Translations under genes and position numbers: made by a program
In this document: one piece after another, positions 1-64,000 of the stretch
Numbering within the stretch: the stretch's first letter is position 1
Layout of the letters: each line of letters begins with the position of its first letter
Notes under the pieces: model-generated
Told to the model about the DNA's origin: nothing
The model's database searches: none
Seen by the model: only the letters and a program-made list of their open reading frames with translations
Assembly (NCBI GenBank): GCA_018242295.1
Contig: JAFECE010000011.1
Location: forward strand, 248,001-312,000
DNA length: 64,000 nt
From: Pseudomonadota bacterium
GTDB taxonomy: Bacteria; Pseudomonadota; Alphaproteobacteria; Rhizobiales; Hyphomicrobiaceae
Direction of reading: 5' to 3'

Positions 1-102
1 ACGGTTAATCCCGAACCGTTAAGAGGCGGTAACTTCCCTGTCAGGACATTAAACGGCGGGAAAGGGCGATAAAAAGGCCGGGGTGCTCGCACAGGCAATA
101 AA

Positions 103-132
103 GAAAAGCCGGCCGAAGATGTTCGGCCGGCT
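103..132 (-). terminator. Intrinsic terminator of the L,D-transpeptidase gene
   Basis: An 11-bp perfect inverted repeat (107-117 with 122-132, loop of four bases) lies 23 bases downstream of the stop of the minus-strand transpeptidase gene. Read on the minus strand it is followed by a T-rich run (103-107). Positions 1-102 hold no gene that I can support. Confidence 0.8.
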
Positions 133-154
133 GCAGAAGATCAGATTGCGGAGC

Positions 155-2263
155 TTAGAAGCCGCCCAAGACCTGTTTGAAGAAGTTGCCGAGGCCGGGG
201 TCGTACTTCTTCTTGCCGCGGCTATCGCGCTCGTCGTAGCCGCCGAAGAGAGAGCCGAAGCCGTCACCGGCCCAGCCGTCACCAGCCGGAATATCTTCCG
301 GCGAGACTTTCTTTTCGTCGGCTTTCGCGATCTGGTTCCAACGGCCCTGAAGCGCGAGATTGATGCGCTTCTCGTGTCCGTAGACATCGTTGAACGTCTG
401 GACTTCGCCGTCGTCGGCGACCCACGCCGTGAAATACGTGACATGAACCGGGATCGGCTGATCGAGGTTGATTTCGTTTTCCTCGGGACCCTTCGCAATA
501 AGATCCTGAACGACCGACTGATCCCAGCCCTTGTCCTTGTTGAGGAGGAGCTCGGCAAGCTTCACGGGATTGCGCACGCGCATGCAGCCGTGGCTGAACG
601 CACGCGTGCTTTCATTGAAGAGGCTCTTGCTCGGCGTGTCGTGCAGATAAACGGCGTGCTTGTTCGGGAACAGGAATTTCACGACGCCGAGGGCGTTACT
701 GCCGCCGGGCGGCTGATAGACGCTGAAGTTGCGAATGTCGGTGCGGTTCCAATCGACACCGTAGGGATCCATCTTGCGGCCGTTGTACTCCATGACGAGG
801 CCCTGGCGGCGCAGCGGGTCGCCTCCGGCCCGGAGACTCGGCAACAGCTCTTTGATCTTGATGGAATCCGGCACGTTCCAGCGCGGCTGGATGACAACCG
901 TTCGCATCATCTCGGAGAAGATCGGCGACTGTGTATCGGGGCGGCCCGAGACGATGCGTTCCTCGTGGATGACCTCGCCGTTGGAGACGACGCGGAATTT
1001 GAACTCCGGGATGTTGACCATGATGTAGAATTTGCCAAGGTCGTCCGGCATCCACCGCCACTCTTCCATGTTGGCGAGGATTTTTGCTTCGCTCACGTCG
1101 TTTGACGAATTCAGCGAGTTGCGGAGGCTAGCGGTGACCGCGGCATTAGCCGGGCTAATCCCCTTGCTGTTTTTATAGGCGATGACGGCGTCGGCGAGCG
1201 CCTTGTCGTAGTAGGTATCGTCAGCCGGCGTTCCATCCTCTTTGACCGTCGCCGCGGCGACTTTCAGCCGTTTGTGGAGGATCGCAATCTGCGGGTGGCT
1301 GGTGCCCGGCATCAGCTTCGGCCCCTCGGAGAGCTTCAGGGCTTCCGATTCCTTGGCGTTGGCGCGGAATGCCAGCAGCTTTTCACGCAGGCGCACGAAT
1401 TGCGGATGCTTCGGGTGAAGCTCGGTCAGATAGGCGCCCTTGTCGGCGACAGTTGCCAGCGAGTCGATGACAGTCCTGCGGTCGAGGAGAACCGGCTTCC
1501 GGTCGAGGTAGGTGCCGAGCTGGGAAGACGGGTCGGAGATGCGATCGCCGCGGGCGTCGCGGGCGTATTCCATCGCGGACAAAGACAGGCGCGTTTCGGC
1601 GACAGTCAGGTCGTCGAGGCTTACTTCGCCATCAGCCGCGGGTTTCAGCTCGGGGATTTTGAAGTCTGATGCGCGGAGGCCCCAGCTATCGGCATCCTTG
1701 AGCGTGGCGATAAGGTTCTTCGCCGCGTCGTTGTAGCCATGCTTGTCCACCCAGAGCGTCGTGCCCATGCGGGCGGTGTAGAACTGGACCAGGACCTGAC
1801 GATCCGCCTGGTCGGTGCTCGCCAACGCCTTCTTGGCGTTGTCCTGGAGATACTTTGCGACGGGCAGATACAGCAGATTGTCGTTCGGAATGATCTGCTG
1901 CGTCGCTGCCTCGACGGGCGTAGCGGCAGAAGCGGGGGCTGGAGCCGGTGCCGTCGCCGGTGTCGGCGCATCGGCCGTGTGCGATGGGTCGCCCGCAGGC
2001 GCGGTCACAGCCGGTTGCGGCCCAGCGGGTGGATCCTCGGAAGGTGCTGCGGCCTTGGGTGCATCCGGCGCAGCCGCCGGCGGCGGGGTTTGCGCCTGCA
2101 TCGCAGTTTGCGGATCGGAGATGCCTACGTCAGGAGCCGGGCCAGTCGTCGAAGCGCGATCGGCTCCGTCAGTTTGGTCATTGCCGGGTTCGACAGCCAA
2201 AGCTGCGGATACCGAGCCGGTGGCCAGCAATACGCTAACCGCCAGTAATCTCGCGACACGCAT
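155..2263 (-). CDS. L,D-transpeptidase (YkuD/YcbB type), exported
   Basis: This enzyme makes 3-3 peptide cross-links in peptidoglycan, or attaches proteins to it, in the periplasm. About 702 aa. A signal peptide (hydrophobic LLAVSVLLATG, cleavage near residue 23) is followed by a Pro/Ala-rich low-complexity linker to about residue 135, a YcbB-type helical region, a peptidoglycan-binding-like helical domain (about 310-385) and the YkuD catalytic domain (about 415-600). The catalytic motif SHGCMR is intact, with Cys near residue 560. The domain order and length match the large YcbB/LdtD class rather than the short YkuD proteins. A GTG at 2275 also opens the frame, but it overlaps the ribosome binding site AGAGG, so the ATG at 2263 is preferred. 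It stands alone, with its own terminator downstream. Fold and motif are seen; the exact cross-link made is inferred. Confidence 0.93.
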   Translation of the reverse strand: MRVARLLAVSVLLATGSVSAALAVEPGNDQTDGADRASTTGPAPDVGISDPQTAMQAQTPPPAAAPDAPKAAAPSEDPPAGPQPAVTAPAGDPSHTADAPTPATAPAPAPASAATPVEAATQQIIPNDNLLYLPVAKYLQDNAKKALASTDQADRQVLVQFYTARMGTTLWVDKHGYNDAAKNLIATLKDADSWGLRASDFKIPELKPAADGEVSLDDLTVAETRLSLSAMEYARDARGDRISDPSSQLGTYLDRKPVLLDRRTVIDSLATVADKGAYLTELHPKHPQFVRLREKLLAFRANAKESEALKLSEGPKLMPGTSHPQIAILHKRLKVAAATVKEDGTPADDTYYDKALADAVIAYKNSKGISPANAAVTASLRNSLNSSNDVSEAKILANMEEWRWMPDDLGKFYIMVNIPEFKFRVVSNGEVIHEERIVSGRPDTQSPIFSEMMRTVVIQPRWNVPDSIKIKELLPSLRAGGDPLRRQGLVMEYNGRKMDPYGVDWNRTDIRNFSVYQPPGGSNALGVVKFLFPNKHAVYLHDTPSKSLFNESTRAFSHGCMRVRNPVKLAELLLNKDKGWDQSVVQDLIAKGPEENEINLDQPIPVHVTYFTAWVADDGEVQTFNDVYGHEKRINLALQGRWNQIAKADEKKVSPEDIPAGDGWAGDGFGSLFGGYDERDSRGKKKYDPGLGNFFKQVLGGF

Positions 2264-2691
2264 AGAAATTTTCACCTCTCGTTACCGGCCTTAGATACGC
2301 GCCAGCACCGCGCCTTGCCAGTCAGATCGCGGGACATAGCTGTATTGCACAGCGCTGTGGCGAAACTGTTGCTGTTTCGTGCTCGAATAGCTGGTCGGCG
2401 TGGAATCGTCGCCCGTCTGGCAATTGCGAATAGCTAACAAAATACTGCGCGGAAAGTTGCAATTTGATTGATGCCGATTGGCCGCGGGGTCTGATCTCAA
2501 GCCTAATCCCAAAAATGCAAAAGCCCCGGATGCAGCCGGGGCTCTTGCGATCGAGGGCGAAGGGGCTCCGTCCTCTCACTTAAAAGAATTCCTATTCGCG
2601 GCAGGACGAAGGCAGGGGGCGCGTGAAAAATGGCCACACCAAACCGGGCGTACGCAGAACTCTGCGTGCGCGTCCGGTCTCACCACTTAGG
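2264..2691. other. Intergenic region with two hairpins, no gene seen
   Basis: This 430-base gap separates two minus-strand genes, so it holds the upstream region of the transpeptidase and the 3' region of the response regulator. It contains two inverted repeats (2522-2543 and 2643-2678). Short open frames here show no family resemblance and no convincing ribosome binding site. Confidence 0.6.
2522..2543 (-). terminator. GC-rich hairpin, probable terminator of the response-regulator transcript
   Basis: An 8-bp perfect stem (2522-2529 with 2536-2543) is followed on the minus strand by TTTT and then a further T-run. It lies about 150 bases past the response-regulator stop. A second, imperfect hairpin at 2643-2678 sits directly behind the stop but has no adjacent T-tract, so this distal one is the better terminator. 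Confidence 0.5.
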
Positions 2692-4203
2692 CTAGTTGGT
2701 GCGGGGCTCTAACCCGTATTCCTGCATCTTCCGGTAGAGTGTCGACCGGCCGATGTTGAGCCGCTTGGCGACTTCCGTCATGTGTCCGCGATAGCGGCCG
2801 AGGGCCAAGCGGATCATGTCGGCCTCGATCGCTTCGAGGGAACGGATTTCGCCGTCCTCGGCGACGGCCTGGATGCCGAGAGAGCTGCCGCCCGAAGACG
2901 GCGCCTTCATTTCGACCGTATGAGGGACGGTGTTCTCGGCGCCGAGAAGCGCCGGTCCCGTGTAGGCAGGGGCTTTTTGTACGGTCGAGGGCGCCGCCGG
3001 AATCTCCGTCTCGAAGCCTTCGACATGGGCTGCGATCTGCGGGAATTCGGCGACCGAAAGCTCGGGTCCATCGGCCAGGACGACGGCGCGGAAAACCGCG
3101 TTCTCGAGCTGGCGGACGTTGCCGGGCCACGAGTAGGCCTGAAGCAGCCTCATCGCACGGTCGGAGATCGTCGCGACGCGCTTGCCTTCTTCAGCCGCGA
3201 AGCGGGCGATGAAGTGGCGGGCGAGCTCAGGAATGTCTTCGATGCGTTCGCGCAGCGGCGGCACGAAGATCGGGAAGACGTTGAGACGGTAGTAGAGATC
3301 CTCGCGGAACTTGCCGTCCTTTACCTGCTGGATCATGTCGCGGTTGGTCGCGGAAATCAGGCGGAAGTTCACTTTCACCGGACGCTTGGCGCCGACCGGA
3401 TCAATCTCGCCTTCCTGCAAGGCGCGGAGCAGTTTGACTTGCGCGTCGAGCGGAAGCTCGCCGACCTCATCGAGGAAGAGCGTGCCGCCGTCGGCTTCCT
3501 GGAATTTGCCGATGCGCTTGTCCGTTGCGCCTGTGAAGGAACCCTTTTCGTGGCCGAAAAGGATGCTTTCGATGAGGTTTTCTGGGATGGCGCCACAGTT
3601 CACGGTGATGAATGGTTTGCCGGCGCGATCGCTTTCACCCTGGATGGCGCGGGCGATCAGCTCCTTGCCGACGCCGCTTTCGCCTTCGATCAGGACGGGA
3701 ATGTTTGATGCGGCCGCGCGCTTGCCGAGCGTGATGACGCGCTTCATGGCTTCGCCCCGAAGCACGAGGTCGCCAAACGTCAGCGTGCCATCGACCGTCT
3801 TTTTGATGCGGTTGATCTCGTCGGCAAGCGCTTCGATCTTGAGCGCGCTCTTGATCGATACGTCGAGCCGTTCGGGCGACGCAGGCTTCACGACGAAATC
3901 GACGGCGCCGCGGCGCATGGCGTTGATTGCCGTCTCGATCGAGCCGTGGGCCGTCTGGACGATGATCGGAGGCATTCCGGGGACGCGGCCGACGCGGTCG
4001 AGGACCGCCATGCCGTCCATGCCGGGCATCACAAGATCGAGCAATACGAGCCCGATTTGAGAGTGCTCTTGGCCTTCCAGAATTTGGATCGCTTGCTCGC
4101 CGGACCCGCAGGTTCTGGTCTCGAAGCCGAACCGTTTGATCGTTTCTTCGAGAATGCGACGCTGGGCAGGATCGTCGTCGACGATGAGAATACGCTTGTA
4201 CAT
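2692..4203 (-). CDS. Sigma-54-dependent response regulator (NtrC family)
   Basis: A two-component regulator that, when phosphorylated, drives open-complex formation by sigma-54 RNA polymerase. It has the full three-domain order: receiver (about 1-120; acidic DDD near residue 9, phospho-acceptor Asp near 56 in LLDLVMPGMDG, and a conserved Lys in VKPAS), AAA+ domain (Walker A GESGVGKE, sigma-54 contact loop GSFTGA, Walker B GTLFLDEVGELP, then RLNVFPIFVPPLRER), and a C-terminal Fis-type helix-turn-helix (TEVAKRLNIGRSTLYRKMQ). The contact loop reads GSFTGA rather than the usual GAFTGA, a tolerated variant. A GTG two codons upstream (4209) is possible, but the ATG at 4203 starts the canonical MYKRILIVDDD. 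No histidine kinase gene is nearby, so its partner is unknown. It is divergent from pepF. Confidence 0.93.
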   Translation of the reverse strand: MYKRILIVDDDPAQRRILEETIKRFGFETRTCGSGEQAIQILEGQEHSQIGLVLLDLVMPGMDGMAVLDRVGRVPGMPPIIVQTAHGSIETAINAMRRGAVDFVVKPASPERLDVSIKSALKIEALADEINRIKKTVDGTLTFGDLVLRGEAMKRVITLGKRAAASNIPVLIEGESGVGKELIARAIQGESDRAGKPFITVNCGAIPENLIESILFGHEKGSFTGATDKRIGKFQEADGGTLFLDEVGELPLDAQVKLLRALQEGEIDPVGAKRPVKVNFRLISATNRDMIQQVKDGKFREDLYYRLNVFPIFVPPLRERIEDIPELARHFIARFAAEEGKRVATISDRAMRLLQAYSWPGNVRQLENAVFRAVVLADGPELSVAEFPQIAAHVEGFETEIPAAPSTVQKAPAYTGPALLGAENTVPHTVEMKAPSSGGSSLGIQAVAEDGEIRSLEAIEADMIRLALGRYRGHMTEVAKRLNIGRSTLYRKMQEYGLEPRTN

Positions 4204-4542
4204 TGGCACGCAACTTTACTCTTACGAACACACCGGTCAGCTTGCTGCGGGAGATGCTGGATTTGCTCCAGCTTCAAACACGCGGTGACCTAGAACTTAC
4301 GCAACGGATGGGAGATTGCCCGAGAAGGGTAAATGTAAGGTTTCGGATTGGCACAATATTCTTCGCTCACCGATAAGCGGCTGAAGTGACATGAAAGTTT
4401 TTTCGCTACGCATACCCCGCCGTTGCATAGCCCTCACGGCGCCACTCTCCTTTCGCATCCAGGCTCATCGCGGGGCGCGAATTTCAATCTTCGGCCAGCC
4501 TGTGGTAAGCCACCGCGAAATCTTCGTTTGTAAAGGACACCC
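4204..4542. other. Divergent intergenic region between response regulator and pepF
   Basis: The region must carry promoters in both directions. I see no perfect consensus promoter. TGGCAC at 4349-4354 resembles a sigma-54 -24 element but lacks the matching -12 TTGC. A good ribosome binding site (AAAGGA) precedes pepF. No gene is supported. Confidence 0.5.
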
Positions 4543-6390
4543 ATGCGCGCCAAGTCTTTTTCGGACATCAATTTTGCCTCCGAAGCTGCACTCTCGCAGT
4601 CATCCGCCGCTCAATCGCTCGGAACGATGCCCGAATGGGATTTGAGCGACCTTTATTCCGGTCCTGACGCGCCTGAAATCCAACGCGATCTCAAGGAAGC
4701 GGCGGCCGAGGCGACGCGCATCAAGGCCACGTATCAGGGCCGTCTTGCCGAACTCGCGAAGGACGGCGGTAAGCTCATCGAGCCCATCAAAGATTACGAG
4801 AAGCTTGCCGATCTTGCGGGGAAGCTCGGGTCCTATTCGGGGCTCTACTATGTCTTGAACCAAACGGACCCGGTGCGGGCTAAATTCAATGCCGATATCT
4901 CGGAAGCGCTGACGAAGATCTATACCGATCTCATTTTCTTCGAGCTCGAGCTCAACAAGATAGACGATGCCGTTATCGATGCGGCGCTGAAGCACGACAG
5001 CATCAAGCGCTACAAGCCGTGGTTCGAGGATCTCCGGAAGGAGAAGCCGCACCAGCTCGATGAGAAGATCGAGACGCTCTTCACCGAGAAGTCGCAGACG
5101 GGCCGCGCGGCCTGGAACCGGCTGTTCGACGAGACGATGTCGGCGCTGAGGTTCGACGTGAAGGGCCACAAGGAGTCGCTGTCGCTGGAGCCGACACTGA
5201 ACTTCCTGTCCGACCCCGACGAGAAGAAGCGGAAGGCCGCTTCCGAGGCGTTGTCCAAGGTTTTCAAGGCCAACCTGCCGCTCTTCACGCGGATCACGAA
5301 TACGCTGGCGAAGGACAAGGAAATCTCCGACCGCTGGCACAACTTCAAGGACGTCGCCGACAGCCGCAACCTTGCAAACCGGGTGGAAGGTCCCGTGGTC
5401 GATGCGCTGGTTTCGAGCGTCCGGGCGGCCTACCCACTGCTTTCGCACCGCTACTACAAGATGAAGGCGAAGTGGCTCGGCAAGAAGAAGCTCGCGTCAT
5501 GGGATCGTAACGCGCCGCTGCCAGACAAACCCGAGCGGGTGATCTCGTGGGGCGAGGCCGAGCAGATCGTGCTGCGCGCCTATCGCGGGTTTGCGCCTGA
5601 GATGGCGACGATCGCCAAGCAGTTCTTCGACAAGAATTGGATCGACGCCGCGGTTCGGCCCGGCAAGGCGCCCGGCGCGTTTTCCGCGTCGACGGTGCCG
5701 TCTGTGCATCCCTATGTGATGATGAATTATCTGGGCAAGCCACGGGACGTGATGACGCTCGCGCACGAGTTGGGACACGGCGTCCATCAGTGGCTGGCGC
5801 GTGACCAGGGTCCGCTGCTTGCCCCCACTCCGTTGACACTTGCGGAGACGGCCTCGGTGTTCGGCGAGATGCTGACGTTCAATTCGATCATTTCCGAGAC
5901 CAAGGATCCACGTGAGAAAAAGGCCATGCTCGCTGGCAAGGTCGAAGATATGCTCAACACGGTCGTTCGGCAGATCGCGTTCTACACGTTTGAGCGCAAG
6001 GTTCACGAGGCGCGCCGCGAGGGCGAACTCACGTCAGACCAGATCAACAAATTGTGGCTCGACGTTCAGTCGGAAAGTCTGGGGCCGTCTATTGATCTCA
6101 AACCCGGCTATGAAGTCTTCTGGACCTACATTCCGCACTTCATCCATTCGCCGTTCTATGTCTATGCCTATGCTTTCGGTGATTGCCTGGTGAACTCGCT
6201 TTACGGGCTTTATTCCGAAGCACATCCTGAGTTCGTTCAGAAATACTTCAGTCTTCTGAAGGCCGGAGGTTCCAAACACCATTCCGAGCTTCTCGCGCCG
6301 TTTGGTCTCGATGCCCGCGATCCGGAGTTCTGGAACAAGGGGCTCAAGGTCATCGAGGGCATGATCGACGAGTTGGAAAAAATCGACTGA
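4543..6390 (+). CDS. pepF: M3 family oligoendopeptidase F
   Basis: A cytoplasmic zinc metallopeptidase that degrades short peptides. 615 aa, the normal size for the family. The zinc-binding HELGH motif lies at residues 408-412, with the third ligand Glu near 435 in LAETASVFGEM. The helical N-terminal half (about 30-350) is the M3 cap that restricts substrate length, and the PepF-type ending (SPFYVYAYAFGDCLVNSLY) is present. The ATG at 4543 is preceded by AAAGGA. Monocistronic: kup starts about 200 bases later behind its own ribosome binding site. Substrate range (peptide recycling, or signal or leader peptides) cannot be read from the sequence. Confidence 0.95.
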   Translation: MRAKSFSDINFASEAALSQSSAAQSLGTMPEWDLSDLYSGPDAPEIQRDLKEAAAEATRIKATYQGRLAELAKDGGKLIEPIKDYEKLADLAGKLGSYSGLYYVLNQTDPVRAKFNADISEALTKIYTDLIFFELELNKIDDAVIDAALKHDSIKRYKPWFEDLRKEKPHQLDEKIETLFTEKSQTGRAAWNRLFDETMSALRFDVKGHKESLSLEPTLNFLSDPDEKKRKAASEALSKVFKANLPLFTRITNTLAKDKEISDRWHNFKDVADSRNLANRVEGPVVDALVSSVRAAYPLLSHRYYKMKAKWLGKKKLASWDRNAPLPDKPERVISWGEAEQIVLRAYRGFAPEMATIAKQFFDKNWIDAAVRPGKAPGAFSASTVPSVHPYVMMNYLGKPRDVMTLAHELGHGVHQWLARDQGPLLAPTPLTLAETASVFGEMLTFNSIISETKDPREKKAMLAGKVEDMLNTVVRQIAFYTFERKVHEARREGELTSDQINKLWLDVQSESLGPSIDLKPGYEVFWTYIPHFIHSPFYVYAYAFGDCLVNSLYGLYSEAHPEFVQKYFSLLKAGGSKHHSELLAPFGLDARDPEFWNKGLKVIEGMIDELEKID

Positions 6391-6587
6391 GGTCCCAACT
6401 GAGGATTGGCGTTAGATATACCAAGCTCGACGGTGCAACGAATCCACGCGCAATGCATTGTCAAGCCTGTGTCGGGCGTTTAACCGCGCCCGGCGGCGAA
6501 TTTGCCGCTTCCCAATGGGATGCTGTGGGAGTAGAAGCCCGCCACTTTGCTGCTTTGCAGCCTTTTAAATAAGGTCGAGGTGCCTGA

Positions 6588-8504
6588 ATGGCACAAGCGC
6601 CCGCTTCGCTTCCGGCCGCCGCTGAATACGGCGCCGGAGAGGGGCATCACAGCAAGAACTTCTGGGCATTGGCTGTCGGCTCGGTAGGTGTCGTCTTTGG
6701 CGACATCGGAACGAGCCCGCTTTATGCCTTCAAGGAAGCCATCACCGCCGCCGCCCACCGCGGGCTGACGACGGCGGAAGCGGCGCTCGGCGTGCTGTCG
6801 CTCATTTTCTGGGCCCTCACGCTTGTCGTCACCATAAAGTACGTGCTGCTGCTGCTGCGTGCCGACAACAAGGGGGAGGGCGGCATGTTTGCTATTATGG
6901 CGCTTGGCCAAACAGTCGCCCGCCGCAGTGCTCCTCTACTGGGTGCGCTCGGTATAGCAGGTGCGGCGTTCTTCTACGGAGATGCCGTTATCACACCCGC
7001 GATCTCCGTCTTATCAGCGGTCGAGGGCCTGGATCTGATCGCGCCTCAGTTCGAGCGGGCCATCATTCCTTCGGCTCTGTTGGTTCTGACGGGGCTATTC
7101 TGGATGCAGTCTCGAGGTACCGACCGAGTCGCCCGCTTTTTCGGCCCTATCATGGTGTTCTGGTTCGTGGTCCTCGCTTTGGGGGGGCTATATCATGTAG
7201 TCGATAATCTTCATGTCTTGGGCGCTCTCAATCCGCTCCACGGCATCTTGTTCGTCTGGCACAACGGCTTCGTTGGGCTAACGGTCATGGGGCTGGTTTT
7301 CCTGGCATGCACTGGCGCAGAGGCGCTTTATGCCGACCTCGGCCACTTTGGCCGGCAGCCGATTTCGAGTGCGTGGCTTTATTTTGTGATGCCGGCGCTC
7401 GTACTCAACTACTTTGGCCAGGGCGCGTTGATTATGAACGACGCCGCCGCGATCGAGAATCCCTTTTATCGGTTGTATCCGGACTATGCGCTGATCCCGA
7501 TGCTGATCCTGTCGACGTTCGCGACGGTCATTGCGAGTCAGGCTGTCATAACTGGTGCATTTTCGCTAACGCGACAGGCGATCCAGCTTGGTCTCGTGCC
7601 ACGTTTCGAGATCCGTCATACATCCGAGAGCATGGCGGGTCAGATCTACATGCCGAGGGTCAACTGGATCCTCTTCGTCGCCGTCCTTGTCGTCATTTTC
7701 GCATTCCGGACGTCATCGAATCTTGCCGCGGCCTATGGCGTATCGGTCACGGCGGCAATGGTTATTACCACTTTGATGGCCTTCTTCGTCATATGGAAGT
7801 CCTGGAAGTGGCCGTTGTGGCGGGTCTCGCTGCTCATTCTGCCATTGCTGCTTATCGAGCAGGCATTCTTCTCAGCCAACATCCTGAAGCTTTTAGAGGG
7901 CGGATGGTTGCCGATTGCCATCGCCTGCATTCTTGCGATCATCATGTTCACCTGGGTGCGTGGAACACGCGTGCTGGCAAAGGTCACGAAGCGCAACGAG
8001 GCCGATCTCGACTGGCTCGTGCGCAAGCTCGAGGCGAAACCCCCGCATCGCGTCTCGGGCACGGCTGTGTTCCTGACCGGCGATCCCTACGCCGCGCCGA
8101 CGTCTATGATGCACAACCTGAAGCACAACCGGATCATGCATGAGAGGAACATTCTGCTCTCGATCCGGACGGAAGAGACGCCACGCGTCGCGCGGCACGA
8201 GCGGCTGACGATCGAGCGGATCTCAGATCACTTCATTCGCATCATCGCGCGGTACGGCTTCATGGAGACGCCGAGCGTTCCGAAGATCCTCGAGCACGCG
8301 CGCCGGAAAGACTGCAACATCGATCTCGGCTCGACGTCGTTCTTCCTGTCACGGCGATCATTGCGGATGACATCAAAATCCGAGATGCCGCGCTGGCAAG
8401 AACGCCTGTTCATTGCGCTTGCCGGCAGCGCCGAGGATGCGACGACCTACTTCCAGATTCCGACCGATCGAGTCGTCGAGGTCGGAACGCAAGTGGCGGT
8501 CTAG
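6588..8504 (+). CDS. kup: Kup-family low-affinity potassium uptake transporter
   Basis: An inner-membrane K+/H+ symporter of the KUP/HAK/KT family. 638 aa, typical length. About twelve transmembrane helices fill residues 20-450, followed by a hydrophilic cytoplasmic C-terminal domain (about 460-638). The family signature GDIGTSPLYAFKEA is near the start of helix 1, and the conserved YGDAVITPAISVLSAVEG follows the second hydrophobic segment. The ATG has the ribosome binding site GAGGTG. The 197-base region upstream (6391-6587) contains short inverted repeats (for example GCTGCTTTGCAGC) but no riboswitch that I recognise. Regulation is not visible. Confidence 0.95.
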   Translation: MAQAPASLPAAAEYGAGEGHHSKNFWALAVGSVGVVFGDIGTSPLYAFKEAITAAAHRGLTTAEAALGVLSLIFWALTLVVTIKYVLLLLRADNKGEGGMFAIMALGQTVARRSAPLLGALGIAGAAFFYGDAVITPAISVLSAVEGLDLIAPQFERAIIPSALLVLTGLFWMQSRGTDRVARFFGPIMVFWFVVLALGGLYHVVDNLHVLGALNPLHGILFVWHNGFVGLTVMGLVFLACTGAEALYADLGHFGRQPISSAWLYFVMPALVLNYFGQGALIMNDAAAIENPFYRLYPDYALIPMLILSTFATVIASQAVITGAFSLTRQAIQLGLVPRFEIRHTSESMAGQIYMPRVNWILFVAVLVVIFAFRTSSNLAAAYGVSVTAAMVITTLMAFFVIWKSWKWPLWRVSLLILPLLLIEQAFFSANILKLLEGGWLPIAIACILAIIMFTWVRGTRVLAKVTKRNEADLDWLVRKLEAKPPHRVSGTAVFLTGDPYAAPTSMMHNLKHNRIMHERNILLSIRTEETPRVARHERLTIERISDHFIRIIARYGFMETPSVPKILEHARRKDCNIDLGSTSFFLSRRSLRMTSKSEMPRWQERLFIALAGSAEDATTYFQIPTDRVVEVGTQVAV

Positions 8505-8664
8505 GCGTTCAGCCGGGTTCATTCCGATATTTCATCGCGCATGCCCCGTACGGCCGCTCAAACCACCGATCGAGGCTGAGGTGCCGCGACACCTTGAAGC
8601 TCGCCATAATCTGAGATACCAAGCAAGAAAGAAACGATTTCAAACCGCCCCAGGGGAGTGAACC

Positions 8665-8808
8665 TTGAGCATCGATACATCCAAAGGCAGTCCGTCGATG
8701 GACTATCCGCAGCATGTCGAGACGTATGAGACGTTTTTGCGTCTGTCGAAGTACGGCATCGTTTTCGTCGTCGTCTTACTTGCCGGCATGAAATTTTTCC
8801 TCGTTTGA
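8665..8808 (+). CDS. aa3-type cytochrome c oxidase subunit IV-like small membrane protein
   Basis: A 47-aa protein starting at TTG 8665, placed six bases behind AGGGGAG. It has a short polar N-terminus (MDYPQHVETYETFLRLSKYG) and one transmembrane helix (IVFVVVLLAGMKFF), the pattern of the bacterial aa3 oxidase subunit IV family (PF07835), in which HxxTYxxFxxLxKYG precedes the helix. An ATG at 8698 would give a shorter form lacking part of that motif. A terminator follows 38 bases downstream, and then the transhydrogenase genes. In alphaproteobacteria such an ORF is often found just ahead of pntAA rather than with the oxidase genes, and this window repeats that arrangement. Function is by family only: the subunit is a non-catalytic accessory helix. 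Confidence 0.8.
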   Translation: MSIDTSKGSPSMDYPQHVETYETFLRLSKYGIVFVVVLLAGMKFFLV

Positions 8809-8845
8809 TGTCTGTTTCGCCGGACACGGCGGAGAAGCTCAAAAC

Positions 8846-8875
8846 AGGGCAGGCCGATTAAGGACTGCCCTTTTT
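8846..8875 (+). terminator. Intrinsic terminator after the oxidase-IV small gene
   Basis: A 7-bp stem (AGGGCAG 8846-8852, CTGCCCT 8865-8871) runs into TTTTT. It separates the small oxidase-subunit gene from pntAA, which suggests the two are not one simple operon. Confidence 0.75.
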
Positions 8876-8918
8876 CATATTCAGCCGCGCGACCCCCTCC
8901 GCTCAATTGGACCGAGAC

Positions 8919-10058
8919 ATGGTTACGATAGCTGTTACCAGCGAACTGGCCGACGAGCCGCGCGTTGCGGTTTCGCCCGATACGGTCAAGAAGTTCTCAG
9001 CCCTCGGGGGGCGCGTGCGCATAGAGCAGGGAGCGGGTCTCAGATCGCGCTTTTCCGACGACGCCTATCGGGCCGCGGGCGCCGAGATCGCCAGCCGGGC
9101 GGAGGCGCTCGCAGGAGCCGACATTCTTCTTGCCGTTCGGCGGCCTGCCGCGGAGGACATCCGGGCCCTGAAGCCCGGCGCCCTCGTCGCCGCGATGATC
9201 GATCCGTTCGGCGAGCGCGCGGGACTCGAAGCCCTCGCGGGTAGCGGCGGCACGATTTTCTCGATGGAGCTGATGCCGCGGACGACGCGTGCACAATCCA
9301 TGGATGTGCTGTCGAGCCAGGCCAACCTCGCGGGTTATAAGGCGGTCGTCGATGGCGCCTCGATGTTCGGGCAGGCGTTGCCATTGATGATGACGCCGGC
9401 CGGTACGGTTCCGGCTGCCAAGGCTTTCATCATGGGCGTCGGCGTTGCCGGGCTGCAGGCCATCGCGACGGCGCGGCGGCTTGGCGCGCAGGTCACGGCG
9501 ACGGACGTGCGTCCGGCCACGAAGGAGCAGGTGCAATCGCTCGGCGCGAAGTTCATCGCGGTGGAAGACGACGAATTCAAGCAGGCGCAGACGGCGGCTG
9601 GCTACGCGAAGCCGATGAGCGCGGAATATCAGGCGAAGCAGGCCGAGCTGGTCGCGAACCATATCAAGAACCAGGACCTCGTCATCACGACGGCGCTCAT
9701 TCCGGGCCGTCCGGCGCCGAAGCTCATCTCACGCGCGATGATCGAGAGCATGAAGCCGGGTTCCGTCATCGTGGATCTCGCGGCCGAACGCGGCGGCAAC
9801 ACGGAGTTGACGGAAGCCGGCAAGACCGTCGAAACGGCGAACGGCGTCAAGATTTTGGGACCGCTCAATCTCGCAGGCACGATCGCGGTCAATGCTTCGA
9901 GCTTGTACGCGCGCAACCTTCTCGCCTTCATCGAGACGATGATCGACAAGAAGGAAAAGACGCTTGCGGTCAATTGGGACGACGAGTTGATCAAGGGGAC
10001 TTTGGTCGCCAAGGACGGTCAGCTCGTGCATCCGAACTTCGCGACGAAGACGGCATGA
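8919..10058 (+). CDS. pntAA: NAD(P) transhydrogenase alpha subunit, part 1 (soluble NAD(H)-binding domain I)
   Basis: Part of the membrane-bound proton-translocating transhydrogenase, which uses the proton gradient to reduce NADP+ with NADH. 380 aa from ATG 8919. A TTG four codons upstream (8907) also opens the frame, but [20 protein letters not shown] aligns with the normal family start. It contains the AlaDh/PNT N-terminal domain (about 4-140) and the NAD-binding C-terminal domain (about 145-370) with the Rossmann motif GVGVAGLQA near residue 175. The sequence ends without the membrane segments that E. coli PntA carries; those are encoded by the next gene, as in the split three-gene form. 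A good Shine-Dalgarno overlaps its stop and serves pntAB. Confidence 0.95.
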
Positions 10059-10069
10059 GGAGGCTCGCC

Positions 10070-10468
10070 ATGCGCTTGATAAAACCGCTTTTTGCAGCGC
10101 TTTCGGTGTTCTTTTTCACCGCGTCATCGGCCTTCGCGGCAGAAGGTGCGCTGATCAGTCCGTCGGTCTACGAGTTCATGGTCTTCGTGATCGCGGTGTT
10201 CGTCGGCTACTACGTCGTCTGGTCGGTGACGCCGGCTTTGCACACGCCATTGATGAGCGTGACCAACGCCATCTCGTCCGTCATCGTCGTCGGCGCGCTG
10301 CTGGCCGTTGGCGTTTCGCTGACCTCTTCCGATAGCAACCTCGCCAAGGTGTTCGGCTTCCTCGCCTTGACGATGGCGTCGGTCAATATTTTCGGCGGCT
10401 TCCTCGTCACCAACCGCATGCTCGCGATGTACAAGAAAAAAGACGCGCCAGCGAAGAAGGACGGCTGA
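10070..10468 (+). CDS. pntAB: NAD(P) transhydrogenase alpha subunit, part 2 (membrane segment)
   Basis: 132 aa, nearly all hydrophobic, with four predicted helices: one at 7-25 that may act as a signal-like anchor, then about 33-52, 62-84 and 90-112. This is the membrane half of the alpha chain in split transhydrogenases. ATG 10070 lies six bases behind a perfect AGGAGG (10058-10063). An alternative ATG at 10055 overlaps the pntAA stop but has no comparable ribosome binding site. It is translationally close to pntAA (11 bases) and followed 68 bases later by pntB, so the three form an operon. Confidence 0.93.
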
Positions 10469-10536
10469 CGCCCACGCTCGACTGCCCAATGAGAACCGCC
10501 GAAGACATCAGATAACGGGACCGGGGAAACGATCCA

Positions 10537-11955
<1,419 letters not shown>

Positions 11956-12074
11956 ATCCCGACAGGGACATAGCGGCCGATCGGCAACATTCGCTTGCCG
12001 ATCGACCAGTTTCCGGCCAGCGCCGGGATTGGTCTGCTATAGGTTCGGCGAGTTCTGGTTTTGAGGGGTTTGGC

Positions 12075-13463
12075 GTGTTGGCTCCCGTGGCGTCGGCGTC
12101 GTTCGAAAAAGACATCGAGCACATCGAGATTTTGGCTGCCACTCCGGTGACCAGCTCTGTCCTTCTGGCGCGCAACCTGCAGTACATCTATGAGCGCGCC
12201 GCGAAAGCGCGCTTTGATGATTATGATGTCGTCGAGATTGCGAAGAACGCTCAGGGGCTGATCTACCGGCTCTTCGACCTTCGGGTGGGGCTCCGCAATC
12301 ATCTTGCGCATTATGAGATGCTCGGCCTGATGTCGCCCGAGGTGACGCAAGGGTTTCGCGACGTCTTTCGCGTGCTTCGCTACGTGTCGGATATGCTCGG
12401 CGAGATCACCACGGGCCATCCGCGGGTTGGCGAGGGCGGCTATCTGCTGCGCGGTTTCACGGGCTCCGACAACAATACGCTCGTCAATTATCCGTTCTAT
12501 CAAAGCGGCGCGGCGCGGAATTTCCGGTCGGGCGACGTGATCCTCGTTCGTGGCACAGCTCACAACAGCGCCGCGATCGCGCGTATCGGCGACGTCGACA
12601 GCCAGTTCAGTCATATCGGCATTGTCTATGTCGATCCGGCGGGCGACCATTGGATGGTCGAAAGCCTGATCGAAGACGGCGCGATCATCTCGCCGCTCGC
12701 CAAGGCGCTCGATCACAACATCGTCCGAGCGGTGCTTTATCGCAATCGCGATCCGGACCTCGCAGCGCGGGCGGCGAAATGCATTTTCGATTACGTCGCG
12801 GCGTCGCATGCGAAAGGCGGCAAGCGCATCCTCTACGATTTCTCGATGCGGACCGACGACACGCGCAACCTGTTCTGCTCGAAGCTCGTCAGGCTCGCCT
12901 ATGAGCAGGGCAGCTTCGGCATGTTCAAGCTGCCGACATATCCCACCAAGATCGCGCGTAAGAACAGAGATTTTCTGGACCGCGTCGGCGTCGCGACGGA
13001 TCTAACGTTCGCGCCGGCCGACATCGACATGGAATCCGGTTTCGACCTGGTTGCGGAATGGCAGGACTACCGTGAGACGGCCGGCATCCGGCTCCAGGAT
13101 TTCACGATGGACAAGCTGTTCGAGTGGATGGACCGCTTCAACTACAGGTTCGAAGAGACCACTGCCATCAAGCTCGTCTCGACGCTTGGGCGCTTTGCGT
13201 CGCACTTCTCGGACAACGCCAAGGAGGTTCTGTCTTCGGTGTTTCCGCGCGTTCCCGTGAACATGCCGAGAAAGACCGTGGCGGTGGTCGCGATGCTGCA
13301 TAAGACCGCAGAGCCAATCTACCAGGAGCTGTTGAAACTCAACCAGGAAGCGGTTGCCGACACCGGAGTGCCACTGCATGGTCTGGACGTGATGGCGGCT
13401 CTCGAAAATATTCGGGAGCGGGAAGGCAACAGGATCGGGTACCTTGTGCGGCGGGGCCGCTAG
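12075..13463 (+). CDS. YiiX/YebB-like permuted NlpC/P60 cysteine hydrolase
   Basis: 462 aa starting at GTG behind TTGAGGGG. Residues 150-310 match the permuted papain-like (C92) YiiX/YebB family: a strand and turn with GDVILVRGTA, the His of FSHIGIVYVD (His180), and the Cys of FCSKLVRLAY (Cys268). The circularly permuted order, His before Cys, is the hallmark of this group, whose members hydrolyse amide or thioester bonds, often on lipids or cell-wall peptides. The protein has about 145 extra N-terminal residues (helical, no signal peptide) and about 150 extra C-terminal residues that I cannot assign. The next gene begins 12 bases downstream, so the two hydrolases are probably co-transcribed. 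Substrate is unknown. Confidence 0.78.
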   Translation: MLAPVASASFEKDIEHIEILAATPVTSSVLLARNLQYIYERAAKARFDDYDVVEIAKNAQGLIYRLFDLRVGLRNHLAHYEMLGLMSPEVTQGFRDVFRVLRYVSDMLGEITTGHPRVGEGGYLLRGFTGSDNNTLVNYPFYQSGAARNFRSGDVILVRGTAHNSAAIARIGDVDSQFSHIGIVYVDPAGDHWMVESLIEDGAIISPLAKALDHNIVRAVLYRNRDPDLAARAAKCIFDYVAASHAKGGKRILYDFSMRTDDTRNLFCSKLVRLAYEQGSFGMFKLPTYPTKIARKNRDFLDRVGVATDLTFAPADIDMESGFDLVAEWQDYRETAGIRLQDFTMDKLFEWMDRFNYRFEETTAIKLVSTLGRFASHFSDNAKEVLSSVFPRVPVNMPRKTVAVVAMLHKTAEPIYQELLKLNQEAVADTGVPLHGLDVMAALENIREREGNRIGYLVRRGR

Positions 13464-13475
13464 AACAAGTCCGGT

Positions 13476-14303
13476 ATGTTTCTGATAGTCAAAGTCGTCG
13501 TTGCGATTGCTGCGGCCGTTTACGCTGCAGCGGCGGGGGTCATGTACATCGCACAGCGCCAATTCATCTATTTTCCCGATCCGGCGCGGACGGCGCCGGC
13601 GGCTGCGAATCTTCAGGATGTCTCCGAAAGAATCCTATCGACGCCTGACGGCGAACGGATCGTCGCCTGGTATGGCAAGGCGAAGCCCGGGCAGCCGACT
13701 ATTCTCTATTTCCACGGGAATGGCGGAGCGCTGGAACTCAGACGGGAAACAATCCGCCGGTATCTCGACCGCGGCCGCGGCATGTTCATGATGGCCTATC
13801 GCGGCTATAGCGGCTCGACGGGTTCGCCGTCGGAAGCCGCCAACATCGCAGATGCAAAGCTCGCCTATGACACGCTGGTTCGGGAGGGCGTCAGTCCGGA
13901 TGACATCATCCTCTATGGCGAATCGCTCGGCAGCGGCGTCGCCATTCAGGTCGCGCGTGAAAAGAAGGTTGCGGGCATTATCCTGGACAGCCCGTACACA
14001 TCGATCCTCGAACTTGCGTCGATGTACTACCCGTGGCTGCCCGTCGGTTGGCTGCTGAAGGACCGTTACGACTCGATCGGCGTCATTGGCGAGGTTCACG
14101 CGCCGCTTTTCATTCTGCATGGCGAAGCCGACGACGTTGTGCCAGTGCAGATGGGGAAGCGGCTGTTCGCGGCGGCCAACGAGCCGAAGGAGATGAGGAC
14201 GATAGCCGACGGCGGCCACGTCATTCACGACGGGCCGTCATTCGACATCATCGACAATTGGATCGGCAGGCTCCGGGCGGCGCGGCCGCAGAGAGCGGAC
14301 TGA
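13476..14303 (+). CDS. Membrane-anchored alpha/beta hydrolase (BEM46/ABHD13-like)
   Basis: 275 aa. An N-terminal hydrophobic segment (about 3-24) acts as an uncleaved anchor or signal. The alpha/beta hydrolase fold follows, with the oxyanion turn YFHGNGG, the nucleophile elbow GESLGSG (Ser150), an acid in HGEADDVVPV (Asp near 216) and the catalytic His in DGGHVIHDG (near 248). This is the pattern of the BEM46/YfhR-like family of serine hydrolases; natural substrates are unknown. It is likely in an operon with the preceding YiiX-like gene (12-base spacing). Its 3' end faces rpsU, with a terminator between them. Confidence 0.82.
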   Translation: MFLIVKVVVAIAAAVYAAAAGVMYIAQRQFIYFPDPARTAPAAANLQDVSERILSTPDGERIVAWYGKAKPGQPTILYFHGNGGALELRRETIRRYLDRGRGMFMMAYRGYSGSTGSPSEAANIADAKLAYDTLVREGVSPDDIILYGESLGSGVAIQVAREKKVAGIILDSPYTSILELASMYYPWLPVGWLLKDRYDSIGVIGEVHAPLFILHGEADDVVPVQMGKRLFAAANEPKEMRTIADGGHVIHDGPSFDIIDNWIGRLRAARPQRAD

Positions 14304-14321
14304 AGGCATCGACAAGTCGAC

Positions 14322-14354
14322 AAAACGAAAAGGCCCGCGAAGATCGCGAGCCTT
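14322..14354 (-). terminator. Intrinsic terminator of rpsU (possibly bidirectional)
   Basis: A stem of AAGGC plus GCGA pairing with TCGC plus GCCTT (14330-14354), interrupted by a small internal loop, lies between the convergent hydrolase and rpsU genes. The minus-strand reading ends in TTTTCGTTTT, so it mainly serves rpsU. Confidence 0.7.
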
Positions 14355-14385
14355 GAATATTTGCATAGCCGTAATTGGCTGGCGC

Positions 14386-14748
14386 TTAGAAGCTGTTGCC
14401 GCCGCCAGCGCCGCCCTGGCCGCCGCCGCTGCGGAAACCACCGCCGCCGCCGCCGAAGCCGCTGCCACCGCCTGCGCCACCACGACCGGCGCCCGGACCG
14501 CCCTTACCACCGGGACCGCCACGCGCTACTGCGGGCTTGCTCGGCAGGAGACCTTCGCGCTGCAATTTCTTACGTGCGAGCTTGCGGGCCCGGCGGATCG
14601 CCTCGGCCTTCTCGCGTGCTCTTTTTTCTGAAGGCTTTTCAAAATGGCCGCGAAGTTTCATCTCGCGGAAAACGCCCTCGCGCTGCAATTTTTTCTTTAG
14701 CGCCTTGAGAGCCTGGTCAACGTTGTTGTCGCGAACGAGAACCTGCAA
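14386..14748 (-). CDS. rpsU: 30S ribosomal protein S21 with glycine-rich C-terminal tail
   Basis: 120 aa from a TTG start at 14748, which gives the canonical opening (fMet)[17 protein letters not shown] and is preceded at nine bases by AGAGGA. Residues 1-70 are the standard S21 fold, rich in Lys/Arg ([20 protein letters not shown]), which helps the 30S subunit engage mRNA. Residues 71-120 are an added tail of Gly with scattered Arg, Ser and Phe, ending [10 protein letters not shown]21 proteins are usually about 70-80 aa, so the tail is a notable extension. The tail looks disordered and might bind RNA, which is inference. In-frame sequence continues upstream to 14874 but lacks S21 character. 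Confidence 0.9.
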
Positions 14749-15027
14749 GCAGTTGTATCCTCTAATGAATCCGGATTGTCGGGATGCACAAAAACACCGA
14801 CGCCGGTGGTTTTGCCGCCGGGGCCCGCGCTTCTTTTCTGGCGGTCTTGTAGCAAACACAACGAGGATTGGCAATCGGGTCCGCGCGGGCGTTCGTCGCG
14901 GGGGAGAGGGGGCTCCTGTTTTTCGGTTGCGGCTGCCGCTGGGTGTGCCGGTCGGATGAGCGCGAGGTGGTGGTCGCCTTTTGGCGGGGAATCGTGAAAA
15001 CGAGAAGGGTGGGGAGACCTAACACGC

Positions 15028-15585
15028 ATGAACGAACCGGCAATCTTCGGCCGCGCGCTCAAATTGATTGTCTTGGGATCGATCGCGGCCCTTACGGCGG
15101 CGACGGTCTCGGTCGCTGCTGGTCCTGTGCGGGCGGACGCGGCGTGCATCAAGCTGTCGGACGTCGAGATCGTACAGCTCCTGAACAGATGGCGGACGGA
15201 ATTCGCGAGCGGCGATCCGGATCGGGTTTCGGCGCTTTATGCGGATGAGGCATCGCTGATCGCGACCAAGGACGGCCCACCCTACCAAGGGAAAGAGGCG
15301 ATCCGCTCCTATTTCAAAGATCTGCTGGTCAAGCGGCCGACGGTTTCGATCAGGCCATCATCGCTGACCGCCGATTGCGGGACCGCCGTGGTCAGCGGTC
15401 CGGTCGTCTATCGTCTCACGGGCGAGCGTAAGGGGACGCGCGCGGTTCTCGGAGGAACCTATACGGCGGAGTATGCGCTCAAAGACGGGAAGTGGTGGAT
15501 CGTTCGTCATTCGCTTGCTGCCGATCGCCGCTGGCTTGCCAACCCCGCTGGCGATCCGGCGAACAAGCTGTCGCCGCCGCTTTAG
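15028..15585 (+). CDS. Exported SnoaL-like (DUF4440) protein
   Basis: 185 aa. A signal peptide spans about residues 1-37 (hydrophobic core LIVLGSIAALTAATVSVAAG, cleavage near VRADA). The mature part is a cone-shaped alpha+beta fold of the SnoaL/NTF2 superfamily: the helix IVQLLNRWRTEFASGDPDRV, then SALYADEASLIAT, the GKEAIRSYFKDLL helix, and strands ending in GKWWIVRHSLA. Members of the SgcJ/EcaC and DUF4440 branches have this layout, and several are small-molecule-binding proteins without a known enzyme activity. The ribosome binding site GGGGAG lies about 11 bases before the ATG. Convergent with the GH3 gene. No specific function can be assigned. Confidence 0.75.
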   Translation: MNEPAIFGRALKLIVLGSIAALTAATVSVAAGPVRADAACIKLSDVEIVQLLNRWRTEFASGDPDRVSALYADEASLIATKDGPPYQGKEAIRSYFKDLLVKRPTVSIRPSSLTADCGTAVVSGPVVYRLTGERKGTRAVLGGTYTAEYALKDGKWWIVRHSLAADRRWLANPAGDPANKLSPPL

Positions 15586-15620
15586 ACCTCGGGGCGCTAC
15601 ATCAAGGAGGGCGGTTCGGC

Positions 15621-16991
15621 TCAGGGCGAGACCGGTGGCGGTGTCCGCTCAGCCTGCAGCGGGGCCGCAGGCGGCAGTTCTCGGTCGTCGACGAACACGT
15701 ATCGCTTCAGTCTTTCGCTGGACTCGTTCTCGCGGGCGAGCGCCATCTCGCCCTTGGTATCCGCCTCGATCAACGCCGACATCAGGACGTCGTAGTGCGC
15801 ATCGAGCGCGCAGAGCAGGATCAGGTCCATGCCGGCGTTCAGCGCTTTCACGGCGGCTCCGCCCAATCCGTCCTTCGAACCGGTCACCGCGCCCATGCTG
15901 AAATCGTCCGTGATCAAAAGTCCGTCGTTTTCGAAGCGCGGCCTGATGACCCCGTTGATGACGGCATCGGAGAACGACGCGGGCGTTGCCTTATCGATCG
16001 CATTGACGCGGACGTGGCCGACCATGGTCGCAATTCCGGGCTCCGTCATGATGCGGCGAAACGGCAGCCAGTCACTGAGTTCGAGCTGACTTTGTTTGGC
16101 GGTGAGTTCGCCCGAAGAGACGTGGGTGTCGCGCGCGACCCTGCCGAGACCCGGGAAATGCTTCAGCGTGCAAATGATGTTGAATTTCGTCAGCGTGTCG
16201 CAATACCAACCGGCAACTTTGGCGACGAGATAGGGATCGCTGTCGATGGCGCGCCAATAGATGCGCGTCTCGCCGTCATCGCGGGACGGTGTGCCAAGCC
16301 GCAGGTCGACTACGGGGCCGAAGTTCATGGTGATGCCGAGGCGATCGAGCTCGCGCGCTTGGGCCTCCGCGTAGTCGCGGACAGCTTTCTCCCGCTCGCT
16401 GTCGGTCTTGAGCTTGGCGATGATCATGCCAAGCGTCGGTTGCCATTTGAGAGGCGGCGAAAGGCGCGATACGTATCCGCCTTCCTGATCCGCTGCCACG
16501 ATAAGACGTGGCAAGCCCTGCGCTCTTCGGATGTCCTGCAGGTCTTGAATGTCTTTGGCGACGTCGGCGACTTTCCGGCCGCGTACGTTGTGATCGGTGA
16601 TGAAGATGCCGGCGATCGCCTTTTTCTCGACGAGCGGCTTCACCTCGGAAAAGCTCGAGAAACCGACGATGAGTCGGTTACCCAAGCGCTCGAGGCGCGC
16701 GGGGTCGGATGCGAGTATCTGGTCCCTGGTCAGGAGCTTCGCCGGGCGTTGCGGCGTTCCTTGCGTCGCAGTCTGCGTTTTGGCAGCCGCAGCAGCGGCA
16801 GCTGCCGCGCGCATCGCCAGCAGGCGATTGCGGCGATAGATGCGGGCTGCCTTATAGCGGGCACGGGCTGAGTATCTCGAATGGTAATTGCGTCCATAGG
16901 CGGCATTCGCGTCGCTGCTTCCTTCGCACGCCGGCAACAGCGTCACCGACAGGAAGGCAAGAAGAACTGTTCGGGCAATGGCGTTGATCAT
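15621..16991 (-). CDS. Glycoside hydrolase family 3 N-acetylhexosaminidase (NagZ-like), lipoprotein
   Basis: A probable beta-N-acetylglucosaminidase acting on peptidoglycan fragments. 456 aa from ATG 16991; a TTG further upstream is less likely because the ATG starts a clear lipoprotein signal (MINAIARTVLL...VTLLPAC, lipobox Cys near residue 25). After a Tyr/Arg/Ala-rich linker comes the GH3 barrel: DQEGGYVSRL, the signature KHFPGLGRVARDTH (whose Asp-Thr-His forms the NagZ catalytic loop), and the nucleophile Asp in LLITDDFSMG. Classical NagZ is cytoplasmic and about 340 aa; this copy is longer and predicted to be membrane-anchored and exported, which suggests a role in trimming the wall outside the cytoplasm. 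The signal reading is inference. Confidence 0.88.
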   Translation of the reverse strand: MINAIARTVLLAFLSVTLLPACEGSSDANAAYGRNYHSRYSARARYKAARIYRRNRLLAMRAAAAAAAAAKTQTATQGTPQRPAKLLTRDQILASDPARLERLGNRLIVGFSSFSEVKPLVEKKAIAGIFITDHNVRGRKVADVAKDIQDLQDIRRAQGLPRLIVAADQEGGYVSRLSPPLKWQPTLGMIIAKLKTDSEREKAVRDYAEAQARELDRLGITMNFGPVVDLRLGTPSRDDGETRIYWRAIDSDPYLVAKVAGWYCDTLTKFNIICTLKHFPGLGRVARDTHVSSGELTAKQSQLELSDWLPFRRIMTEPGIATMVGHVRVNAIDKATPASFSDAVINGVIRPRFENDGLLITDDFSMGAVTGSKDGLGGAAVKALNAGMDLILLCALDAHYDVLMSALIEADTKGEMALARENESSERLKRYVFVDDRELPPAAPLQAERTPPPVSP

Positions 16992-17087
16992 TCGCTCGAC
17001 AAGGCTGCCTTGAGACCGTCCGCTAGACGCGTACAATAAGCGTTAGGACTGCTTTTGCGCGCCGCCCAGCTTCGAGGCCTATTAATC

Positions 17088-17948
17088 TCAATAAATTCTG
17101 ACGGGAAAGTAGCGTTGAACGAGTTCCTCGAACCGCCCCGATGCCCTGACCCGGTCGAGAGCTTTGTTCAGCAAGAGCCTAATTCCGGGATCGGATTTCG
17201 GTACGGCGATTGCGATACCATCGCCGAAGAATTTCGGCTCCAAGTAGGGGCCGCCGCGCATTTCGCAGCACTGCCGCGATAAGGTTCCATTGAGCCAGAA
17301 GGCGAGGGATATGCCGTCGTCGAATATGAAATCGGCCTTCCCAGCCGCGAGCGCCTCGCGCGCCAAATCGGCGTTCTCGTATATTGCCAGCGGGCTGTCG
17401 CGGAAGAAGGCTTTGACGAAAGCCTCGTGTGCGGTGCCGCGCGCGACGGCGATGCGCTTTCCATCTAGGCCGCTTGGAGACATTTCGACTTGCGGCTCGT
17501 CCTTGCGCCCGGCGAACCGGCCGGGCGTGTGGAAATAGCGGTCGGTGAAGTCGACGTCCTTCAACGCCGATACGGTCACCTTGTGTGCGGCGATGACGGC
17601 ATCGGCCTCGCCTTTTTTCAGGTCGGTGAAAAGCTCTTCCCAGGGGCGGGCTTTGATATCGCAGGACGTGCCGAGCTCTAAGCAAATGGCCCGTGCGAGA
17701 TCGACGTTGAAGCCGACAAGCACGCCGTCCTCGTCGTAGAAATTGAAAGGTGGAAAGTCGCTGTCGGTCAGGAAGCGGATGACGACCCGGCGGGTGGGCG
17801 CTGCATCGTCGGCCGGAGGAGTGGACGTTGCTGCAACTCGCACCGGCGCCGCGTCGCCGGACATCGCTTCGACGGAATAACCGATGGCCAAGGCCATGAA
17901 GGCCGTGGCGGCGAGGAAAATGTCTCGAACGCGCTTGCGAGCCGTCAT
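17088..17948 (-). CDS. Extracellular solute-binding protein family 3
   Basis: 286 aa with an N-terminal hydrophobic signal segment (about 10-30). The mature part is a type II periplasmic binding protein of family 3 (amino-acid type): it opens with RFLTDSDFPPFNFYDEDGVLVGFNVDLARAI (split over about residues 55-85), then contains PWEELFTDLKKGEADAVIA, and ends with the hinge and closing helices (DRVRASGRFEELVQRYF). These proteins normally deliver a polar amino acid or related ligand to an ABC permease, but no permease or ATPase gene is adjacent. It may work with a distant transporter or a sensor. Ligand unknown. Confidence 0.88.
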   Translation of the reverse strand: MTARKRVRDIFLAATAFMALAIGYSVEAMSGDAAPVRVAATSTPPADDAAPTRRVVIRFLTDSDFPPFNFYDEDGVLVGFNVDLARAICLELGTSCDIKARPWEELFTDLKKGEADAVIAAHKVTVSALKDVDFTDRYFHTPGRFAGRKDEPQVEMSPSGLDGKRIAVARGTAHEAFVKAFFRDSPLAIYENADLAREALAAGKADFIFDDGISLAFWLNGTLSRQCCEMRGGPYLEPKFFGDGIAIAVPKSDPGIRLLLNKALDRVRASGRFEELVQRYFPVRIY

Positions 17949-18087
17949 GCCTTCCTCATGCTCCCATAGCCGTCAGTCTTATCCGGCGGCCTTCTCTTTG
18001 AACATCTTTCAAATCTGCACATCTTGAGCATATAGTTTGTCACTGGCTCGGCGATGGCGGTCGCCGCGGGGGCAACCAGGGGCTTGA

Positions 18088-19608
18088 ATGTTCGGGGCTC
18101 GGTCAAAGACGCCGGCGGTGCGTGCTGTCCGCACGTCGCGCGGTCATCTGCGGGGACCTGCGTCTCCCCGTTCGCAGTTCCATCGCGATATTGGGCAACT
18201 TGACCGCGCGGTCAACGACTTGAGGCGCCGGGCACCGGACTTTTCCGCGGCTTCTCCGCTTCTCGCGTGGCAGCGCGCCGTTCTCCTCTCGGCGCTTTCG
18301 GCATTGACCGCAGGGCTGATCCTGCTCGAGGACTTCGGCCTCGTTCTCTGGTCGCTGACCATCACGATCCCGTTCTTCATGATTTCGGCGCTTCGCCTGG
18401 CAGCGCTTTGGCGTGCTTTCAGGAGCCGCCGGGGACGATCGAAACCTCGCGCCTTCGACCGCCGCTACGACAAATGGCTCCCGACGTTTTCGGTGCTCAT
18501 TCCGCTTTATCGGGAAGTCGCGGTCGTGCCCGGCCTGGTCGATGCCCTCGCAGGTCTCGACTATCCGCATGAGTTCTTGGAGATCCTGTTCATCACCGAG
18601 GCGGACGATCATGCGACGCGGCGTGCGATCGCGGGCGCAAAGCTCTATCCGAACATGCGAACGGTAACGGTTCCGCCCGGGCAGCCAAAGACCAAGCCTC
18701 GAGCGCTGAACTATGCGTTGCAGGATGCGCGCGGCGTGCTCGTCGCAGTCTTCGATGCGGAGGATCAGCCGGAACCTGGTCAACTTCGCCGGGCTGCGCA
18801 CGCATTCATCGAGGGAGGGCCGCGGCTCGCGTGCGTGCAGGCGCGGCTTGCCGTTGCGAATGCGAACGAAACTTTTTTCAGCCGGCAGTTCGCGCTCGAG
18901 TATGCGGCGCTCTTTCGCGGCTTGCTTCCGGCGCTCGATTACCTGCGCTGGCCAATTCCACTCGGCGGGACGTCAAATCATTTCAGGCGCGATGTGCTTC
19001 TGAAATGCGGCGGCTGGGATCCGTTCAACGTCACGGAGGACGCAGATCTCGGAATTCGCCTAGCGCGCCTCGGATACGAAGTGTCGATCATCGATTCCGA
19101 GACGATGGAAGAAGCGCCGACGACGTGGCGGGCGTGGCTCGGACAGCGCACGCGGTGGATCAAGGGCTGGATGCAGACGTATCTCGTGCACATGCGCCGT
19201 CCCACGCGCCTGTGGCGCGATCTTGGTCCGTGGCGGTTTGCCGGTTTTCAGGTGACGATCTGCGCGATGCTCGTCTCGATGCTTTGTCATCCCTGGTTCT
19301 ATGTCTTCGCCGCGATATATGGCGCGCTCGGGATGCGCGTGCTGCCGGACAGCAATTTCTTGCTGTGGCTGTGCGGGGTGAATTTCGCGACGGGGTATAT
19401 TGCGGCGGCGTCGCTCATCGCGGTCACGTCGGCCAGGGCGGGAACGCCGCGACCGCTCATTTCCATTTTGTTTCTGCCGGTCTATTGGCTCGCGATTTCA
19501 TTGGCGGCGTATCGTGCAATCATCGATCTCATGCTTCGACCTTTTTATTGGGAGAAAACTGCGCACGGGGTCAGTTTGAGCCAGGGCATTGAAAAGCCGC
19601 CACGGTAG
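18088..19608 (+). CDS. Processive family 2 glycosyltransferase (cellulose-synthase-like membrane protein)
   Basis: 506 aa. Two N-terminal transmembrane helices (about 65-110) precede a GT-A catalytic domain (about 125-360) with the motifs of processive GT2 enzymes: VFDAEDQPEP (Asp pair), TEDADLGIRLARLG, and QRTRWIKGW, matching the Q-x-x-R-W signature. Four or so C-terminal helices (about 385-480) follow, as in BcsA or hyaluronan synthase-like proteins. It therefore probably polymerises and extrudes a beta-linked polysaccharide, but no BcsB, PilZ domain or other synthase partner lies beside it. AGGGG precedes the ATG. Its stop codon directly abuts the stop of the convergent DUF3175 gene with no intervening base. 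Confidence 0.87.
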   Translation: MFGARSKTPAVRAVRTSRGHLRGPASPRSQFHRDIGQLDRAVNDLRRRAPDFSAASPLLAWQRAVLLSALSALTAGLILLEDFGLVLWSLTITIPFFMISALRLAALWRAFRSRRGRSKPRAFDRRYDKWLPTFSVLIPLYREVAVVPGLVDALAGLDYPHEFLEILFITEADDHATRRAIAGAKLYPNMRTVTVPPGQPKTKPRALNYALQDARGVLVAVFDAEDQPEPGQLRRAAHAFIEGGPRLACVQARLAVANANETFFSRQFALEYAALFRGLLPALDYLRWPIPLGGTSNHFRRDVLLKCGGWDPFNVTEDADLGIRLARLGYEVSIIDSETMEEAPTTWRAWLGQRTRWIKGWMQTYLVHMRRPTRLWRDLGPWRFAGFQVTICAMLVSMLCHPWFYVFAAIYGALGMRVLPDSNFLLWLCGVNFATGYIAAASLIAVTSARAGTPRPLISILFLPVYWLAISLAAYRAIIDLMLRPFYWEKTAHGVSLSQGIEKPPR

Positions 19609-19959
19609 CTATTTCGTCTTGCCGAAGGCTTTTCGCAGCTCGTCTTTGGCGCGATCGAGAGATTGCCGGCGTTTCGCCGTCAGGTTTTTGCCCGCGCGAT
19701 TAATGTAGAAATTGAGCATGGACATCGCCGACTGGAACGGCGTCGTCTTCCGTCTGTGGCTTCGTTCGGCGGAGCGCTTCAGCGATTGCGCGATCTCGGC
19801 TGGCTTGCGCGCAAACACGTGGTTTTCCAGATCGAGCGCGTCGCTATGTGCGGTCACCTCGGCAGACCACAGGTGCTTCGACCGGTTCTGCGATCTCTTG
19901 TGAACGCTGTGCGGACGATGTTTGGGCTCATGTTTCGATTGCTTTTGGCTCTGGCGCAA
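19609..19959 (-). CDS. DUF3175 domain protein
   Basis: About 116 aa from TTG 19959, which sits seven bases behind AAAGGA. A frame opening at TTG 19998 is possible but has no ribosome binding site. A basic N-terminal tail rich in Lys, Ser and His leads into the DUF3175 core (about 45-116): WSAEVTAHSDALDLE, then SLKRSAERSHRRKTTPFQSA, then MSMLNFYINRAGKNL and a basic helical end. The family is small, basic and of unknown function. A stress-type promoter with one mismatch lies directly upstream and is arranged back to back with that of the cyclopropane synthase gene. Family assignment is from remembered motif pattern. Confidence 0.78.
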   Translation of the reverse strand: MRQSQKQSKHEPKHRPHSVHKRSQNRSKHLWSAEVTAHSDALDLENHVFARKPAEIAQSLKRSAERSHRRKTTPFQSAMSMLNFYINRAGKNLTAKRRQSLDRAKDELRKAFGKTK

Positions 19960-20009
19960 ACGACAATCCTTTAGACTGACTTTACTGCGTTGCCCCAATA
20001 CGCGTGAAA

Positions 20010-20034
20010 AACCGGAGATGGTCTTTTAGGTTCC
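20010..20034 (-). promoter_or_regulatory. Candidate EcfG-type stress promoter of the DUF3175 gene
   Basis: On the minus strand GGAAC (20034-20030) is followed after 16 bases by GGTT (20013-20010). The alphaproteobacterial EcfG consensus is GGAAC-N16/17-CGTT, so one base differs. It points at the gene starting at 19959. Confidence 0.4.
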
Positions 20035-20057
20035 TGTTGGCGGATGGTGTTTGGTTG

Positions 20058-20083
20058 GGAACCAGACAGCCTTCCGGTTTGTT
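20058..20083 (+). promoter_or_regulatory. Candidate EcfG-type stress promoter of the cyclopropane synthase gene
   Basis: GGAAC (20058-20062), 17 bases, then TGTT (20080-20083): one mismatch to the GGAAC-N16/17-CGTT consensus. The predicted transcript would start near 20090, which favours the ATG at 20119 over the in-frame ATG at 20044. Confidence 0.4.
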
Positions 20084-20118
20084 TTGCTTGGTTGTTCGGC
20101 TTGAGCTGTGCATCACCG

Positions 20119-21369
20119 ATGAAACGCGCATTACAATCCCTTCTCAATCGATGCGTTCAAAAGGGCTCTTTAACGCTTGAGCTTCCGGACGGCGAGCGGC
20201 TCTCGGCGGGCGACGGAAGCGGGCTGCCGCTGATCGTCAAGTTGATGGATTCCAGGGCCGGACTAGAGCTGTTCTTCAATCCCCAAATGGCGCTCGGTGA
20301 ACTCTTCACAGACGAGCGGTTGAAGATCTCCGGCGGGTCGATTTACGATCTGCTCGAACTCTTGGGCCGGAATCTACATAGTCTCACGCCGCCGCAGTTC
20401 GGGCATGTGCGCAGCATTTTGCGCAATACAGTCGGACGGTGGAACTTGCGAAACTCGCGGCGCCGGGCGCGGACCAATGTTCATTACCATTACGATATCG
20501 ACGATCGCATCTATGCGTTGTTTCTCGATTCCGACCGTCAATATTCGTGTGCATACTTCGAGGTTCCGGGGCAGAGCCTGGACGCAGCTCAGCTCGCCAA
20601 GAAAAGGCATATCGCGGCGAAGCTCCTCATCAAGCCCGAGGCCAAAATTCTGGACATCGGGAGCGGCTGGGGTGGCCTCGCGCTTTATCTTGCCGATATC
20701 GCAGGCGCCAACGTCACCGGGCTGACTCTATCGCCCGAGCAGCTCAAGGTGGCGCAACGCCGGGCAAGCGAGCGTGGCCTCAGCTCGCATGTCGAATTCC
20801 GCCTCGAAGACTATCGTGCGCTCAGCGATAGCTTCGACCGGATCGTCTCCGTCGGCATGTTTGAGCATGTCGGTCTCCGGGATTACGACACCTACTTCGA
20901 CGTCGTCCGGCGAAATCTCAAGGACGACGGCGTGGCGCTGATCCATTCCATCGGCCGCATGGATGGGCGATGCGCGATGAATCCCTGGTTCGCGAAATAT
21001 ATCTTTCCGGGCAGCTACGTTCCGTCCCTCGCCGAGGTGCTTCCCGCAATCGAGAGGGCGGGGCTCATCGTTACGGATGTCGAGATTCTTAGGCTTCACT
21101 ATGCGGACACGCTTTCAGCGTGGCGCAGCCGGTTTCTGGCGCGGCGCGAGGAAGCGGCCGCCGTGCTAGACGAGCGTTTCTGCCGAATGTGGGAATTCTA
21201 TCTCGCGGCGGCGGAAGCCGGGTTCCGCTACGGCGGACTCATGGTCTTCCAGATGCAGCTCGCGAAGACTGTCGACGCGGTGCCGCGCCTGCGAGGCTAT
21301 ATGAGTGCGGAAGAGGAAAAGCTGCGTAGCCGTGAGCAGGAAGTGCATCTAACCGTCGCCGCCGAATGA
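20119..21369 (+). CDS. cfa: Cyclopropane-fatty-acyl-phospholipid synthase
   Basis: Adds a methylene group from S-adenosylmethionine to unsaturated membrane phospholipids, making them more acid- and stress-resistant. 416 aa from ATG 20119; an upstream ATG (20044) would add 25 residues without family character. The N-terminal lipid-binding domain (about 1-115) is followed by the methyltransferase: SAM motif LDIGSGWGGLALYLAD, the segment GLTLSPEQLKVAQRRA, then VSVGMFEHVG (including the catalytic Glu/His region) and FAKYIFPGSYVPSL, all diagnostic of CFA synthase. It is divergent from DUF3175 and shares with it a region with stress-type promoter matches. Confidence 0.93.
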   Translation: MKRALQSLLNRCVQKGSLTLELPDGERLSAGDGSGLPLIVKLMDSRAGLELFFNPQMALGELFTDERLKISGGSIYDLLELLGRNLHSLTPPQFGHVRSILRNTVGRWNLRNSRRRARTNVHYHYDIDDRIYALFLDSDRQYSCAYFEVPGQSLDAAQLAKKRHIAAKLLIKPEAKILDIGSGWGGLALYLADIAGANVTGLTLSPEQLKVAQRRASERGLSSHVEFRLEDYRALSDSFDRIVSVGMFEHVGLRDYDTYFDVVRRNLKDDGVALIHSIGRMDGRCAMNPWFAKYIFPGSYVPSLAEVLPAIERAGLIVTDVEILRLHYADTLSAWRSRFLARREEAAAVLDERFCRMWEFYLAAAEAGFRYGGLMVFQMQLAKTVDAVPRLRGYMSAEEEKLRSREQEVHLTVAAE

Positions 21370-21381
21370 CGTGACGCCTAC

Positions 21382-22119
21382 TCAGGTGTTTCTGGTACTC
21401 GTCTCTTGCGACGTCGAAGCCTCGAGCTTCGGCTCGGTTGCCTGCGCGATTTCGTAGGCCCGGCTCGTCACGGCATTCAGTGCATTCTCGACCTCGCGCC
21501 GCTTGTTTTCGAGTTCGGCTGCATCGGCGTCCGGAGCAACGAAAATCGGATCTCCGGCGACGAGAGCAAGATCGGAGAACGGCAGATTGATGGTCATCCT
21601 GCTCCAGGAGTTGAGTACGAAAAATCTCGAGGTCGCGGCAGCGATCGGGATGATCGGGCGGCCGGAGAGGCGTGCCAGCATGACGATGCCTTCACCGGCG
21701 TGACGCGGCTTTGAGGGTGGGACGTCCGCCGTCATGGCAACGATCGTCCCTGCCTCGAGGGCACGCACAGCCGCTCGCAGGGCATACGCGCCGCCGCGGT
21801 CCCGTTTGCGGTGACCTGCTCCTGCACCACGAATTGCCGAGATGCCGAAGGGGCGCAGAAAATGTGCGACGATCTCGCCGTCGCCGTGTCGTGAAACCAT
21901 GGCGGCGACGTTGTATTCACGGGTGTTGACGTCGGCCAGCATCATGAACTGGCCGTGCCACATGGCGAAGATGAAGGGGACCTGAGCGCGAAGATCGTCA
22001 AGGAACGTGACAGGCTGGTAGATCGGTCGAGAGGTCTTTTTGACGGTGTTGATCAGCCCGACGACCACGCGGCCCGCGATCGCTGCCAGAATCTTATTTT
22101 TTCTCGATACACGAGCCAT
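21382..22119 (-). CDS. DUF374 lysophospholipid acyltransferase family protein
   Basis: 245 aa. The sequence fits the DUF374 branch of the glycerolipid acyltransferase superfamily: an N-terminal helix, then FAMWHGQFMML (in place of the HX4D box), VSRHGDGEIVAHFLRPFGI, IRGAGAG, AMTADVPPSKPRHAGEGIVMLARLSGRPIIPIA, read in segments over about residues 50-175. Relatives transfer acyl chains during lipid A or phospholipid assembly on the inner membrane; the exact substrate is not established. Convergent with cfa, with only 12 bases between their stops. Confidence 0.82.
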   Translation of the reverse strand: MARVSRKNKILAAIAGRVVVGLINTVKKTSRPIYQPVTFLDDLRAQVPFIFAMWHGQFMMLADVNTREYNVAAMVSRHGDGEIVAHFLRPFGISAIRGAGAGHRKRDRGGAYALRAAVRALEAGTIVAMTADVPPSKPRHAGEGIVMLARLSGRPIIPIAAATSRFFVLNSWSRMTINLPFSDLALVAGDPIFVAPDADAAELENKRREVENALNAVTSRAYEIAQATEPKLEASTSQETSTRNT

Positions 22120-22285
22120 TCGTCGAACCAGCGCGCTACCTTTGAAATTGACCGCGAGCTCGTGACGCTCGTGGCACTATAAAAGTACCTCATTGAGGCG
22201 AGGGCGCAATTATCCCGCCAGCGTCGCCGCTCACAAATCTTGGGATGGCGCTCTTTCTCAACAAATGCTCAGCCGGATCGATGTC

Positions 22286-22432
22286 TCAGCCGAGCATTTC
22301 GATACCGACACTCAGGAGGATCGCGCACGTCGTTGCGGCGACCGCGCATAAGAGTGTGAGAAAGACATAGTAGCCGTCCGACGCGGCTGTCTCGATCTCA
22401 TCGAACCGGATTTTCGTTGCCTGCTTCGGCAT
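22286..22432 (-). CDS. Small single-pass membrane protein (hypothetical)
   Basis: 48 aa from ATG 22432. A charged N-terminus (MPKQATKIRFDEIETAASDG) is followed by one transmembrane helix (YYVFLTLLCAVAATTCAILLSVGI). The open frame extends upstream to 22693, but that extension looks like non-coding sequence. The ribosome binding site is weak. No family recognised. Codon use and the clean amphipathic-to-hydrophobic switch support a real gene, but only moderately. Confidence 0.5.
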   Translation of the reverse strand: MPKQATKIRFDEIETAASDGYYVFLTLLCAVAATTCAILLSVGIEMLG

Positions 22433-22798
22433 TCTTGAACTCAAAGGTGGCTGCGTTCCTGGAAACGAGTCCGGCGAGATAAACGTCCGTTCATCTACAT
22501 TCAAGCCCGTGCGGCTGAATTGACACGGCGGATGCGGCACTTGTTCACACCGCTTGCAAAAAACGAATGGCTCATGCGCGGCCGGGTGCGTGTAACCCTT
22601 CGCAAGCGCGGCTTTCAACGTGTCCGATCGAATGGGGATTTCGCCCGTGGGGCCAGATCCGTTTCTCCATTCGCAATCCGTGATCGGCTGCACATGAAGT
22701 TCACGGATGCATTCATTCGAAATTCAGAAGGCAAATCAGAAAAAGGGCTTGCACGGCATGCAGGTCAATTTGCTCGTGCGAAGCGTTTCACGGGGTGG
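22433..22798. other. Divergent intergenic region, nothing recognised
   Basis: This 366-base stretch lies between two small divergent genes. Frames run through it in both directions, but neither shows family features, and no terminator or perfect promoter consensus is evident. Confidence 0.45.
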
Positions 22799-22987
22799 AT
22801 GATGGAAAAATTTCGCGTGGTCGTCTGGTGTGAATCCTGTCGTGGCGACGACGAGGGGTGCTTCGGTGGTGGCAACGAAGTGATCCAGGGCGCCTTCGAG
22901 TCGTTTGAAGCGGCGGAGCAGGCAGGCCTTCATTACTGTGCGGACTTGCCGTACCAATATCGCATCGTGCATGCGGAGCCGGTCTAG
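22799..22987 (+). CDS. Small Cys-rich hypothetical protein ending in a palindromic repeat
   Basis: 62 aa from ATG 22799. It begins with the strand MMEKFRVVVWCESC and holds a CESCRGDDEGC motif, possibly metal-binding or redox-active, followed by GNEVIQGAFESFEAAEQAG and a further Cys. No family recognised. The TAG stop (22985-22987) is the first three bases of the 104-bp mosaic repeat, so the current C-terminus was probably set by insertion of that element. A longer frame reaches back to 22520 but is unlikely. Confidence 0.5.
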   Translation: MMEKFRVVVWCESCRGDDEGCFGGGNEVIQGAFESFEAAEQAGLHYCADLPYQYRIVHAEPV

Positions 22988-23088
22988 AGCGTTTCCGCTT
23001 TTCTTTGAATCGCGAAAACGTCCTAGCCTTTTGTTTTGACGCAATTCCGGACGCAAAACCGTTGCACACTTTTGCTGGAATTGCTCTA
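22985..23088. repeat. 104-bp mosaic palindromic intergenic element (RIME-like), copy 1
   Basis: Its ends are inverted (TAGAGC at the left, GCTCTA at the right). Internally it has two palindromic modules: one near 22985-23025 around CGCGAAAACG, and one near 23041-23088 in which GCAATTCC pairs with GGAATTGC. An almost identical copy lies at 47592-47695; the two differ only by a swapped pair of bases (gtcc here, gctc there). The length and double palindrome fit Rhizobiales intergenic mosaic elements, by recollection. Both flanking convergent genes use the TAG in the element ends as stop codons. Confidence 0.85.
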
Positions 23089-23310
23089 GGCGCGCAGAAG
23101 GCCGCTTTCCTGGCTCATGGCCTCTTTGAACGTTTGTTGGGCCATCTGCAGTTTTCGAATCATATCGTCGTAGTCAACGGCCGAAGCCAAGGCTTCGGCG
23201 AGAAGATAATCAGCCTGCTGCACTTTGGCTTCGAGACGTGCAATGCGGGTTCGTGCATCGAATAGCTCGGCAGGCTCATTATTGCTGACTGCGAGACTCT
23301 CAACGGTCAT
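23086..23310 (-). CDS. Small coiled-coil hypothetical protein
   Basis: 74 aa from ATG 23310, seven bases behind GGGAG. Predicted mostly alpha-helical with heptad-like spacing (ARTRIARLEAKVQQADYLLAEAL and then YDDMIRKLQMAQQTFKEAM), suggesting a short coiled coil. Its stop TAG (23088-23086) is contributed by the right end of the mosaic repeat. About 75-100 bases upstream (23386-23409) is an inverted repeat in which GGAAC and CGTT are 15 bases apart on both strands, one base short of the EcfG spacing. No family recognised. Confidence 0.6.
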   Translation of the reverse strand: MTVESLAVSNNEPAELFDARTRIARLEAKVQQADYLLAEALASAVDYDDMIRKLQMAQQTFKEAMSQESGLLRA

Positions 23311-23588
23311 GACTGGCTCCCAACCGCGCGTTCCATCGCCAACGCGGGAAGCGGTTGAGGGTTCCGCGCGCATTTTCCCTCCTGTAACGGAACGGTGACA
23401 ATCGGTTCCGTTTCTTCGCGCTGCGCTGCAGCCCGCACGGATGCTGCGCGCAGTCCCGCCTCCCCAAAGCTTCGTTGTCCACCAGAAAGCGTCCAACAAT
23501 CTAGGGTGGAATCAATTTTCTTATTGCATCCAATACGGGTATATAGGATCTAAGTACTATCTTAGGTCGTGGGGCGGGCGAGGGGCAT

Positions 23589-24665
23589 ATGGCAGAGCGA
23601 AGACGGACGGCACTTATCACCGGCGTGGCCGGGCAAGACGGATCGTACCTCGCGCGTCTCCTTCTGCAGCAGGGCTATGAGGTTCACGGGATAAAGCGGC
23701 GGTCCTCATCCTTCAATACAGAGCGCATCGACGATCTCTATTCCGACCCGCGGGAGCGGGTAACGCGCTTTCATCTCCACTACGGGGATTTGACGGATAC
23801 GACGAACGTTATCCGTCTCGTTCAGGAAATTCGGCCTGATGAAATCTACAATCTCGCCGCGCAAAGTCACGTCGGCGTTAGCTTCGAAACACCGGAATAC
23901 ACAGGCAATGCCGATGCGCTCGGGACGCTGCGGTTGCTCGAGGCGATCCGCATTCTAGGACTTGCCAGGTCGACCCGTTTCTACCAAGCCTCGACGTCGG
24001 AACTTTACGGCAGTGTCCGTGAGACGCCCCAATCGGAGACGACGCAGTTCTATCCGCGATCTCCCTACGGCGTTGCCAAGCTCTATGCCTATTGGATTAC
24101 GGTCAACTACCGCGAGGCCTACGGGCTACACGCCTCGAACGGCATTCTTTTCAATCATGAAAGTCCGGTCCGGGGCGAAACCTTCGTCACGCGCAAAATT
24201 ACGCGCGGCGTGGCGGCGATCGAGAAAGGCGTGCAGCGCACGCTTTATCTCGGCAATCTCGATGCGAAGCGCGATTGGGGTCACGCCCGCGACTACGTCG
24301 ACGGCATGTGGCGCATGCTGCAGCAGGATGAGCCGGGCGACTATGTTCTCGCGACGGGCGAGACGCATTCCGTGCGCGAATTCGTCGAACTCGCCTTTCA
24401 AAGAGCGGGCCGTCTTCTGCGCTGGGAGGGCGCAGGTGCCGATGAAGTCGGGCGCGATGCGAAGAGTGGCAGAGTGCTCGTGCGCGTTGACCCGGAATAC
24501 TTTCGTCCGACGGAGGTCGATCTCCTGCTTGGCGATCCCTCGAAGGCCTTCGCCAAACTCGGTTGGCGGCACAGGACGTCATTTGCCGAACTGGTCGCTG
24601 AGATGGTAGATGCCGATTTGCGTCTCGTCGATAGAGAGAATTGGCGATTGGACCGATCAGCCTAA
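23589..24665 (+). CDS. gmd: GDP-mannose 4,6-dehydratase
   Basis: Converts GDP-mannose to GDP-4-keto-6-deoxymannose, the first step to GDP-L-fucose. 358 aa of the extended short-chain dehydrogenase family: NAD(P)-binding [15 protein letters not shown] at the N-terminus, [12 protein letters not shown] (the family nucleotide-binding loop), the catalytic Thr/Ser of STSELYG, and the Tyr-x-x-x-Lys pair in [27 protein letters not shown] and the closing segment are also typical. The ribosome binding site GAGGGG lies just before the ATG. An AT-rich stretch upstream (about 23515-23570, including TATATA) may hold the promoter. It is in an operon with fcl. Confidence 0.96.
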
Positions 24666-24682
24666 GCGATCGCGATGTGCAG

Positions 24683-25636
24683 ATGATTTATGATCTCTCG
24701 GGAAAACGCGTGTTCGTTGCCGGTCATCGCGGGATGGTGGGTGGCGCGCTTTTGCGCCGGCTGCAAAGCGAGCCTTGCGATCTGCTCACGGTCGGGCGCG
24801 AGCGTCTTGATCTTCTCGATCAGGCCGCAGTTCGCAGTTTCATGTTCGAGGCGCGGCCCGACGCCGTTATCGTCGCGGCCGCCAAGGTCGGCGGCATTCA
24901 GGCGAACAGCACTTTCCCGGCGGAATTCCTTTATGAAAATCTCGCCGTCGAGATGAATGTAATCCACTCCGCATTTCGCGCGGGTGTGGAGAAGCTGGTA
25001 TTTCTCGGCTCTTCGTGCATCTATCCGAAGTTCGCGCCGCAGCCGATACGTGAGGACGCGTTGCTCAGCGGTCCTCTCGAGCCCACCAACGACTGCTATG
25101 CCGTTGCGAAAATAGCCGGGCTGAAACTGTGCGAAGCGTATCGTTCGCAATATGGGGCCGGTTTCATTTCCGTGATGCTGACCAACCTTTACGGTCCGGG
25201 CGACAATTTTCGTCTCGACACGTCGCACGTCATTCCGGCGCTTCTGCGCAAGGCGCACGAGGCCAAGCTCAACGGCGCTACAACGGTTTCGATATGGGGC
25301 AGCGGCACGCCTCGCCGCGAGTTCCTGCATGTCGACGATGCAGCGGATGCGATCGTGCATCTGCTGACGACATATTCCGGCGCGCAGCACGTCAACATTG
25401 GCTCGGGCGAAGACATCACGATCCTGGAGCTCATGAAGCTGATCTGCCGTGTCGTCGGATTTGAAGGGAAGATCGTCACAGATCCCTCGAAGCCCGACGG
25501 GACACCGCGCAAGCTTCTCGACGTTTCGCGTCTTTCGGCAAGCGGCTGGAAGCCACGCAAGCGTCTGATGCAGGGTCTCGCGGAGACCTACGCATGGTAT
25601 CTGCAAAACGCCGAAGGCATGCTGCAAAGGGCGTGA
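24683..25636 (+). CDS. fcl: GDP-L-fucose synthase
   Basis: An epimerase/reductase that finishes GDP-L-fucose from the product of Gmd. 317 aa from ATG 24683, 17 bases after gmd; a TTG at 24641 overlapping the gmd end is possible but adds residues outside the fold. It has the Rossmann motif GHRGMVGGALLRRL, AAAKVGGIQANSTFPA, LGSSCIYPKFAPQPI (catalytic Ser/Cys region), the Tyr-x-x-x-Lys pair in NDCYAVAKIAGLKL, and SGTPRREFLHVDD. All are diagnostic of WcaG/Fcl. No fucosyltransferase gene is adjacent, so the sugar is used by enzymes elsewhere, perhaps in surface polysaccharide. Confidence 0.96.
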   Translation: MIYDLSGKRVFVAGHRGMVGGALLRRLQSEPCDLLTVGRERLDLLDQAAVRSFMFEARPDAVIVAAAKVGGIQANSTFPAEFLYENLAVEMNVIHSAFRAGVEKLVFLGSSCIYPKFAPQPIREDALLSGPLEPTNDCYAVAKIAGLKLCEAYRSQYGAGFISVMLTNLYGPGDNFRLDTSHVIPALLRKAHEAKLNGATTVSIWGSGTPRREFLHVDDAADAIVHLLTTYSGAQHVNIGSGEDITILELMKLICRVVGFEGKIVTDPSKPDGTPRKLLDVSRLSASGWKPRKRLMQGLAETYAWYLQNAEGMLQRA

Positions 25637-25712
25637 GCCATGAGGGCCGGTTGCTGGCGGGCCGGTTGCGGGGTTGCCGGCTCAAGCCGCTCTGGCTCGC
25701 TCATCTGTCTGC

Positions 25713-25907
25713 TCAGGCCGCGTCCATCACCAGGGCTTGGCGGAATTTCGCAATGTCGCGCTCGCCTTGATCGGCGATGGCGCAAACACGTTGCACGACA
25801 TCATCGGTCGAAAGCTCCGGAAATCGGCTGCGCGTTTCCGCGAGGATATCGCTTATGATGCGCGCGAGTTTTTTCAGTTCATCCGAAGTGTAGCACGTGG
25901 TCTGCAT
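25713..25907 (-). CDS. Small helical protein under a perfect EcfG-type promoter (hypothetical)
   Basis: 64 aa from ATG 25907; the ATG two codons upstream (25913) is an alternative. Predicted all-helical: SDELKKLARIISDILAETRS, then STDDVVQRVCAIADQGERDI and FRQALVMD. No transmembrane segment and no recognised family. What makes it credible is the promoter: on the minus strand GGAAC-N16-CGTT lies at 26020-25996, placing the transcript start about 80 bases before the ATG. It is therefore a likely member of the general stress regulon. Role unknown. Confidence 0.6.
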   Translation of the reverse strand: MQTTCYTSDELKKLARIISDILAETRSRFPELSTDDVVQRVCAIADQGERDIAKFRQALVMDAA

Positions 25908-25995
25908 GTCCATTCCAAGCCAATGGGATGCCGGCTCGTCCGCACCGAGCCGGCACCCTAACAAAGCGGGGCTTATGCCGCGCTCCGGAGGCGAA

Positions 25996-26020
25996 AACGT
26001 TGTCGATGGCCGGTGGTTCC
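25996..26020 (-). promoter_or_regulatory. EcfG (general stress sigma factor) promoter, perfect consensus
   Basis: Minus-strand GGAAC (26020-26016), 16 bases, then CGTT (25999-25996). This matches the alphaproteobacterial EcfG/RpoE2/SigT consensus exactly and faces the small gene starting at 25907. Confidence 0.7.
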
Positions 26021-26178
26021 CTTCCCGCGTCATGGTGGCCGCGGCCGGCGCCGGGGTGTGTGTCCGGCGCAGCTCAATCTTTTATCCGGTTGGCGCCTTA
26101 GTTACGTCAGGCTTGACCATCAGCACCCAAATCAGATTGCTTAGCGGATGCCGACAGCAGCATTTGTGCTGAGTAGTT

Positions 26179-26317
26179 GTTGCCCATGGATCTACATGGC
26201 AACCTCTACCCCAGAGGTTTGATCGGTCGCCGGCAGAACCGCGCCGTCCCCAAATGGTTCTGTCAATGAGCGATAAGCTCAAAGAAGAGAGCGGCTTACG
26301 TGGCCGCTCTCTTTTTC
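26179..26317 (+). ncRNA. Candidate structured small RNA with intrinsic terminator
   Basis: A stretch without a credible ORF that carries consecutive inverted repeats on the plus strand. GTTGCC/ATG (26179-26188) pairs with CAT/GGCAAC (26195-26203). AACCTC (26201-26206) pairs with GAGGTT (26214-26219); this hairpin overlaps the first, so the two are mutually exclusive. CAGAACC (26234-26240) pairs with GGTTCTG (26256-26262). Last comes a strong 10-bp terminator hairpin ending in a T-run. The start of the transcript is uncertain and may lie up to 80 bases further upstream. It matches none of the RNA families I know (6S, tmRNA and SRP RNA were considered). Confidence 0.45.
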
Positions 26318-26320
26318 TTT
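26286..26320 (+). terminator. Strong intrinsic terminator
   Basis: A 10-bp perfect stem (26286-26295 with 26303-26312) runs directly into CTTTTTCTTT. No plus-strand protein gene ends near it, which is the main evidence for a small RNA upstream. It lies just ahead of the stress promoter at 26346 and insulates it. Confidence 0.85.
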
Positions 26321-26345
26321 GTGCGGATCAATAAGCAGATTTCCC

Positions 26346-26370
26346 GGAACCACGTTCATCGCGCGCCGTT
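26346..26370 (+). promoter_or_regulatory. EcfG (general stress sigma factor) promoter, perfect consensus
   Basis: GGAAC (26346-26350), 16 bases, CGTT (26367-26370), exactly the EcfG consensus. The expected transcript start near 26377 is followed by GGAGG (26388-26392) and the ATG at 26401, a compact, well-formed promoter-gene arrangement. Confidence 0.75.
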
Positions 26371-26400
26371 CTTCTAAAGAGCCGCTTGGAGGATCGCGCC

Positions 26401-26628
26401 ATGGCGTTGGATCAACAGCACGATTTCATCGATGATGCCGATGAAGCTCTGGCGCGGCAGGAAGCGCGGCGCGTCACTCTGGTGGGCTTAGGCGTCGCGT
26501 TCGTTCTCGGCATCGTGCTCGTTTCGGTTCTGATGTACGGGCGTATCCTCACCGACGACGCAGGGATTGCTTTGACATCGCCTGCAGCGCTTGTCGCATC
26601 CGACGCTCCGAAGCCGAACACGCCTTAA
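26401..26628 (+). CDS. Small single-pass membrane protein, probable general-stress gene
   Basis: 75 aa. An acidic N-terminus (DDADEALARQEARR) precedes one transmembrane helix (about 28-47, VTLVGLGVAFVLGIVLVSVL), then a periplasmic tail rich in Ala, Pro and Asp. GGAGG lies eight bases before the ATG. A perfect EcfG promoter is directly upstream, and a second small membrane gene follows 15 bases downstream, so the two form an operon. No family recognised. Small membrane proteins of this type are common in alphaproteobacterial stress regulons, but none can be named here. Confidence 0.75.
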   Translation: MALDQQHDFIDDADEALARQEARRVTLVGLGVAFVLGIVLVSVLMYGRILTDDAGIALTSPAALVASDAPKPNTP

Positions 26629-26643
26629 CCGAGGAGAGCGAAC

Positions 26644-26853
26644 ATGGCATTCTGGAGTGAAGGCCGCAGCTTCGATGCAGCCGTGAGGCGAACAGACAAT
26701 ACCCTCAACGTGCTGGTGGCCGTGCTGCTCATCGCGTTCGCGCTGTGCGTGACCGCCTATTATTATGGGCAGATGAATCCGAGAGTGACGCCTCCGACAG
26801 CTAGCGCTCCTGCGGCTCCTGCTCAACCTTTGGCGACGCAACCCAATCCGTAG
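26644..26853 (+). CDS. Small single-pass membrane protein, second gene of the stress operon
   Basis: 69 aa. The N-terminus is soluble (FWSEGRSFDAAVRRTDNTLN), followed by one transmembrane helix (about 24-43, VLVAVLLIAFALCVTAYYYG) and a Pro/Ala/Gln-rich tail (PTASAPAAPAQPLATQPNP). GAGGAGAG precedes the ATG. It is 15 bases from the upstream gene and shares its layout (charged N-terminus, one helix, proline-rich outer tail), suggesting the two proteins act together in the membrane. Unknown family. Confidence 0.75.
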   Translation: MAFWSEGRSFDAAVRRTDNTLNVLVAVLLIAFALCVTAYYYGQMNPRVTPPTASAPAAPAQPLATQPNP

Positions 26854-27049
26854 CAGGTGCTCTGTAGTCTGGGGAAAGTTCCTGCCGCGAGGTTATATTT
26901 CCTGACTCTGGGAACAGTCACCGATTGCGGCTGATCCGTGAACGGATGTTCAGGTTTTCATGCATTTAAATACATTCTCGTAAGCGCACAAATTGCACGA
27001 ATTTTTCCGTTAAGGATGGCTCTTGCTTCTAAAGCAATGGAGACATCCA

Positions 27050-27349
27050 ATGAGAAAAGTTGCGCTTGGATTTATTGCACTCAGCAGCATTCTGTTCACG
27101 ACCGCGGCATCGGCAGAGCCGATGTTCCCAGCAGCAGCTGCTGCCGCTGCATCCCAAACGATGGTGCAGAAGGCCTACTACTATCATCGCTGGCATCGCG
27201 GCTGGGGTCCACGTTGGCGCGGACCGGGCTGGGGTTACGGCTATGGCTATGGATATCGTGGCTGCTATGGCGTGCGCCATCTCTGTGCGGAACGCTGGGG
27301 TTGGGGCGGTCCTGGGTTCCGCCGCTGCATGTGGCGTCACGGCTGCTGA
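27050..27349 (+). CDS. Secreted four-cysteine mini-protein A (Gly/Tyr/Trp-rich)
   Basis: 99 aa. Signal peptide MRKVALGFIA...TTAASA with cleavage after about residue 22. The mature part has an Ala-rich spacer, the motif QTMVQ, a region rich in Trp, Arg, Gly and Tyr (residues 45-70) and a C-terminal cysteine module with Cys at 72, 79, 93 and 99. Protein B at 27660 has the same module with identical spacing (C-x6-C-x13-C-x5-C) and shared W, GGP, F, RC and GC positions, so the two are paralogues. The ribosome binding site GGAGA lies eight bases before the ATG, and a terminator follows directly. Probably two disulphides form in the periplasm (inference). Function unknown. Confidence 0.8.
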   Translation: MRKVALGFIALSSILFTTAASAEPMFPAAAAAAASQTMVQKAYYYHRWHRGWGPRWRGPGWGYGYGYGYRGCYGVRHLCAERWGWGGPGFRRCMWRHGC

Positions 27350-27374
27350 CTTGAATTCGACTTCATTTTTCGCG

Positions 27375-27407
27375 GCCGGGAGGTATCAGCCTCCCGGCTT
27401 CTTTTTT
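27375..27407 (+). terminator. Intrinsic terminator of mini-protein A gene
   Basis: A 9-bp perfect stem (27375-27383 with 27390-27398) is followed by TTCTTTTTT. Confidence 0.85.
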
Positions 27408-27659
27408 GCGCGGTGCACGTCTTCTGCAAACGCACCGGAGCCGAATGTCCGTTGACGTAACTGAGCCTCTCCGAAGGGCTTGATGACGCTTATTGCACTT
27501 CGTTGACGCGTGCGGTGCGTCATGAATCGCGGCTCAAAGGAGTTCGCTTATGAACCCTATGTTCAGCGCGAAGTTCGGAAATTCGTTTTGGTGTCGAAAC
27601 GGCAGTAGAGTCGTGATGCTTCCAAGCAATCTTCGTGCTTTCAAGCAAGGAGACGCACA

Positions 27660-27929
27660 ATGAAAAAAATAGTGTTCGGGTTGATTGCATGTGGCGTCGG
27701 CGTGGTTGCGACTTCCGCGGTTGCGGAGCCGAGTTTTACAAAGGCGCCGCCTGTTCAATCGATGATTCAACGCACGCAGCATTTTGGCTGGCCGGACCGC
27801 CCAGGCGGTCCTGGTGGCCCGCCCTATCGCGGTGTCAACAGTTGCGATGCCGTGCAGGAGATGTGTGCCAATCAATGGCAAGTCGGCGGCCCCTACTTTA
27901 ATAGGTGCTTGGCGCTGCGTGGCTGCTGA
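27660..27929 (+). CDS. Secreted four-cysteine mini-protein B
   Basis: 89 aa. Signal peptide MKKIVFGLIA...SAVA with cleavage after about residue 22. The mature part has QSMIQ (compare QTMVQ in A), a Gly/Pro-rich segment (PDRPGGPGGPPYRG) and the cysteine module with Cys at 62, 69, 83 and 89, ending FNRCLALRGC. Thirteen of the 28 module residues equal those of protein A. It has its own ribosome binding site (CAAGGAGA) and terminator, so A and B are separately transcribed tandem paralogues. No named family recognised. The 310-base region between them (27350-27659) holds only A's terminator and B's upstream region. Confidence 0.8.
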   Translation: MKKIVFGLIACGVGVVATSAVAEPSFTKAPPVQSMIQRTQHFGWPDRPGGPGGPPYRGVNSCDAVQEMCANQWQVGGPYFNRCLALRGC

Positions 27930-27947
27930 ACGAGTGGCAAGTTTTGA

Positions 27948-27985
27948 GGCCGGGAGGATATTGTCTTCCCGGCCTTTTCTTTTTT
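27948..27985 (+). terminator. Intrinsic terminator of mini-protein B gene
   Basis: An 8-bp stem (GGCCGGGA 27948-27955, TCCCGGCC 27967-27974) is followed by TTTTCTTTTTT. Its sequence resembles the terminator of mini-protein A, consistent with tandem duplication of the whole unit. Confidence 0.85.
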
Positions 27986-28143
27986 GACGTCGCTGCTCAC
28001 CGGCATGATTGCTCGGCTGATGATTTTGGACATCAGGTGCGCTAAAAGCGAGATGGGATCATTCTTGCAAGGTGATGGACTTGGGAGGCCCGCTCGCGCG
28101 TGTGCTAGTGAGTTGATCCCTGATCGTCGAAGGAGAGCGTGCG

Positions 28144-28257
28144 ATGCTTGAAGATATAAAGATGATCTTGGCAATCGGCGTGCCGATCGCGCTCGGCATC
28201 TATCTGATCTCGCTCCTCAGGAAAGAGCCGTTGAGGAAAAAGCGAAAGGCCAAATAG
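28144..28257 (+). CDS. Very small membrane protein (37 aa)
   Basis: 37 aa: a short N-terminus, one transmembrane helix (MILAIGVPIALGIYLISLL) and a strongly basic tail (RKEPLRKKRKAK), the positive-inside pattern of an N-out/C-in helix. AAGGAGAG lies nine bases before the ATG. The stop codon sits inside the loop of a bidirectional terminator hairpin. No family recognised. Confidence 0.65.
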   Translation: MLEDIKMILAIGVPIALGIYLISLLRKEPLRKKRKAK

Positions 28258-28274
28258 CCGAGGCCTTTCGCTTT
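28241..28274. terminator. Bidirectional terminator between convergent small genes
   Basis: An 11-bp stem (28241-28251 with 28262-28272) has T-rich tails in both directions (CTTTC on plus, TTTTT on minus). It serves the 37-aa gene on plus and the secreted protein gene on minus. Confidence 0.8.
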
Positions 28275-28282
28275 CTGTGCCA

Positions 28283-28729
28283 TTATTGCTTCTGCTGCGT
28301 CAGCTCATTCCACTTGTCGCCGAGCTGTTTCTTGAGATCGTCGATCTTCTTCGAGGCTTCATCCGTCTTCGCCGTGAATGCGGTGCGAGCAGCCGTGTAG
28401 TCAGCATCCGGAATTTCAAACTCCGTCATGAACGGGCATCCGCCATGGCTGAGATTGGGAGCCGCGTAGCGGACGCGCGTCGTCGCCGGTTCGGCGCCCG
28501 GGCCGACCTTCATGATGACGGCGTCCTTTTCCAGATGGCACTTATCGCCCTTCGCGAGTTTCTTCATATCGACGGTGACGAACTTGCCGCCTTCGTTGAG
28601 CAACGTGACGTCCTGCGCGCTCGGCAGGAATGCGAGTTCGACGCTCTTGTCCGCGTCAGCCGCTTGCGCCGAGAACGGTACTGCCGCAAAGGCGGCGGCG
28701 ATCAACGTATTCTTCAAATTCAATTTCAT
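28283..28729 (-). CDS. Exported hypothetical protein with helical C-terminus
   Basis: 148 aa. Signal peptide MKLNLKNTLIAAAFAAVPFSAQA with cleavage near residue 23. The central part has two Cys (CHLEKDAV and HGGCPFMTEFEI) that could form a disulphide, within a beta-rich segment (about 28-100). The last 45 residues (TAARTAFTAKTDEASKKIDDLKKQLGDKWNELTQ) form a charged amphipathic helix. GAGGA precedes the ATG. An inverted repeat at 28790-28806 lies about 60 bases upstream and may be an operator. No family recognised; periplasmic location is inferred. Confidence 0.75.
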   Translation of the reverse strand: MKLNLKNTLIAAAFAAVPFSAQAADADKSVELAFLPSAQDVTLLNEGGKFVTVDMKKLAKGDKCHLEKDAVIMKVGPGAEPATTRVRYAAPNLSHGGCPFMTEFEIPDADYTAARTAFTAKTDEASKKIDDLKKQLGDKWNELTQQKQ

Positions 28730-29054
28730 GGGAGGCTATCCTCTGGTTCAGAAGTGCAACGCGTGTTGACGTTTTGTGGCAAAGGCTTTGGTCACGCTAT
28801 GTGACCACAATGTGTAAGCTCGTTCCAAGTCCCCGAATTATTATCGGGGCCGGCGAAGTTCACCGCCAATCGTGGCTATTCTTGCCTCGGTTGCTGTCAT
28901 CCCGGTCATCTCTGGAACAGGAAATGGCCGGAATGCATTGGAATAGGCTTGAGTCGGCTTCGCCATTTATGCGGCAGATTGCGCGGTGCAACTTTTGCGG
29001 GCCGGAGGGTAGCCAGGACAGCCTGGCAAAGGCGACCCATAAGCCTATCTAAAG
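28730..29054. other. Divergent intergenic region with operator-like inverted repeat
   Basis: This 325-base region lies between two divergent hypothetical genes. The only feature I can support is GGTCAC-N5-GTGACC. A frame runs across much of it on the plus strand but lacks family or start-site support. Confidence 0.5.
28790..28806. promoter_or_regulatory. Perfect inverted repeat GGTCAC-N5-GTGACC, possible operator
   Basis: Two 6-bp arms separated by five bases, a geometry typical of homodimeric helix-turn-helix repressors such as the GntR or TetR type. It is 61 bases upstream of the start codon of the secreted protein gene ending at 28729. The regulator is unknown. Confidence 0.4.
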
Positions 29055-29360
29055 ATGGACTCTGCCTGGGAATCAGGGCCGGTTGCGTTCACTGTGGAAG
29101 AAGCCGAGGACATGATGATCCATTGGAAGCCTGTCGGAGAATACGTCGAGCCCGATTGGGTGAAGCTGGGTACGGAATTGCCGCCGACGCTTTTTTGGCG
29201 TCCCAAGCACGGAGCCATTCTAGGCTATATTCGTGATGGCGAACTCTTCGATGCGAAGTGGCTCTATGTCTGCGACAGCAACAAGGTGACGAACTTCTCC
29301 CCCATCAATCCGCCGGGCGACAACATTATCGATTTGGACGCCCATCGAGCCGGGGCCTGA
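29055..29360 (+). CDS. Hypothetical protein, 101 aa
   Basis: A soluble protein with no signal peptide or membrane helix. It is rich in Trp and Pro (MMIHWKPVGEYVEPDW, PPTLFWRPKHGAILGYIRDG, FDAKWLYVCDS) and suggests a compact beta-rich fold. It ends with an acidic stretch and an Ala/Gly tail. The ribosome binding site is weak (CTAAAGATG region). The tRNA-Gly gene follows on the other strand, 45 bases away. I do not recognise a family; the biased, protein-like composition supports coding. Confidence 0.55.
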   Translation: MDSAWESGPVAFTVEEAEDMMIHWKPVGEYVEPDWVKLGTELPPTLFWRPKHGAILGYIRDGELFDAKWLYVCDSNKVTNFSPINPPGDNIIDLDAHRAGA

Positions 29361-29405
29361 ACGCTCTCCCGCTCAACTGTGGGATTTCGGAGATTTTCAA
29401 AATAC

Positions 29406-29479
29406 TGGAGCGGGCGAAGGGAATCGAACCCTCGTATGCAGCTTGGGAAGCTGCCGTTCTACCATTGAACTACGCCCGC
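29406..29479 (-). tRNA. tRNA-Gly (anticodon CCC)
   Basis: On the minus strand a 74-base cloverleaf includes the encoded CCA end. The acceptor is GCGGGCG pairing with CGCCCGC, the D-arm starts TAGTTCAATGG, the anticodon stem is GCAGC/GCTGC around TTCCCAA (anticodon CCC), and the T-arm contains GGTTCGATTCC. It reads GGG glycine codons. Confidence 0.96.
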
Positions 29480-29677
29480 GGCCCTGCGGCCCGGGTTTTG
29501 ACACTTTATCGACGATCCAGCAAGCGCTTCGAGATCGTCCGTCTGGGAAATCGTCCGTCTGGCGGTTTCGTCATTTCGGCGTCGTCGATCGCTTTACATT
29601 GGTGATGCCGATGAAGCCGGATTTTCGGGCGATACCCGCGAACGGCTTTGCCGCTGTCCTATCTTGGAGACCTTGCG

Positions 29678-30538
29678 ATGACTGATATCACTGCCGCTGG
29701 GACCTATTCACTGGGCGACCGGACCGTGAACCGCATGGGTTACGGCGCCATGCAACTCGCGGGACCGGGCGTGTTCGGACCGCCGAAGGATCGGAACGCC
29801 GCGCTTGCCGTGCTCAGGGAAGCTGTCGCGCGGGGCGTCAATCACATCGACACCAGCGACTTTTACGGCCCGCACGTCACTAACCAGATCATTGCCGAGG
29901 CACTGCATCCGTATCCGGATAACGTCGTGATCGTGACGAAGGTCGGGGCGGTGCGCGGGGAGGACGCCTCCTGGATTCCGGCTCTCTCGCCGGCCGATAT
30001 CACCCGCGCGGTGCACGACAATCTCCGCAACCTCAAGGTCGATCAGCTCGCGGTTGTGAATCTGCGCGTCGGCGGCATTCACGGGCCGGTCGAGAGTTCG
30101 CTCGAGCCGCAGATGATGGCGTTGGCCGAGCTGCAACGCAAAGGACTGGTCCGGCAGATTGGTCTCAGCAACGTGACGTCGAACCAGCTCAAGCAGGCAC
30201 GGACTTTTGCCGATATCGTTTGCGTCCAGAACCTCTACAACATTGCGCATCGTGACGATGATGCGCTGATCGACGAAATGGAAAATCTCGGCATCGCCTA
30301 TGTGCCGTTCTTCCCGCTCGGTGGCTTTACGCCTTTGCAGTCGTCGGCGTTGTCGGAGATCGCCGCGGAACTCGGCGCAACGCCGATGCAGACGGCTCTG
30401 GCGTGGCTGCTGCGGCGCGGGCCGCACATTCTGCTGATCCCAGGTACTTCCTCGCTCGCGCATCTCAGTGAAAATTTGGCGGCGGCCGAGCTCAAATTAT
30501 CGCATGAGGTGTTTGCGCGGCTTGCCTCGATGGTGTGA
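29678..30538 (+). CDS. Aldo/keto reductase
   Basis: An NADPH-dependent oxidoreductase of the AKR superfamily. 286 aa from ATG 29678, behind TTGGAGA; an upstream start at 29648 is less likely. It has the barrel opening MGYGAMQLAGPGVFG, catalytic Asp and Tyr in HIDTSDFYGP, catalytic Lys in VIVTKVG, and the coenzyme-binding C-terminus IPGTSSLAHLSENLAA. The fourth tetrad residue, usually His, falls in LAVVNLRVGG, where Asn occupies its place. That is normal for the YdbC-like branch and may change substrate preference. Substrate unknown. Confidence 0.9.
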   Translation: MTDITAAGTYSLGDRTVNRMGYGAMQLAGPGVFGPPKDRNAALAVLREAVARGVNHIDTSDFYGPHVTNQIIAEALHPYPDNVVIVTKVGAVRGEDASWIPALSPADITRAVHDNLRNLKVDQLAVVNLRVGGIHGPVESSLEPQMMALAELQRKGLVRQIGLSNVTSNQLKQARTFADIVCVQNLYNIAHRDDDALIDEMENLGIAYVPFFPLGGFTPLQSSALSEIAAELGATPMQTALAWLLRRGPHILLIPGTSSLAHLSENLAAAELKLSHEVFARLASMV

Positions 30539-30684
30539 TGAGCGTCGGGAATACACCCTCGGGCGGAAAGGCTAGCGTCGAGCCTAAACGCAGTTCAGAC
30601 TTTCCGACGCGGCTACGGCGGAAATTTTTAGAAGCCACGTTTCAGAAGCGTGATAGAAGCTTATGCGTTGATGGGGGTGAGACG

Positions 30685-30993
30685 ATGAAGCTCATTACAG
30701 CAAATCTCTGCGTCGCGGCTGCTGTCGTGTCTTGCTGGCTGGGTGCGGCGGCTCGCGCCGACGATTTCGGGTCTCAAACCCTGCCACATGACCCGGCGCT
30801 GGCCGCGAAGATCAATCAGGATATCGATAAGGCGGCGGGCATGGGTGCCGCCAAGCCTTCCGCCGATGTGGAGCAGCGGATCAACGATCTGGAAGCGACG
30901 CGGTCGGCGGTCGACCAGCGCAAGGGCTCACCGATCAGCTTGAGCGTGAGCGGCTGGGTCGGCGAACAGGTGCAATACAACGTCAAGCAGTAG
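30685..30993 (+). CDS. Exported hypothetical protein, 102 aa
   Basis: Starts at ATG 30685 behind GGGGTGAG. Signal peptide about 1-25 (LCVAAAVVSCWLGAAARA). The mature protein has a helical stretch (DPALAAKINQDIDKAAG and SADVEQRINDLEATRSAVDQR) and a short strand-rich end (ISLSVSGWVGEQVQYNVKQ). A frame extends upstream to 30535, but the signal peptide fixes the start. No family recognised. Convergent with mscL, with an inverted repeat (31020-31048) without a T-tract between them. Confidence 0.65.
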   Translation: MKLITANLCVAAAVVSCWLGAAARADDFGSQTLPHDPALAAKINQDIDKAAGMGAAKPSADVEQRINDLEATRSAVDQRKGSPISLSVSGWVGEQVQYNVKQ

Positions 30994-31074
30994 AGAGCCC
31001 GCGCCACGGGCGAGGGAACAGCGAGCGCGCATTTTCTTGACGCTCGCTGAACGCGCATGCGTGCCGGGTCAGGG

Positions 31075-31470
31075 TCAGGGTGCGGTCGTCCGTTTTTCGA
31101 GAAGGTCGCGAATTTCCTTGAGGTAGATCTCAGATGGCGTGGGGGCGGGCGCGGTAACCGCCTTCGGCTTCTGTATGAGCGAGATCAGCTTGATGAGGAG
31201 GAAGATTGCGAACGCCGTAATGAGGAATTTGATGACGGCGTTCAGGAAGATGCCGTACTTGATCAGAACCGGCTCGGTCGGTGTCGGGATCTTGACGGCG
31301 AGGCTCGAGAAGTCGACGCCGGCCAGAAGATAGCCGATCGGCGGCATGACGATGTTGTCGACGAGCGTGGCAACGATCGGTGCGAATGCGGCACCGATGA
31401 TGACGCCGACGGCGAGGTCGATAACGTTGCCCCGCATCGCAAATTCTTTGAACTCGTTGACTATGCCCAT
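31075..31470 (-). CDS. mscL: Large-conductance mechanosensitive channel MscL
   Basis: A homopentameric inner-membrane channel that opens under high tension to release solutes during hypo-osmotic shock. 131 aa, normal size. The N-terminal amphipathic helix MGIVNEFKEFAMRGNVIDLA leads into TM1 (VGVIIGAAFAPIVATLV), followed by the periplasmic loop, TM2 (ITAFAIFLLIKLISLI) and the cytoplasmic helix bundle (EIYLKEIRDLLEK). All family landmarks are present. AAGGA lies eight bases before the ATG. Confidence 0.97.
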   Translation of the reverse strand: MGIVNEFKEFAMRGNVIDLAVGVIIGAAFAPIVATLVDNIVMPPIGYLLAGVDFSSLAVKIPTPTEPVLIKYGIFLNAVIKFLITAFAIFLLIKLISLIQKPKAVTAPAPTPSEIYLKEIRDLLEKRTTAP

Positions 31471-31757
31471 TGCGATGTCCTTCTCAGATGATATTTCCGA
31501 CCGATCTCACGCGACGCTAATTCAGGAGTTTAGTTGTCGTCATGACGAGGCGAACAATTGAAGCGGCCGTCGCGGAAAGTGGTGCAGTGTTGCAACGACT
31601 CGTACAGAACTTAAAGGATGGCACCCGGTAGGACAACGTCGCGCCACGCCGTTTTGGGTATTGGATCGTTAGACAAGGGTCGCCGCGGCTGGGCATAGTG
31701 CGGTAAGCCGAGGACCTGTTTGGGAGGTCCGACGGGCGGCGAGGGGGATCAAGCCGG

Positions 31758-32018
31758 ATGATCGAACGCAAGGAACGCAAGCCCTATTGGCGCCATACCA
31801 AGTGGCAAGTCCTGGCGAGCATCATCCCGTTCATCGCCCTCGTTATCATTTTGCCACTTTATGCCGAACAGTTGAATGCCAGCAGGTTTCTCGGCTTTCC
31901 GCTGGGGTACTTTCTCGCCGCCCACGGGTTCTTCGTGGTCGCGCTGATCACGGTTGCGAGCTACGTCAATCGCCAAAATGCCATCGATCACTGGCATGGC
32001 GCCCATGAAGACATGTGA
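31758..32018 (+). CDS. DUF4212 small subunit of a sodium/solute symporter
   Basis: 86 aa with two transmembrane helices (about 19-37 and 48-66) and a polar start MIERKERKPYWRHTKW. This is the DUF4212 (TIGR03647-type) protein that is nearly always encoded just ahead of an SSS-family symporter, as here, where the next gene begins eight bases downstream. It is thought to be an accessory subunit of that transporter. The ribosome binding site GAGGGGG is about ten bases upstream. Confidence 0.88.
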   Translation: MIERKERKPYWRHTKWQVLASIIPFIALVIILPLYAEQLNASRFLGFPLGYFLAAHGFFVVALITVASYVNRQNAIDHWHGAHEDM

Positions 32019-32026
32019 GGCGGACT

Positions 32027-33865
32027 ATGGCGTTCGGCGCTCCCCGTGCGAGGATGATAAATCCCCGCCTCGGCACGTATTTCAGCATCTTCGCGGCGCT
32101 CTACACGGCGCTCTTTCTGCTCGTCTTGATTTTCGAGCAGCTGAGCCTCGATGAGCATCTGCTGAGACTGGCGATCTTCGCTGGGCCCATTCTCATTTAC
32201 GGCGCGATCGGGCTTTCGGTCGCGACGAACGAGACGCTCTGCTTTTTTGCGGCTGGGCGCCGCGTGCCTGCCGCCTATACGGGGCTGCTGCTCGCGGCTT
32301 CGGCGCTGGGCGGAACGTTGATCGTCGCCGGAACCGGAGCGTTCTTCTTCGCCGGGTTCGATGCCCTCGTGCTACTGATCGGCACGCTCACTGGCTTCGT
32401 CTTCATGGCAATTGCGCTTGCGCCCTTCTATCGAAAGTTCGGCGCCTTCACGGTTCCAAGCTACCTCGGGCGGCGGTTCGAGAGCCGGTCCCTCAGGATT
32501 GTGACCGCCGCCGTCGCGGCCGTTCCGATGCTTTTGGTCCTCTCGGCCGAACTTCGGATGGGCGGCAACGTCGCCCAGCGGCTGACCGGCGGCAGCGCCA
32601 ATGTCCTCATCTGCCTGCTCGCGCTCACCATCGCGATTTCCACCGGCGCCGGCGGAAAGCGCTCGTTCACGTGGGCGGGTGTGGCGCAATCGATCGCACT
32701 TTTCCTCGCCTTGCTTGCCGTGGCGACGACGGTCAGCGTCATCGTCACGAGCCTGCCGATCCCGCAGCTCGCGAACGGGCCGATGGTGCGTGGGCTGGTG
32801 CGCAATGAAGTGAATGAGGGCTTGCAGCTGGTGCGCGTCTGGCCATTGGCCTTTCAGCTGCCGCCCGAAGGCTTCTCGGCGCTGACGAAGCCCTACACTC
32901 AGCCTTTCGGGGCGATCGGTCCTCTGGCCTTCATCATCGGGACGTTTGCGATTGCAACGGGCATCAGCACGGCTCCCTGGCTATTGCCGCGGGTGGCCGC
33001 GTCGCCGGGCGTTTATGAAGCGCGGAAATCTCTCGGGTGGGCGACGGTGTTCTCGGGGCTCGCGCTGCTGACGATTTCGTCGGTCGCCGTTTTCATGCGC
33101 GATTTCACACTCGATGTCGTGAGGGAGGAGAGGCTCGGTCCCTTGCCACAGTGGCTGTTCCAAGCGGCCGCCGATCATTTCGTCACCTTCGATCAAAGGG
33201 CCACGAAGCTCGGCTTCGACGGCTTGAAGTTCGACCGGGATGGCGTGCTCTTCTCGCTTCCTGTCGCGGTCGGCCTACCTTCGGCGTTCTTTTACCTTCT
33301 GCTTGCCGGAGCACTTGCGGCGGCTCTCGTCACCGCGAGCGCCACTACCGTTTCGCTGGCGACCGTGCTCGGCGAGGATGTCGTGCAAGGCATGTCGTGG
33401 GAACCGCCGTCGGCTTCAAACCGCGTGTGGGTGGTGAGGGGATTCATCGGCGTCGTCTCCATTTGTGGCGCGTCGCTCTCTATTGCGGCTCCGACCGATC
33501 CGTTGCGCCTCGTGCTCTGGGCGCTCTCGATCACGGGTGCGAGCCTGTTTCCGGTGATGCTGCTATCGATCTGGTGGAAGAGGCTGACTGTCGGCGGCGC
33601 CATCGCGGGCGTTCTATCCGGTTTCGTCGCGGCAGCCTTGGCCATTTTCATGAGCGAGATGGGCACGCTCTCGACGCCGAGCCCCATCGCCGGCATCCTC
33701 GGCCTTCCCGTTTCTCTAGGCCTCGCGCTGATGACGAGCATGATGCGGCCCGAAGCCAACCGTCACGCGCTGTCGATCGTGCGCGATATGCGGGTTCCCG
33801 GCGGAGAGATTATTTACGATCGCGAGATGCAACGATTGCAGCTCAGGAAGCATGCTCGCACATAA
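32027..33865 (+). CDS. Sodium:solute symporter, VC_2705/ActP-like
   Basis: 612 aa from ATG 32027 behind GAGGCGG; a GTG at 32015 overlapping the upstream stop is an alternative. About thirteen transmembrane helices. The family regions are seen: FFAAGRRVPAAYTGLLLAAS near helix 2, GTLTGFVFMAIALAPFYRKFG, TVPSYLGRRFESRSLR, then the central region and the C-terminal VTASATTVSLATVLGEDV and LWALSITGASLFPVMLLSIWW. This subfamily sits with a DUF4212 partner and probably carries acetate or a related monocarboxylate with Na+. The substrate is inference. Confidence 0.88.
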   Translation: MAFGAPRARMINPRLGTYFSIFAALYTALFLLVLIFEQLSLDEHLLRLAIFAGPILIYGAIGLSVATNETLCFFAAGRRVPAAYTGLLLAASALGGTLIVAGTGAFFFAGFDALVLLIGTLTGFVFMAIALAPFYRKFGAFTVPSYLGRRFESRSLRIVTAAVAAVPMLLVLSAELRMGGNVAQRLTGGSANVLICLLALTIAISTGAGGKRSFTWAGVAQSIALFLALLAVATTVSVIVTSLPIPQLANGPMVRGLVRNEVNEGLQLVRVWPLAFQLPPEGFSALTKPYTQPFGAIGPLAFIIGTFAIATGISTAPWLLPRVAASPGVYEARKSLGWATVFSGLALLTISSVAVFMRDFTLDVVREERLGPLPQWLFQAAADHFVTFDQRATKLGFDGLKFDRDGVLFSLPVAVGLPSAFFYLLLAGALAAALVTASATTVSLATVLGEDVVQGMSWEPPSASNRVWVVRGFIGVVSICGASLSIAAPTDPLRLVLWALSITGASLFPVMLLSIWWKRLTVGGAIAGVLSGFVAAALAIFMSEMGTLSTPSPIAGILGLPVSLGLALMTSMMRPEANRHALSIVRDMRVPGGEIIYDREMQRLQLRKHART

Positions 33866-33930
33866 TTGTGCCCACCGCCGTACGCCATCGTCTAGGATGG
33901 TTCGTGCATCCGGCAAGCTGAAGAGCCTTC

Positions 33931-34902
33931 ATGACAGTTCGTGACCGATTGGATCTCTATCCGCCTCTATCGCCTTATCGCGAGCATCGGCTTTCGGTTG
34001 GCGGAGGCCATACGCTGCACATCGAAGAGTGCGGCAATCCCGACGGTCAGCCCGTCATTATCCTGCACGGCGGTCCGGGCGGCGGCAGCAATCCGACCAT
34101 GCGGCGCTTTCACGACCCCGCTCGATACCGCATCGTGCTTTTCGATCAGCGCGGTTGCGGCCGCTCGACGCCGAACGCGTCGCTTGACGATAATACGACG
34201 CCCGATCTCGTCGCGGATATCGAACGCATTCGCGTCGAACTCGGCATCGAGCGTTTCCAGCTGTTCGGTGGATCCTGGGGGTCGACGCTCGCGCTTGCTT
34301 ATGCTGAGACGCATCCCGAACGCGTCTCAGCAATGATCCTGCGCGGTATCTTCCTGCTGACGCAGGCGGAACTCCGCTGGTTCTATCAAGAGGGATGCAG
34401 CTGGATTTATCCTGAAGCGTTCGCGGAATTTCAGCGGCTCATTCCGCAGGACGAGCGGAGCGATATGATCGCAGCCTATCATCGGCGTTTGACGTCTCCG
34501 GATCTCAGCGTGCGTTACGCCGCGGCCCGCGCCTGGAGCATCTGGGAAGGCACGACGCTTTCGCTTATTCCCGAGCCCGAACGCGTCGCGCGCTTCGGTG
34601 CGGATCACTATGCCCTGGCGTTTGCGCGTATCGAGAGCCACTATTTCGTCAATGCCGGCTTCTTCCGTCGCGATGGCGAGTTGCTGCTCGAGGCCGAGCG
34701 GCTGCGGGACATTCCGGGCGTCATTGTGCACGGGCGCTACGATGTGGTGACGCCGGTGAAAAATGCCGTGCTTCTCAACAATGCGTGGCCGGCTTCGGAT
34801 TTGCGCATCGTTGCCGATGCGGGCCATGCCATGACGGAGCCCGGCATCGTGCACGAACTCGTTCGCGCAACGCGGAAGTTCCAACCGGGGCGCTCAGCTT
34901 AG
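33931..34902 (+). CDS. pip: Proline iminopeptidase
   Basis: Releases N-terminal proline from peptides in the cytoplasm; peptidase family S33. 323 aa. Signature parts are HGGPGGGSNPTMRRFHDP (oxyanion region), LFDQRGCGRSTPNA, nucleophile GGSWGSTLALAYAE, then RGIFLLTQAELRWFYQEG, the acid in HGRYDVVTPV and the His of DAGHAMTEPG. These match bacterial Pip over the full length. Monocistronic, with a hypothetical gene convergent downstream. Confidence 0.94.
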   Translation: MTVRDRLDLYPPLSPYREHRLSVGGGHTLHIEECGNPDGQPVIILHGGPGGGSNPTMRRFHDPARYRIVLFDQRGCGRSTPNASLDDNTTPDLVADIERIRVELGIERFQLFGGSWGSTLALAYAETHPERVSAMILRGIFLLTQAELRWFYQEGCSWIYPEAFAEFQRLIPQDERSDMIAAYHRRLTSPDLSVRYAAARAWSIWEGTTLSLIPEPERVARFGADHYALAFARIESHYFVNAGFFRRDGELLLEAERLRDIPGVIVHGRYDVVTPVKNAVLLNNAWPASDLRIVADAGHAMTEPGIVHELVRATRKFQPGRSA

Positions 34903-34945
34903 GCATTGTCGAACATCGCCGCCTTCTGTCCCTTCGATCCGCGTC

Positions 34946-35572
34946 TCAGGGGCTGAGCTTCGGGAGCGGCGTGGCGGGCGCGGGCGACTGTGCGGCAGGC
35001 GGTTGTGCACTGGGCGGCTGCCGCAAGAGCGGCGGTTGGACCGGGGCTTGGCCCGGAGGAGACGAATCCTTGTCGAGGTCTCGCACGTGGTCGCGGATCT
35101 TCTTATAGACGCGCGACAGGTAATCGAGCGCCTGATCCACCTGCTCGTCGGTCGGCAATTGAAGCTTCTCTCCGGGAGGCCCTGCATTCGGTTCGCCCTG
35201 TGTCTGATCGCGCTGACCGGAGCCGTCCGGCATCGACGGCTTCAATTCGCCGGACTCTATGGCTGCCATCATCTCCCTGATGCGCTGCTTCAATTGCCTG
35301 TTTTCGGCCCGCAGCGCCGCAAGTTCATCAGCCTGCGGGACGTTTGTTCTGTCTTCGATGGCCCTACAAGCCAGTTCGTTGCCGACGCGCGCGCATATTG
35401 CGACGCCGCCGGTTTCTCTATCGAGGCGCATGATGCCGCCATCGAGGGGCAACATCGAATAGCGTCCCCTCGCGTTCGAATCATCCGGTGCAGGCTGCGC
35501 TGTCGCAAGGGTTGCGAGCACCGGCAAGATCAGCAATCCGATACCTGCCGCTCGCATCGTCCTTAGGGTCAT
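34946..35572 (-). CDS. Exported coiled-coil/proline-rich hypothetical protein
   Basis: 208 aa. Signal peptide about 1-25 (AAGIGLLILPVLATLATAQ). The mature part opens with a conserved-looking RGRYSMLPLDGGIMRLDRETGGVAICARVGNELACRAIEDR (two Cys, likely disulphide; about 36-76), then a coiled coil (DELAALRAENRQLKQRIREMMAAIE), a linker, and a Pro/Ala/Gln-rich tail. GGAGGA precedes the ATG. The Cys-containing N-terminal block resembles proteins seen widely in Hyphomicrobiales without assigned function. No reaction can be proposed. Confidence 0.7.
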   Translation of the reverse strand: MTLRTMRAAGIGLLILPVLATLATAQPAPDDSNARGRYSMLPLDGGIMRLDRETGGVAICARVGNELACRAIEDRTNVPQADELAALRAENRQLKQRIREMMAAIESGELKPSMPDGSGQRDQTQGEPNAGPPGEKLQLPTDEQVDQALDYLSRVYKKIRDHVRDLDKDSSPPGQAPVQPPLLRQPPSAQPPAAQSPAPATPLPKLSP

Positions 35573-35935
35573 GTCTCAAGTCCTCCGCATTGGCGCTAAG
35601 CACCGAAATGGTTTCGCTGTAGGCGCATCACAAGTCGGGCGTTGTGCTCGCAGATGCCGAATCATTGTTCTCGAGATGCCAAATTTATTCTGCTCAAGGT
35701 GTTCAATGCGCGGGGCGAACGGCACAATAAGGCATTGTAATTTAAAAATTTTATCATTTTAGCACGGCCCTTAACCCGGCGTTTACTGGGATGCTCCGAT
35801 TGTTTCAGCGAGCCATGACTTGTGCCGCGTCCTTATGTTCGCATTTGCCCCGCGCGGTAGGACGCCTGCGATTGTCCCATCCCGCTGACATTGCGTTCTC
35901 CCGGACCGTCAGCATTGCGTTGCCTCGAGGGGAAA
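35573..35935. other. AT-rich divergent regulatory region ahead of the PodJ-like gene
   Basis: This 363-base region includes a markedly AT-rich block (about 35735-35765). It must hold promoters for both divergent genes. No exact consensus is visible, and no CtrA (TTAA-N7-TTAA) site was found. Confidence 0.5.
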
Positions 35936-38767
35936 ATGTCGAATTCGGAACTGAGCGCTGACTATCCGGAAAGCGGGGGTGAGAACCGCTCCGAACTCAG
36001 AGCCATGCTCGACGTGATTGCCGCTCAGCTCGCGGATGCGGACCGTCGCCATACGGCTGCGCTCGCCGAAATGCAGGAACGCATCGATGTCATGGGGCGC
36101 GAAGCCGATGCGCTGCGCCCTCGAGTGCCGGATGAGTTCGCGCCGGCGTTCGGACGCATCGAGACGGCGATGGCCGAACTGGCGCACCGGTTGTCGGGTC
36201 CGGCCGACGCGAAAGGCTCCGCCTCCATGGGGCGCGCCCCTTCCACCAACGATCCCTACAGGTCGACGATACCGATGGCGCTTCGCTCCGCTCATAACGA
36301 TGCGCACGACGAGTTTTCCAAGCGCACACCGGACGTCGATACGTTCGACGTGATCGGCGCCCCGACGGACGATCCATCCGATCCCTGGGATCGCGCGGCA
36401 GCTGATGCGCTGCGAGGGCTCTACGAGTCGGATGAAACGAACCTTGCGCCGAAGGCGCACTCCGCGACCGGCACGGTCGCGCGCTCGGCAGTGCATTCGG
36501 ACTCCGGCTCCGGCATCGATGAGGCGTGGCTCGACAAAAAGTTCGCCGAAATCGCGCTCGGCATCGAGCAATCGCTGGCGGCGATGCGGCCCGACAACGG
36601 CATTTCACAGATCAGCGAGCGCCTCGATCAATTCGAGCGGCAGTTTGCGAAGCTGTTCGAGGGCGTTGCCACGCATGACGATCTGGCCGCGGTTCATCTG
36701 ATCGAGGCGCATGTCGCCGAGGTGGTCAATCATCTCGTTCAGACACAGGATCAGCTCGAACGGCTAAATATCATCGAGACGCAACTCGCGAGCATTTCGC
36801 ACACGCTCGCCGAGGTGCAGGGCGTGCCGGTCGATGGAATCATCAGTGCTCCGCCCGTGACGCGCGCTCTCGATTACGATGCCATCGCCCGTGCGGCGGC
36901 GGAGCAGACGGCACAGCGTTTGGCGGATATTCGCGCCGAAGACCGGCATTCGGCGGCGGACGAGCTGCGTCCGTTGATCGAGCGGATGATGTCGCAGAAC
37001 CGCGAGGGAGAAGAGCACACCGCCGCACTGCTCGACACGATGCAGCAAGCCATGATCCGTCTTCTGGATCGTGTGGATTCGATTGAATTCGTTCAGCAGG
37101 CGGCGGCGACGCCTCCAGCGGCAGAGAGTGGCGCCTATCACGCCGGTATGTTCGGCCGTGACGCGGCGGGCGCTTCGGGATTGATTGATGAGGAGGCCAG
37201 CGGATCGTTCGACCCCGCCTTTGTCGAACTCGCATCTTCAAGGCCTTCGCTTGCGCCGGTTTCTATTTCCGCACAGCCGCGGGTGTCTGGCGGATCGCCT
37301 GAGGAAACGTCTCGCCAAGGCGAGAAGAGCCGGCAGGATTTCGTTGCCGAGGTTCGGCGCGCCAAGAAGCGTCTTTCCGAGCAGGAGGACGTCGTCGCCG
37401 CGCCGTCGGTTTCGATCTCGACGACTGCTGCTGACGGTGCAATGGCCGTGCCGCCTCCCGGAAGCCGGCCCATCCGACCGACCGCGGCGCCGACTAAGAA
37501 GATGTCTGGACCGTCAGGGCCGTCGCCGCGGCTCATGGTGATCGCCGCCGTTGCCCTCGTCGCGCTCGGAAGCCTCTGGTACACGTTCGGGTTCGGCAAA
37601 CCGCACGTCGGACCATCGTCCAACGGACGAGAGACCCTGTCCCTGCCGTCGCCGCAAGCGGATGGCGCTGGATCGGGTTCAAGCGGCTCGTCGGATGCCG
37701 CCAAGTCAACGCCCGGCGATTTGGCTCCGGCGCAAAATTCGGACAAAGTGATCGATCCGTCGCACGATGCCAGCGGGCCGCGCGGCGATCTCGCGCCCAC
37801 GCATAGCGAAGCTCAAAAGACCGCGGCAGAGGCGGCGCCTCAGCGCACCACGACCTTGCCGATGCTTGGCGTGGCTGTGGATCTCGATCAGCCGGTTACG
37901 GCGGCGGAGCTTGAGCAGGCGAAGCGGCGCCAGGCGATGGCCACGATATCCGGCGAGCTCGGCAATGCAGCGGCAAGGTCCAGCGAAGGCGCTGCCGTTC
38001 CTACATCAATGGTGCCGAGCGAAGCAGAAACCGAAGGCGCGAAATCCGATTTGACGACAGGTTCGGTTTCGACAAGCGCGTCTAAGCCGGCGCCTCTCGA
38101 TATGCCGCCCGCTACAGTCGGTCCGTTGTCGCTGCGTCTTGCCGCGGCGAATGGCGATCCGTCAGCGGAGTTTGAAGTCGGCGCGCGTCTCGCGGAAGGC
38201 AAAGGCATCGCGCAAAGCTTCCAGGATGCAGCGAAATGGTATCAGCGTTCTGCGGATCAGGGCTTCGCGCAGTCTCAGTACCGGCTCGGCACGCTCTATG
38301 AGCGCGGGCTCGGGCTGAAGCCCGACCGGGCACAGGCGGCGAATTGGTATCAACGCGCGGCGGCGCAGGGCAACATCAAGGCGATGCATAATCTCGCCGT
38401 TCTCAGCGCCAATCAGAGCGATCAATCTCCGGACTACGCGACGGCGGCGCAGTGGTTCGAGGCAGCCGCGCAGCGCGGCCTCTCCGACAGCCAGTTCAAT
38501 CTCGCGGTGCTGTATGAAAATGGTCTCGGCGTGAAGCGGGACATGAGCCGCGCCTTCATGTGGCTTTCCATTGCGGCTCGCGGCGGCGACGCCGATGCCG
38601 TCCGGCGACGCGACATCCTTCGCGGCAAATTGACTGCCGACGAGGTGACCGCTGCCAACAAGTTGATCGCAGCCTGGAAGCCGATGCCCTCGACACGGAC
38701 CGTGAACGATGCACGGACGGCCGGTGAAATGTGGAAAAACAATCCGAAAAACGGCGTCAACGGCTAG
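35936..38767 (+). CDS. PodJ-like polar scaffold: coiled coil, one TM helix, periplasmic Sel1 repeats
   Basis: 943 aa from ATG 35936, behind GAGGGG. Residues 1 to about 525 are hydrophilic and cytoplasmic, with helical coiled-coil segments (for example around AHVAEVVNHLVQTQDQLERLN) separated by disordered Ser/Pro-rich linkers. One transmembrane helix follows (LMVIAAVALVALGSLWYTFG, about 533-552), then a disordered periplasmic linker and four Sel1/TPR-like repeats (about 728-880; for example AAKWYQRSADQGFAQSQYRLG). This is the architecture of the Caulobacter polarity factor PodJ and of Hyphomicrobiales Sel1 scaffold proteins. A budding or polar-growing host would need such a protein. No C-terminal peptidoglycan-binding domain is evident. 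Function is inferred from architecture. Confidence 0.78.
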   Translation: MSNSELSADYPESGGENRSELRAMLDVIAAQLADADRRHTAALAEMQERIDVMGREADALRPRVPDEFAPAFGRIETAMAELAHRLSGPADAKGSASMGRAPSTNDPYRSTIPMALRSAHNDAHDEFSKRTPDVDTFDVIGAPTDDPSDPWDRAAADALRGLYESDETNLAPKAHSATGTVARSAVHSDSGSGIDEAWLDKKFAEIALGIEQSLAAMRPDNGISQISERLDQFERQFAKLFEGVATHDDLAAVHLIEAHVAEVVNHLVQTQDQLERLNIIETQLASISHTLAEVQGVPVDGIISAPPVTRALDYDAIARAAAEQTAQRLADIRAEDRHSAADELRPLIERMMSQNREGEEHTAALLDTMQQAMIRLLDRVDSIEFVQQAAATPPAAESGAYHAGMFGRDAAGASGLIDEEASGSFDPAFVELASSRPSLAPVSISAQPRVSGGSPEETSRQGEKSRQDFVAEVRRAKKRLSEQEDVVAAPSVSISTTAADGAMAVPPPGSRPIRPTAAPTKKMSGPSGPSPRLMVIAAVALVALGSLWYTFGFGKPHVGPSSNGRETLSLPSPQADGAGSGSSGSSDAAKSTPGDLAPAQNSDKVIDPSHDASGPRGDLAPTHSEAQKTAAEAAPQRTTTLPMLGVAVDLDQPVTAAELEQAKRRQAMATISGELGNAAARSSEGAAVPTSMVPSEAETEGAKSDLTTGSVSTSASKPAPLDMPPATVGPLSLRLAAANGDPSAEFEVGARLAEGKGIAQSFQDAAKWYQRSADQGFAQSQYRLGTLYERGLGLKPDRAQAANWYQRAAAQGNIKAMHNLAVLSANQSDQSPDYATAAQWFEAAAQRGLSDSQFNLAVLYENGLGVKRDMSRAFMWLSIAARGGDADAVRRRDILRGKLTADEVTAANKLIAAWKPMPSTRTVNDARTAGEMWKNNPKNGVNG

Positions 38768-38964
38768 AGGGCTCTGTCGGAGGCATGATACGGGTGCCGG
38801 AGGATGCCGGCCTTCCGCCAACCGGATCGACGCCATTTTGTGACAGGATGTGAGGGCCATGTGGGGCGCCGGTGCTTGCCGCATGGCGCCGATTGGTGTC
38901 CCTTAGCGCAGCCTTCCAAGACACCGCCTCCCGCTTTGCGCCATTTGCCGCTCAGGACCGCCGG

Positions 38965-39891
38965 ATGACCCTTTATCTGCCGATTGCCGAGATGTCGGTT
39001 TCCGTCATCGCCTTTCTGGCACTCGGCGCAACGGTGGGTTTCCTTTCCGGCCTGTTTGGCGTCGGCGGCGGTTTCCTGCTGGCACCGCTGTTAACGTTTC
39101 TCGGAATTCCGCCCGGGGTCGCCGTGGCGACGAGCACGTCCCACGTCGCCGCATCGTCGGTTTCCGGGGCGATGTCGCAATACCGGCGCGGTAACGTCGA
39201 TATCAAGCTGGCGTCTGTCATGCTGGCGGGCGGCGTCGCCGGAAGCTACGTCGGCGTGGCTTTCGTGAAGATGCTAACGGTGCGCGGGCTGTTCGAGCTT
39301 ACGGTTTCGCTGACCTACGTGATTTTTCTAGGCGTGGTCGGCACGATCATCCTGATCGAAGGCATCAACTCTTCGCGGAAAACGCGCACCGCGGGGAGTG
39401 CTTCAGTCCGGAAGCCCGGTCAGCACGGCTGGATGGAGCACCTGCCGTTCAAGATGCGTTTTCCGCGATCGAAACTTTACATCAGTGCCGTGCCGCCGGT
39501 TGTCATCGGCACGTTCGTCGGCTTCATTTCGGCGATCATGGGCATCGGCGGCGGCTTCGTGATGATCCCGGCGATGATCTACCTGTTGCGCGTGCCGACC
39601 GTGCTCGTCATCGGCACGTCGCTTTTCCAAATTGTGTTCGTTTCGGCGACGGCGACGGTGCTGCATGCGGTCGAGAACCAAACGGTCGATATCGTTCTTG
39701 CGACAATCCTCATTGTAGGCGGCGTCTTTGGCGCACAATTCGGAACGATGGCTGGCGAGAAAATCCGCGGCGAGCATTTACGCGTGCTGCTCGGAGCGCT
39801 GATCCTGCTCGTCGCCGCACGCATGGCCGTCGATCTGGCGATCAAGCCGGGTGATCTCTTTTCGCTCGCATCGACGCCGGGAGCATTCTGA
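38965..39891 (+). CDS. TauE/SafE (TSUP) family permease
   Basis: 308 aa from ATG 38965; an upstream frame from 38872 lacks membrane character. About eight helices in two repeats. Each half begins with the family glycine motif: VGFLSGLFGVGGGFLLAPLL at the start, and FVGFISAIMGIGGGFVMIPAM after the middle cytoplasmic loop. TSUP proteins export sulphite, organosulphonates or related anions. It overlaps the next gene by one base (TGATG), and that partner, TIGR02186, is regularly found beside this TauE type, so the two probably form one transport unit. Substrate unproven. Confidence 0.9.
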   Translation: MTLYLPIAEMSVSVIAFLALGATVGFLSGLFGVGGGFLLAPLLTFLGIPPGVAVATSTSHVAASSVSGAMSQYRRGNVDIKLASVMLAGGVAGSYVGVAFVKMLTVRGLFELTVSLTYVIFLGVVGTIILIEGINSSRKTRTAGSASVRKPGQHGWMEHLPFKMRFPRSKLYISAVPPVVIGTFVGFISAIMGIGGGFVMIPAMIYLLRVPTVLVIGTSLFQIVFVSATATVLHAVENQTVDIVLATILIVGGVFGAQFGTMAGEKIRGEHLRVLLGALILLVAARMAVDLAIKPGDLFSLASTPGAF

Positions 39892-40676
39892 TGCGCCCGT
39901 TCCTTTCCGCTATGATCGTTCTGATGTTCGCAATGACGGGCGGCGCACTTGCTGACCGGCCGAAAGAGAACGTCGAAGCCGACGCATCAACGCGTCAGGT
40001 TGCGATCACGTCGAGCTTCACGGGAACCGAGATCCTCGTTTTCGGCACCGTCGAGAACAGCGTGCAGCCCAGCCCCGAAGCTGGAACATACGACATTATC
40101 GTCGTCGTCGAAGGACAGCCGGTCCCCGCGGTGGTGCGGCAAAAATCGCGCGTGGCTGGCATCTGGATCAATACGTCGTCGATGCATTTCGCCGTGGTTC
40201 CGAGCTACTACGCCATCGCCTCGACGCGTCCGATCGACGAGATTGCCGATAAGGCCTTTCTCGATGCGCATCAGATCGGCTTCGATCACATCCGCATGGT
40301 TCCTTCGGGAGCGAGTGACGCCGATGCCGCTGCTACCGAAACTTTCCGTCAGGCGCTCATCCGGTTGAAGGAGCAGCAGCGGGTTTATGTGAAGCGGGAT
40401 TTTGGCGTGACGTTCATCGGGCGCAGCCTCTTCCGGTCAACGATCGCGCTGCCGCCCAACGTGCCGGTGGGGCCGTTGACCGCCAGGGTTTATCTTTTGA
40501 AGGAAGGCAAGCTCCTCGGGCAGTACGAGAGCCGCGTCGGTCTCAGGCGCGAAGGGATTGAGCGCTTCATCCATAATTTCGCGATCTCGCAGCCGCTGGC
40601 TTATGGCCTGACGACGGTTCTGCTAGCGGTCGCGGCAGGGTTGGCGGCCGCCTTTGCTTTCAGAAAGCCGGCTTGA
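39891..40676 (+). CDS. TIGR02186 family membrane-anchored protein
   Basis: 261 aa. Signal peptide (MIVLMFAMTGGALA, cleavage near residue 21), an extracytoplasmic beta-rich domain (about 35-225; ITSSFTGTEILVFGTVE is the family opening) and a C-terminal transmembrane helix (TTVLLAVAAGLAAAFAF). This is the alphaproteobacterial TIGR02186 (PF09608) family, commonly encoded directly behind a TauE permease. Start and stop of the two genes overlap, showing translational coupling. It probably binds the substrate or shapes the transporter outside the membrane (inference). Confidence 0.88.
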   Translation: MRPFLSAMIVLMFAMTGGALADRPKENVEADASTRQVAITSSFTGTEILVFGTVENSVQPSPEAGTYDIIVVVEGQPVPAVVRQKSRVAGIWINTSSMHFAVVPSYYAIASTRPIDEIADKAFLDAHQIGFDHIRMVPSGASDADAAATETFRQALIRLKEQQRVYVKRDFGVTFIGRSLFRSTIALPPNVPVGPLTARVYLLKEGKLLGQYESRVGLRREGIERFIHNFAISQPLAYGLTTVLLAVAAGLAAAFAFRKPA

Positions 40677-40678
40677 AT

Positions 40679-41401
40679 TCAGTCATCGCGAAGGAGACGC
40701 GGCGCGACAGGATAAAGGCCTTCGTGGCCTAGCATCCAGACATCGAGCCCGTCGTCGCCGAAGAGCGGCTCGAACACGGCGTTGAGAATGTTCAAGCCGC
40801 CCGTGAACGCGCCGAAAGCGGGCATCACGAGGCGAAGGCGATTGCCGACGAAGCACGGGCGCCGCAGCGACGTTCCGTGGAACACGAGGCGCGCGGCCGG
40901 ATGGAAGTGCCCGGCAATCTCGTGCGTTCGGGCTCCGGGCCGCGGCTCGTGGCGCAACGCGATGCCGCCAACGACGATCTCGGGCATCACATAGCCGGCC
41001 AGCACGCGATCGATTTTCGGATCGTGATTGCCGGTGATCCAGATCCAGTCGCGGTCTTCCTGCAGCATGCGGAGGCTTTCGACGTCGCCAGCGTCCATGC
41101 GTGCGGCGCCGCCCTGATCATGCAGGCTGTCGCCGAGGCAGATGACCGTTTCCGGGTCGTATCTGTCGATCAACGCCGCGAGCTTTTGAAGCGTCTCGCG
41201 CGTGTCGTAGGGTGGCAGCATTTGTCCGTAAGCGGCGTATGACGAGCCCTTCTCGAGATGAAGATCGGAAACGATCAACGCCTGCTCGGCGGGCCAGAAG
41301 AGCGCGCCGGATTTGTGCGCGACGAAGGCCTTGCCGCAGACGTGCACGGGTTGATCGGCGAAATCGTCGAGCCCTATGCGTTCCGGCTTCAGCATGTTCA
41401 T
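40679..41401 (-). CDS. pdeM: Ligase-associated DNA damage response endonuclease PdeM
   Basis: 240 aa, calcineurin-like metallophosphoesterase. All metal-binding blocks are seen: LIVSDLHLEKGSSYA (Asp-x-His), CLGDSLHD (Gly-Asp), ITGNHD (Gly-Asn-His-Asp) and IAGHFHPAA (Gly-His-x-His). The LEKGSS element after the first block is characteristic of PdeM. It overlaps the upstream helicase gene by four bases (ATGA), so the two are translated together. In other bacteria this pair is accompanied by an ATP-dependent ligase and an exonuclease (the Lhr/LigC module); neither is in this window. Confidence 0.92.
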   Translation of the reverse strand: MNMLKPERIGLDDFADQPVHVCGKAFVAHKSGALFWPAEQALIVSDLHLEKGSSYAAYGQMLPPYDTRETLQKLAALIDRYDPETVICLGDSLHDQGGAARMDAGDVESLRMLQEDRDWIWITGNHDPKIDRVLAGYVMPEIVVGGIALRHEPRPGARTHEIAGHFHPAARLVFHGTSLRRPCFVGNRLRLVMPAFGAFTGGLNILNAVFEPLFGDDGLDVWMLGHEGLYPVAPRLLRDD

Positions 41402-44061
41402 GTCCGCATATCCCCCGTTGCTTCGCGGATCAGTTCGTCTGCTGCATCGCGCAAAATTGCGTCACGGTCTTGGCCGTACACAAGTTCAACTCCGATCTCC
41501 AGCAGCACCGGGACGGCCAGCGGAGATACGTGATCGAGAGTTTGATGTCTGATTCGCTCTTTAATGCGAGACAGAAACGTTCCGAGACGCTTGATATCGA
41601 GCAGGCCCGTGGCCGCGTCGGCCCATGCGGCTTCGAGCAGAAGATGACCCGGATCGTGGCGGCGCAGCACGTCGTAAATGAGATCGGTCGAAATCGTAAC
41701 CTGACGGCCGGATTTGACTTTGCCGGGATGCCTGCGCTCGATCAATCCGGCGATGACGGCGGCCAAGCGGAACGTGCGCTTCATCAGGGCGCTTTCGGCG
41801 AGCCAGGCGTCGAGATCATCGCCCAGCATGTCCTCGTCGAAGAGCTTTGCGAGCGAAAGCCTGCCTTCCGAGATGAGGTTGGAGATGTCGCCGCGCGCCC
41901 AGACGGCCAATGCATAATCGTTGGCGACGAAGCCCACCGGATTGGCGCCAATCCGATCGAGGCGGCGGGTGAGCAGCATGCCAAGCGTCTGGTGAGCGAG
42001 GCGGCCTTCGAACGGATAGGCGACGAGGAAGTGGCGGTTGCCGCGCGGGAACGTTTCGATCAGGACTTCATCGGGTGCGGGGACGACGGAGCGTTCGGTC
42101 TGCAGCTCGAGCCAATTGGCGACGGGATTGGGCAGGGCCGACCAGACGCTCGGATTGGCGAGCATGGCGCGCACGCGTCCTGCCAGGTGCGTGGACAGCG
42201 GAAATTTGCCTCCGTCGTAGCTCGGCACCATCGGATCTTCCGCCGCCGCGCGCGAGACGAAGACTTCCGTATCGCGGATGCCTTCGAAGCGAAGAACCTG
42301 TCCGGCGAAGACGAACGTATCGCCGGGCGTCAGCTGCTCGGCAAAATATTCCTCGATTTCGCCGAGAACGCGGCCGCCGATGCGAGCGATATTTTTCTTA
42401 CCGCCGCGCGATGAGACGAGGCGCACCTTGAGATGCGGTGCGTCCACGATGGTGCCGATGTTCAGCCGGTATTGCTGGACGATGCGCGGGTGGGCGACGC
42501 GCAGCTTGCCGTTTTCCGCCGGTCGCAATTTTGCGAAGCGCTCATAGGATTTGAGGGCGTAGCCGCCGGTCGAGACGAACTCGACGGTGCGATCGAATTG
42601 CGTGCGCGTTAGGCCTGCGTAGGGAAGAGCGGAGCGGACTTCGTCGAACAGCGCGTGCGGATCGAACGGCGCCTGGCAGGCCATTCCGAGAACGTGCTGC
42701 GCCAGCACGTCGAGCGCGCCGGAGCGGGAGAGCGTGGCGTCCTGATCGCCGGCTTCGGCGGCTTGCTGGGCGGCGCGGCATTCGAGGACCTCGAAGCGAT
42801 TTCCCGGCACCAGGATTGCCTGAGACGGCTCGTCGAGCCGGTGATTGGAGCGGCCTATGCGCTGCAACAGGCGGCTCGCGCCTTTCGGGGCGCCGAGATG
42901 GATGACGAGATCGACATCGCCCCAGTCGATGCCGAGATCGAGCGTCGAGGTGGCGACGACGGCGCGTAGCTTCCCCGCGGCCATCGCGGCTTCGACCTTT
43001 TTGCGCTGCGCCGCTTCGAGCGATCCGTGATGCAGGGCAATCGGCAAATTGTCGTCGTTGAGCCGCCAGAGTTCCTGGAATGCAAATTCGGCCTGCATGC
43101 GCGTATTTACGAAAATGAGCGACAGCTTGTGCCTGCCGATCGCTTCCAAAACTTCGCGCATCGCATAGCGGGCGGTGTGGCCGGTCCACGGAATTTCGTT
43201 TTCGGCTTCGAGGATTTCGATCACCGGCTTGGCGCCGCCTTTGACGGTGACGATTTCGGCGAGGCGCGTTTCGGCTTCTGGATCGGTTTGCGGAACGAGG
43301 TAGCCGCGAAGCTCGCTCGGGCGCGCGACCGTTGCTGACAGTCCGATCGTCATGACGTCCGGCGCCAGCTTGCGCAGGCGGGCGAGATCGAGCGCGAGAA
43401 GATCGCCGCGCTTCGATGCGGCGAGCGCATGCAGCTCATCGAGAATGATCGTATCGAGATCGGCAAAGAGGTAGGGCGCATCGGGATGGCTGAGGAGAAG
43501 GGCAACCTGCTCGGGCGTCGTCAGTAAGATGTGCGGCGGCTTCACGCGCTGCCGTTGCCGTCGCGCGAGGGACGTGTCGCCGGTGCGCGTTTCGGTGCGA
43601 ACCTTCAAACCCATTTCCTCGATGGGATGGGTCAGGTTTCGTTCGACGTCGGCGGCGAGTGCCTTCAGCGGTGATATGTAAAGCGTGAAGAGCCCGGCAC
43701 CGATCTTTTTCTTCTGGCCGTTGTGGATCGATATCAGGCTCGGCAGAAAGCCCGCGAGCGTTTTGCCGGCGCCCGTCGGGGCGATCAGCAGCGTCGAGCG
43801 CCGTTCGCGGGCAGCATCGAGAAGCGCGAGCTGATGGGGACGCGGCTTCCATCCGCGCCGCGTGAACCAGGCTGCAATCTCCGGCGGAAGCGTCTCGCTC
43901 TCGGCCGTGGACCGCGTGCGTCGCGTTTTCTTCGCCACCGTCGTCGCAACGAGCGCCGCATTGCGCGGCGCTTTGCGTGCGCCAGCCTTTACGGATTGCC
44001 GCGTCGTCGTTTCCGGGTTCTTGGTCGGTTTGCGCGGCACGTTTAATTTGGGCTTGGGCAA
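41398..44061 (-). CDS. Ligase-associated DNA damage response DEXH helicase (Lhr-like)
   Basis: 887 aa, a superfamily 2 3'-to-5' helicase acting on DNA or RNA:DNA. The basic N-terminal extension (about 1-55) is followed by RecA domain 1 with Q-like RPHQL, Walker A APTGAGKTLAG and the DExH box LDELHALAASKRGDLL; RecA domain 2 with LIFVNTRMQAEFAF, VVATSTLDLGIDW and LQRIGRSNHR; and a C-terminal Lhr domain (DUF4011/winged-helix region, about 430-880). The size and C-terminus match the ligase-associated Lhr family rather than the 1500-aa Lhr. TTG 44061 is the longest start; GTG 44040 is an alternative. Co-translated with pdeM. Confidence 0.92.
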   Translation of the reverse strand: MPKPKLNVPRKPTKNPETTTRQSVKAGARKAPRNAALVATTVAKKTRRTRSTAESETLPPEIAAWFTRRGWKPRPHQLALLDAARERRSTLLIAPTGAGKTLAGFLPSLISIHNGQKKKIGAGLFTLYISPLKALAADVERNLTHPIEEMGLKVRTETRTGDTSLARRQRQRVKPPHILLTTPEQVALLLSHPDAPYLFADLDTIILDELHALAASKRGDLLALDLARLRKLAPDVMTIGLSATVARPSELRGYLVPQTDPEAETRLAEIVTVKGGAKPVIEILEAENEIPWTGHTARYAMREVLEAIGRHKLSLIFVNTRMQAEFAFQELWRLNDDNLPIALHHGSLEAAQRKKVEAAMAAGKLRAVVATSTLDLGIDWGDVDLVIHLGAPKGASRLLQRIGRSNHRLDEPSQAILVPGNRFEVLECRAAQQAAEAGDQDATLSRSGALDVLAQHVLGMACQAPFDPHALFDEVRSALPYAGLTRTQFDRTVEFVSTGGYALKSYERFAKLRPAENGKLRVAHPRIVQQYRLNIGTIVDAPHLKVRLVSSRGGKKNIARIGGRVLGEIEEYFAEQLTPGDTFVFAGQVLRFEGIRDTEVFVSRAAAEDPMVPSYDGGKFPLSTHLAGRVRAMLANPSVWSALPNPVANWLELQTERSVVPAPDEVLIETFPRGNRHFLVAYPFEGRLAHQTLGMLLTRRLDRIGANPVGFVANDYALAVWARGDISNLISEGRLSLAKLFDEDMLGDDLDAWLAESALMKRTFRLAAVIAGLIERRHPGKVKSGRQVTISTDLIYDVLRRHDPGHLLLEAAWADAATGLLDIKRLGTFLSRIKERIRHQTLDHVSPLAVPVLLEIGVELVYGQDRDAILRDAADELIREATGDMRT

Positions 44062-44148
44062 AATTGGCTCAGGTCGATCCTATCGCTTTTATGGGCAACC
44101 TGGACGTTATACCGGCTGTGGCCGGGAGACCTCGAAAAAAAGACGCCG

Positions 44149-45237
44149 TTACAGCGGCTGTTTCGCCCAGTCGTCGGCGCGGCGGCCCCGGATCGCAGAG
44201 AGGCTGGAATATCCGCCGTCGTGCAGAGCCTTCGCGAGGTGCGATTTGATCTCGTCGATCAGCGCGGGGCCTTCGTAAACAAGACCGGTGTAAAGCTGCA
44301 ATAATGTGGCGCCGGCTTCGATTTTATCGAGCGCGCGTGGACCGCTGTCGATGCCGCCGATGCCGATGAGCGGGATTCTGCCTTCGGTCAGCTTGAAAAT
44401 GCGGGCGAGCATCGCTGTCGAGCGCTGGAAGGCGGGGCGGCCGGAAAGGCCACCGGCTTCGCGCGCCTCGGGCGACTTCAGTCCCTCGCGCGACAAGGTC
44501 GTGTTCGATACCGCAATGGCATCGACCTCATAGGCGACGAGTTTCTCGACGATCGCAGCGATGTCGTCAGCGGCAATGTCGGGGGAGATCTTGACGACGA
44601 TCGGACGCTTCTGGGCGCCGTCGTCGATCAGACGGGTTCGTGCCGCCATGATGCGCGCGAGCAGAACTTCGAGCGCGGCGGGGGCTTGCAGATCTCGGAG
44701 CCCCGGCGTGTTTGGGGAGGAGATGTTGACGGTGAAGTAGCTTGCGACTGAATTGAACCGCAGGAGGCCCAGCACGTAGTCTTCGCCACGGTCGACGCTG
44801 TCCTTGTTGGCTCCGATATTGACGCCGACGATGCCGCCGCGATTTTTCCGGGCTTCGAGACGCGCCAGGGCGGCTGCGTGACCGCCGTTGTTGAAGCCGA
44901 GCCGGTTGATGAGCGCGTTGTCCTCGATGAGCCGGAAGACGCGCGGCTTCGGATTGCCACTTTGCGGTTGCGGTGTGACGGTGCCGATCTCGGCGAAGCC
45001 GCAGCCCATGCCGAGAACGGCATCGGGCACGCGTGCGTCCTTGTCATAACCTGCCGCAATGCCGACGGGATTTGGGAACTCAAGACCGAATACCGTTTGG
45101 GAGAGTACGCGATCATCGGTTCCAAATGAACGCGGATATAGCCCCAATTCGAGTGCCCGCACGGTGAGCTCGTGTGCTTCCTCGGGAGAAAGTGCGAAAA
45201 GCGCAGGACGTGACAGCCGGTAGAAACCCTTCAACAC
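44149..45237 (-). CDS. pyrD: Dihydroorotate dehydrogenase (quinone), class 2
   Basis: The fourth step of pyrimidine synthesis: oxidises dihydroorotate to orotate with FMN and passes electrons to ubiquinone at the membrane. 362 aa. It has the N-terminal membrane-associating helix (MLKGFYRLSRPALFAL), LEFPNPVGIAAGYDKDARV, RLGFNNGG, the catalytic Ser region NISSPNTPGLRDLQ (Ser distinguishes class 2 from the Cys of class 1), and IGIGGIDSG near the end. GTG start at 45237, nine bases behind GAGGA. The start overlaps the end of the DUF952 gene by seven bases. Confidence 0.96.
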   Translation of the reverse strand: MLKGFYRLSRPALFALSPEEAHELTVRALELGLYPRSFGTDDRVLSQTVFGLEFPNPVGIAAGYDKDARVPDAVLGMGCGFAEIGTVTPQPQSGNPKPRVFRLIEDNALINRLGFNNGGHAAALARLEARKNRGGIVGVNIGANKDSVDRGEDYVLGLLRFNSVASYFTVNISSPNTPGLRDLQAPAALEVLLARIMAARTRLIDDGAQKRPIVVKISPDIAADDIAAIVEKLVAYEVDAIAVSNTTLSREGLKSPEAREAGGLSGRPAFQRSTAMLARIFKLTEGRIPLIGIGGIDSGPRALDKIEAGATLLQLYTGLVYEGPALIDEIKSHLAKALHDGGYSSLSAIRGRRADDWAKQPL

Positions 45238-45584
45238 GTGAACAATTCCTCGTCGAGAAAATGAACGCCGTCGCTATTCTTTGGCAACGGTCGCTTCCAT
45301 AAAGCCACAGAAACACTCAAGGGAGCGTAGAGGTGAGGAAAGAGTTCACCGCCACGGGATTGTTCCCATCTTAAATCTGCGCCTAGCTTCGATACTTCGA
45401 ACGCGATAAGAACGAGATCGCGCTTCCCTTTGAAATGTTTTTCTAATGTCCCGCGAACCTGATGTTGTTCAGAGAGATGGATGAATCCATCTCGCTTGTC
45501 ATCGGCCGAACCATCATACTGACCTTTCGCCAGGGCATCAGACCAATCGGCCGCCGTGACAATTTTGTAGACGATTTTTTTCAT
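45231..45584 (-). CDS. DUF952 domain protein
   Basis: 117 aa. The family pattern is complete: IVYKIVTAADWSDAL at the start, DGFIHLSEQHQVRGTLEKHF, LVLIAFEVSKLGADLRWE, and GELFPHLYAPLSVSVAL. The fold resembles ADP-ribosyltransferase-like or RES-like small domains, but no activity is established. It overlaps pyrD by seven bases, so the two are co-translated, an arrangement seen repeatedly in Hyphomicrobiales by recollection. The link to pyrimidine metabolism is inferred from the overlap only. Confidence 0.88.
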   Translation of the reverse strand: MKKIVYKIVTAADWSDALAKGQYDGSADDKRDGFIHLSEQHQVRGTLEKHFKGKRDLVLIAFEVSKLGADLRWEQSRGGELFPHLYAPLSVSVALWKRPLPKNSDGVHFLDEELFTC

Positions 45585-45739
45585 TTGGTTTTGAACATTG
45601 ATGAGGTGCGGGAAAAAAGATCATTCATTGCTTATGTAACTTCGGGCAGGTGCATTGTCTTCGCCAATACGGGCGGCTGGGGCGCAACTGTTTTACAAGA
45701 AGCGTGTTTTAGCCTGAGGCGAGATACTTAGGCCCAGGA

Positions 45740-47533
45740 ATGGCAGTCAAGAGGGTTGTGGCATTCGTGTATCCTACGGCATCGCTAAGCATTTCAGAAT
45801 TATTGTCCGGTCCTTACCTGCTGAATATTCCACTTTTCCAACGGCCCTATTCTTGGGGACGTGAGCAGGCGGAGCAGCTTCTCGACGATCTTCTTGAAGC
45901 CGCCGGCATTTCATCGGACGACGTGGCGGAGCCCGCCTACTTCCTCGGCGCCGTCGTGCTGATGGATGCGCCCGGAGCCGAGACGGTGAAGCTGTCGCCC
46001 AAGATGACGGCGCGCGAATTCGGTGTGATCGACGGACAGCAGCGCCTTGTCACACTGATGACACTGCTGGCGGTGCTGCGCGACCTCGAAACCGATCCGA
46101 AAAAGGTTGTCTCAAAGCGCGTTCAAAGCATGCTCATCGCGCAGCTGGGCACGCGCTTTTTCCGGACGGAACGCTTCCGGTTGCACCTTTCGACGCGCGA
46201 GCGCGCGGTTTTCGAAGACAACGTGCTGCTGCCCGGTAGCTCGGTGCTGCCGGCTAATATTGCATCGCCGACGCTGCCGGAAGCGACGCTTCTAGAGGTC
46301 CGCGATCGCTTCAAGGCCGTGCTCTCAGAATTCACGAACTCGGCTCGCGCAAGGCTCGCCGATTTCATCGCAGACCGATGCTTCGTCGTCGTCATTGTCG
46401 GCAACGATATCGATCGCTCGCACCAGATGTTCGTCGTGCTGAACGAGCGCGGCAGGAAGCTGCAGCGCAACGATATCCTGAAGTCGGACATCCTCGCGCG
46501 CATGTCCTCGGGCGATGCCAAATGGGCCGTGAGGATGTGGGATGAAATGAGCGCGGAGCTTGGCGAGGGGTTCGAGCCCTTTTTCGCCCATCTCAGGACG
46601 ATCTACGGTCACGGTCGCCTGCAGATCGTTTCGGGTGTGCGTCAGGTCATTCGCGATTCCGGCGGTTCGGAAGCGTTTTTCAAGGAAGTCTTCCTGCCGC
46701 TTGCGAAGTCGTATTCGCTCATTCGCAGCGGCGGCAAGAACGTGCTGCCGCTGGAGATGCAGCGGTTGCTCACGTATCTCAATCGTTTGCCGGAGGCCGA
46801 TTGGGCGCCGGCGGCGATTTTTGCGCTAAAGGACTGGAAGCGCGATCCTGCCCGCGCGCTATTCCTTCTCGGTGAGATCGAACGGCTGGCGATGCTGACG
46901 CGTCTGTTATGCGCCGGATCGGGAAAACGCGTCCGTCGCTTTGCCGACCTGATCAGGGTCATCCGCTCGGGCCAGCCGATCGACAGGTCGCACCCGGTTC
47001 TGCAATTGACGCGAGACGAGGTGCGCGGCATCGCATTTCATCTCAAGGATTTTCACAAACGCAATCCTAAGGTTTGCAAGCTGCTTCTGCTTCGCCTCGG
47101 CGATGAACTGTCGGGGACGATGGATGCCGTCGATCCCGATCATTATACGATCGAGCATGTGCTGCCGCAGCGGCCTGCGGCTTCGAGCCCGTGGCGGCAG
47201 TTGTTTCCGAGCACGGAGGAGCGGGGGCAGCTCGTCGAGAGCCTCGGCAACCTCGTGCTCATCACGCAGCAGGAGAACGACCGGGCGCGCAATGCATCTT
47301 GGGACGACAAGAAGCAGATCTATTCGAAGGGTTCGAGCGAGGCGCCGATGCTCGCGATTACGCGTGACGTCATCGACGAGCGCGAATGGCGGCAAGGCCA
47401 GATTGAAGCGCGCGAGGAGCGCCTCGTCGGATTGATCGATAGGATTTGGCGCACCGATATTCTGGGCCAGAAGTCCGGCGGCCGTACCGTGAAGGCAGCC
47501 GGAGAACCCGAGGCTGCGAGTCCGGTCGTTTAA
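45740..47533 (+). CDS. DUF262/DUF1524 single-chain nuclease (GmrSD-type, probable phage defence)
   Basis: 597 aa. The N-terminal DUF262 part has NIPLFQRPYSWG (about 31-42), FLGAVVLM and the nucleotide-binding motif VIDGQQRLVTLMTLL (Asp98), with NERGRKLQRNDILKSDIL further on. The C-terminal DUF1524 part has the His-Me finger region YTIEHVLPQRP (His473) and LGNLVLITQQEN. These two halves are GmrS and GmrD in type IV restriction enzymes that cut glucosylated-hydroxymethylcytosine phage DNA, and are fused as here in many defence proteins. Stand-alone, with no methyltransferase or toxin-antitoxin neighbour; a mosaic repeat lies 58 bases downstream. Target modification unknown. Confidence 0.88.
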   Translation: MAVKRVVAFVYPTASLSISELLSGPYLLNIPLFQRPYSWGREQAEQLLDDLLEAAGISSDDVAEPAYFLGAVVLMDAPGAETVKLSPKMTAREFGVIDGQQRLVTLMTLLAVLRDLETDPKKVVSKRVQSMLIAQLGTRFFRTERFRLHLSTRERAVFEDNVLLPGSSVLPANIASPTLPEATLLEVRDRFKAVLSEFTNSARARLADFIADRCFVVVIVGNDIDRSHQMFVVLNERGRKLQRNDILKSDILARMSSGDAKWAVRMWDEMSAELGEGFEPFFAHLRTIYGHGRLQIVSGVRQVIRDSGGSEAFFKEVFLPLAKSYSLIRSGGKNVLPLEMQRLLTYLNRLPEADWAPAAIFALKDWKRDPARALFLLGEIERLAMLTRLLCAGSGKRVRRFADLIRVIRSGQPIDRSHPVLQLTRDEVRGIAFHLKDFHKRNPKVCKLLLLRLGDELSGTMDAVDPDHYTIEHVLPQRPAASSPWRQLFPSTEERGQLVESLGNLVLITQQENDRARNASWDDKKQIYSKGSSEAPMLAITRDVIDEREWRQGQIEAREERLVGLIDRIWRTDILGQKSGGRTVKAAGEPEAASPVV

Positions 47534-47591
47534 CACGCTGATCCGCGCCGCGGTCTCAACCGTCGTCGCCTATCCCGGTGCTCAGCGCGCC

Positions 47592-47695
47592 TAGAGCGTT
47601 TCCGCTTTTCTTTGAATCGCGAAAACGCTCTAGCCTTTTGTTTTGACGCAATTCCGGACGCAAAACCGTTGCACACTTTTGCTGGAATTGCTCTA
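47592..47695. repeat. 104-bp mosaic palindromic intergenic element (RIME-like), copy 2
   Basis: Identical to the copy at 22985-23088 except for two adjacent bases, where this copy completes the first palindrome (AGAGCGTTT...AAACGCTCT). It has inverted ends TAGAGC/GCTCTA. The right end supplies the TAG stop codon of lysK on the minus strand. It sits between the convergent DUF262 gene and lysK and may also act as a terminator. Confidence 0.88.
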
Positions 47696-49345
47696 GGCGT
47701 TGGCGAGGGCGCCGGTCAGTGCCTTGGCGATCAAGGCGCGCGTTTCCGGAATTCCATAGAGCGCGATGAACGTGCCGAGGCGCGGGCCGCGCTCCTGGCC
47801 GAGGAGGATCTCGTAGATCGCCTGGAACCAGTCGAGCTTGACGCCCGGTCCGCCCGTCGGGCTGACTTTCGTCGGATCCTGATAGCGCGGAATGGCGCGG
47901 CCGACGTCGAGCACAGCGTTCTGGATGGTGTCGCCGTCGCTCTCGGGCGGGAGTGCCGCGAGCGCCTTGTCGAGGCTTTCGAGGGCTGCGATCTCGACCT
48001 CGTCGGGTGTCCGAAACTTCTTCGACGGCTTTACGAAATCTTCGTAGTAGCGGATCGCGTAGCCGGCGAGTTGGTCGATGATCGGATTGTCTTCCGGTGT
48101 CGCGCCGTGGGTGTAGCGGTTGAGGAAGCCCCACAGCACATCCTTCGTATGCGCGTGGGAAACCGAAACGAGATTGAGCAGCAAACCAAACGTGACCGGA
48201 ATTTGCGGCTTCGGCGGCGCGCCCGCGTGGATGTGCCAGACCGGATTATCGAGTTGCTGCTTGGCTTCCTGCTTCGGGTAGCCTGAGAGGAACTGCAGGT
48301 ATTCATCGACGGCGCGCGGAATGACGTCGAAGTAGAGCCGCTTTGCGCTTCTCGGCTTCTGGTACATGAAAAGCGAGAGGCTTTCGGGCGAGGCGTACGT
48401 CAGCCACTCGTCGATCGTCAGGCCGTTGCCGCGCGACTTCGAAATCTTCTCGCCCTTATCATCGAGGAACAGCTCGTAGACGTAGTGCTCGGGCGCGACG
48501 CCGCCAAGGATTTCGCAGATCTTGTCGTAGATCGGCGCGTTCGTCTGATGGTCCTTGCCGAACATCTCGAAGTCGACGCCGAGGGCAACCCAACGCATGC
48601 CGAAATCCGGCTTCCACTGCAGCTTGACCCCTCCTCCTGTGACGGGAAGCGTGATGTCCTCGCCGTCTTCATCAGCGAACGTGATCGTGCCGGACTTCGG
48701 GTCCACCTTTTTCATGGGCACGTAGAGGACGCGGCCGGACTTCGGAGAGATCGGCAGGAACGGACTGTACGTCGCCTGACGTTCCGCGCCGAGCGTCGGC
48801 AACATGACCTTCATGATGTCGTCGTAGCGTTCGACGGCGCGCAGCAAGACCTCATCGAAGCGGCCGGCCTTGTAGTATTCGGTGGCGCTGGCGAATTCGT
48901 ATTCGAAGCCGAAGGTATCGAGGAAGCGCCGCAACATCGCATTGTTGTGGTCGCCGAAGCTCGCGTAGTTGCCGCCGAACGGATTGGGCACCGACGTCAG
49001 CGGCATCTGCAGGTAGGGTTCGAGGGCCTTCCGATCCGGCACGTTCTCCGGAATTTTGCGCATGCCGTCCATGTCGTCGGAAAAGCAAAGGAGGCGCGTC
49101 TTGCGCTTGCCTTCGGTCAGAACCTCGAAGGCGTGGCGCACCATCGTCGTGCGTGCGACCTCGCCGAAGGTGCCGATGTGCGGAAGACCCGAGGGGCCAT
49201 AGCCGGTTTCGAAAAGCACCGTCTTGGTCGCGCCGTCAGGCAGACGCTCCAGCCGCTTTATGAGCCGGCGTGCTTCTTCGAACGGCCAGGCCTTGGAGTC
49301 GGTGCTGGCGGCGGCCTGCTCGGGCGTGAAGACGAGTGCGGTCAT
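47693..49345 (-). CDS. lysK: Lysyl-tRNA synthetase, class I
   Basis: Charges tRNA-Lys. 550 aa, of the class I (archaeal-type) form that replaces the class II LysS in many alphaproteobacteria. The Rossmann signature [20 protein letters not shown] contains the HIGH-type motif PHIGT near residue 55, and the KMSKS-type motif reads [16 protein letters not shown] (about 300). The acceptor-binding helical C-terminus follows. The stop codon TAG (47695-47693) lies in the end of the mosaic repeat, so the last residues could have been altered by its insertion. No second lysyl-tRNA synthetase gene is in the window. Confidence 0.95.
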
Positions 49346-49432
49346 CGGGTGCTGCTGCGGTCGGTGAGGTTGGTATTACAAAGGCTTGACTTGAGACGAA
49401 GGCGCGCACCGTAGGTGGCTCGAAGGTCAGCG

Positions 49433-50143
49433 TCAACGCGGGCCCGAATGCTTCGCGATAAATGCCGCAACAGCATCGGCCGCTGCCGCAAGATTTCCCT
49501 TGCGCGTGAAGCCGGAGTTTCCGCGCGGTCCGAAATCATGATCGCCGTCGCTCATCCAGGCGAAGGTGATTTGCTTGGAAAGCCGGATTTTTTCGATTTC
49601 GTCACGGCTTCCGAATGGATCGCGCTCGCCCTGGACGATCAGGGCCGGACAGCGAAGCTCGGTCAGGTGCTCGGTGCGCAATTTGTCGGGCGTTCCGGGT
49701 GCATGGAACGGATAGCCGAGGCAGACAAGTCCGCTGATGGCGTTTTGCTCGTAGAGTTCATCGGCGAGCATGCTCGCGACGCGCCCGCCCATCGACTTGC
49801 CGCCGATAAAGAGCTTTTGGCGATCAATTTCGCTGGCAACGGCGCTTACCACATCCTGGAATTCCGGAATCAGCTTCTCGGCTTTCGGCGGCGGCCGCTT
49901 CGCCCCGCCCTGGCGCCGGCTCGCCATGTAGGCGAATTCGAAGAGCGTGAGCGCAATGCCCCGTTCACTGAGTAGTGCGGCAATGGCTTCCATATACGAA
50001 GAAGTAATCCCCGCTCCCGCTCCATGAGCTAAAATCAAACGAGCCTTAGCACTGGATATGCCGTTGTCGATGCGGAAGGCAGGTTTGGCCTCCGTCGCGG
50101 TCTCTGATGAAGCGGATCGGGTAAGCTTTTGAACGCGTTTCAT
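49433..50143 (-). CDS. KANL3/Tex30-like alpha/beta hydrolase
   Basis: 236 aa from ATG 50143; a longer frame to 50305 overlaps the divergent mepA region and is unlikely. Motifs in order: LILAHGAGAGITSSYMEAIA (HGAG oxyanion loop), GKSMGGRVASMLA (nucleophile Ser), VQGERDPFGSRDEI (acid), DGDHDFGPR (catalytic His). This is the KANL3/Tex30 (dienelactone-hydrolase-like) family. Bacterial members are uncharacterised serine hydrolases. Divergent from mepA. Confidence 0.87.
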   Translation of the reverse strand: MKRVQKLTRSASSETATEAKPAFRIDNGISSAKARLILAHGAGAGITSSYMEAIAALLSERGIALTLFEFAYMASRRQGGAKRPPPKAEKLIPEFQDVVSAVASEIDRQKLFIGGKSMGGRVASMLADELYEQNAISGLVCLGYPFHAPGTPDKLRTEHLTELRCPALIVQGERDPFGSRDEIEKIRLSKQITFAWMSDGDHDFGPRGNSGFTRKGNLAAAADAVAAFIAKHSGPR

Positions 50144-50308
50144 AAATGGGTTCGCGATGGAGTTAACGAGTTGGATTGGCCGAGCGGCCGTTATAGCCCT
50201 CGACCGGTAATGTGGCGCTAGGCAACACTGCAAATGGAATCGATGCCGGGACAGAATTTCGCCTGAGAATGGTTTAGGATGGGACGAGTCAAAAAACGGG
50301 GACAAAGC

Positions 50309-51817
50309 ATGAGGACCGCAAGGTTGCTAATGCTCGCGGTCTTCTGTGCGATGGCCATGGTTGGCGCTTCGTTGCTCCAATCGCCGGGCGTGCCGCTGTC
50401 AGAGCTGGAATTCATCAGACCACTTCGCGCCGACCCGCAAGCGGTCGACGTTTCGAGCGGCGTTCCCGTATCGCCCGATCCCGCACATCCCGACGCCGGC
50501 AAGCACCACACGAAGCTGCCGGATTTCGTGCCTCGGAACGGTCTGCTGACTAATTCGGATGAGAGCGGTCCCCAAGGCGAGGAGCCGGGCAGCCCGGCGC
50601 CTGCCGACGCCGCCGCGACCACAGAATCGGTGAAAACGGATCATCACGCGGCGGGCGCGTCGCCCGCAGCAAGTACTTCGGCCGCACGCCCGGTCGCGAT
50701 CAAGGTCGAGCCAATTCCGGGGACCGGGCCCGCTGATGCGTCGAAGACGCCGGTCTGGCCAAAGTTCATCGGGGCCAAAAATCTATTTGGCGCGGCTAAG
50801 GTTCCGGCGCCGCTCGAGGCACGGGCCATTGGATCGTATTCGCGGGGTTGTCTTTCGGGTGCAGTGCCACTGCCGATCGACGGTCCTGCCTGGCAGGAGA
50901 TGCGATTGTCACGCAATCGCAACTGGGGGCATCCGAAGCTGATCGATCTCGTCCAGCGGTTTGCCAAGGATGCGCAGAAGCTCGATGGCTGGCCCGGTCT
51001 GCTCGTCGGCGATATCGCGCAGCCGCGCGGCGGGCCGATGATAACCGGACACGCGAGCCACCAGATCGGGCTCGATGCCGATATCTGGCTGACGCCGATG
51101 CCGGATCGCCGCCTCAGCACGAAGGAACGCGAAGAGCTGCAGGCGACGTCGATGCTCGACAAGACCGGGCTTGCCGTCGATCCGGCCGTCTTTTCGGAAA
51201 AGCAGGTTGCGCTCATCAAGCGGGCGGCGTCGTACCCGGAAGTCGAGCGGATTTTCGTGCATCCGGCCATCAAGAAGGCGCTGTGCAAGGCCGCGGATGC
51301 GACCGATCGCAAATGGCTTGGAAAAGTCAGGCCCTGGTTCGGGCATTACTATCACTTCCACATGCGCATCAAATGTCCGGAGGGTTTTGGCGGGTGCGCG
51401 CCGCAGCCGCCGCCGAACGGCGATGACGGGTGCGGGAAGGAAGTTGATCAGTGGCTGGCGAAAGTGGTTCCGTCGAAGGTGCCTCTCGAACCCGTGCCGC
51501 AACCGGCCGACGGCACGAAGCCTCCGAAGGCGCCACTCATGCTGGCTGAGCTGCCGAAGGAATGCCAAGCGGTTCTCGCGTCCGGTCCCGATCCGGTGCC
51601 GGTGCCGCGTGAAGCGCTGTTGACGCCGATACAAGTCAAGAAGACGCTGGCGAAGGCTGCAGCCGTTCACTCAGCGCTCGCCAGCGCTGCGGCGGTGCCG
51701 GGCGCGGGTGCGAGCGCGGTGAAGGCACTGCCGGCGCATTTGGCCAATAGCCCAGCCCTTCGACCGCATTTGCACAAAGCCGCAATGACGGATCAAAAGC
51801 CGGCAGATCCCAAATAA
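50309..51817 (+). CDS. mepA: Penicillin-insensitive murein endopeptidase MepA, extended
   Basis: A LAS-type zinc metallopeptidase that cuts D-Ala-mDAP cross-links in the periplasm. 502 aa from ATG 50309; signal segment LLMLAVFCAMAMVGASLL. Residues about 30-165 are a Pro/Ala/Ser-rich disordered region. The catalytic domain (about 170-390) has GDIAQPRGGPMITGHASHQIGLDADIWL (zinc His and Asp, read over about 235-262) and FGHYYHFHMRIKCP (last zinc His), plus Cys-containing loops (CPEGFGGC and DDGCG). A further 110-residue Ala/Pro-rich tail follows. E. coli MepA is about 274 aa, so both extensions are unusual and could tether or regulate the enzyme. Confidence 0.92.
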   Translation: MRTARLLMLAVFCAMAMVGASLLQSPGVPLSELEFIRPLRADPQAVDVSSGVPVSPDPAHPDAGKHHTKLPDFVPRNGLLTNSDESGPQGEEPGSPAPADAAATTESVKTDHHAAGASPAASTSAARPVAIKVEPIPGTGPADASKTPVWPKFIGAKNLFGAAKVPAPLEARAIGSYSRGCLSGAVPLPIDGPAWQEMRLSRNRNWGHPKLIDLVQRFAKDAQKLDGWPGLLVGDIAQPRGGPMITGHASHQIGLDADIWLTPMPDRRLSTKEREELQATSMLDKTGLAVDPAVFSEKQVALIKRAASYPEVERIFVHPAIKKALCKAADATDRKWLGKVRPWFGHYYHFHMRIKCPEGFGGCAPQPPPNGDDGCGKEVDQWLAKVVPSKVPLEPVPQPADGTKPPKAPLMLAELPKECQAVLASGPDPVPVPREALLTPIQVKKTLAKAAAVHSALASAAAVPGAGASAVKALPAHLANSPALRPHLHKAAMTDQKPADPK

Positions 51818-51818
51818 A

Positions 51819-51843
51819 AAGGCCGCCACATATTGGCGGCCTT
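51819..51843. terminator. Bidirectional terminator between mepA and msrA
   Basis: A 10-bp perfect stem (51819-51828 with 51834-51843) directly follows the mepA stop. The minus reading has TTTTT after the stem, the better tail, so it also ends msrA transcripts. Confidence 0.82.
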
Positions 51844-51867
51844 CAATCGGATCTTCCTACGGCAGCC

Positions 51868-52536
51868 CTAGCTCTTCGCCGCTTCTGAAGCGGAAGCGGG
51901 CTTCGGGCAAGTGACGCCCGTGCCAGCCAAACCGCAGTAGCCGTGTGGTACCTTCGCCAAGTACTGCTGATGATAGCCCTCGGCCAGATAGATCGGACCG
52001 GCGGGCTTTACTTCCGTCGTGATCGGTCCATAGCCCTGGCGGGCGATGGCTTCTTCGTAGGCCTTTCGCGATGCCTCGGCGGCGGCGAACTGCTCCGGCG
52101 TCGTCGTATAGATCGCGGAACGGTACTGCGTGCCGATGTCGTTGCCCTGGCGAAAGCCCTGGGTCGGATCGTGAGCTTCCCAAAAGGTTTTCAGGAGCGT
52201 GTCGTAGGAGATCGTTTTCGGGTCGAAAACGACGACGACGATTTCGGTGTGTCCGGTGCGGCCAGCGCAGACCTCCTCATACGTCGGATTTGGCGTATAG
52301 CCGCCCGCGTAGCCGACGGCCGTGATCCAGATGCCATCGCCCAGCTGCCAGAACAGCCGCTCGGCGCCCCAGAAGCATCCGAGCCCGAAGATCGCGACCT
52401 CGAGACCGGCAGGATAGGGCGGCTGCAAGGGTCGCGAAAAGATGTAGTGCTCGGCATCGGCGCCGAGAATTGGGTTCGGGCGGCCCTTCGGTGCCTGTTC
52501 CGCGGCCGGCATGGCGACCGGCTTCCTGGCAAACAT
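51868..52536 (-). CDS. msrA: Peptide-methionine (S)-S-oxide reductase
   Basis: Repairs oxidised methionine in proteins. 222 aa. It has the catalytic [14 protein letters not shown] (active-site Cys near residue 53) and [27 protein letters not shown] (read in segments), plus [21 protein letters not shown] and the substrate-binding AEGYHQQYL. The C-terminal [14 protein letters not shown] supplies resolving cysteines. AAGGAG lies eight bases before the ATG. A 40-residue N-terminal extension is usual in this MsrA branch. No msrB gene is adjacent. Confidence 0.96.
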
Positions 52537-52651
52537 GGATTGGCTCCTTCTTATTATGGGGATGATGCCCAGTATACGATGGCCTATCCCATTTCGTTTC
52601 AGTCCTAGCGGGCTGCCGTTGCGACGTCAGGTGCTCGATTTCGGGCTGCTT

Positions 52652-53149
52652 TCAGTAGTCATTTGCGAAAATGCGGATCCGGCGGCGCGGCCGTCCGAGG
52701 TAGCCGCAGGCGATCGTGAGCAGCAGAAAGATCAGCGTTCCCGGCAGCGACAAAACCGACGTCAGGACCGGGTCCCAGAGGATCGGCTGCATCGAGTTCG
52801 TGACCGATCGCTGGAGGGCCGCCAGAAAGGCCGGAGCCCAGCTTTGCAGGTGCTGCATCAACGAGATGGCGCCGGGAGACGAGCCATCGACGGGAACCGT
52901 TGAAATATCGGCTGCGAAGGCGATAAGCGTGCACAGGGCGAAGAGCGCGGCGAGAAACCGCAGCATCAGTCTCGGGCGGGTTTCGGGGTTCACGACGCTC
53001 ATGACGACCGCGATGAGGAAGGCGGCCAGGGCGAGGTGCAGCAACCAGCCGTTATTCGGCTCACCGGCCGCATACCATAGGCAACCGTAGGCCGCTGCGC
53101 TCAATACGGCCAGTCCGGCGAAGATTTTCAGTAGCACCGACGAGGTCAT
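52652..53149 (-). CDS. Hypothetical multipass membrane protein
   Basis: 165 aa with four predicted helices: about 7-26, 36-52, 63-82 and 138-155. Between helices 3 and 4 is a roughly 50-residue extracytoplasmic loop (STVPVDGSSPGAISLMQHLQSWAPAFLAALQ) with amphipathic character. It ends with a basic RPRRRIRIFANDY tail. No family recognised; the ribosome binding site is weak. Regular codon use and the clear positive-inside pattern support coding. Confidence 0.65.
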   Translation of the reverse strand: MTSSVLLKIFAGLAVLSAAAYGCLWYAAGEPNNGWLLHLALAAFLIAVVMSVVNPETRPRLMLRFLAALFALCTLIAFAADISTVPVDGSSPGAISLMQHLQSWAPAFLAALQRSVTNSMQPILWDPVLTSVLSLPGTLIFLLLTIACGYLGRPRRRIRIFANDY

Positions 53150-53303
53150 TTTCGCACTTGCTCGTTTACCGGGCTCGATGGCCTGGTGCCTTGGCTGGCA
53201 CCTTTGTGTGACCGGGGCGGACGGCGGTCAAGTGCCGAGACTTGCCGAGCGGCGTTGCGCTTCCGGCGCGGATGGGTTAAGTGCGCTGCTTCGCGATTGC
53301 GAT

Positions 53304-53393
53304 GGAGGGGTGGCCGAGTGGTTGAAGGCGCTCGCCTGGAACGCGTGTAGGCTCGTAAGGGTCTCGTGGGTTCGAATCCCACCCCCTCCGCCA
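53304..53393 (+). tRNA. tRNA-Ser (anticodon GGA)
   Basis: 90 bases including the encoded CCA. Acceptor GGAGGGG pairs with CCCCTCC, with discriminator G. The D-arm begins TGGCCGAGTGG, the anticodon loop is CTGGAAC (anticodon GGA, reads UCC/UCU), a long class II variable arm follows, and the T-arm contains GGGTTCGAATCCC. The anticodon stem CTCGC/GCGTG has a U-U mismatch at pair 28-42. Confidence 0.95.
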
Positions 53394-53615
53394 TTTCTGG
53401 CTCACGCGCCGATAGGCGCTCCGCATGGGCGGCGCTCGCGCCGGGTCGCCTTGCTCCCGAGCCCTTCGGGTTTTGATGCGAGTTCGAACTTAGTCCCCCC
53501 AGGCGCGCCATTGCCCCCGATCACCGCATTTCACCAACCGGCATGGGGAAATGCGTTTGTTGCCGCGACGAGCGGTCGGACTGCACCTATCGATGATACA
53601 CAGCCCGACCTTCCG

Positions 53616-54116
53616 TCACACCTGTTGGTCGAGCCCGAATGCCGGGTGATGGATCAGTTCCCCGCGCGGCTCAATGCCGTCGAACGGCAAGGCCTGGACC
53701 ACCTCGGGGGGACAGCCAGCTACGCCAAATCCGGGGAATGACCGAAAGCCGAACCGGCCATAGTAGGCGGGGTCGCCCACCAGCGCCGCGCCCCGGCTAG
53801 TCGCCCGCAATCGGAGGAGGGCTTCTGCCATCAGGGCCGTGCCGATACCCTGGCGATGCCTTGACGGCAAAACGGCAAGCGGGCCGATCAGAGCCCAGCC
53901 GTCCTGCGTCCCGATCCGTGCCGCCGAGGCGGCCAGATAACCAACCGCCTCACCCTTCTCCTCGGCCACAAGCGAGAGGGCAAGTGCGCTATCTGCCCGT
54001 AGCTTCTCAACGATGCTCGCCTCGGTTCCAGTGGATTGTGCGAGCGTCAGGAGGGCTTCAGTGACAAGCCGGCTGATCGCCGGGATGTCACCGACGGTTT
54101 CGTTGCGGATCAGCAT
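53616..54116 (-). CDS. GNAT family N-acetyltransferase
   Basis: 166 aa from ATG 54116, behind AGGGGG; an upstream in-frame start at 54203 is less likely. It has the acetyl-CoA fold: LIRNETVGDIPAISRLV at the start, IGPLAVLPSRHRQGIGTALM (the pyrophosphate-binding Q/R-x-x-G-x-G/A motif, RQGIGTA), and the YYGRFGFRSFPG segment near the end that is typical of the YhbS-like branch. Substrate unknown. Divergent from the frameshifted DoxX-like gene, 109 bases away. Confidence 0.9.
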   Translation of the reverse strand: MLIRNETVGDIPAISRLVTEALLTLAQSTGTEASIVEKLRADSALALSLVAEEKGEAVGYLAASAARIGTQDGWALIGPLAVLPSRHRQGIGTALMAEALLRLRATSRGAALVGDPAYYGRFGFRSFPGFGVAGCPPEVVQALPFDGIEPRGELIHHPAFGLDQQV

Positions 54117-54224
54117 GTCATGCCCCCTGATTGTCGAGTTGCGAGCGAACGGCGGTGCGGCAACGGTTTGAGATCCGATAGGGGCTACGGGACCGGGATT
54201 CAATCAGCCGTTTACGCGGCAATC

Positions 54225-54605
54225 ATGATCTGGACTGGCCGTGCGCTCGGTCTGTTCGCCTTCTTCATGCTGGGCGCGTCCATCGCGCCCAAGCTGTTGG
54301 GGGCTTGCGGTGGTCGACGAAACCATGGCGCAACTCGGCCGGCTGCCGGGATACGGGCTGATGATCGGCGTGATCGAGCTAGGATGCCTGGTCCTCTATC
54401 TCATTCCGAGCACGAGCGTGTTGGGCGCCATTCTGATGTCGGGGCTGCTCGGCGGAGCGATGGCGACGCACATCCGTGTCGGCAGTCCGCTGTTCACACA
54501 CATGAGCTCTTCGGGATTTATCTCGGCCTCTTCTTGTGGGGAGGTCTCTGGCTGCGCGACCCGGGGCTTCGTTCTCTTTTTCCGCTTCGCCGCACCGCCA
54601 ACTGA
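54225..54605 (+). pseudogene. DoxX-like membrane protein gene with two compensating frameshifts
   Basis: Reading from ATG 54225, the frame encodes a good transmembrane start (MIWTGRALGLFAFFMLGASI). It then shifts at the G5 run (54299-54303): removing one G continues as LLGLAVVDETMAQLGRLPGY and two further helices. At the CACACACA run (54495-54502) removing one CA returns to the first frame, giving FTHELFGIYLGLFLWGGLWL and a stop at 54605. Joined, this is a four-helix DoxX-like protein of about 126 aa. The net insertion of three bases leaves the outer frame open across the whole gene while about 65 codons in the middle are scrambled. Either a real decayed gene or two assembly errors. Confidence 0.7.
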
Positions 54606-55033
54606 CGCGTGAATATCGCGGCTGCCTGCTATGCCACGTCTCCGTCAGTATGCTGAATAAATCGATGTGAAAGATGTGCTCGCGCTGTTCTGCTCTGCGC
54701 GATGCATGCGATTTGACGCTGCTGTGGTTGTCAATTCGATGCGAACATCACTGAGCGCTTGTGGTTTCGCGTGTCCGAAAATCCAGATTCCCGACTCATT
54801 TTTCGAAACGCTTGTTGAATAGCTTTTCTGTGACCTGCCGAACATAGACGTGGACGGATCTTTCAGTTACGACGATTGCATTCCTCGTTTGCGTATTTTT
54901 CATTTCAGCTCGGCGCGTATTGCAGAGTCATCCGATATTTTTTCCAGGATGTGCTGCGCCCGGCCGGCAGCGATTTTGTGTGCGTCCCCGCTTATTTTTA
55001 TCAATTGATATTATCTCCGACGGAGACGCATCG
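54606..55033. other. AT-rich intergenic leader ahead of glycosyltransferase genes
   Basis: 428 bases with lower GC than the surroundings and no gene that I can support. Near its end is a perfect 12-base palindrome TATCAATTGATA (54999-55010), followed by TATTAT. This could be an operator and -10 region for the glycosyltransferase starting at 55034. Confidence 0.5.
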
Positions 55034-57160
55034 GTGAAAATTTTATTTGTAAGTCCAGAGGTGCCGTCTTTCGGCGAGACGGCAGGCATCGCCACATATT
55101 TATCCGAAGCGACAAGCGCTCTTCACGATGCCGGGCACGAGTGTCATGTGCTCACCTGGCGTGATAGGGGAAATCGCTTTTATACGTCCACTCAGTTCAA
55201 GCATATTCTGCACGTAATACCGATTAAAATCGACGACCACAAAATGGTGGATCGGAGACTCTTCATATCGTCGATGGTGGCCGATGCTGTTCTCGCTTTG
55301 CATCGGCAGCACGGGTTCGACGTTATCGAAGGGACTGACTGGTGCGCGCCCCTCTACTGTCTGCTGCAGCGCCGGAACGTCGAGCCATCCCTGAGGAATT
55401 GCCTGATCACCGTGTTCAATCACGGTACGACCTACAATATCTCGCGGCATCAAAAGACATTTATTCCGAGGTCGACATTTCAGGCCGTCAACCTCGAGTA
55501 TCAATGCTTTCGCCTGGCCGACAGAGTGATTTGCCCTTCCGAAGCGGCGGCAAAAAATCTGGCCATCGCGCAAGATATCGGGACGGAGCGCGTGGAGATC
55601 GTTCCCGAACCGCTCAATCTCGCATCCAAGCAAATTTCGCCGACGTGGAGTCCGTCAAAGATCCTGTGGTATGGGACCGTCATCGTATCGAAGGGACTTT
55701 CGCAATTCACGGATCTCGCAAAGCGGTTTCTCTACTATCATCCGCAATTTAGTGTCGAATTCCTAGGTCCGGTGCAGCCCATGGATCTGGCGATGGACGA
55801 ATTCAAGCAGAAGATTCTGCAGGCGTTCTATCCATTTTGCGACCAAGTCTCTTTCGTCGCCGGAAAGCCTCGCGAGATTTCGCTCGAGCGCGTCGGCGAG
55901 GCCGATGTTCTCATCAATATGTCGCCGCGGGAAACGTTCTGCTATGCGGCGGCCGAGTCCATCCTTTGTGGCGTCGCGCCGGTGATGCTTGCGGGCAGCG
56001 CGCAGAGTGAGTTCATACCCACAGCCTTGCGCGACAGATATTGTGTCGATGCCGGTTCGCGCGATATTTCGGCGTACCCGATCGATCGGTTTTTCCGGCA
56101 TATGGAAGACGATCGCCATGAGATCATCAGTCATGTCGCGCAACGCACGGCGCCGTCGCGATATGTGGAGGCCTATGAGCAGCTCGCTCCAAAGGCCGCT
56201 ACGACATATGTCGCGCCGGCGCGGATCGAAAGCGATTGGGCCGTCAGCGTTCTCATTCCCGCCTACAATCCGGACCGGTTTCTTCTCGACACCATCGAAT
56301 CCGCGCTCAACCAATCGGAGATGCCGGCGAAAATCATTGTCGGCAATGATGGAAGCTCGAAACCGTCTTCGCTCGAGATCTTGAAGGCAGCCGCGACCTA
56401 TAAGAACGTCTCGGTGATCAATCTCAACTGGGGCGGCCTCGCCGAAACCCGGAACCGCCTGCTGGACGCCTGCGATACGCCGCTGTTCGCGTTTGTCGAT
56501 GCGGACGATTTGCTTCTTCGCGACTTCATCGCCGTCAGCCGAAAATATCTGCAGAGCAACTTCTCTGAAAACGTCCGATCGGTTCAGGGTTGGTACGAGA
56601 TGTTCGGCAGCGAGTCGGGCGTTAGAGCTCCAACGGTTTTTCAGCATTTTTCGCACTTCGTGTGGAATGATCTGAAGAACAATCACATGGGGTATACGGA
56701 ATCCTTCCAGGAGCTGAAGTACAACAGCGGCCTGACGCGGGGTGAAGCGGAAGATTGGGAATTCTGGCTTCGGTACTTCAAGGCGGGTTATGAAACGCGC
56801 GTCATCCCGCAAGTCTTGTGGCGGTACCGGCGCCATCCCGCGGCCATGTCGGTGAAGTGGTCGCAAGAGATGTCCGTCGGCACGGCGCGGGCCAATGCAA
56901 AAATCCTGAGCGAATATCTGGCAACGGCTACGCGCTCGACGGAACATATTTGGGAATTCATCGGCGACTATCTGTATCTCGGCGAAGTTTTCTTCCGCGA
57001 TTTGCCGGCGGAGGGCAGCTACGCGGGCAGCGGATCGAGACGCGTCGCGAAAATCCAACGATCTTTAGCTGAGTTTCAACGAAGCGGACGTGCGCTGAGC
57101 CGGAAGCAACGTTTGGCTCTCAGTCTTATGCGAAGTTTGGCCAAGACTTTTAAAAAATAA
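55034..57160 (+). CDS. Bifunctional glycosyltransferase: GT4-type N-terminal half, GT2 C-terminal half
   Basis: 708 aa from GTG 55034, behind GGAG; the frame runs upstream to 54920, but VKILFVSPEVPSFGETAGIA is the standard GT-B start. Residues 1 to about 385 form a GT-B (GT4-like) enzyme with GIATYLSEATSALHDAGHE, VICPSEAAAKNLA, LWYGTVIVSKGLSQF and a donor-site region near INMSPRETFCYAAAESI. Residues about 400-630 form a GT-A (GT2) domain with VSVLIPAYNPDRFLLDTI, VGNDGSS and FVDADDLLL (DxD near 490). The fusion probably adds two sugars in succession to a surface glycan. Codon use is more AT-rich than the neighbours, hinting at acquisition. Followed by a second GT2 gene. Confidence 0.88.
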   Translation: MKILFVSPEVPSFGETAGIATYLSEATSALHDAGHECHVLTWRDRGNRFYTSTQFKHILHVIPIKIDDHKMVDRRLFISSMVADAVLALHRQHGFDVIEGTDWCAPLYCLLQRRNVEPSLRNCLITVFNHGTTYNISRHQKTFIPRSTFQAVNLEYQCFRLADRVICPSEAAAKNLAIAQDIGTERVEIVPEPLNLASKQISPTWSPSKILWYGTVIVSKGLSQFTDLAKRFLYYHPQFSVEFLGPVQPMDLAMDEFKQKILQAFYPFCDQVSFVAGKPREISLERVGEADVLINMSPRETFCYAAAESILCGVAPVMLAGSAQSEFIPTALRDRYCVDAGSRDISAYPIDRFFRHMEDDRHEIISHVAQRTAPSRYVEAYEQLAPKAATTYVAPARIESDWAVSVLIPAYNPDRFLLDTIESALNQSEMPAKIIVGNDGSSKPSSLEILKAAATYKNVSVINLNWGGLAETRNRLLDACDTPLFAFVDADDLLLRDFIAVSRKYLQSNFSENVRSVQGWYEMFGSESGVRAPTVFQHFSHFVWNDLKNNHMGYTESFQELKYNSGLTRGEAEDWEFWLRYFKAGYETRVIPQVLWRYRRHPAAMSVKWSQEMSVGTARANAKILSEYLATATRSTEHIWEFIGDYLYLGEVFFRDLPAEGSYAGSGSRRVAKIQRSLAEFQRSGRALSRKQRLALSLMRSLAKTFKK

Positions 57161-57353
57161 TTTTTTTGTCGGTATGCGTCCAGGATTGTGATCCGGGTAT
57201 TTCGGCCGGGCGAAATTTATTCATTCGCGGCGACGTAGTTGTCGTCAGCCCCAAGCCGGTGCCCTCGCACTCCCATTGTTGGTTGTGAGTCAGTCAACGC
57301 GTCATCAGTTCGCGTTCGCGAATTCATCGGACAATGATTGTGCGGGGGATGCG

Positions 57354-58433
57354 ATGATGCTTCCAAAGGCGGATGTTATTATCCCTGTGCGGGATGGTGA
57401 GAGATATATTGCGCCGGCGATTGCCAGTTTGGCCGCCGACGCGGAATTCATAAACAAGCTGATTATCGTCAACGACGGCTCGTCGGATGGAACGGCCTCC
57501 TTTCTTTCCAATCTGGATTGGAAGGGAAAGATCGAGATTATTCATCAGCCACCGCTCGGGCTATGCACAGCGCTCAATCGCGCACTCGACGCAGCGGAGA
57601 CATCGCTGGTGGCGCGCATGGACGCCGACGACATTTCCATTCCGGGCCGATTGAAAGCGCAGATCGAATATCTGGAAGGCGCGCCTGGAGTGGCTGCCGT
57701 TGGTGCACAGGTGCTGACGATCGACGCAGAAGGTGTGGCGACTGGAGATCGGTCGAACTATCCACTCGATGCGAAGTCCATTCGCGATCAACTCTATAGG
57801 AAGGGCAGTTGCGCGCTCTCGCATCCGACGGTGATGATGAGGAAAGACGCTGTTCTGGCTTGTGGGGGATACCGGACTGCGTTCCAGCACGCGGAGGACT
57901 ATGATCTCTGGCTGCGGCTATCGGAACGGCATCACATCGCGAACCTGCCGGATGCATTCCTATATTATCGCCTCCATCAATCTCAGGTGGCGTCGCTGTT
58001 TCGAGCGCGGCAGTCGTTCTCGCGTGATCTCGCCCTCTATGCGGCGCGCGAGAGGGAACGCTCCGGCCGTGATCCGTGCGAGGGACTTTCCGAGGCGCCG
58101 AATTTCGAAACGCTCATGCGTTCGGCAAGCGGGCAACGAACGACCATTCAGGAACTCGCGACTGCCTATGACGCCATTGACGCTATTCAAGAGAAGCGCC
58201 GCACATCGCTGACACTCGCAGCGGTTGGGGCGATCCCTGCACTGGCGAAGATGCGGTATCTCGGCGAGAGCCGGCGACGCCGGTACGCGCTAATAAGAAC
58301 AGCCGCGTGGACGGCCTTGACGCGCTTCAATCTTCCGACAGCGCTCGAAGCCTATCTGGCGTTTCTGCAATGCCGTATCGGCGACAGCAAGATGTTCCAA
58401 TCGATGGCGCGAAGCCTTGGTGCGACGGGCTGA
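57354..58433 (+). CDS. Family 2 glycosyltransferase
   Basis: 359 aa from ATG 57354 (ATG 57357 is equivalent), behind GGGGGATG; the frame is open upstream to 57276. A GT-A fold with ADVIIPVRDGERYIAPAIASL, LIIVNDGSSDGTASFL, VARMDADDISIPGRLKAQ (DxD motif) and the acceptor-side ALSHPTVMMRKDAVLACGGYR plus AEDYDLWLRLSERH. All features of bacterial inverting GT2 enzymes for surface polysaccharide. It follows the GT4-GT2 fusion after 193 bases that show nothing recognisable. Sugar specificity unknown. Confidence 0.93.
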   Translation: MMLPKADVIIPVRDGERYIAPAIASLAADAEFINKLIIVNDGSSDGTASFLSNLDWKGKIEIIHQPPLGLCTALNRALDAAETSLVARMDADDISIPGRLKAQIEYLEGAPGVAAVGAQVLTIDAEGVATGDRSNYPLDAKSIRDQLYRKGSCALSHPTVMMRKDAVLACGGYRTAFQHAEDYDLWLRLSERHHIANLPDAFLYYRLHQSQVASLFRARQSFSRDLALYAARERERSGRDPCEGLSEAPNFETLMRSASGQRTTIQELATAYDAIDAIQEKRRTSLTLAAVGAIPALAKMRYLGESRRRRYALIRTAAWTALTRFNLPTALEAYLAFLQCRIGDSKMFQSMARSLGATG

Positions 58434-58510
58434 CCGTCGGAAAGGCACCGTGCAGGTGATAGCCGGCATGGCACGCGAGCCGTGCCGGCTATCGCTGAGC
58501 GGGGCGCAAA

Positions 58511-58945
58511 TCAGCGGACTGCCAACGCGATATCTCGCAGCACGCGCGTCTCGAGCATCACTTCGTCGAGGCGGTATTTCAAAATGTCGCCGATGCTGAT
58601 GATGCCGACGATGCGGTTGCCGTCTTGCACCGGGAGATGTCGGATCCGGCGCTTGGTCATCACTCTTGCCGTGTCCGATATGGAATCGTCAGGCCCGCAC
58701 GTTACGACGCCGCGGGTCATCAGGTCGGACGCGAGTAATGTGCCAATGTTCGGGCCATGGAATGCGAGCCCACGCGAAATATCCCGTTCCGATATGATGC
58801 CTTCGAGCGTGCCTGCGCCTCCGCTCACGACCAAAGCACCGACGTTTTCCTCAACGAGCCGGTGAGCGACATCGCGAATGGTATCGCCGGGCCGCACGGT
58901 CATGACTTCGGTTCCCTTGACCTCCAAGATGTTTGCAACCTTCAT
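58511..58945 (-). CDS. Paired CBS domain protein
   Basis: 144 aa consisting of two CBS domains: about 1-65 (VMTVRPGDTIRDVAHRLVEENVGALVV) and about 75-140 (DLMTRGVVTCGPDDSISDTARVM, then RRIRHLPVQDGNRIVGIISIGD). Such stand-alone pairs bind adenine nucleotides and act as energy or redox sensors on partner proteins; the partner is not evident here. GGAGAC precedes the ATG. This single-protein CBS type is common in alphaproteobacteria. Confidence 0.93.
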   Translation of the reverse strand: MKVANILEVKGTEVMTVRPGDTIRDVAHRLVEENVGALVVSGGAGTLEGIISERDISRGLAFHGPNIGTLLASDLMTRGVVTCGPDDSISDTARVMTKRRIRHLPVQDGNRIVGIISIGDILKYRLDEVMLETRVLRDIALAVR

Positions 58946-59300
58946 GGCTCGTCTCCGGGTTACACCCTGAATGCTCTCAGTGGGACCTCATCGGCGCGGA
59001 AGGTCAAGTGCTAGCTTCATCCCTGCCTGAGAATTTATTTGTTAAGGCCGTTTTGGCTGGAGATCGTAACATACTTCCGATTTTCGAGACGGAATTAAGG
59101 ATCGATCAAATGTTTTGGGAGCTCCGCGGGGGAGGTTTGCCTCCAACAGTATATAATTCGCGCGCGGTCAGGGTGCATTTGCGATCGACGCTCCAACGAT
59201 AGCCGGAGGGCGAGCCATCGTTTCGAACACGATCTCTTAATATCTCGGAACGGGGTTTCTCTTATGTTTGGAGGTCCGATCCTAGGCGATCTTGATCTCG
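58946..59300. other. Divergent intergenic region ahead of the efflux operon
   Basis: 355 bases between the CBS gene and the efflux operon. It contains the inverted repeat GGAGG-TTTG-CCTCC (59131-59144) directly before TATATAAT (59150-59157), a plausible -10 element with an operator over the spacer. No coding sequence is supported. Confidence 0.5.
59131..59157 (+). promoter_or_regulatory. Possible promoter/operator of the FUSC-DUF1656-HlyD operon
   Basis: TATAAT (59152-59157) is a perfect -10 hexamer. No good -35 is present at 17 bases; instead a 5-bp inverted repeat GGAGG/CCTCC occupies that zone, as expected for an activator- or repressor-controlled promoter. Confidence 0.35.
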
Positions 59301-61298
59301 ATGGACGCCATGACATCGTCGGTAGCGCAGGAAAAATCGGGCGGCGGCTTTTCGAATTTCTTGGCCACGGCGGTGCCGGCGCTGCTCTTCGGATTGCGTC
59401 TCGCGACTGCGGTGTGCCTGGCCCTCTTCACGGCATTCTATCTCGAACTCGATACGCCATACTGGGCGGGCACGTCGGCTGCGATCGTCTGTCAGCCGAT
59501 TGTTGGGTCGTCGCTGCTTAAAGGCTTCTATCGATTGGTTGGGACGATCGCCGGAGCGGTTGCTTCGGTCGTGCTCACAGCCATCTTTCCGCAGGACCGC
59601 TTCGGATTCCTGTTCGGAATGCTCGTCTGGGCCGCGGCCTGCTCTTTCGTTTCGACGTTGCTGAAGAACTTTGCATCCTATGCGGCTTTGCTGGCGGGCT
59701 ACACGCTGATCATCATAGCCAACAATTCCATTCCGGATCCCGACCGGATCTTCTTCATCGCTATCAATCGCGCTTCTGAGATTAGCATAGGGATCGTCAG
59801 CGGAACGTTGGTGATAGCGCTGACAGATCTCGGTAACTCGCCTCAGAGGTTGCGAATGCTGTTATCGCAGCTCATCGAGGAAATTGCTCAGCATTTCGCG
59901 GCGCTACTCGCGGACCCGTGGAACACGACGGGGCCTGAAACGCGGCGCGCGCTCGTCAAGAGGATATCGGCTCTCGTCCCCGTCGTCGATCAGGCGGCAG
60001 GCGAATCCGCGGAAATCCTGCAGAGAAGATCCATCCTTCGTGTTGCGATCGATGGTTTGTATACGGCAATTTCGGGCGCGCGAGTCGTGGAGACGCATTT
60101 GCGCGGTCTCTCGCCCGCCGCGGCGCAGTGCGTTGCGGCGGCGATTGCGGATGATCTTCCCTCGGATTGGGGCCGCGGGCCGTCGCTGGATCGAGATGCC
60201 GACGCGCTGCTGGTCCGCAAATTCATGGCCATGAAGACTGACGATGTGTCGTTGCGATTGACCGTCGACGCGAGCGCGGAAGTTGCGTCGGGACTCGAGG
60301 CGGCAGCTAACGGGCTCGCGCTGTTGTCCGATCCGACGCATGCGCGTGATGTTGTCCGCATTCCAAGCATCGTCGTCGCCGATTATCTTCCGGCTCTCGT
60401 CAATGCCGTGCGCGTCTTCGTCGGAGTCGGTGTCGTGGTGATCTATTGGATCATTTCGCAATGGCCGGACGGACTTTTTGCCGTGACATTTACAGCGGTG
60501 ACGATCATGCTTTTCGCGCCATTGCTGGATGGGTCCGGGAAGGCTGCGTTGGGGCTGGTGGTTGGCACGCTGTTTGGGGCTATGGTCGCCGGTGTTCTCA
60601 AGTTCACGGCACTGATCAATCACGAAACGTTTCTCGCATTCAGTCTCATCTTATCGATGGCTCTCGTTCCGATAGGGGCGTTATCGACTTTGCCGTTTTT
60701 TGCGCCTTACTTCGTTCCTGCAACCGTCAATTTCGTACCGCTCGTTGCGCCGACAAACGTGATGGTCTTCGATCCGGAGGTATATCTGAATACGGCGTTC
60801 GGGCTGGTTGCGGGATGCGTGGCGGGAGCGGCTACGCTTCTGCTCATACCTCAGCCGTCTCCCAGTTTTCGTGCTCAGCGTCTGGTCGACCTATCCATTC
60901 GCGATCTCCGGCGTCTGGCGGCGGGACGACGGCGCTGGACGTTCAGACAGTGGCAGGGGCGCATGTACTCGCGGTTGGTGGCACTACCCGCGGAGTGCGA
61001 GCCCGTTCAGCGGTCGCGGTTGGCGGCGACACTGACGGTCGGCGTGCAGGTCATTCGCTTGCGGCACTTATCAACGGATAGCCGGACCAGCGCCGAAATT
61101 TTGGACATTCTCGCCGCCTTGGCCGCCGGAGATTTACCGAGGCTTCAGTATACATTGGCAGAGCTTGACAAAAAGATCGCGTCGATCCCCGTTGATCAAC
61201 CTGGCATGCGCGGACGGATGCGCGCGCGGGCGATGTTGCTTGCCATCGCCGAAGCCGTTGACCGTCAGGGCGATTATTTCGGAAGCCAGCCATCATGA
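59301..61298 (+). CDS. FUSC-family membrane protein, AaeB-like efflux component
   Basis: About 665 aa; the start is uncertain (TTG 59292, ATG 59301 or ATG 59310, none with a strong ribosome binding site). Two blocks of about five helices each (about 25-170 and 365-515), separated and followed by cytoplasmic helical domains: the FUSC/AaeB (p-hydroxybenzoic acid efflux) layout. The first block contains TPYWAGTSAAIVCQPIVGSS, the family signature after helix 2. The gene overlaps the DUF1656 gene by four bases (ATGA), and an HlyD-type adaptor follows, giving the AaeB-AaeX-AaeA set. It probably exports aromatic or other weak organic acids (inference). Confidence 0.88.
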   Translation: MDAMTSSVAQEKSGGGFSNFLATAVPALLFGLRLATAVCLALFTAFYLELDTPYWAGTSAAIVCQPIVGSSLLKGFYRLVGTIAGAVASVVLTAIFPQDRFGFLFGMLVWAAACSFVSTLLKNFASYAALLAGYTLIIIANNSIPDPDRIFFIAINRASEISIGIVSGTLVIALTDLGNSPQRLRMLLSQLIEEIAQHFAALLADPWNTTGPETRRALVKRISALVPVVDQAAGESAEILQRRSILRVAIDGLYTAISGARVVETHLRGLSPAAAQCVAAAIADDLPSDWGRGPSLDRDADALLVRKFMAMKTDDVSLRLTVDASAEVASGLEAAANGLALLSDPTHARDVVRIPSIVVADYLPALVNAVRVFVGVGVVVIYWIISQWPDGLFAVTFTAVTIMLFAPLLDGSGKAALGLVVGTLFGAMVAGVLKFTALINHETFLAFSLILSMALVPIGALSTLPFFAPYFVPATVNFVPLVAPTNVMVFDPEVYLNTAFGLVAGCVAGAATLLLIPQPSPSFRAQRLVDLSIRDLRRLAAGRRRWTFRQWQGRMYSRLVALPAECEPVQRSRLAATLTVGVQVIRLRHLSTDSRTSAEILDILAALAAGDLPRLQYTLAELDKKIASIPVDQPGMRGRMRARAMLLAIAEAVDRQGDYFGSQPS

Positions 61299-61513
61299 GC
61301 TTCGTCGAAATCAACATCCTGGGCGTTCTTATTTCGCCATTTGTGCCGCTGATGGCGTTGGCGTTCGCGATCACGATGGTATGGCGGGTGATCGCGGTAG
61401 AGTTCGGCTGGACACGCCGCGTTTGGCATCCGGCCCTCTTTGAATTTTCGGTTTTTCTCATCGTCCTGGCGGCCACGGTCCTGATCTTTGGGCACCTTAG
61501 AATTTATAACTAG
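61295..61513 (+). CDS. DUF1656 (AaeX-like) small membrane protein
   Basis: 72 aa with two helices (about 10-31 and 48-67). The opening MSFVEINILGVLISPFVPLM and the central WHPALFEFSVF match DUF1656, always found between or beside AaeB and AaeA homologues. ATG overlaps the stop of the FUSC gene. Likely a structural helper of the efflux pump; its precise role is unknown. Confidence 0.9.
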   Translation: MSFVEINILGVLISPFVPLMALAFAITMVWRVIAVEFGWTRRVWHPALFEFSVFLIVLAATVLIFGHLRIYN

Positions 61514-61524
61514 GTCGAGGCATC

Positions 61525-62697
61525 ATGCCGGAGATCGCATCAACCACTCGGAAGTTGCCGCCGGCGAAGCCAACGGGGCAAGAGCAGGAGACGACAACTG
61601 TCTACAGCCCGCCCTCGATAAAAAGACGGCTTCGGATAACGCCGGTCCTTGCGACGCTTTCCATGGCGGCGATCGGCGCCGGGGCCGTGTGGATCTTGTG
61701 GCAAAATTATATGGGGAAGCCGTGGACGCGCGACGGCACGGTCCGTGCTTACGTCGTGTCGGTTGCGCCGGAGGTGTCCGGAAGGGTGGTCGAACTTCCG
61801 ATCAATGATAATCAATTCGTCCACAAGGGCGATTTGCTGTTGAAGATCGATCCGCGCGACTTCCATGTCGCGGTGGACCTCGCCAAGGCAGGTATCAAGC
61901 AGGCCGAGGCCGATCTTGCGAACAAGACCGCGCAGCAAGCGCGACGGAATGCTCTCACCGATCTGGCGACTTCGATCGAAGAGAAGCAAACGTATACATC
62001 TGCAGCGGAGATGGCTGAAGCCACCCTCGCTCAGCAGAATGCGAATCTGACACAGGCGAATATCAATCTCGAGCGGACCGAGCTCAGATCGCCGGTGAAT
62101 GGATGGATTACGAACCTGCTGATACGGAAAGGCGATTACGCGAAAGCAGGGCAGCAGGCGTTGTCCATCGTAGATTCGGATTCGTTCTGGCTTGATGGCT
62201 ATTTCGAAGAAACGGCACTCAAGCAGATCCGCGATGGCGATCCCGCGAAGATCTGGTTGCTCGGCTATAACAAGGTCTTGCACGGACGCGTCGACAGCGT
62301 TGCGCGGGGTATCGTTGTGTCAAACGCGACGCCAGGAAACAGCGGGCTCGCGACCGTCAATCCGATTTTCACCTGGGTGAGGCTGGCGCAACGCGTCCCG
62401 GTGCGCATTCATTTCGAAGATGTTCCAGAGGATTTGCGTCTTGTCATCGGGATGACGGCGACGATCGAGGTTCAACCGAAGTCCGAGGGTGCAAGGCCTG
62501 GGGCTCATGAACCCGAACGCCAGAAGCCTGACGTTCAGAAACCTGACACCCCGAAGCCTGCGGTTCAAATGCCGGAGGCCGAAAACCCGACGGGCGACGG
62601 GGGCAACGACGGTGAAAAGGCCGGGAAGAGCGAGAAAAACGACAGCAGCACTACGAGCGATAAGAGCCGTAAGAGCGATAAGCACCACAAGAGGTGA
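61525..62697 (+). CDS. HlyD/EmrA-type membrane fusion protein (AaeA-like)
   Basis: 390 aa. One N-terminal transmembrane helix (about 37-59), then the lipoyl-like half motif VSVAPEVSGRVVELPINDNQ, a helical hairpin (about 110-185), the second lipoyl half (LRSPVNGWITNLLIRKGDY) and a beta-barrel domain ending PVRIHFEDVPEDLRLVIGM. The last 70 residues are unusual: a Pro/Lys repeat (QKPDVQKPDTPKP) followed by a Lys/Ser/Asp-rich, highly charged tail. The gene starts 11 bases after DUF1656. It bridges the inner-membrane pump to an outer-membrane channel, whose gene is not in this operon. Confidence 0.92.
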   Translation: MPEIASTTRKLPPAKPTGQEQETTTVYSPPSIKRRLRITPVLATLSMAAIGAGAVWILWQNYMGKPWTRDGTVRAYVVSVAPEVSGRVVELPINDNQFVHKGDLLLKIDPRDFHVAVDLAKAGIKQAEADLANKTAQQARRNALTDLATSIEEKQTYTSAAEMAEATLAQQNANLTQANINLERTELRSPVNGWITNLLIRKGDYAKAGQQALSIVDSDSFWLDGYFEETALKQIRDGDPAKIWLLGYNKVLHGRVDSVARGIVVSNATPGNSGLATVNPIFTWVRLAQRVPVRIHFEDVPEDLRLVIGMTATIEVQPKSEGARPGAHEPERQKPDVQKPDTPKPAVQMPEAENPTGDGGNDGEKAGKSEKNDSSTTSDKSRKSDKHHKR

Positions 62698-62757
62698 GCT
62701 AACGGACATTGAACGCTCATCAAGCGGTGCGTCGCGACAGATTATTTCAAAATGGAA

Positions 62758-62782
62758 GGAACTGAGGGTGGGCGCTGCTGTT
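62758..62782 (+). promoter_or_regulatory. Candidate EcfG-type promoter with one mismatch
   Basis: GGAAC (62758-62762), 16 bases, TGTT (62779-62782). It lies 26 bases before the ATG of the small gene at 62809, the distance expected for a stress promoter. Confidence 0.35.
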
Positions 62783-62808
62783 GTCCCCCAAACTCGAGGA
62801 TCAGTTCC

Positions 62809-62988
62809 ATGTCGTCTTTTTTGCAGAGCATTGCCAAGAAAATGAAGCTTGCTGCCAATGAGGAATTGGCGCGGCGCTACGCGCGGCGTCAACAGCGTGC
62901 CCGAGTCGTACAGGACCGGGAGGGGGGGGCCGTCACGGTCGTGAACGTCCGCCGCTGCAACCGGTCGATTGGTCTGCTCGACGAGTAG
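62809..62988 (+). CDS. Small basic hypothetical protein
   Basis: 59 aa from ATG 62809 behind GAGGA. The N-terminal amphipathic helix (FLQSIAKKMKLAANEELARRYARRQQRARV) is very basic, followed by a short strand-rich tail with one Cys (VVNVRRCNRSIGLLDE). A frame open to 62752 exists, but the ribosome binding site fixes this start. Possibly nucleic-acid or membrane binding. A near-consensus EcfG promoter lies just upstream. No family recognised. Confidence 0.55.
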   Translation: MSSFLQSIAKKMKLAANEELARRYARRQQRARVVQDREGGAVTVVNVRRCNRSIGLLDE

Positions 62989-63113
62989 GCCGGGTCAGTG
63001 TCGTTTTCCCTCGGCTATGTGAAACCGTCCCTCGGCGCGCTCGGGAGTAAGCCTTTGTTTACCCCGCTACGGCACATTCGTTCGAAATCTATTTAGATTT
63101 GGAGCCGTCCGTC

Positions 63114-63602
63114 ATGCGTCGCTCGTGGGTTTTGGGCTCAGCCGCCCTCGCTATTCTCGTTGTGGCTCTGCCGCTGACACGGGTGCTCGCCGAAAACGCG
63201 GAAACGGAGGGTTCGCAGATCGAGGCGGCTGGCGCCGATGCCGATCCGCACGGTTCGGCGAAAAATCTTAATACCATTCCCGAGGACGGCTTCAGCTCAC
63301 AGCGACTCGCGGGGCCTGACAATTCTCTCGTTCGCCAGTTGATCGCATCGCGGCCGAACGAAGACCTGGTGATCTGCGTCGCGGGATGTTTTGCTGGACG
63401 CGATCCAGTCGTCTACGCGCAGCCGATGGCAAAGTCTGCTCGCGCAGTGATCGCGCCGCAAACGTCGCTCAACGGTCCGATGCAGAACCCGGGTCAGAAA
63501 ATCGACACTTCTCGGAAACCGGGCAAGGCAGCGGCGGCGGACGTACCGCTCATGCCGTCGCAAAATCCGCATGCGCCGGCGGTCATCAACCGGACGAATT
63601 AG
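63114..63602 (+). CDS. Exported hypothetical protein, 162 aa
   Basis: Starts at ATG 63114, eight bases behind GGAG. Signal peptide about 1-26 (VLGSAALAILVVALPLTRVLA). The mature protein is hydrophilic and probably largely disordered, apart from SLVRQLIASRPNEDLVICVAGCFAGRDPVVYAQP (about 70-105), which contains a CVAGC pair. The C-terminus is Pro/Lys/Ala-rich. No family recognised. It may be co-regulated with the following gene, with 198 bases in between. Confidence 0.65.
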   Translation: MRRSWVLGSAALAILVVALPLTRVLAENAETEGSQIEAAGADADPHGSAKNLNTIPEDGFSSQRLAGPDNSLVRQLIASRPNEDLVICVAGCFAGRDPVVYAQPMAKSARAVIAPQTSLNGPMQNPGQKIDTSRKPGKAAAADVPLMPSQNPHAPAVINRTN

Positions 63603-63800
63603 CGGCTTCGAACTTCGCCCGTAAATAGAGCAGGAGCGAGGCGAAAACCCCCAGATTTCCCTCGATTTGTTCATTTTGGGCAGCCGATTGTTGCGCCGAT
63701 GTAATCCGCGCGGCGGCGACGGATCAGCTTCGCGTCCTCGTTGTTACCTCCGACGGCCGGCAAATTCCCCTGCCTATCCCCGGCCCGAAGGAGACTGCCA

Positions 63801-64000
63801 ATGAAGACTTTATCTCGCGGTACGTGGATCGCACTTGCGGCCGTCGTCGCAGTTCCCGCGACCGTTGCTATCGCAAAAACGGCTGACAACGCCCGTTGGA
63901 ACATGACGCCCGAAACGCGTTCCCGCCTCGAAGAGGGTAAGCTGGCGATGGTGAAAACCGCGCTTCAGCTCACACCCGATCAGGAGAAGCTCTGGGCTCC
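63801..64000 (+). CDS. LTXXQ-motif (Spy/CpxP-like) periplasmic protein, 5' part
   Basis: The gene runs off the window end; 66 codons are visible. ATG 63801 is preceded by AAGGAGAC. A signal peptide (about 1-27, IALAAVVAVPATVAIA) is followed by a helix ending in the family motif LQLTPDQEKLW (LTxxQ). Proteins of this family are helical periplasmic chaperones or stress sensors related to Spy and CpxP. The window boundary, not a mutation, truncates it. Confidence 0.8.
   Translation, partial: MKTLSRGTWIALAAVVAVPATVAIAKTADNARWNMTPETRSRLEEGKLAMVKTALQLTPDQEKLWA

Follow-up and report, generated by a model that had tools for sequence, protein, structure and literature searches.

Tandem genes for putative exported proteins that end in a predicted four-cysteine helical hairpin, and their apparent family in the order Hyphomicrobiales

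Bufferins are exported, Cys-rich peptides that are modified by MNIO enzymes, with the MNIO gene in the same gene cluster, and the CHCH proteins of the mitochondrial intermembrane space are characterised by CX9C spacing and disulfide pairing. Two papers describe the CHCH, or twin CX9C, proteins as containing a helix-helix motif held by two disulfides (PMC12114033), and the plant alpha-hairpinins as two antiparallel helices and a turn with Cys1-Cys4 and Cys2-Cys3 bonds (PMC7191063). Here we analyse a stretch of 64,000 nucleotides (the window) in which two neighbouring genes, A and B, encode small, putatively exported proteins with a C-terminal four-Cys module that can be compared with each of these systems. 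The plant alpha-hairpinins (EcAMP1, Luffin P1, vicilin-derived peptides) have the same plan of two helices and four Cys that is predicted here for the module; however, their spacing is C-x3-C...C-x3-C as opposed to C-x6-C...C-x5-C, so that their motif is absent, and the bacterial module, unlike the plant peptides, is the end of a putatively exported protein. Given the different spacing, and with no significant Pfam or PDB sequence match, membership in the alpha-hairpinin family was rejected. CHCH proteins also resemble the predicted module in pairing two helices with two disulfides, at a spacing of CX9C rather than CX6C/CX5C; there is no twin C-x9-C in the hairpin proteins, and a search of PDB sequences with the module profile gave nothing significant, its best and only CHCH match having an E value of 1.2, so that this membership was rejected as well. 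Bufferins are, like the hairpin family, small exported Cys proteins, and a bufferin-type cluster is encoded in the same genome, but the hairpin locus of the window, unlike those of bufferins, lacks an MNIO gene.

The original prediction, made from the window alone, described A and B as two adjacent genes for signal-peptide proteins of 99 and 89 residues, and both open reading frames are present (Table 1). Each protein starts with Met-Arg or Met-Lys, from which a hydrophobic segment leads to AEP, resembling a cleavage site (assigned by eye), and each gene has its own ribosome binding site (GGAG), as had been proposed. The last 28 residues do align without a gap and share 13 identities that include the four Cys, W, GGP, F, RC and the terminal GC; upstream of them a QxMxQ motif is common to both proteins (QTMVQ in A, QSMIQ in B), and the centres have diverged in composition in the way first described. 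Chance resemblance of the two modules is ruled out, since shuffling one module 1,000,000 times never gave more than 10 identities and a tblastn search of the genome with protein B recovers gene A at 43% identity (E 4.9e-11). The modules differ in charge, with five Lys/Arg and one Asp/Glu in A and two of each kind in B. A stem follows the stop codon of both genes, which agrees in part with the similar strong terminators that had been reported; terminator-like sites in the region number two against a shuffle mean of 2.4, so the count is not above chance and the terminator reading of both stems comes from their placement and length. We infer that the A and B proteins are expressed, exported and disulfide-bonded.

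Table 1. Features of the A/B locus in window coordinates
Feature	Position	Strand	Description
EcfG-like motif GGAAC-N16-CGTT	26346..26370	+	before small-gene pair
Small gene 1	26404..26628	+	one hydrophobic stretch (by eye); first of conserved pair upstream of hairpin genes
Small gene 2	26644..26853	+	one hydrophobic stretch (by eye); second of conserved pair
Inverted repeat TGAAC-N4-GTTCA	26939..26952	+	about 110 nt before start of gene A
Gene A	27050..27349	+	99 aa; Sec-type signal peptide (by eye), Trp/Tyr/Gly/Arg-rich linker, Arg-rich C-terminal module, predicted hairpin CYGVRHLCAERWGWGGPGFRRCMWRHGC
Gene A module	27263..27346	+	28 residues, C-x6-C-x13-C-x5-C
Terminator-like stem 3' of gene A	27374..27399	+	11 pairs
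Inverted repeat TGAAC-N5-GTTCA	27551..27565	+	about 110 nt before start of gene B
Gene B	27660..27929	+	89 aa; signal peptide (by eye), Pro/Gly-rich linker FGWPDRPGGPGGP, near-neutral module CDAVQEMCANQWQVGGPYFNRCLALRGC
Gene B module	27843..27926	+	28 residues
Terminator-like stem 3' of gene B	27946..27976	+	14 pairs
148-aa gene	28283-28729	-	probable exported protein; 83-90% identical in five syntenic Hyphomicrobium loci

A and B apparently belong to an unnamed family of small exported proteins that is restricted, as far as sequence comparison indicates, to the order Hyphomicrobiales. A search of the order with a module profile, as the original prediction had suggested, returned abundant homologues, so the family is not limited to two genes; it is common in Hyphomicrobium and scattered across its order, where orders and families follow the taxonomy of the genome collection used. 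Among relatives that carry a name, Hyphomicrobium sp. isolate AWTP1-10, H. facile DSM 1565 and two more Hyphomicrobium assemblies come closest; H. facile has an array of three hairpin genes. With protein B as single query, all 22 genomes of the genus give at least one match at E<=1, often a weak one, and a 49-row module profile matches 20 of the 22 at E<=0.01, with none in G010 and G011. The same profile reaches E<=0.01 in 63 of 103 genomes of the bacterial family (best E<=1e-4 in 57/103) and in 56 of 397 genomes of the order, 42 of which, from 12 families, have matches at E<=1e-4; an earlier version of the profile had matched 38 of 297 genomes of the order. Sampling 385 genomes of the class and 398 of the phylum gave, among the best-scoring candidates per genome, nothing credible outside the order at E<=0.001, where, besides the genome itself, one further member of the order (G062) and two partial matches appeared; in several of these whole-genome searches (order, class and phylum samples) at most the best 19-26 candidates per genome were scored, which makes absences soft. 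Both matches outside the order were judged false, that in G996 lying in another frame of a 550-aa ORF and that in G628 being a 59-aa frame that covers the first part of the module only.

Profile searches of Pfam, NCBIfam and PHROGs assigned neither gene to a family already described, and to that extent the family remains as nameless as it had first appeared. The proteins of the window matched no Pfam or NCBIfam family; 26 full-length members gave best values of 0.0023 in Pfam (YjbE) and 0.025 in NCBIfam, neither significant, and none at 0.01 among the PHROGs phage families, whilst the best values were 0.035 for 49 modules against Pfam and 0.077 (NCBIfam) for six distant members. A plasmid search with the gene A protein gave no match, and the titles and abstract openings of open-licence PMC papers, among the matches listed, include no paper on the hairpin family. 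Six copies are present in the genome itself, namely A, B, C1:33034, C4:149675, C6:102515 and C7:163689 (a seventh match has E 0.33), and 13 tandem arrays of two or three genes each were counted by eye from match positions in 12 genomes. After the two hairpin genes of G016, a short frame ending in GEFWFNQCMWLRGC (L239, 2785-2889) looks like what is left of a third copy that has decayed.

An N-terminal hydrophobic stretch is present in 159 of 161 member proteins, and the linker between signal and module is variable and often of low complexity. Amongst these 159 proteins, which had been filtered to carry at least Cys1-Cys3, net charge is positive in 141, and in 146 every Cys of the mature part belongs to the module; the 13 exceptions comprise one unrecognised second module, four proteins of a late-Cys subtype, one signal-peptide Cys, six proteins with two extra Cys and one with three. 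All four Cys are aligned in 164 of 177 module hits, a count that imposed no Cys requirement but used a profile of four-Cys modules, with loci first picked by Cys pattern, so that full Cys conservation partly reflects this selection; the 177 remain after identical ORFs were dropped, with overlapping loci still included. The other 13 hits are made up of four of the late-Cys subtype (last Cys shifted by +1), two of a long-loop subtype, four weak fragments and three modules without Cys1 and Cys4, two of these in one G250 protein and one in G1122, all of which retain Cys2 and Cys3; loss of the inner pair alone occurs in none of the 177. Of the 164 four-Cys hits, 106 have the fourth Cys as the final residue of the protein and 40 have one residue after it, and seven modules end 40-60 residues before the stop and are followed by a second module, so that two-module proteins exist. 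The spacing C-x6-C-x13-C-x5-C, claimed as exact, holds for A and B but varies across the family (by eye), the x13 loop being x12 or x14 in some members and about x25 in one subtype, with C3-x6-C4 in place of C3-x5-C4 in another. Consensus positions over 158 distinct modules are W18 (132), G19 (144), F/Y25 (148), M/L/V29 (153) and G33 (132), with His at position 32 in 97.

Structure prediction, which had been proposed as a check, gives a helix-turn-helix for the module: AlphaFold2, run on 34 residues with 49 aligned sequences, predicts helices at 7-18 and 23-32 with a mean pLDDT of 82 and a pTM of 0.49. For full-length A the mean pLDDT is 60; confidence is low in the linker, whereas the module again shows two helices that are well predicted. 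A helical first segment would place Cys1, residue 10, Cys2 and W18 on one face. Foldseek comparison of the module model with the PDB returned nine matches, all with E of 5.4 or more and none significant; two are of alpha-hairpinin type (Luffin P1, E 9.2, and a vicilin leader, E 7.0), values that do not establish homology. The joint loss of Cys1 and Cys4 with Cys2 and Cys3 kept (three modules in two proteins) argues for an outer Cys1-Cys4 bond, and a pairing of Cys1-Cys4 outside and Cys2-Cys3 inside is, in our judgement, likely; homologues of DsbA are encoded in the genome. The suggestion of a duplicated, disulfide-stabilised secreted family is thereby supported at the level of sequence, by the abundance of homologues, the Cys counts, the paired loss of Cys1 and Cys4 and the recurring tandem arrays.

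Selection was assessed as pairwise dN/dS among Hyphomicrobium orthologues, for A, for B, for a further second-position copy, D (L009, L010, L014), and for the third copy of three-gene arrays. Over whole genes the values are 0.05-0.20 for A (15 pairs of six sequences), 0.15-0.25 for B (three pairs), 0.21-0.28 for D (three pairs) and 0.05 for the third copy (one pair); A and B are real genes under purifying selection. Within the gene, however, the copies behave differently. The module of A has a median dN/dS of 0.04 (range 0 to 0.30, 15 pairs) versus 0.13 elsewhere, the module not being lower in four of the more closely related pairs, and the third copy is like A, with 0 in the module versus 0.06 elsewhere (one pair). 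The order is reversed in B (0.25-0.48 in the module versus 0.08-0.20 elsewhere, three pairs) and in D (0.41-0.66 versus 0.10-0.18, three pairs). Faster change of the module is therefore confined to second copies and is not a property of every downstream copy. As no value exceeds 1, we read it as change, relaxed or diversifying, within a Cys frame that stays fixed, positive selection not being proven. The contrast, inside a single array, of a frozen copy with a fast-changing one provides a usable handle on function.

Six genomes keep the gene order around A: the two small genes come first, then A with one or two additional copies behind it, a 37-aa gene and finally the reverse 148-aa gene, whose product has no significant Pfam or NCBIfam match. 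G001 and G002 have another hairpin gene followed by a homologue of the reverse gene, and four other genomes have the late-Cys hairpin subtype downstream of the small-gene pair. Small gene 2 has a match at E<=0.01 in 14 of the 22 genus genomes, 11 of them strong (E<=1.2e-15), and a hairpin gene lies directly downstream in ten of these 11, G013 being the exception; in G001, G002 and G018 the matches are weak and the best of them adjoin no hairpin gene. GGAAC-N16/17-CGTT resembles the promoter consensus of EcfG, the general stress sigma factor. Such a motif precedes the pair in nine of the ten loci with a hairpin gene (it was not found in G019) and also in G013, where the hairpin gene is missing; the window contains four, compared with 1.06 expected. 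A general stress promoter directly before gene A was considered and rejected, its own leader having no EcfG-like motif and the motif sitting before the upstream pair, and gene A could be transcribed separately from the small genes.

Other candidate signals lie in the leaders of the hairpin genes. TGAAC-N4/5-GTTCA repeats occur twice in the window as against 0.06 expected, and amongst 14 leaders the left arm is unchanged in all and the right arm in 13. An exact search of the genome gave six rows, of which two report a single site read on either strand, versus three for a reversed control; the sites are the two of the window, two inside ORFs (532 and 615 aa) and one intergenic before a TetR-like gene (by eye), and since no regulon emerged the repeat was dropped as a genome-wide operator. 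A further inverted repeat, TTGCTT-CTA-AAGCAA (27023-27037), stands directly before the Shine-Dalgarno sequence of gene A, and some B copies are preceded by similar forms. The leaders have no Rfam match at gathering scores, and folding z values of -1.99 (A) and -0.43 (B) were not convincing for a structured RNA. Before B, an ORF of 37 codons with an AAAGGAG site (27550-27663) has a stop that overlaps the start codon of gene B (ATGA); it is open in the window but closed early in some relatives (by eye), and a leader ORF was accordingly not retained.

Neighbouring genes were examined in 45 clusters, and a further comparison, of mechanically called neighbouring ORFs at 135 labelled loci, found ten clusters common to different bacterial families. 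Four of these are one block, pheT-pheS-rplT and its opposite strand (labelled by eye), and the rest look generic or carry no gene label; the recurring neighbours are housekeeping or generic genes and give no functional hint. The pheT-pheS-rplT block lies within a few kb of the C1 copy of the genome itself, of a copy in G005 and of the array in G1122, which belongs to another family (L132, L142 and L149), a neighbourhood that suggests an old chromosomal position for one copy.

Taken together, these results make disulfide-stapled hairpin proteins of the cell envelope the best reading overall, one that we hold with moderate confidence. The A and B proteins would be exported by the Sec route and, after removal of the signal, a flexible low-complexity linker would carry the C-terminal helical hairpin, its two helices probably stapled by Cys1-Cys4 and Cys2-Cys3 through the periplasmic DsbA system. 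Such a hairpin may act as a protease-resistant binding knob, either in the periplasm or on the cell surface; the cationic, Trp/Arg-rich and nearly invariant A type would most likely bind an anionic component of the envelope, and in the second copies a scaffold kept with a changed surface suggests different or changing partners. A polyanion-binding role shared by both would leave B unexplained, its module being near-neutral. Upstream of the locus lie genes for two small proteins that are probably anchored in the membrane, preceded by an EcfG-like promoter, and this pair with its promoter makes an envelope role linked to general stress the most likely setting. The envelope reading is bounded by a pTM of 0.49, an unstructured linker and the occurrence of small gene 2 without a hairpin gene, and a binding role in the envelope is a tentative proposal. 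More doubtful still is the broader possibility of a new bacterial scaffold, a twin CX6C/CX5C hairpin frame whose tandem copies might vary their surface for envelope or extracellular partners whilst one frozen copy keeps a core stress function.

Several other explanations would draw on the same features. The proteins might be mainly structural, as cell wall or capsule matrix proteins held by the linker with the hairpin only a C-terminal cap against proteases: linkers vary freely and the module stays C-terminal (the fourth Cys is last or last but one in 146/164), yet two-module proteins exist, and the modules of second copies outpace the remainder of their genes in rate of change, neither of which a mere cap would need, so that we consider this unlikely, if less so than the other alternatives. 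As secreted antimicrobial peptides of inter-strain competition, cationic hairpins would be released to attack cells and second copies would diversify against changing targets, in keeping with a predicted helix-loop-helix like that of antimicrobial plant alpha-hairpinins, with the prevalence of positive charge (141/159) and with the faster evolution of second-copy modules; against this, the family is matched in 20 of 22 genus genomes, the A module is almost invariant, and no recurring transporter, immunity or processing gene was seen adjoining when neighbours were compared mutually rather than annotated, and we regard such a role as improbable.

A metal or redox carrier, in which the four Cys with linker His and the RHGC end would bind or pass on copper or other metals like some mitochondrial CHCH proteins, seems a little more improbable again. 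The non-significant CHCH match noted above and the His-rich linkers of several members speak for it, but Cys1 and Cys4 are lost jointly while Cys2 and Cys3 stay, His32 occurs only in 97 of the 158 distinct modules, and an Nramp-like gene (by eye) adjoins the C6 copy but was seen beside no other. We give very little credence to a RiPP precursor modified by an MNIO enzyme in the manner of bufferins: MNIO (PF05114) genes do occur twice in the genome, and one of them is only about 2.8 kb away from C6, but that gene sits in a minus-strand cluster with its own Cys-rich, bufferin-like precursor, and in this genome the other is more than 110 kb from the C4 copy, with none on the contig of the window. 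The cluster near C6 (L133, 8006-11333, minus strand), which comprises an MNIO partner, CcdA-like and thioredoxin-like genes and a Cys-rich precursor besides the MNIO gene, is presumably bufferin-like.

The finding first made on A and B is thus correct, larger than two genes and modestly important. On the envelope reading, a predicted four-Cys helical hairpin that occurs in up to several copies per genome and is unmatched in Pfam, NCBIfam and PHROGs would represent unexplored envelope biology of Hyphomicrobiales, and the family gives experiments a defined motif, with six copies in one organism, and a testable structural prediction. Some further regularities were seen outside the hairpin. A motif [LM]-[VIT]-[QE]-x-[AV]-x-[YWH] recurs after the signal peptide at variable distance from the hairpin (for example in L024, L091, L172 and L182); a survey counted it in 42 of 169, a few of them clearly wrong, for a pattern chosen after looking. 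In L211, L212, L213 and L216 a KTHGWHC segment and two further Cys precede the hairpin, which suggests a second Cys module combined with it. The long-loop subtype (L214, L217, L215) has C-x6-C, about 25 residues and C-x5-C (by eye), only the second half being aligned in two of the three, and in L214 and L217 the long-loop hairpin is preceded by an AHGFHC-like segment.
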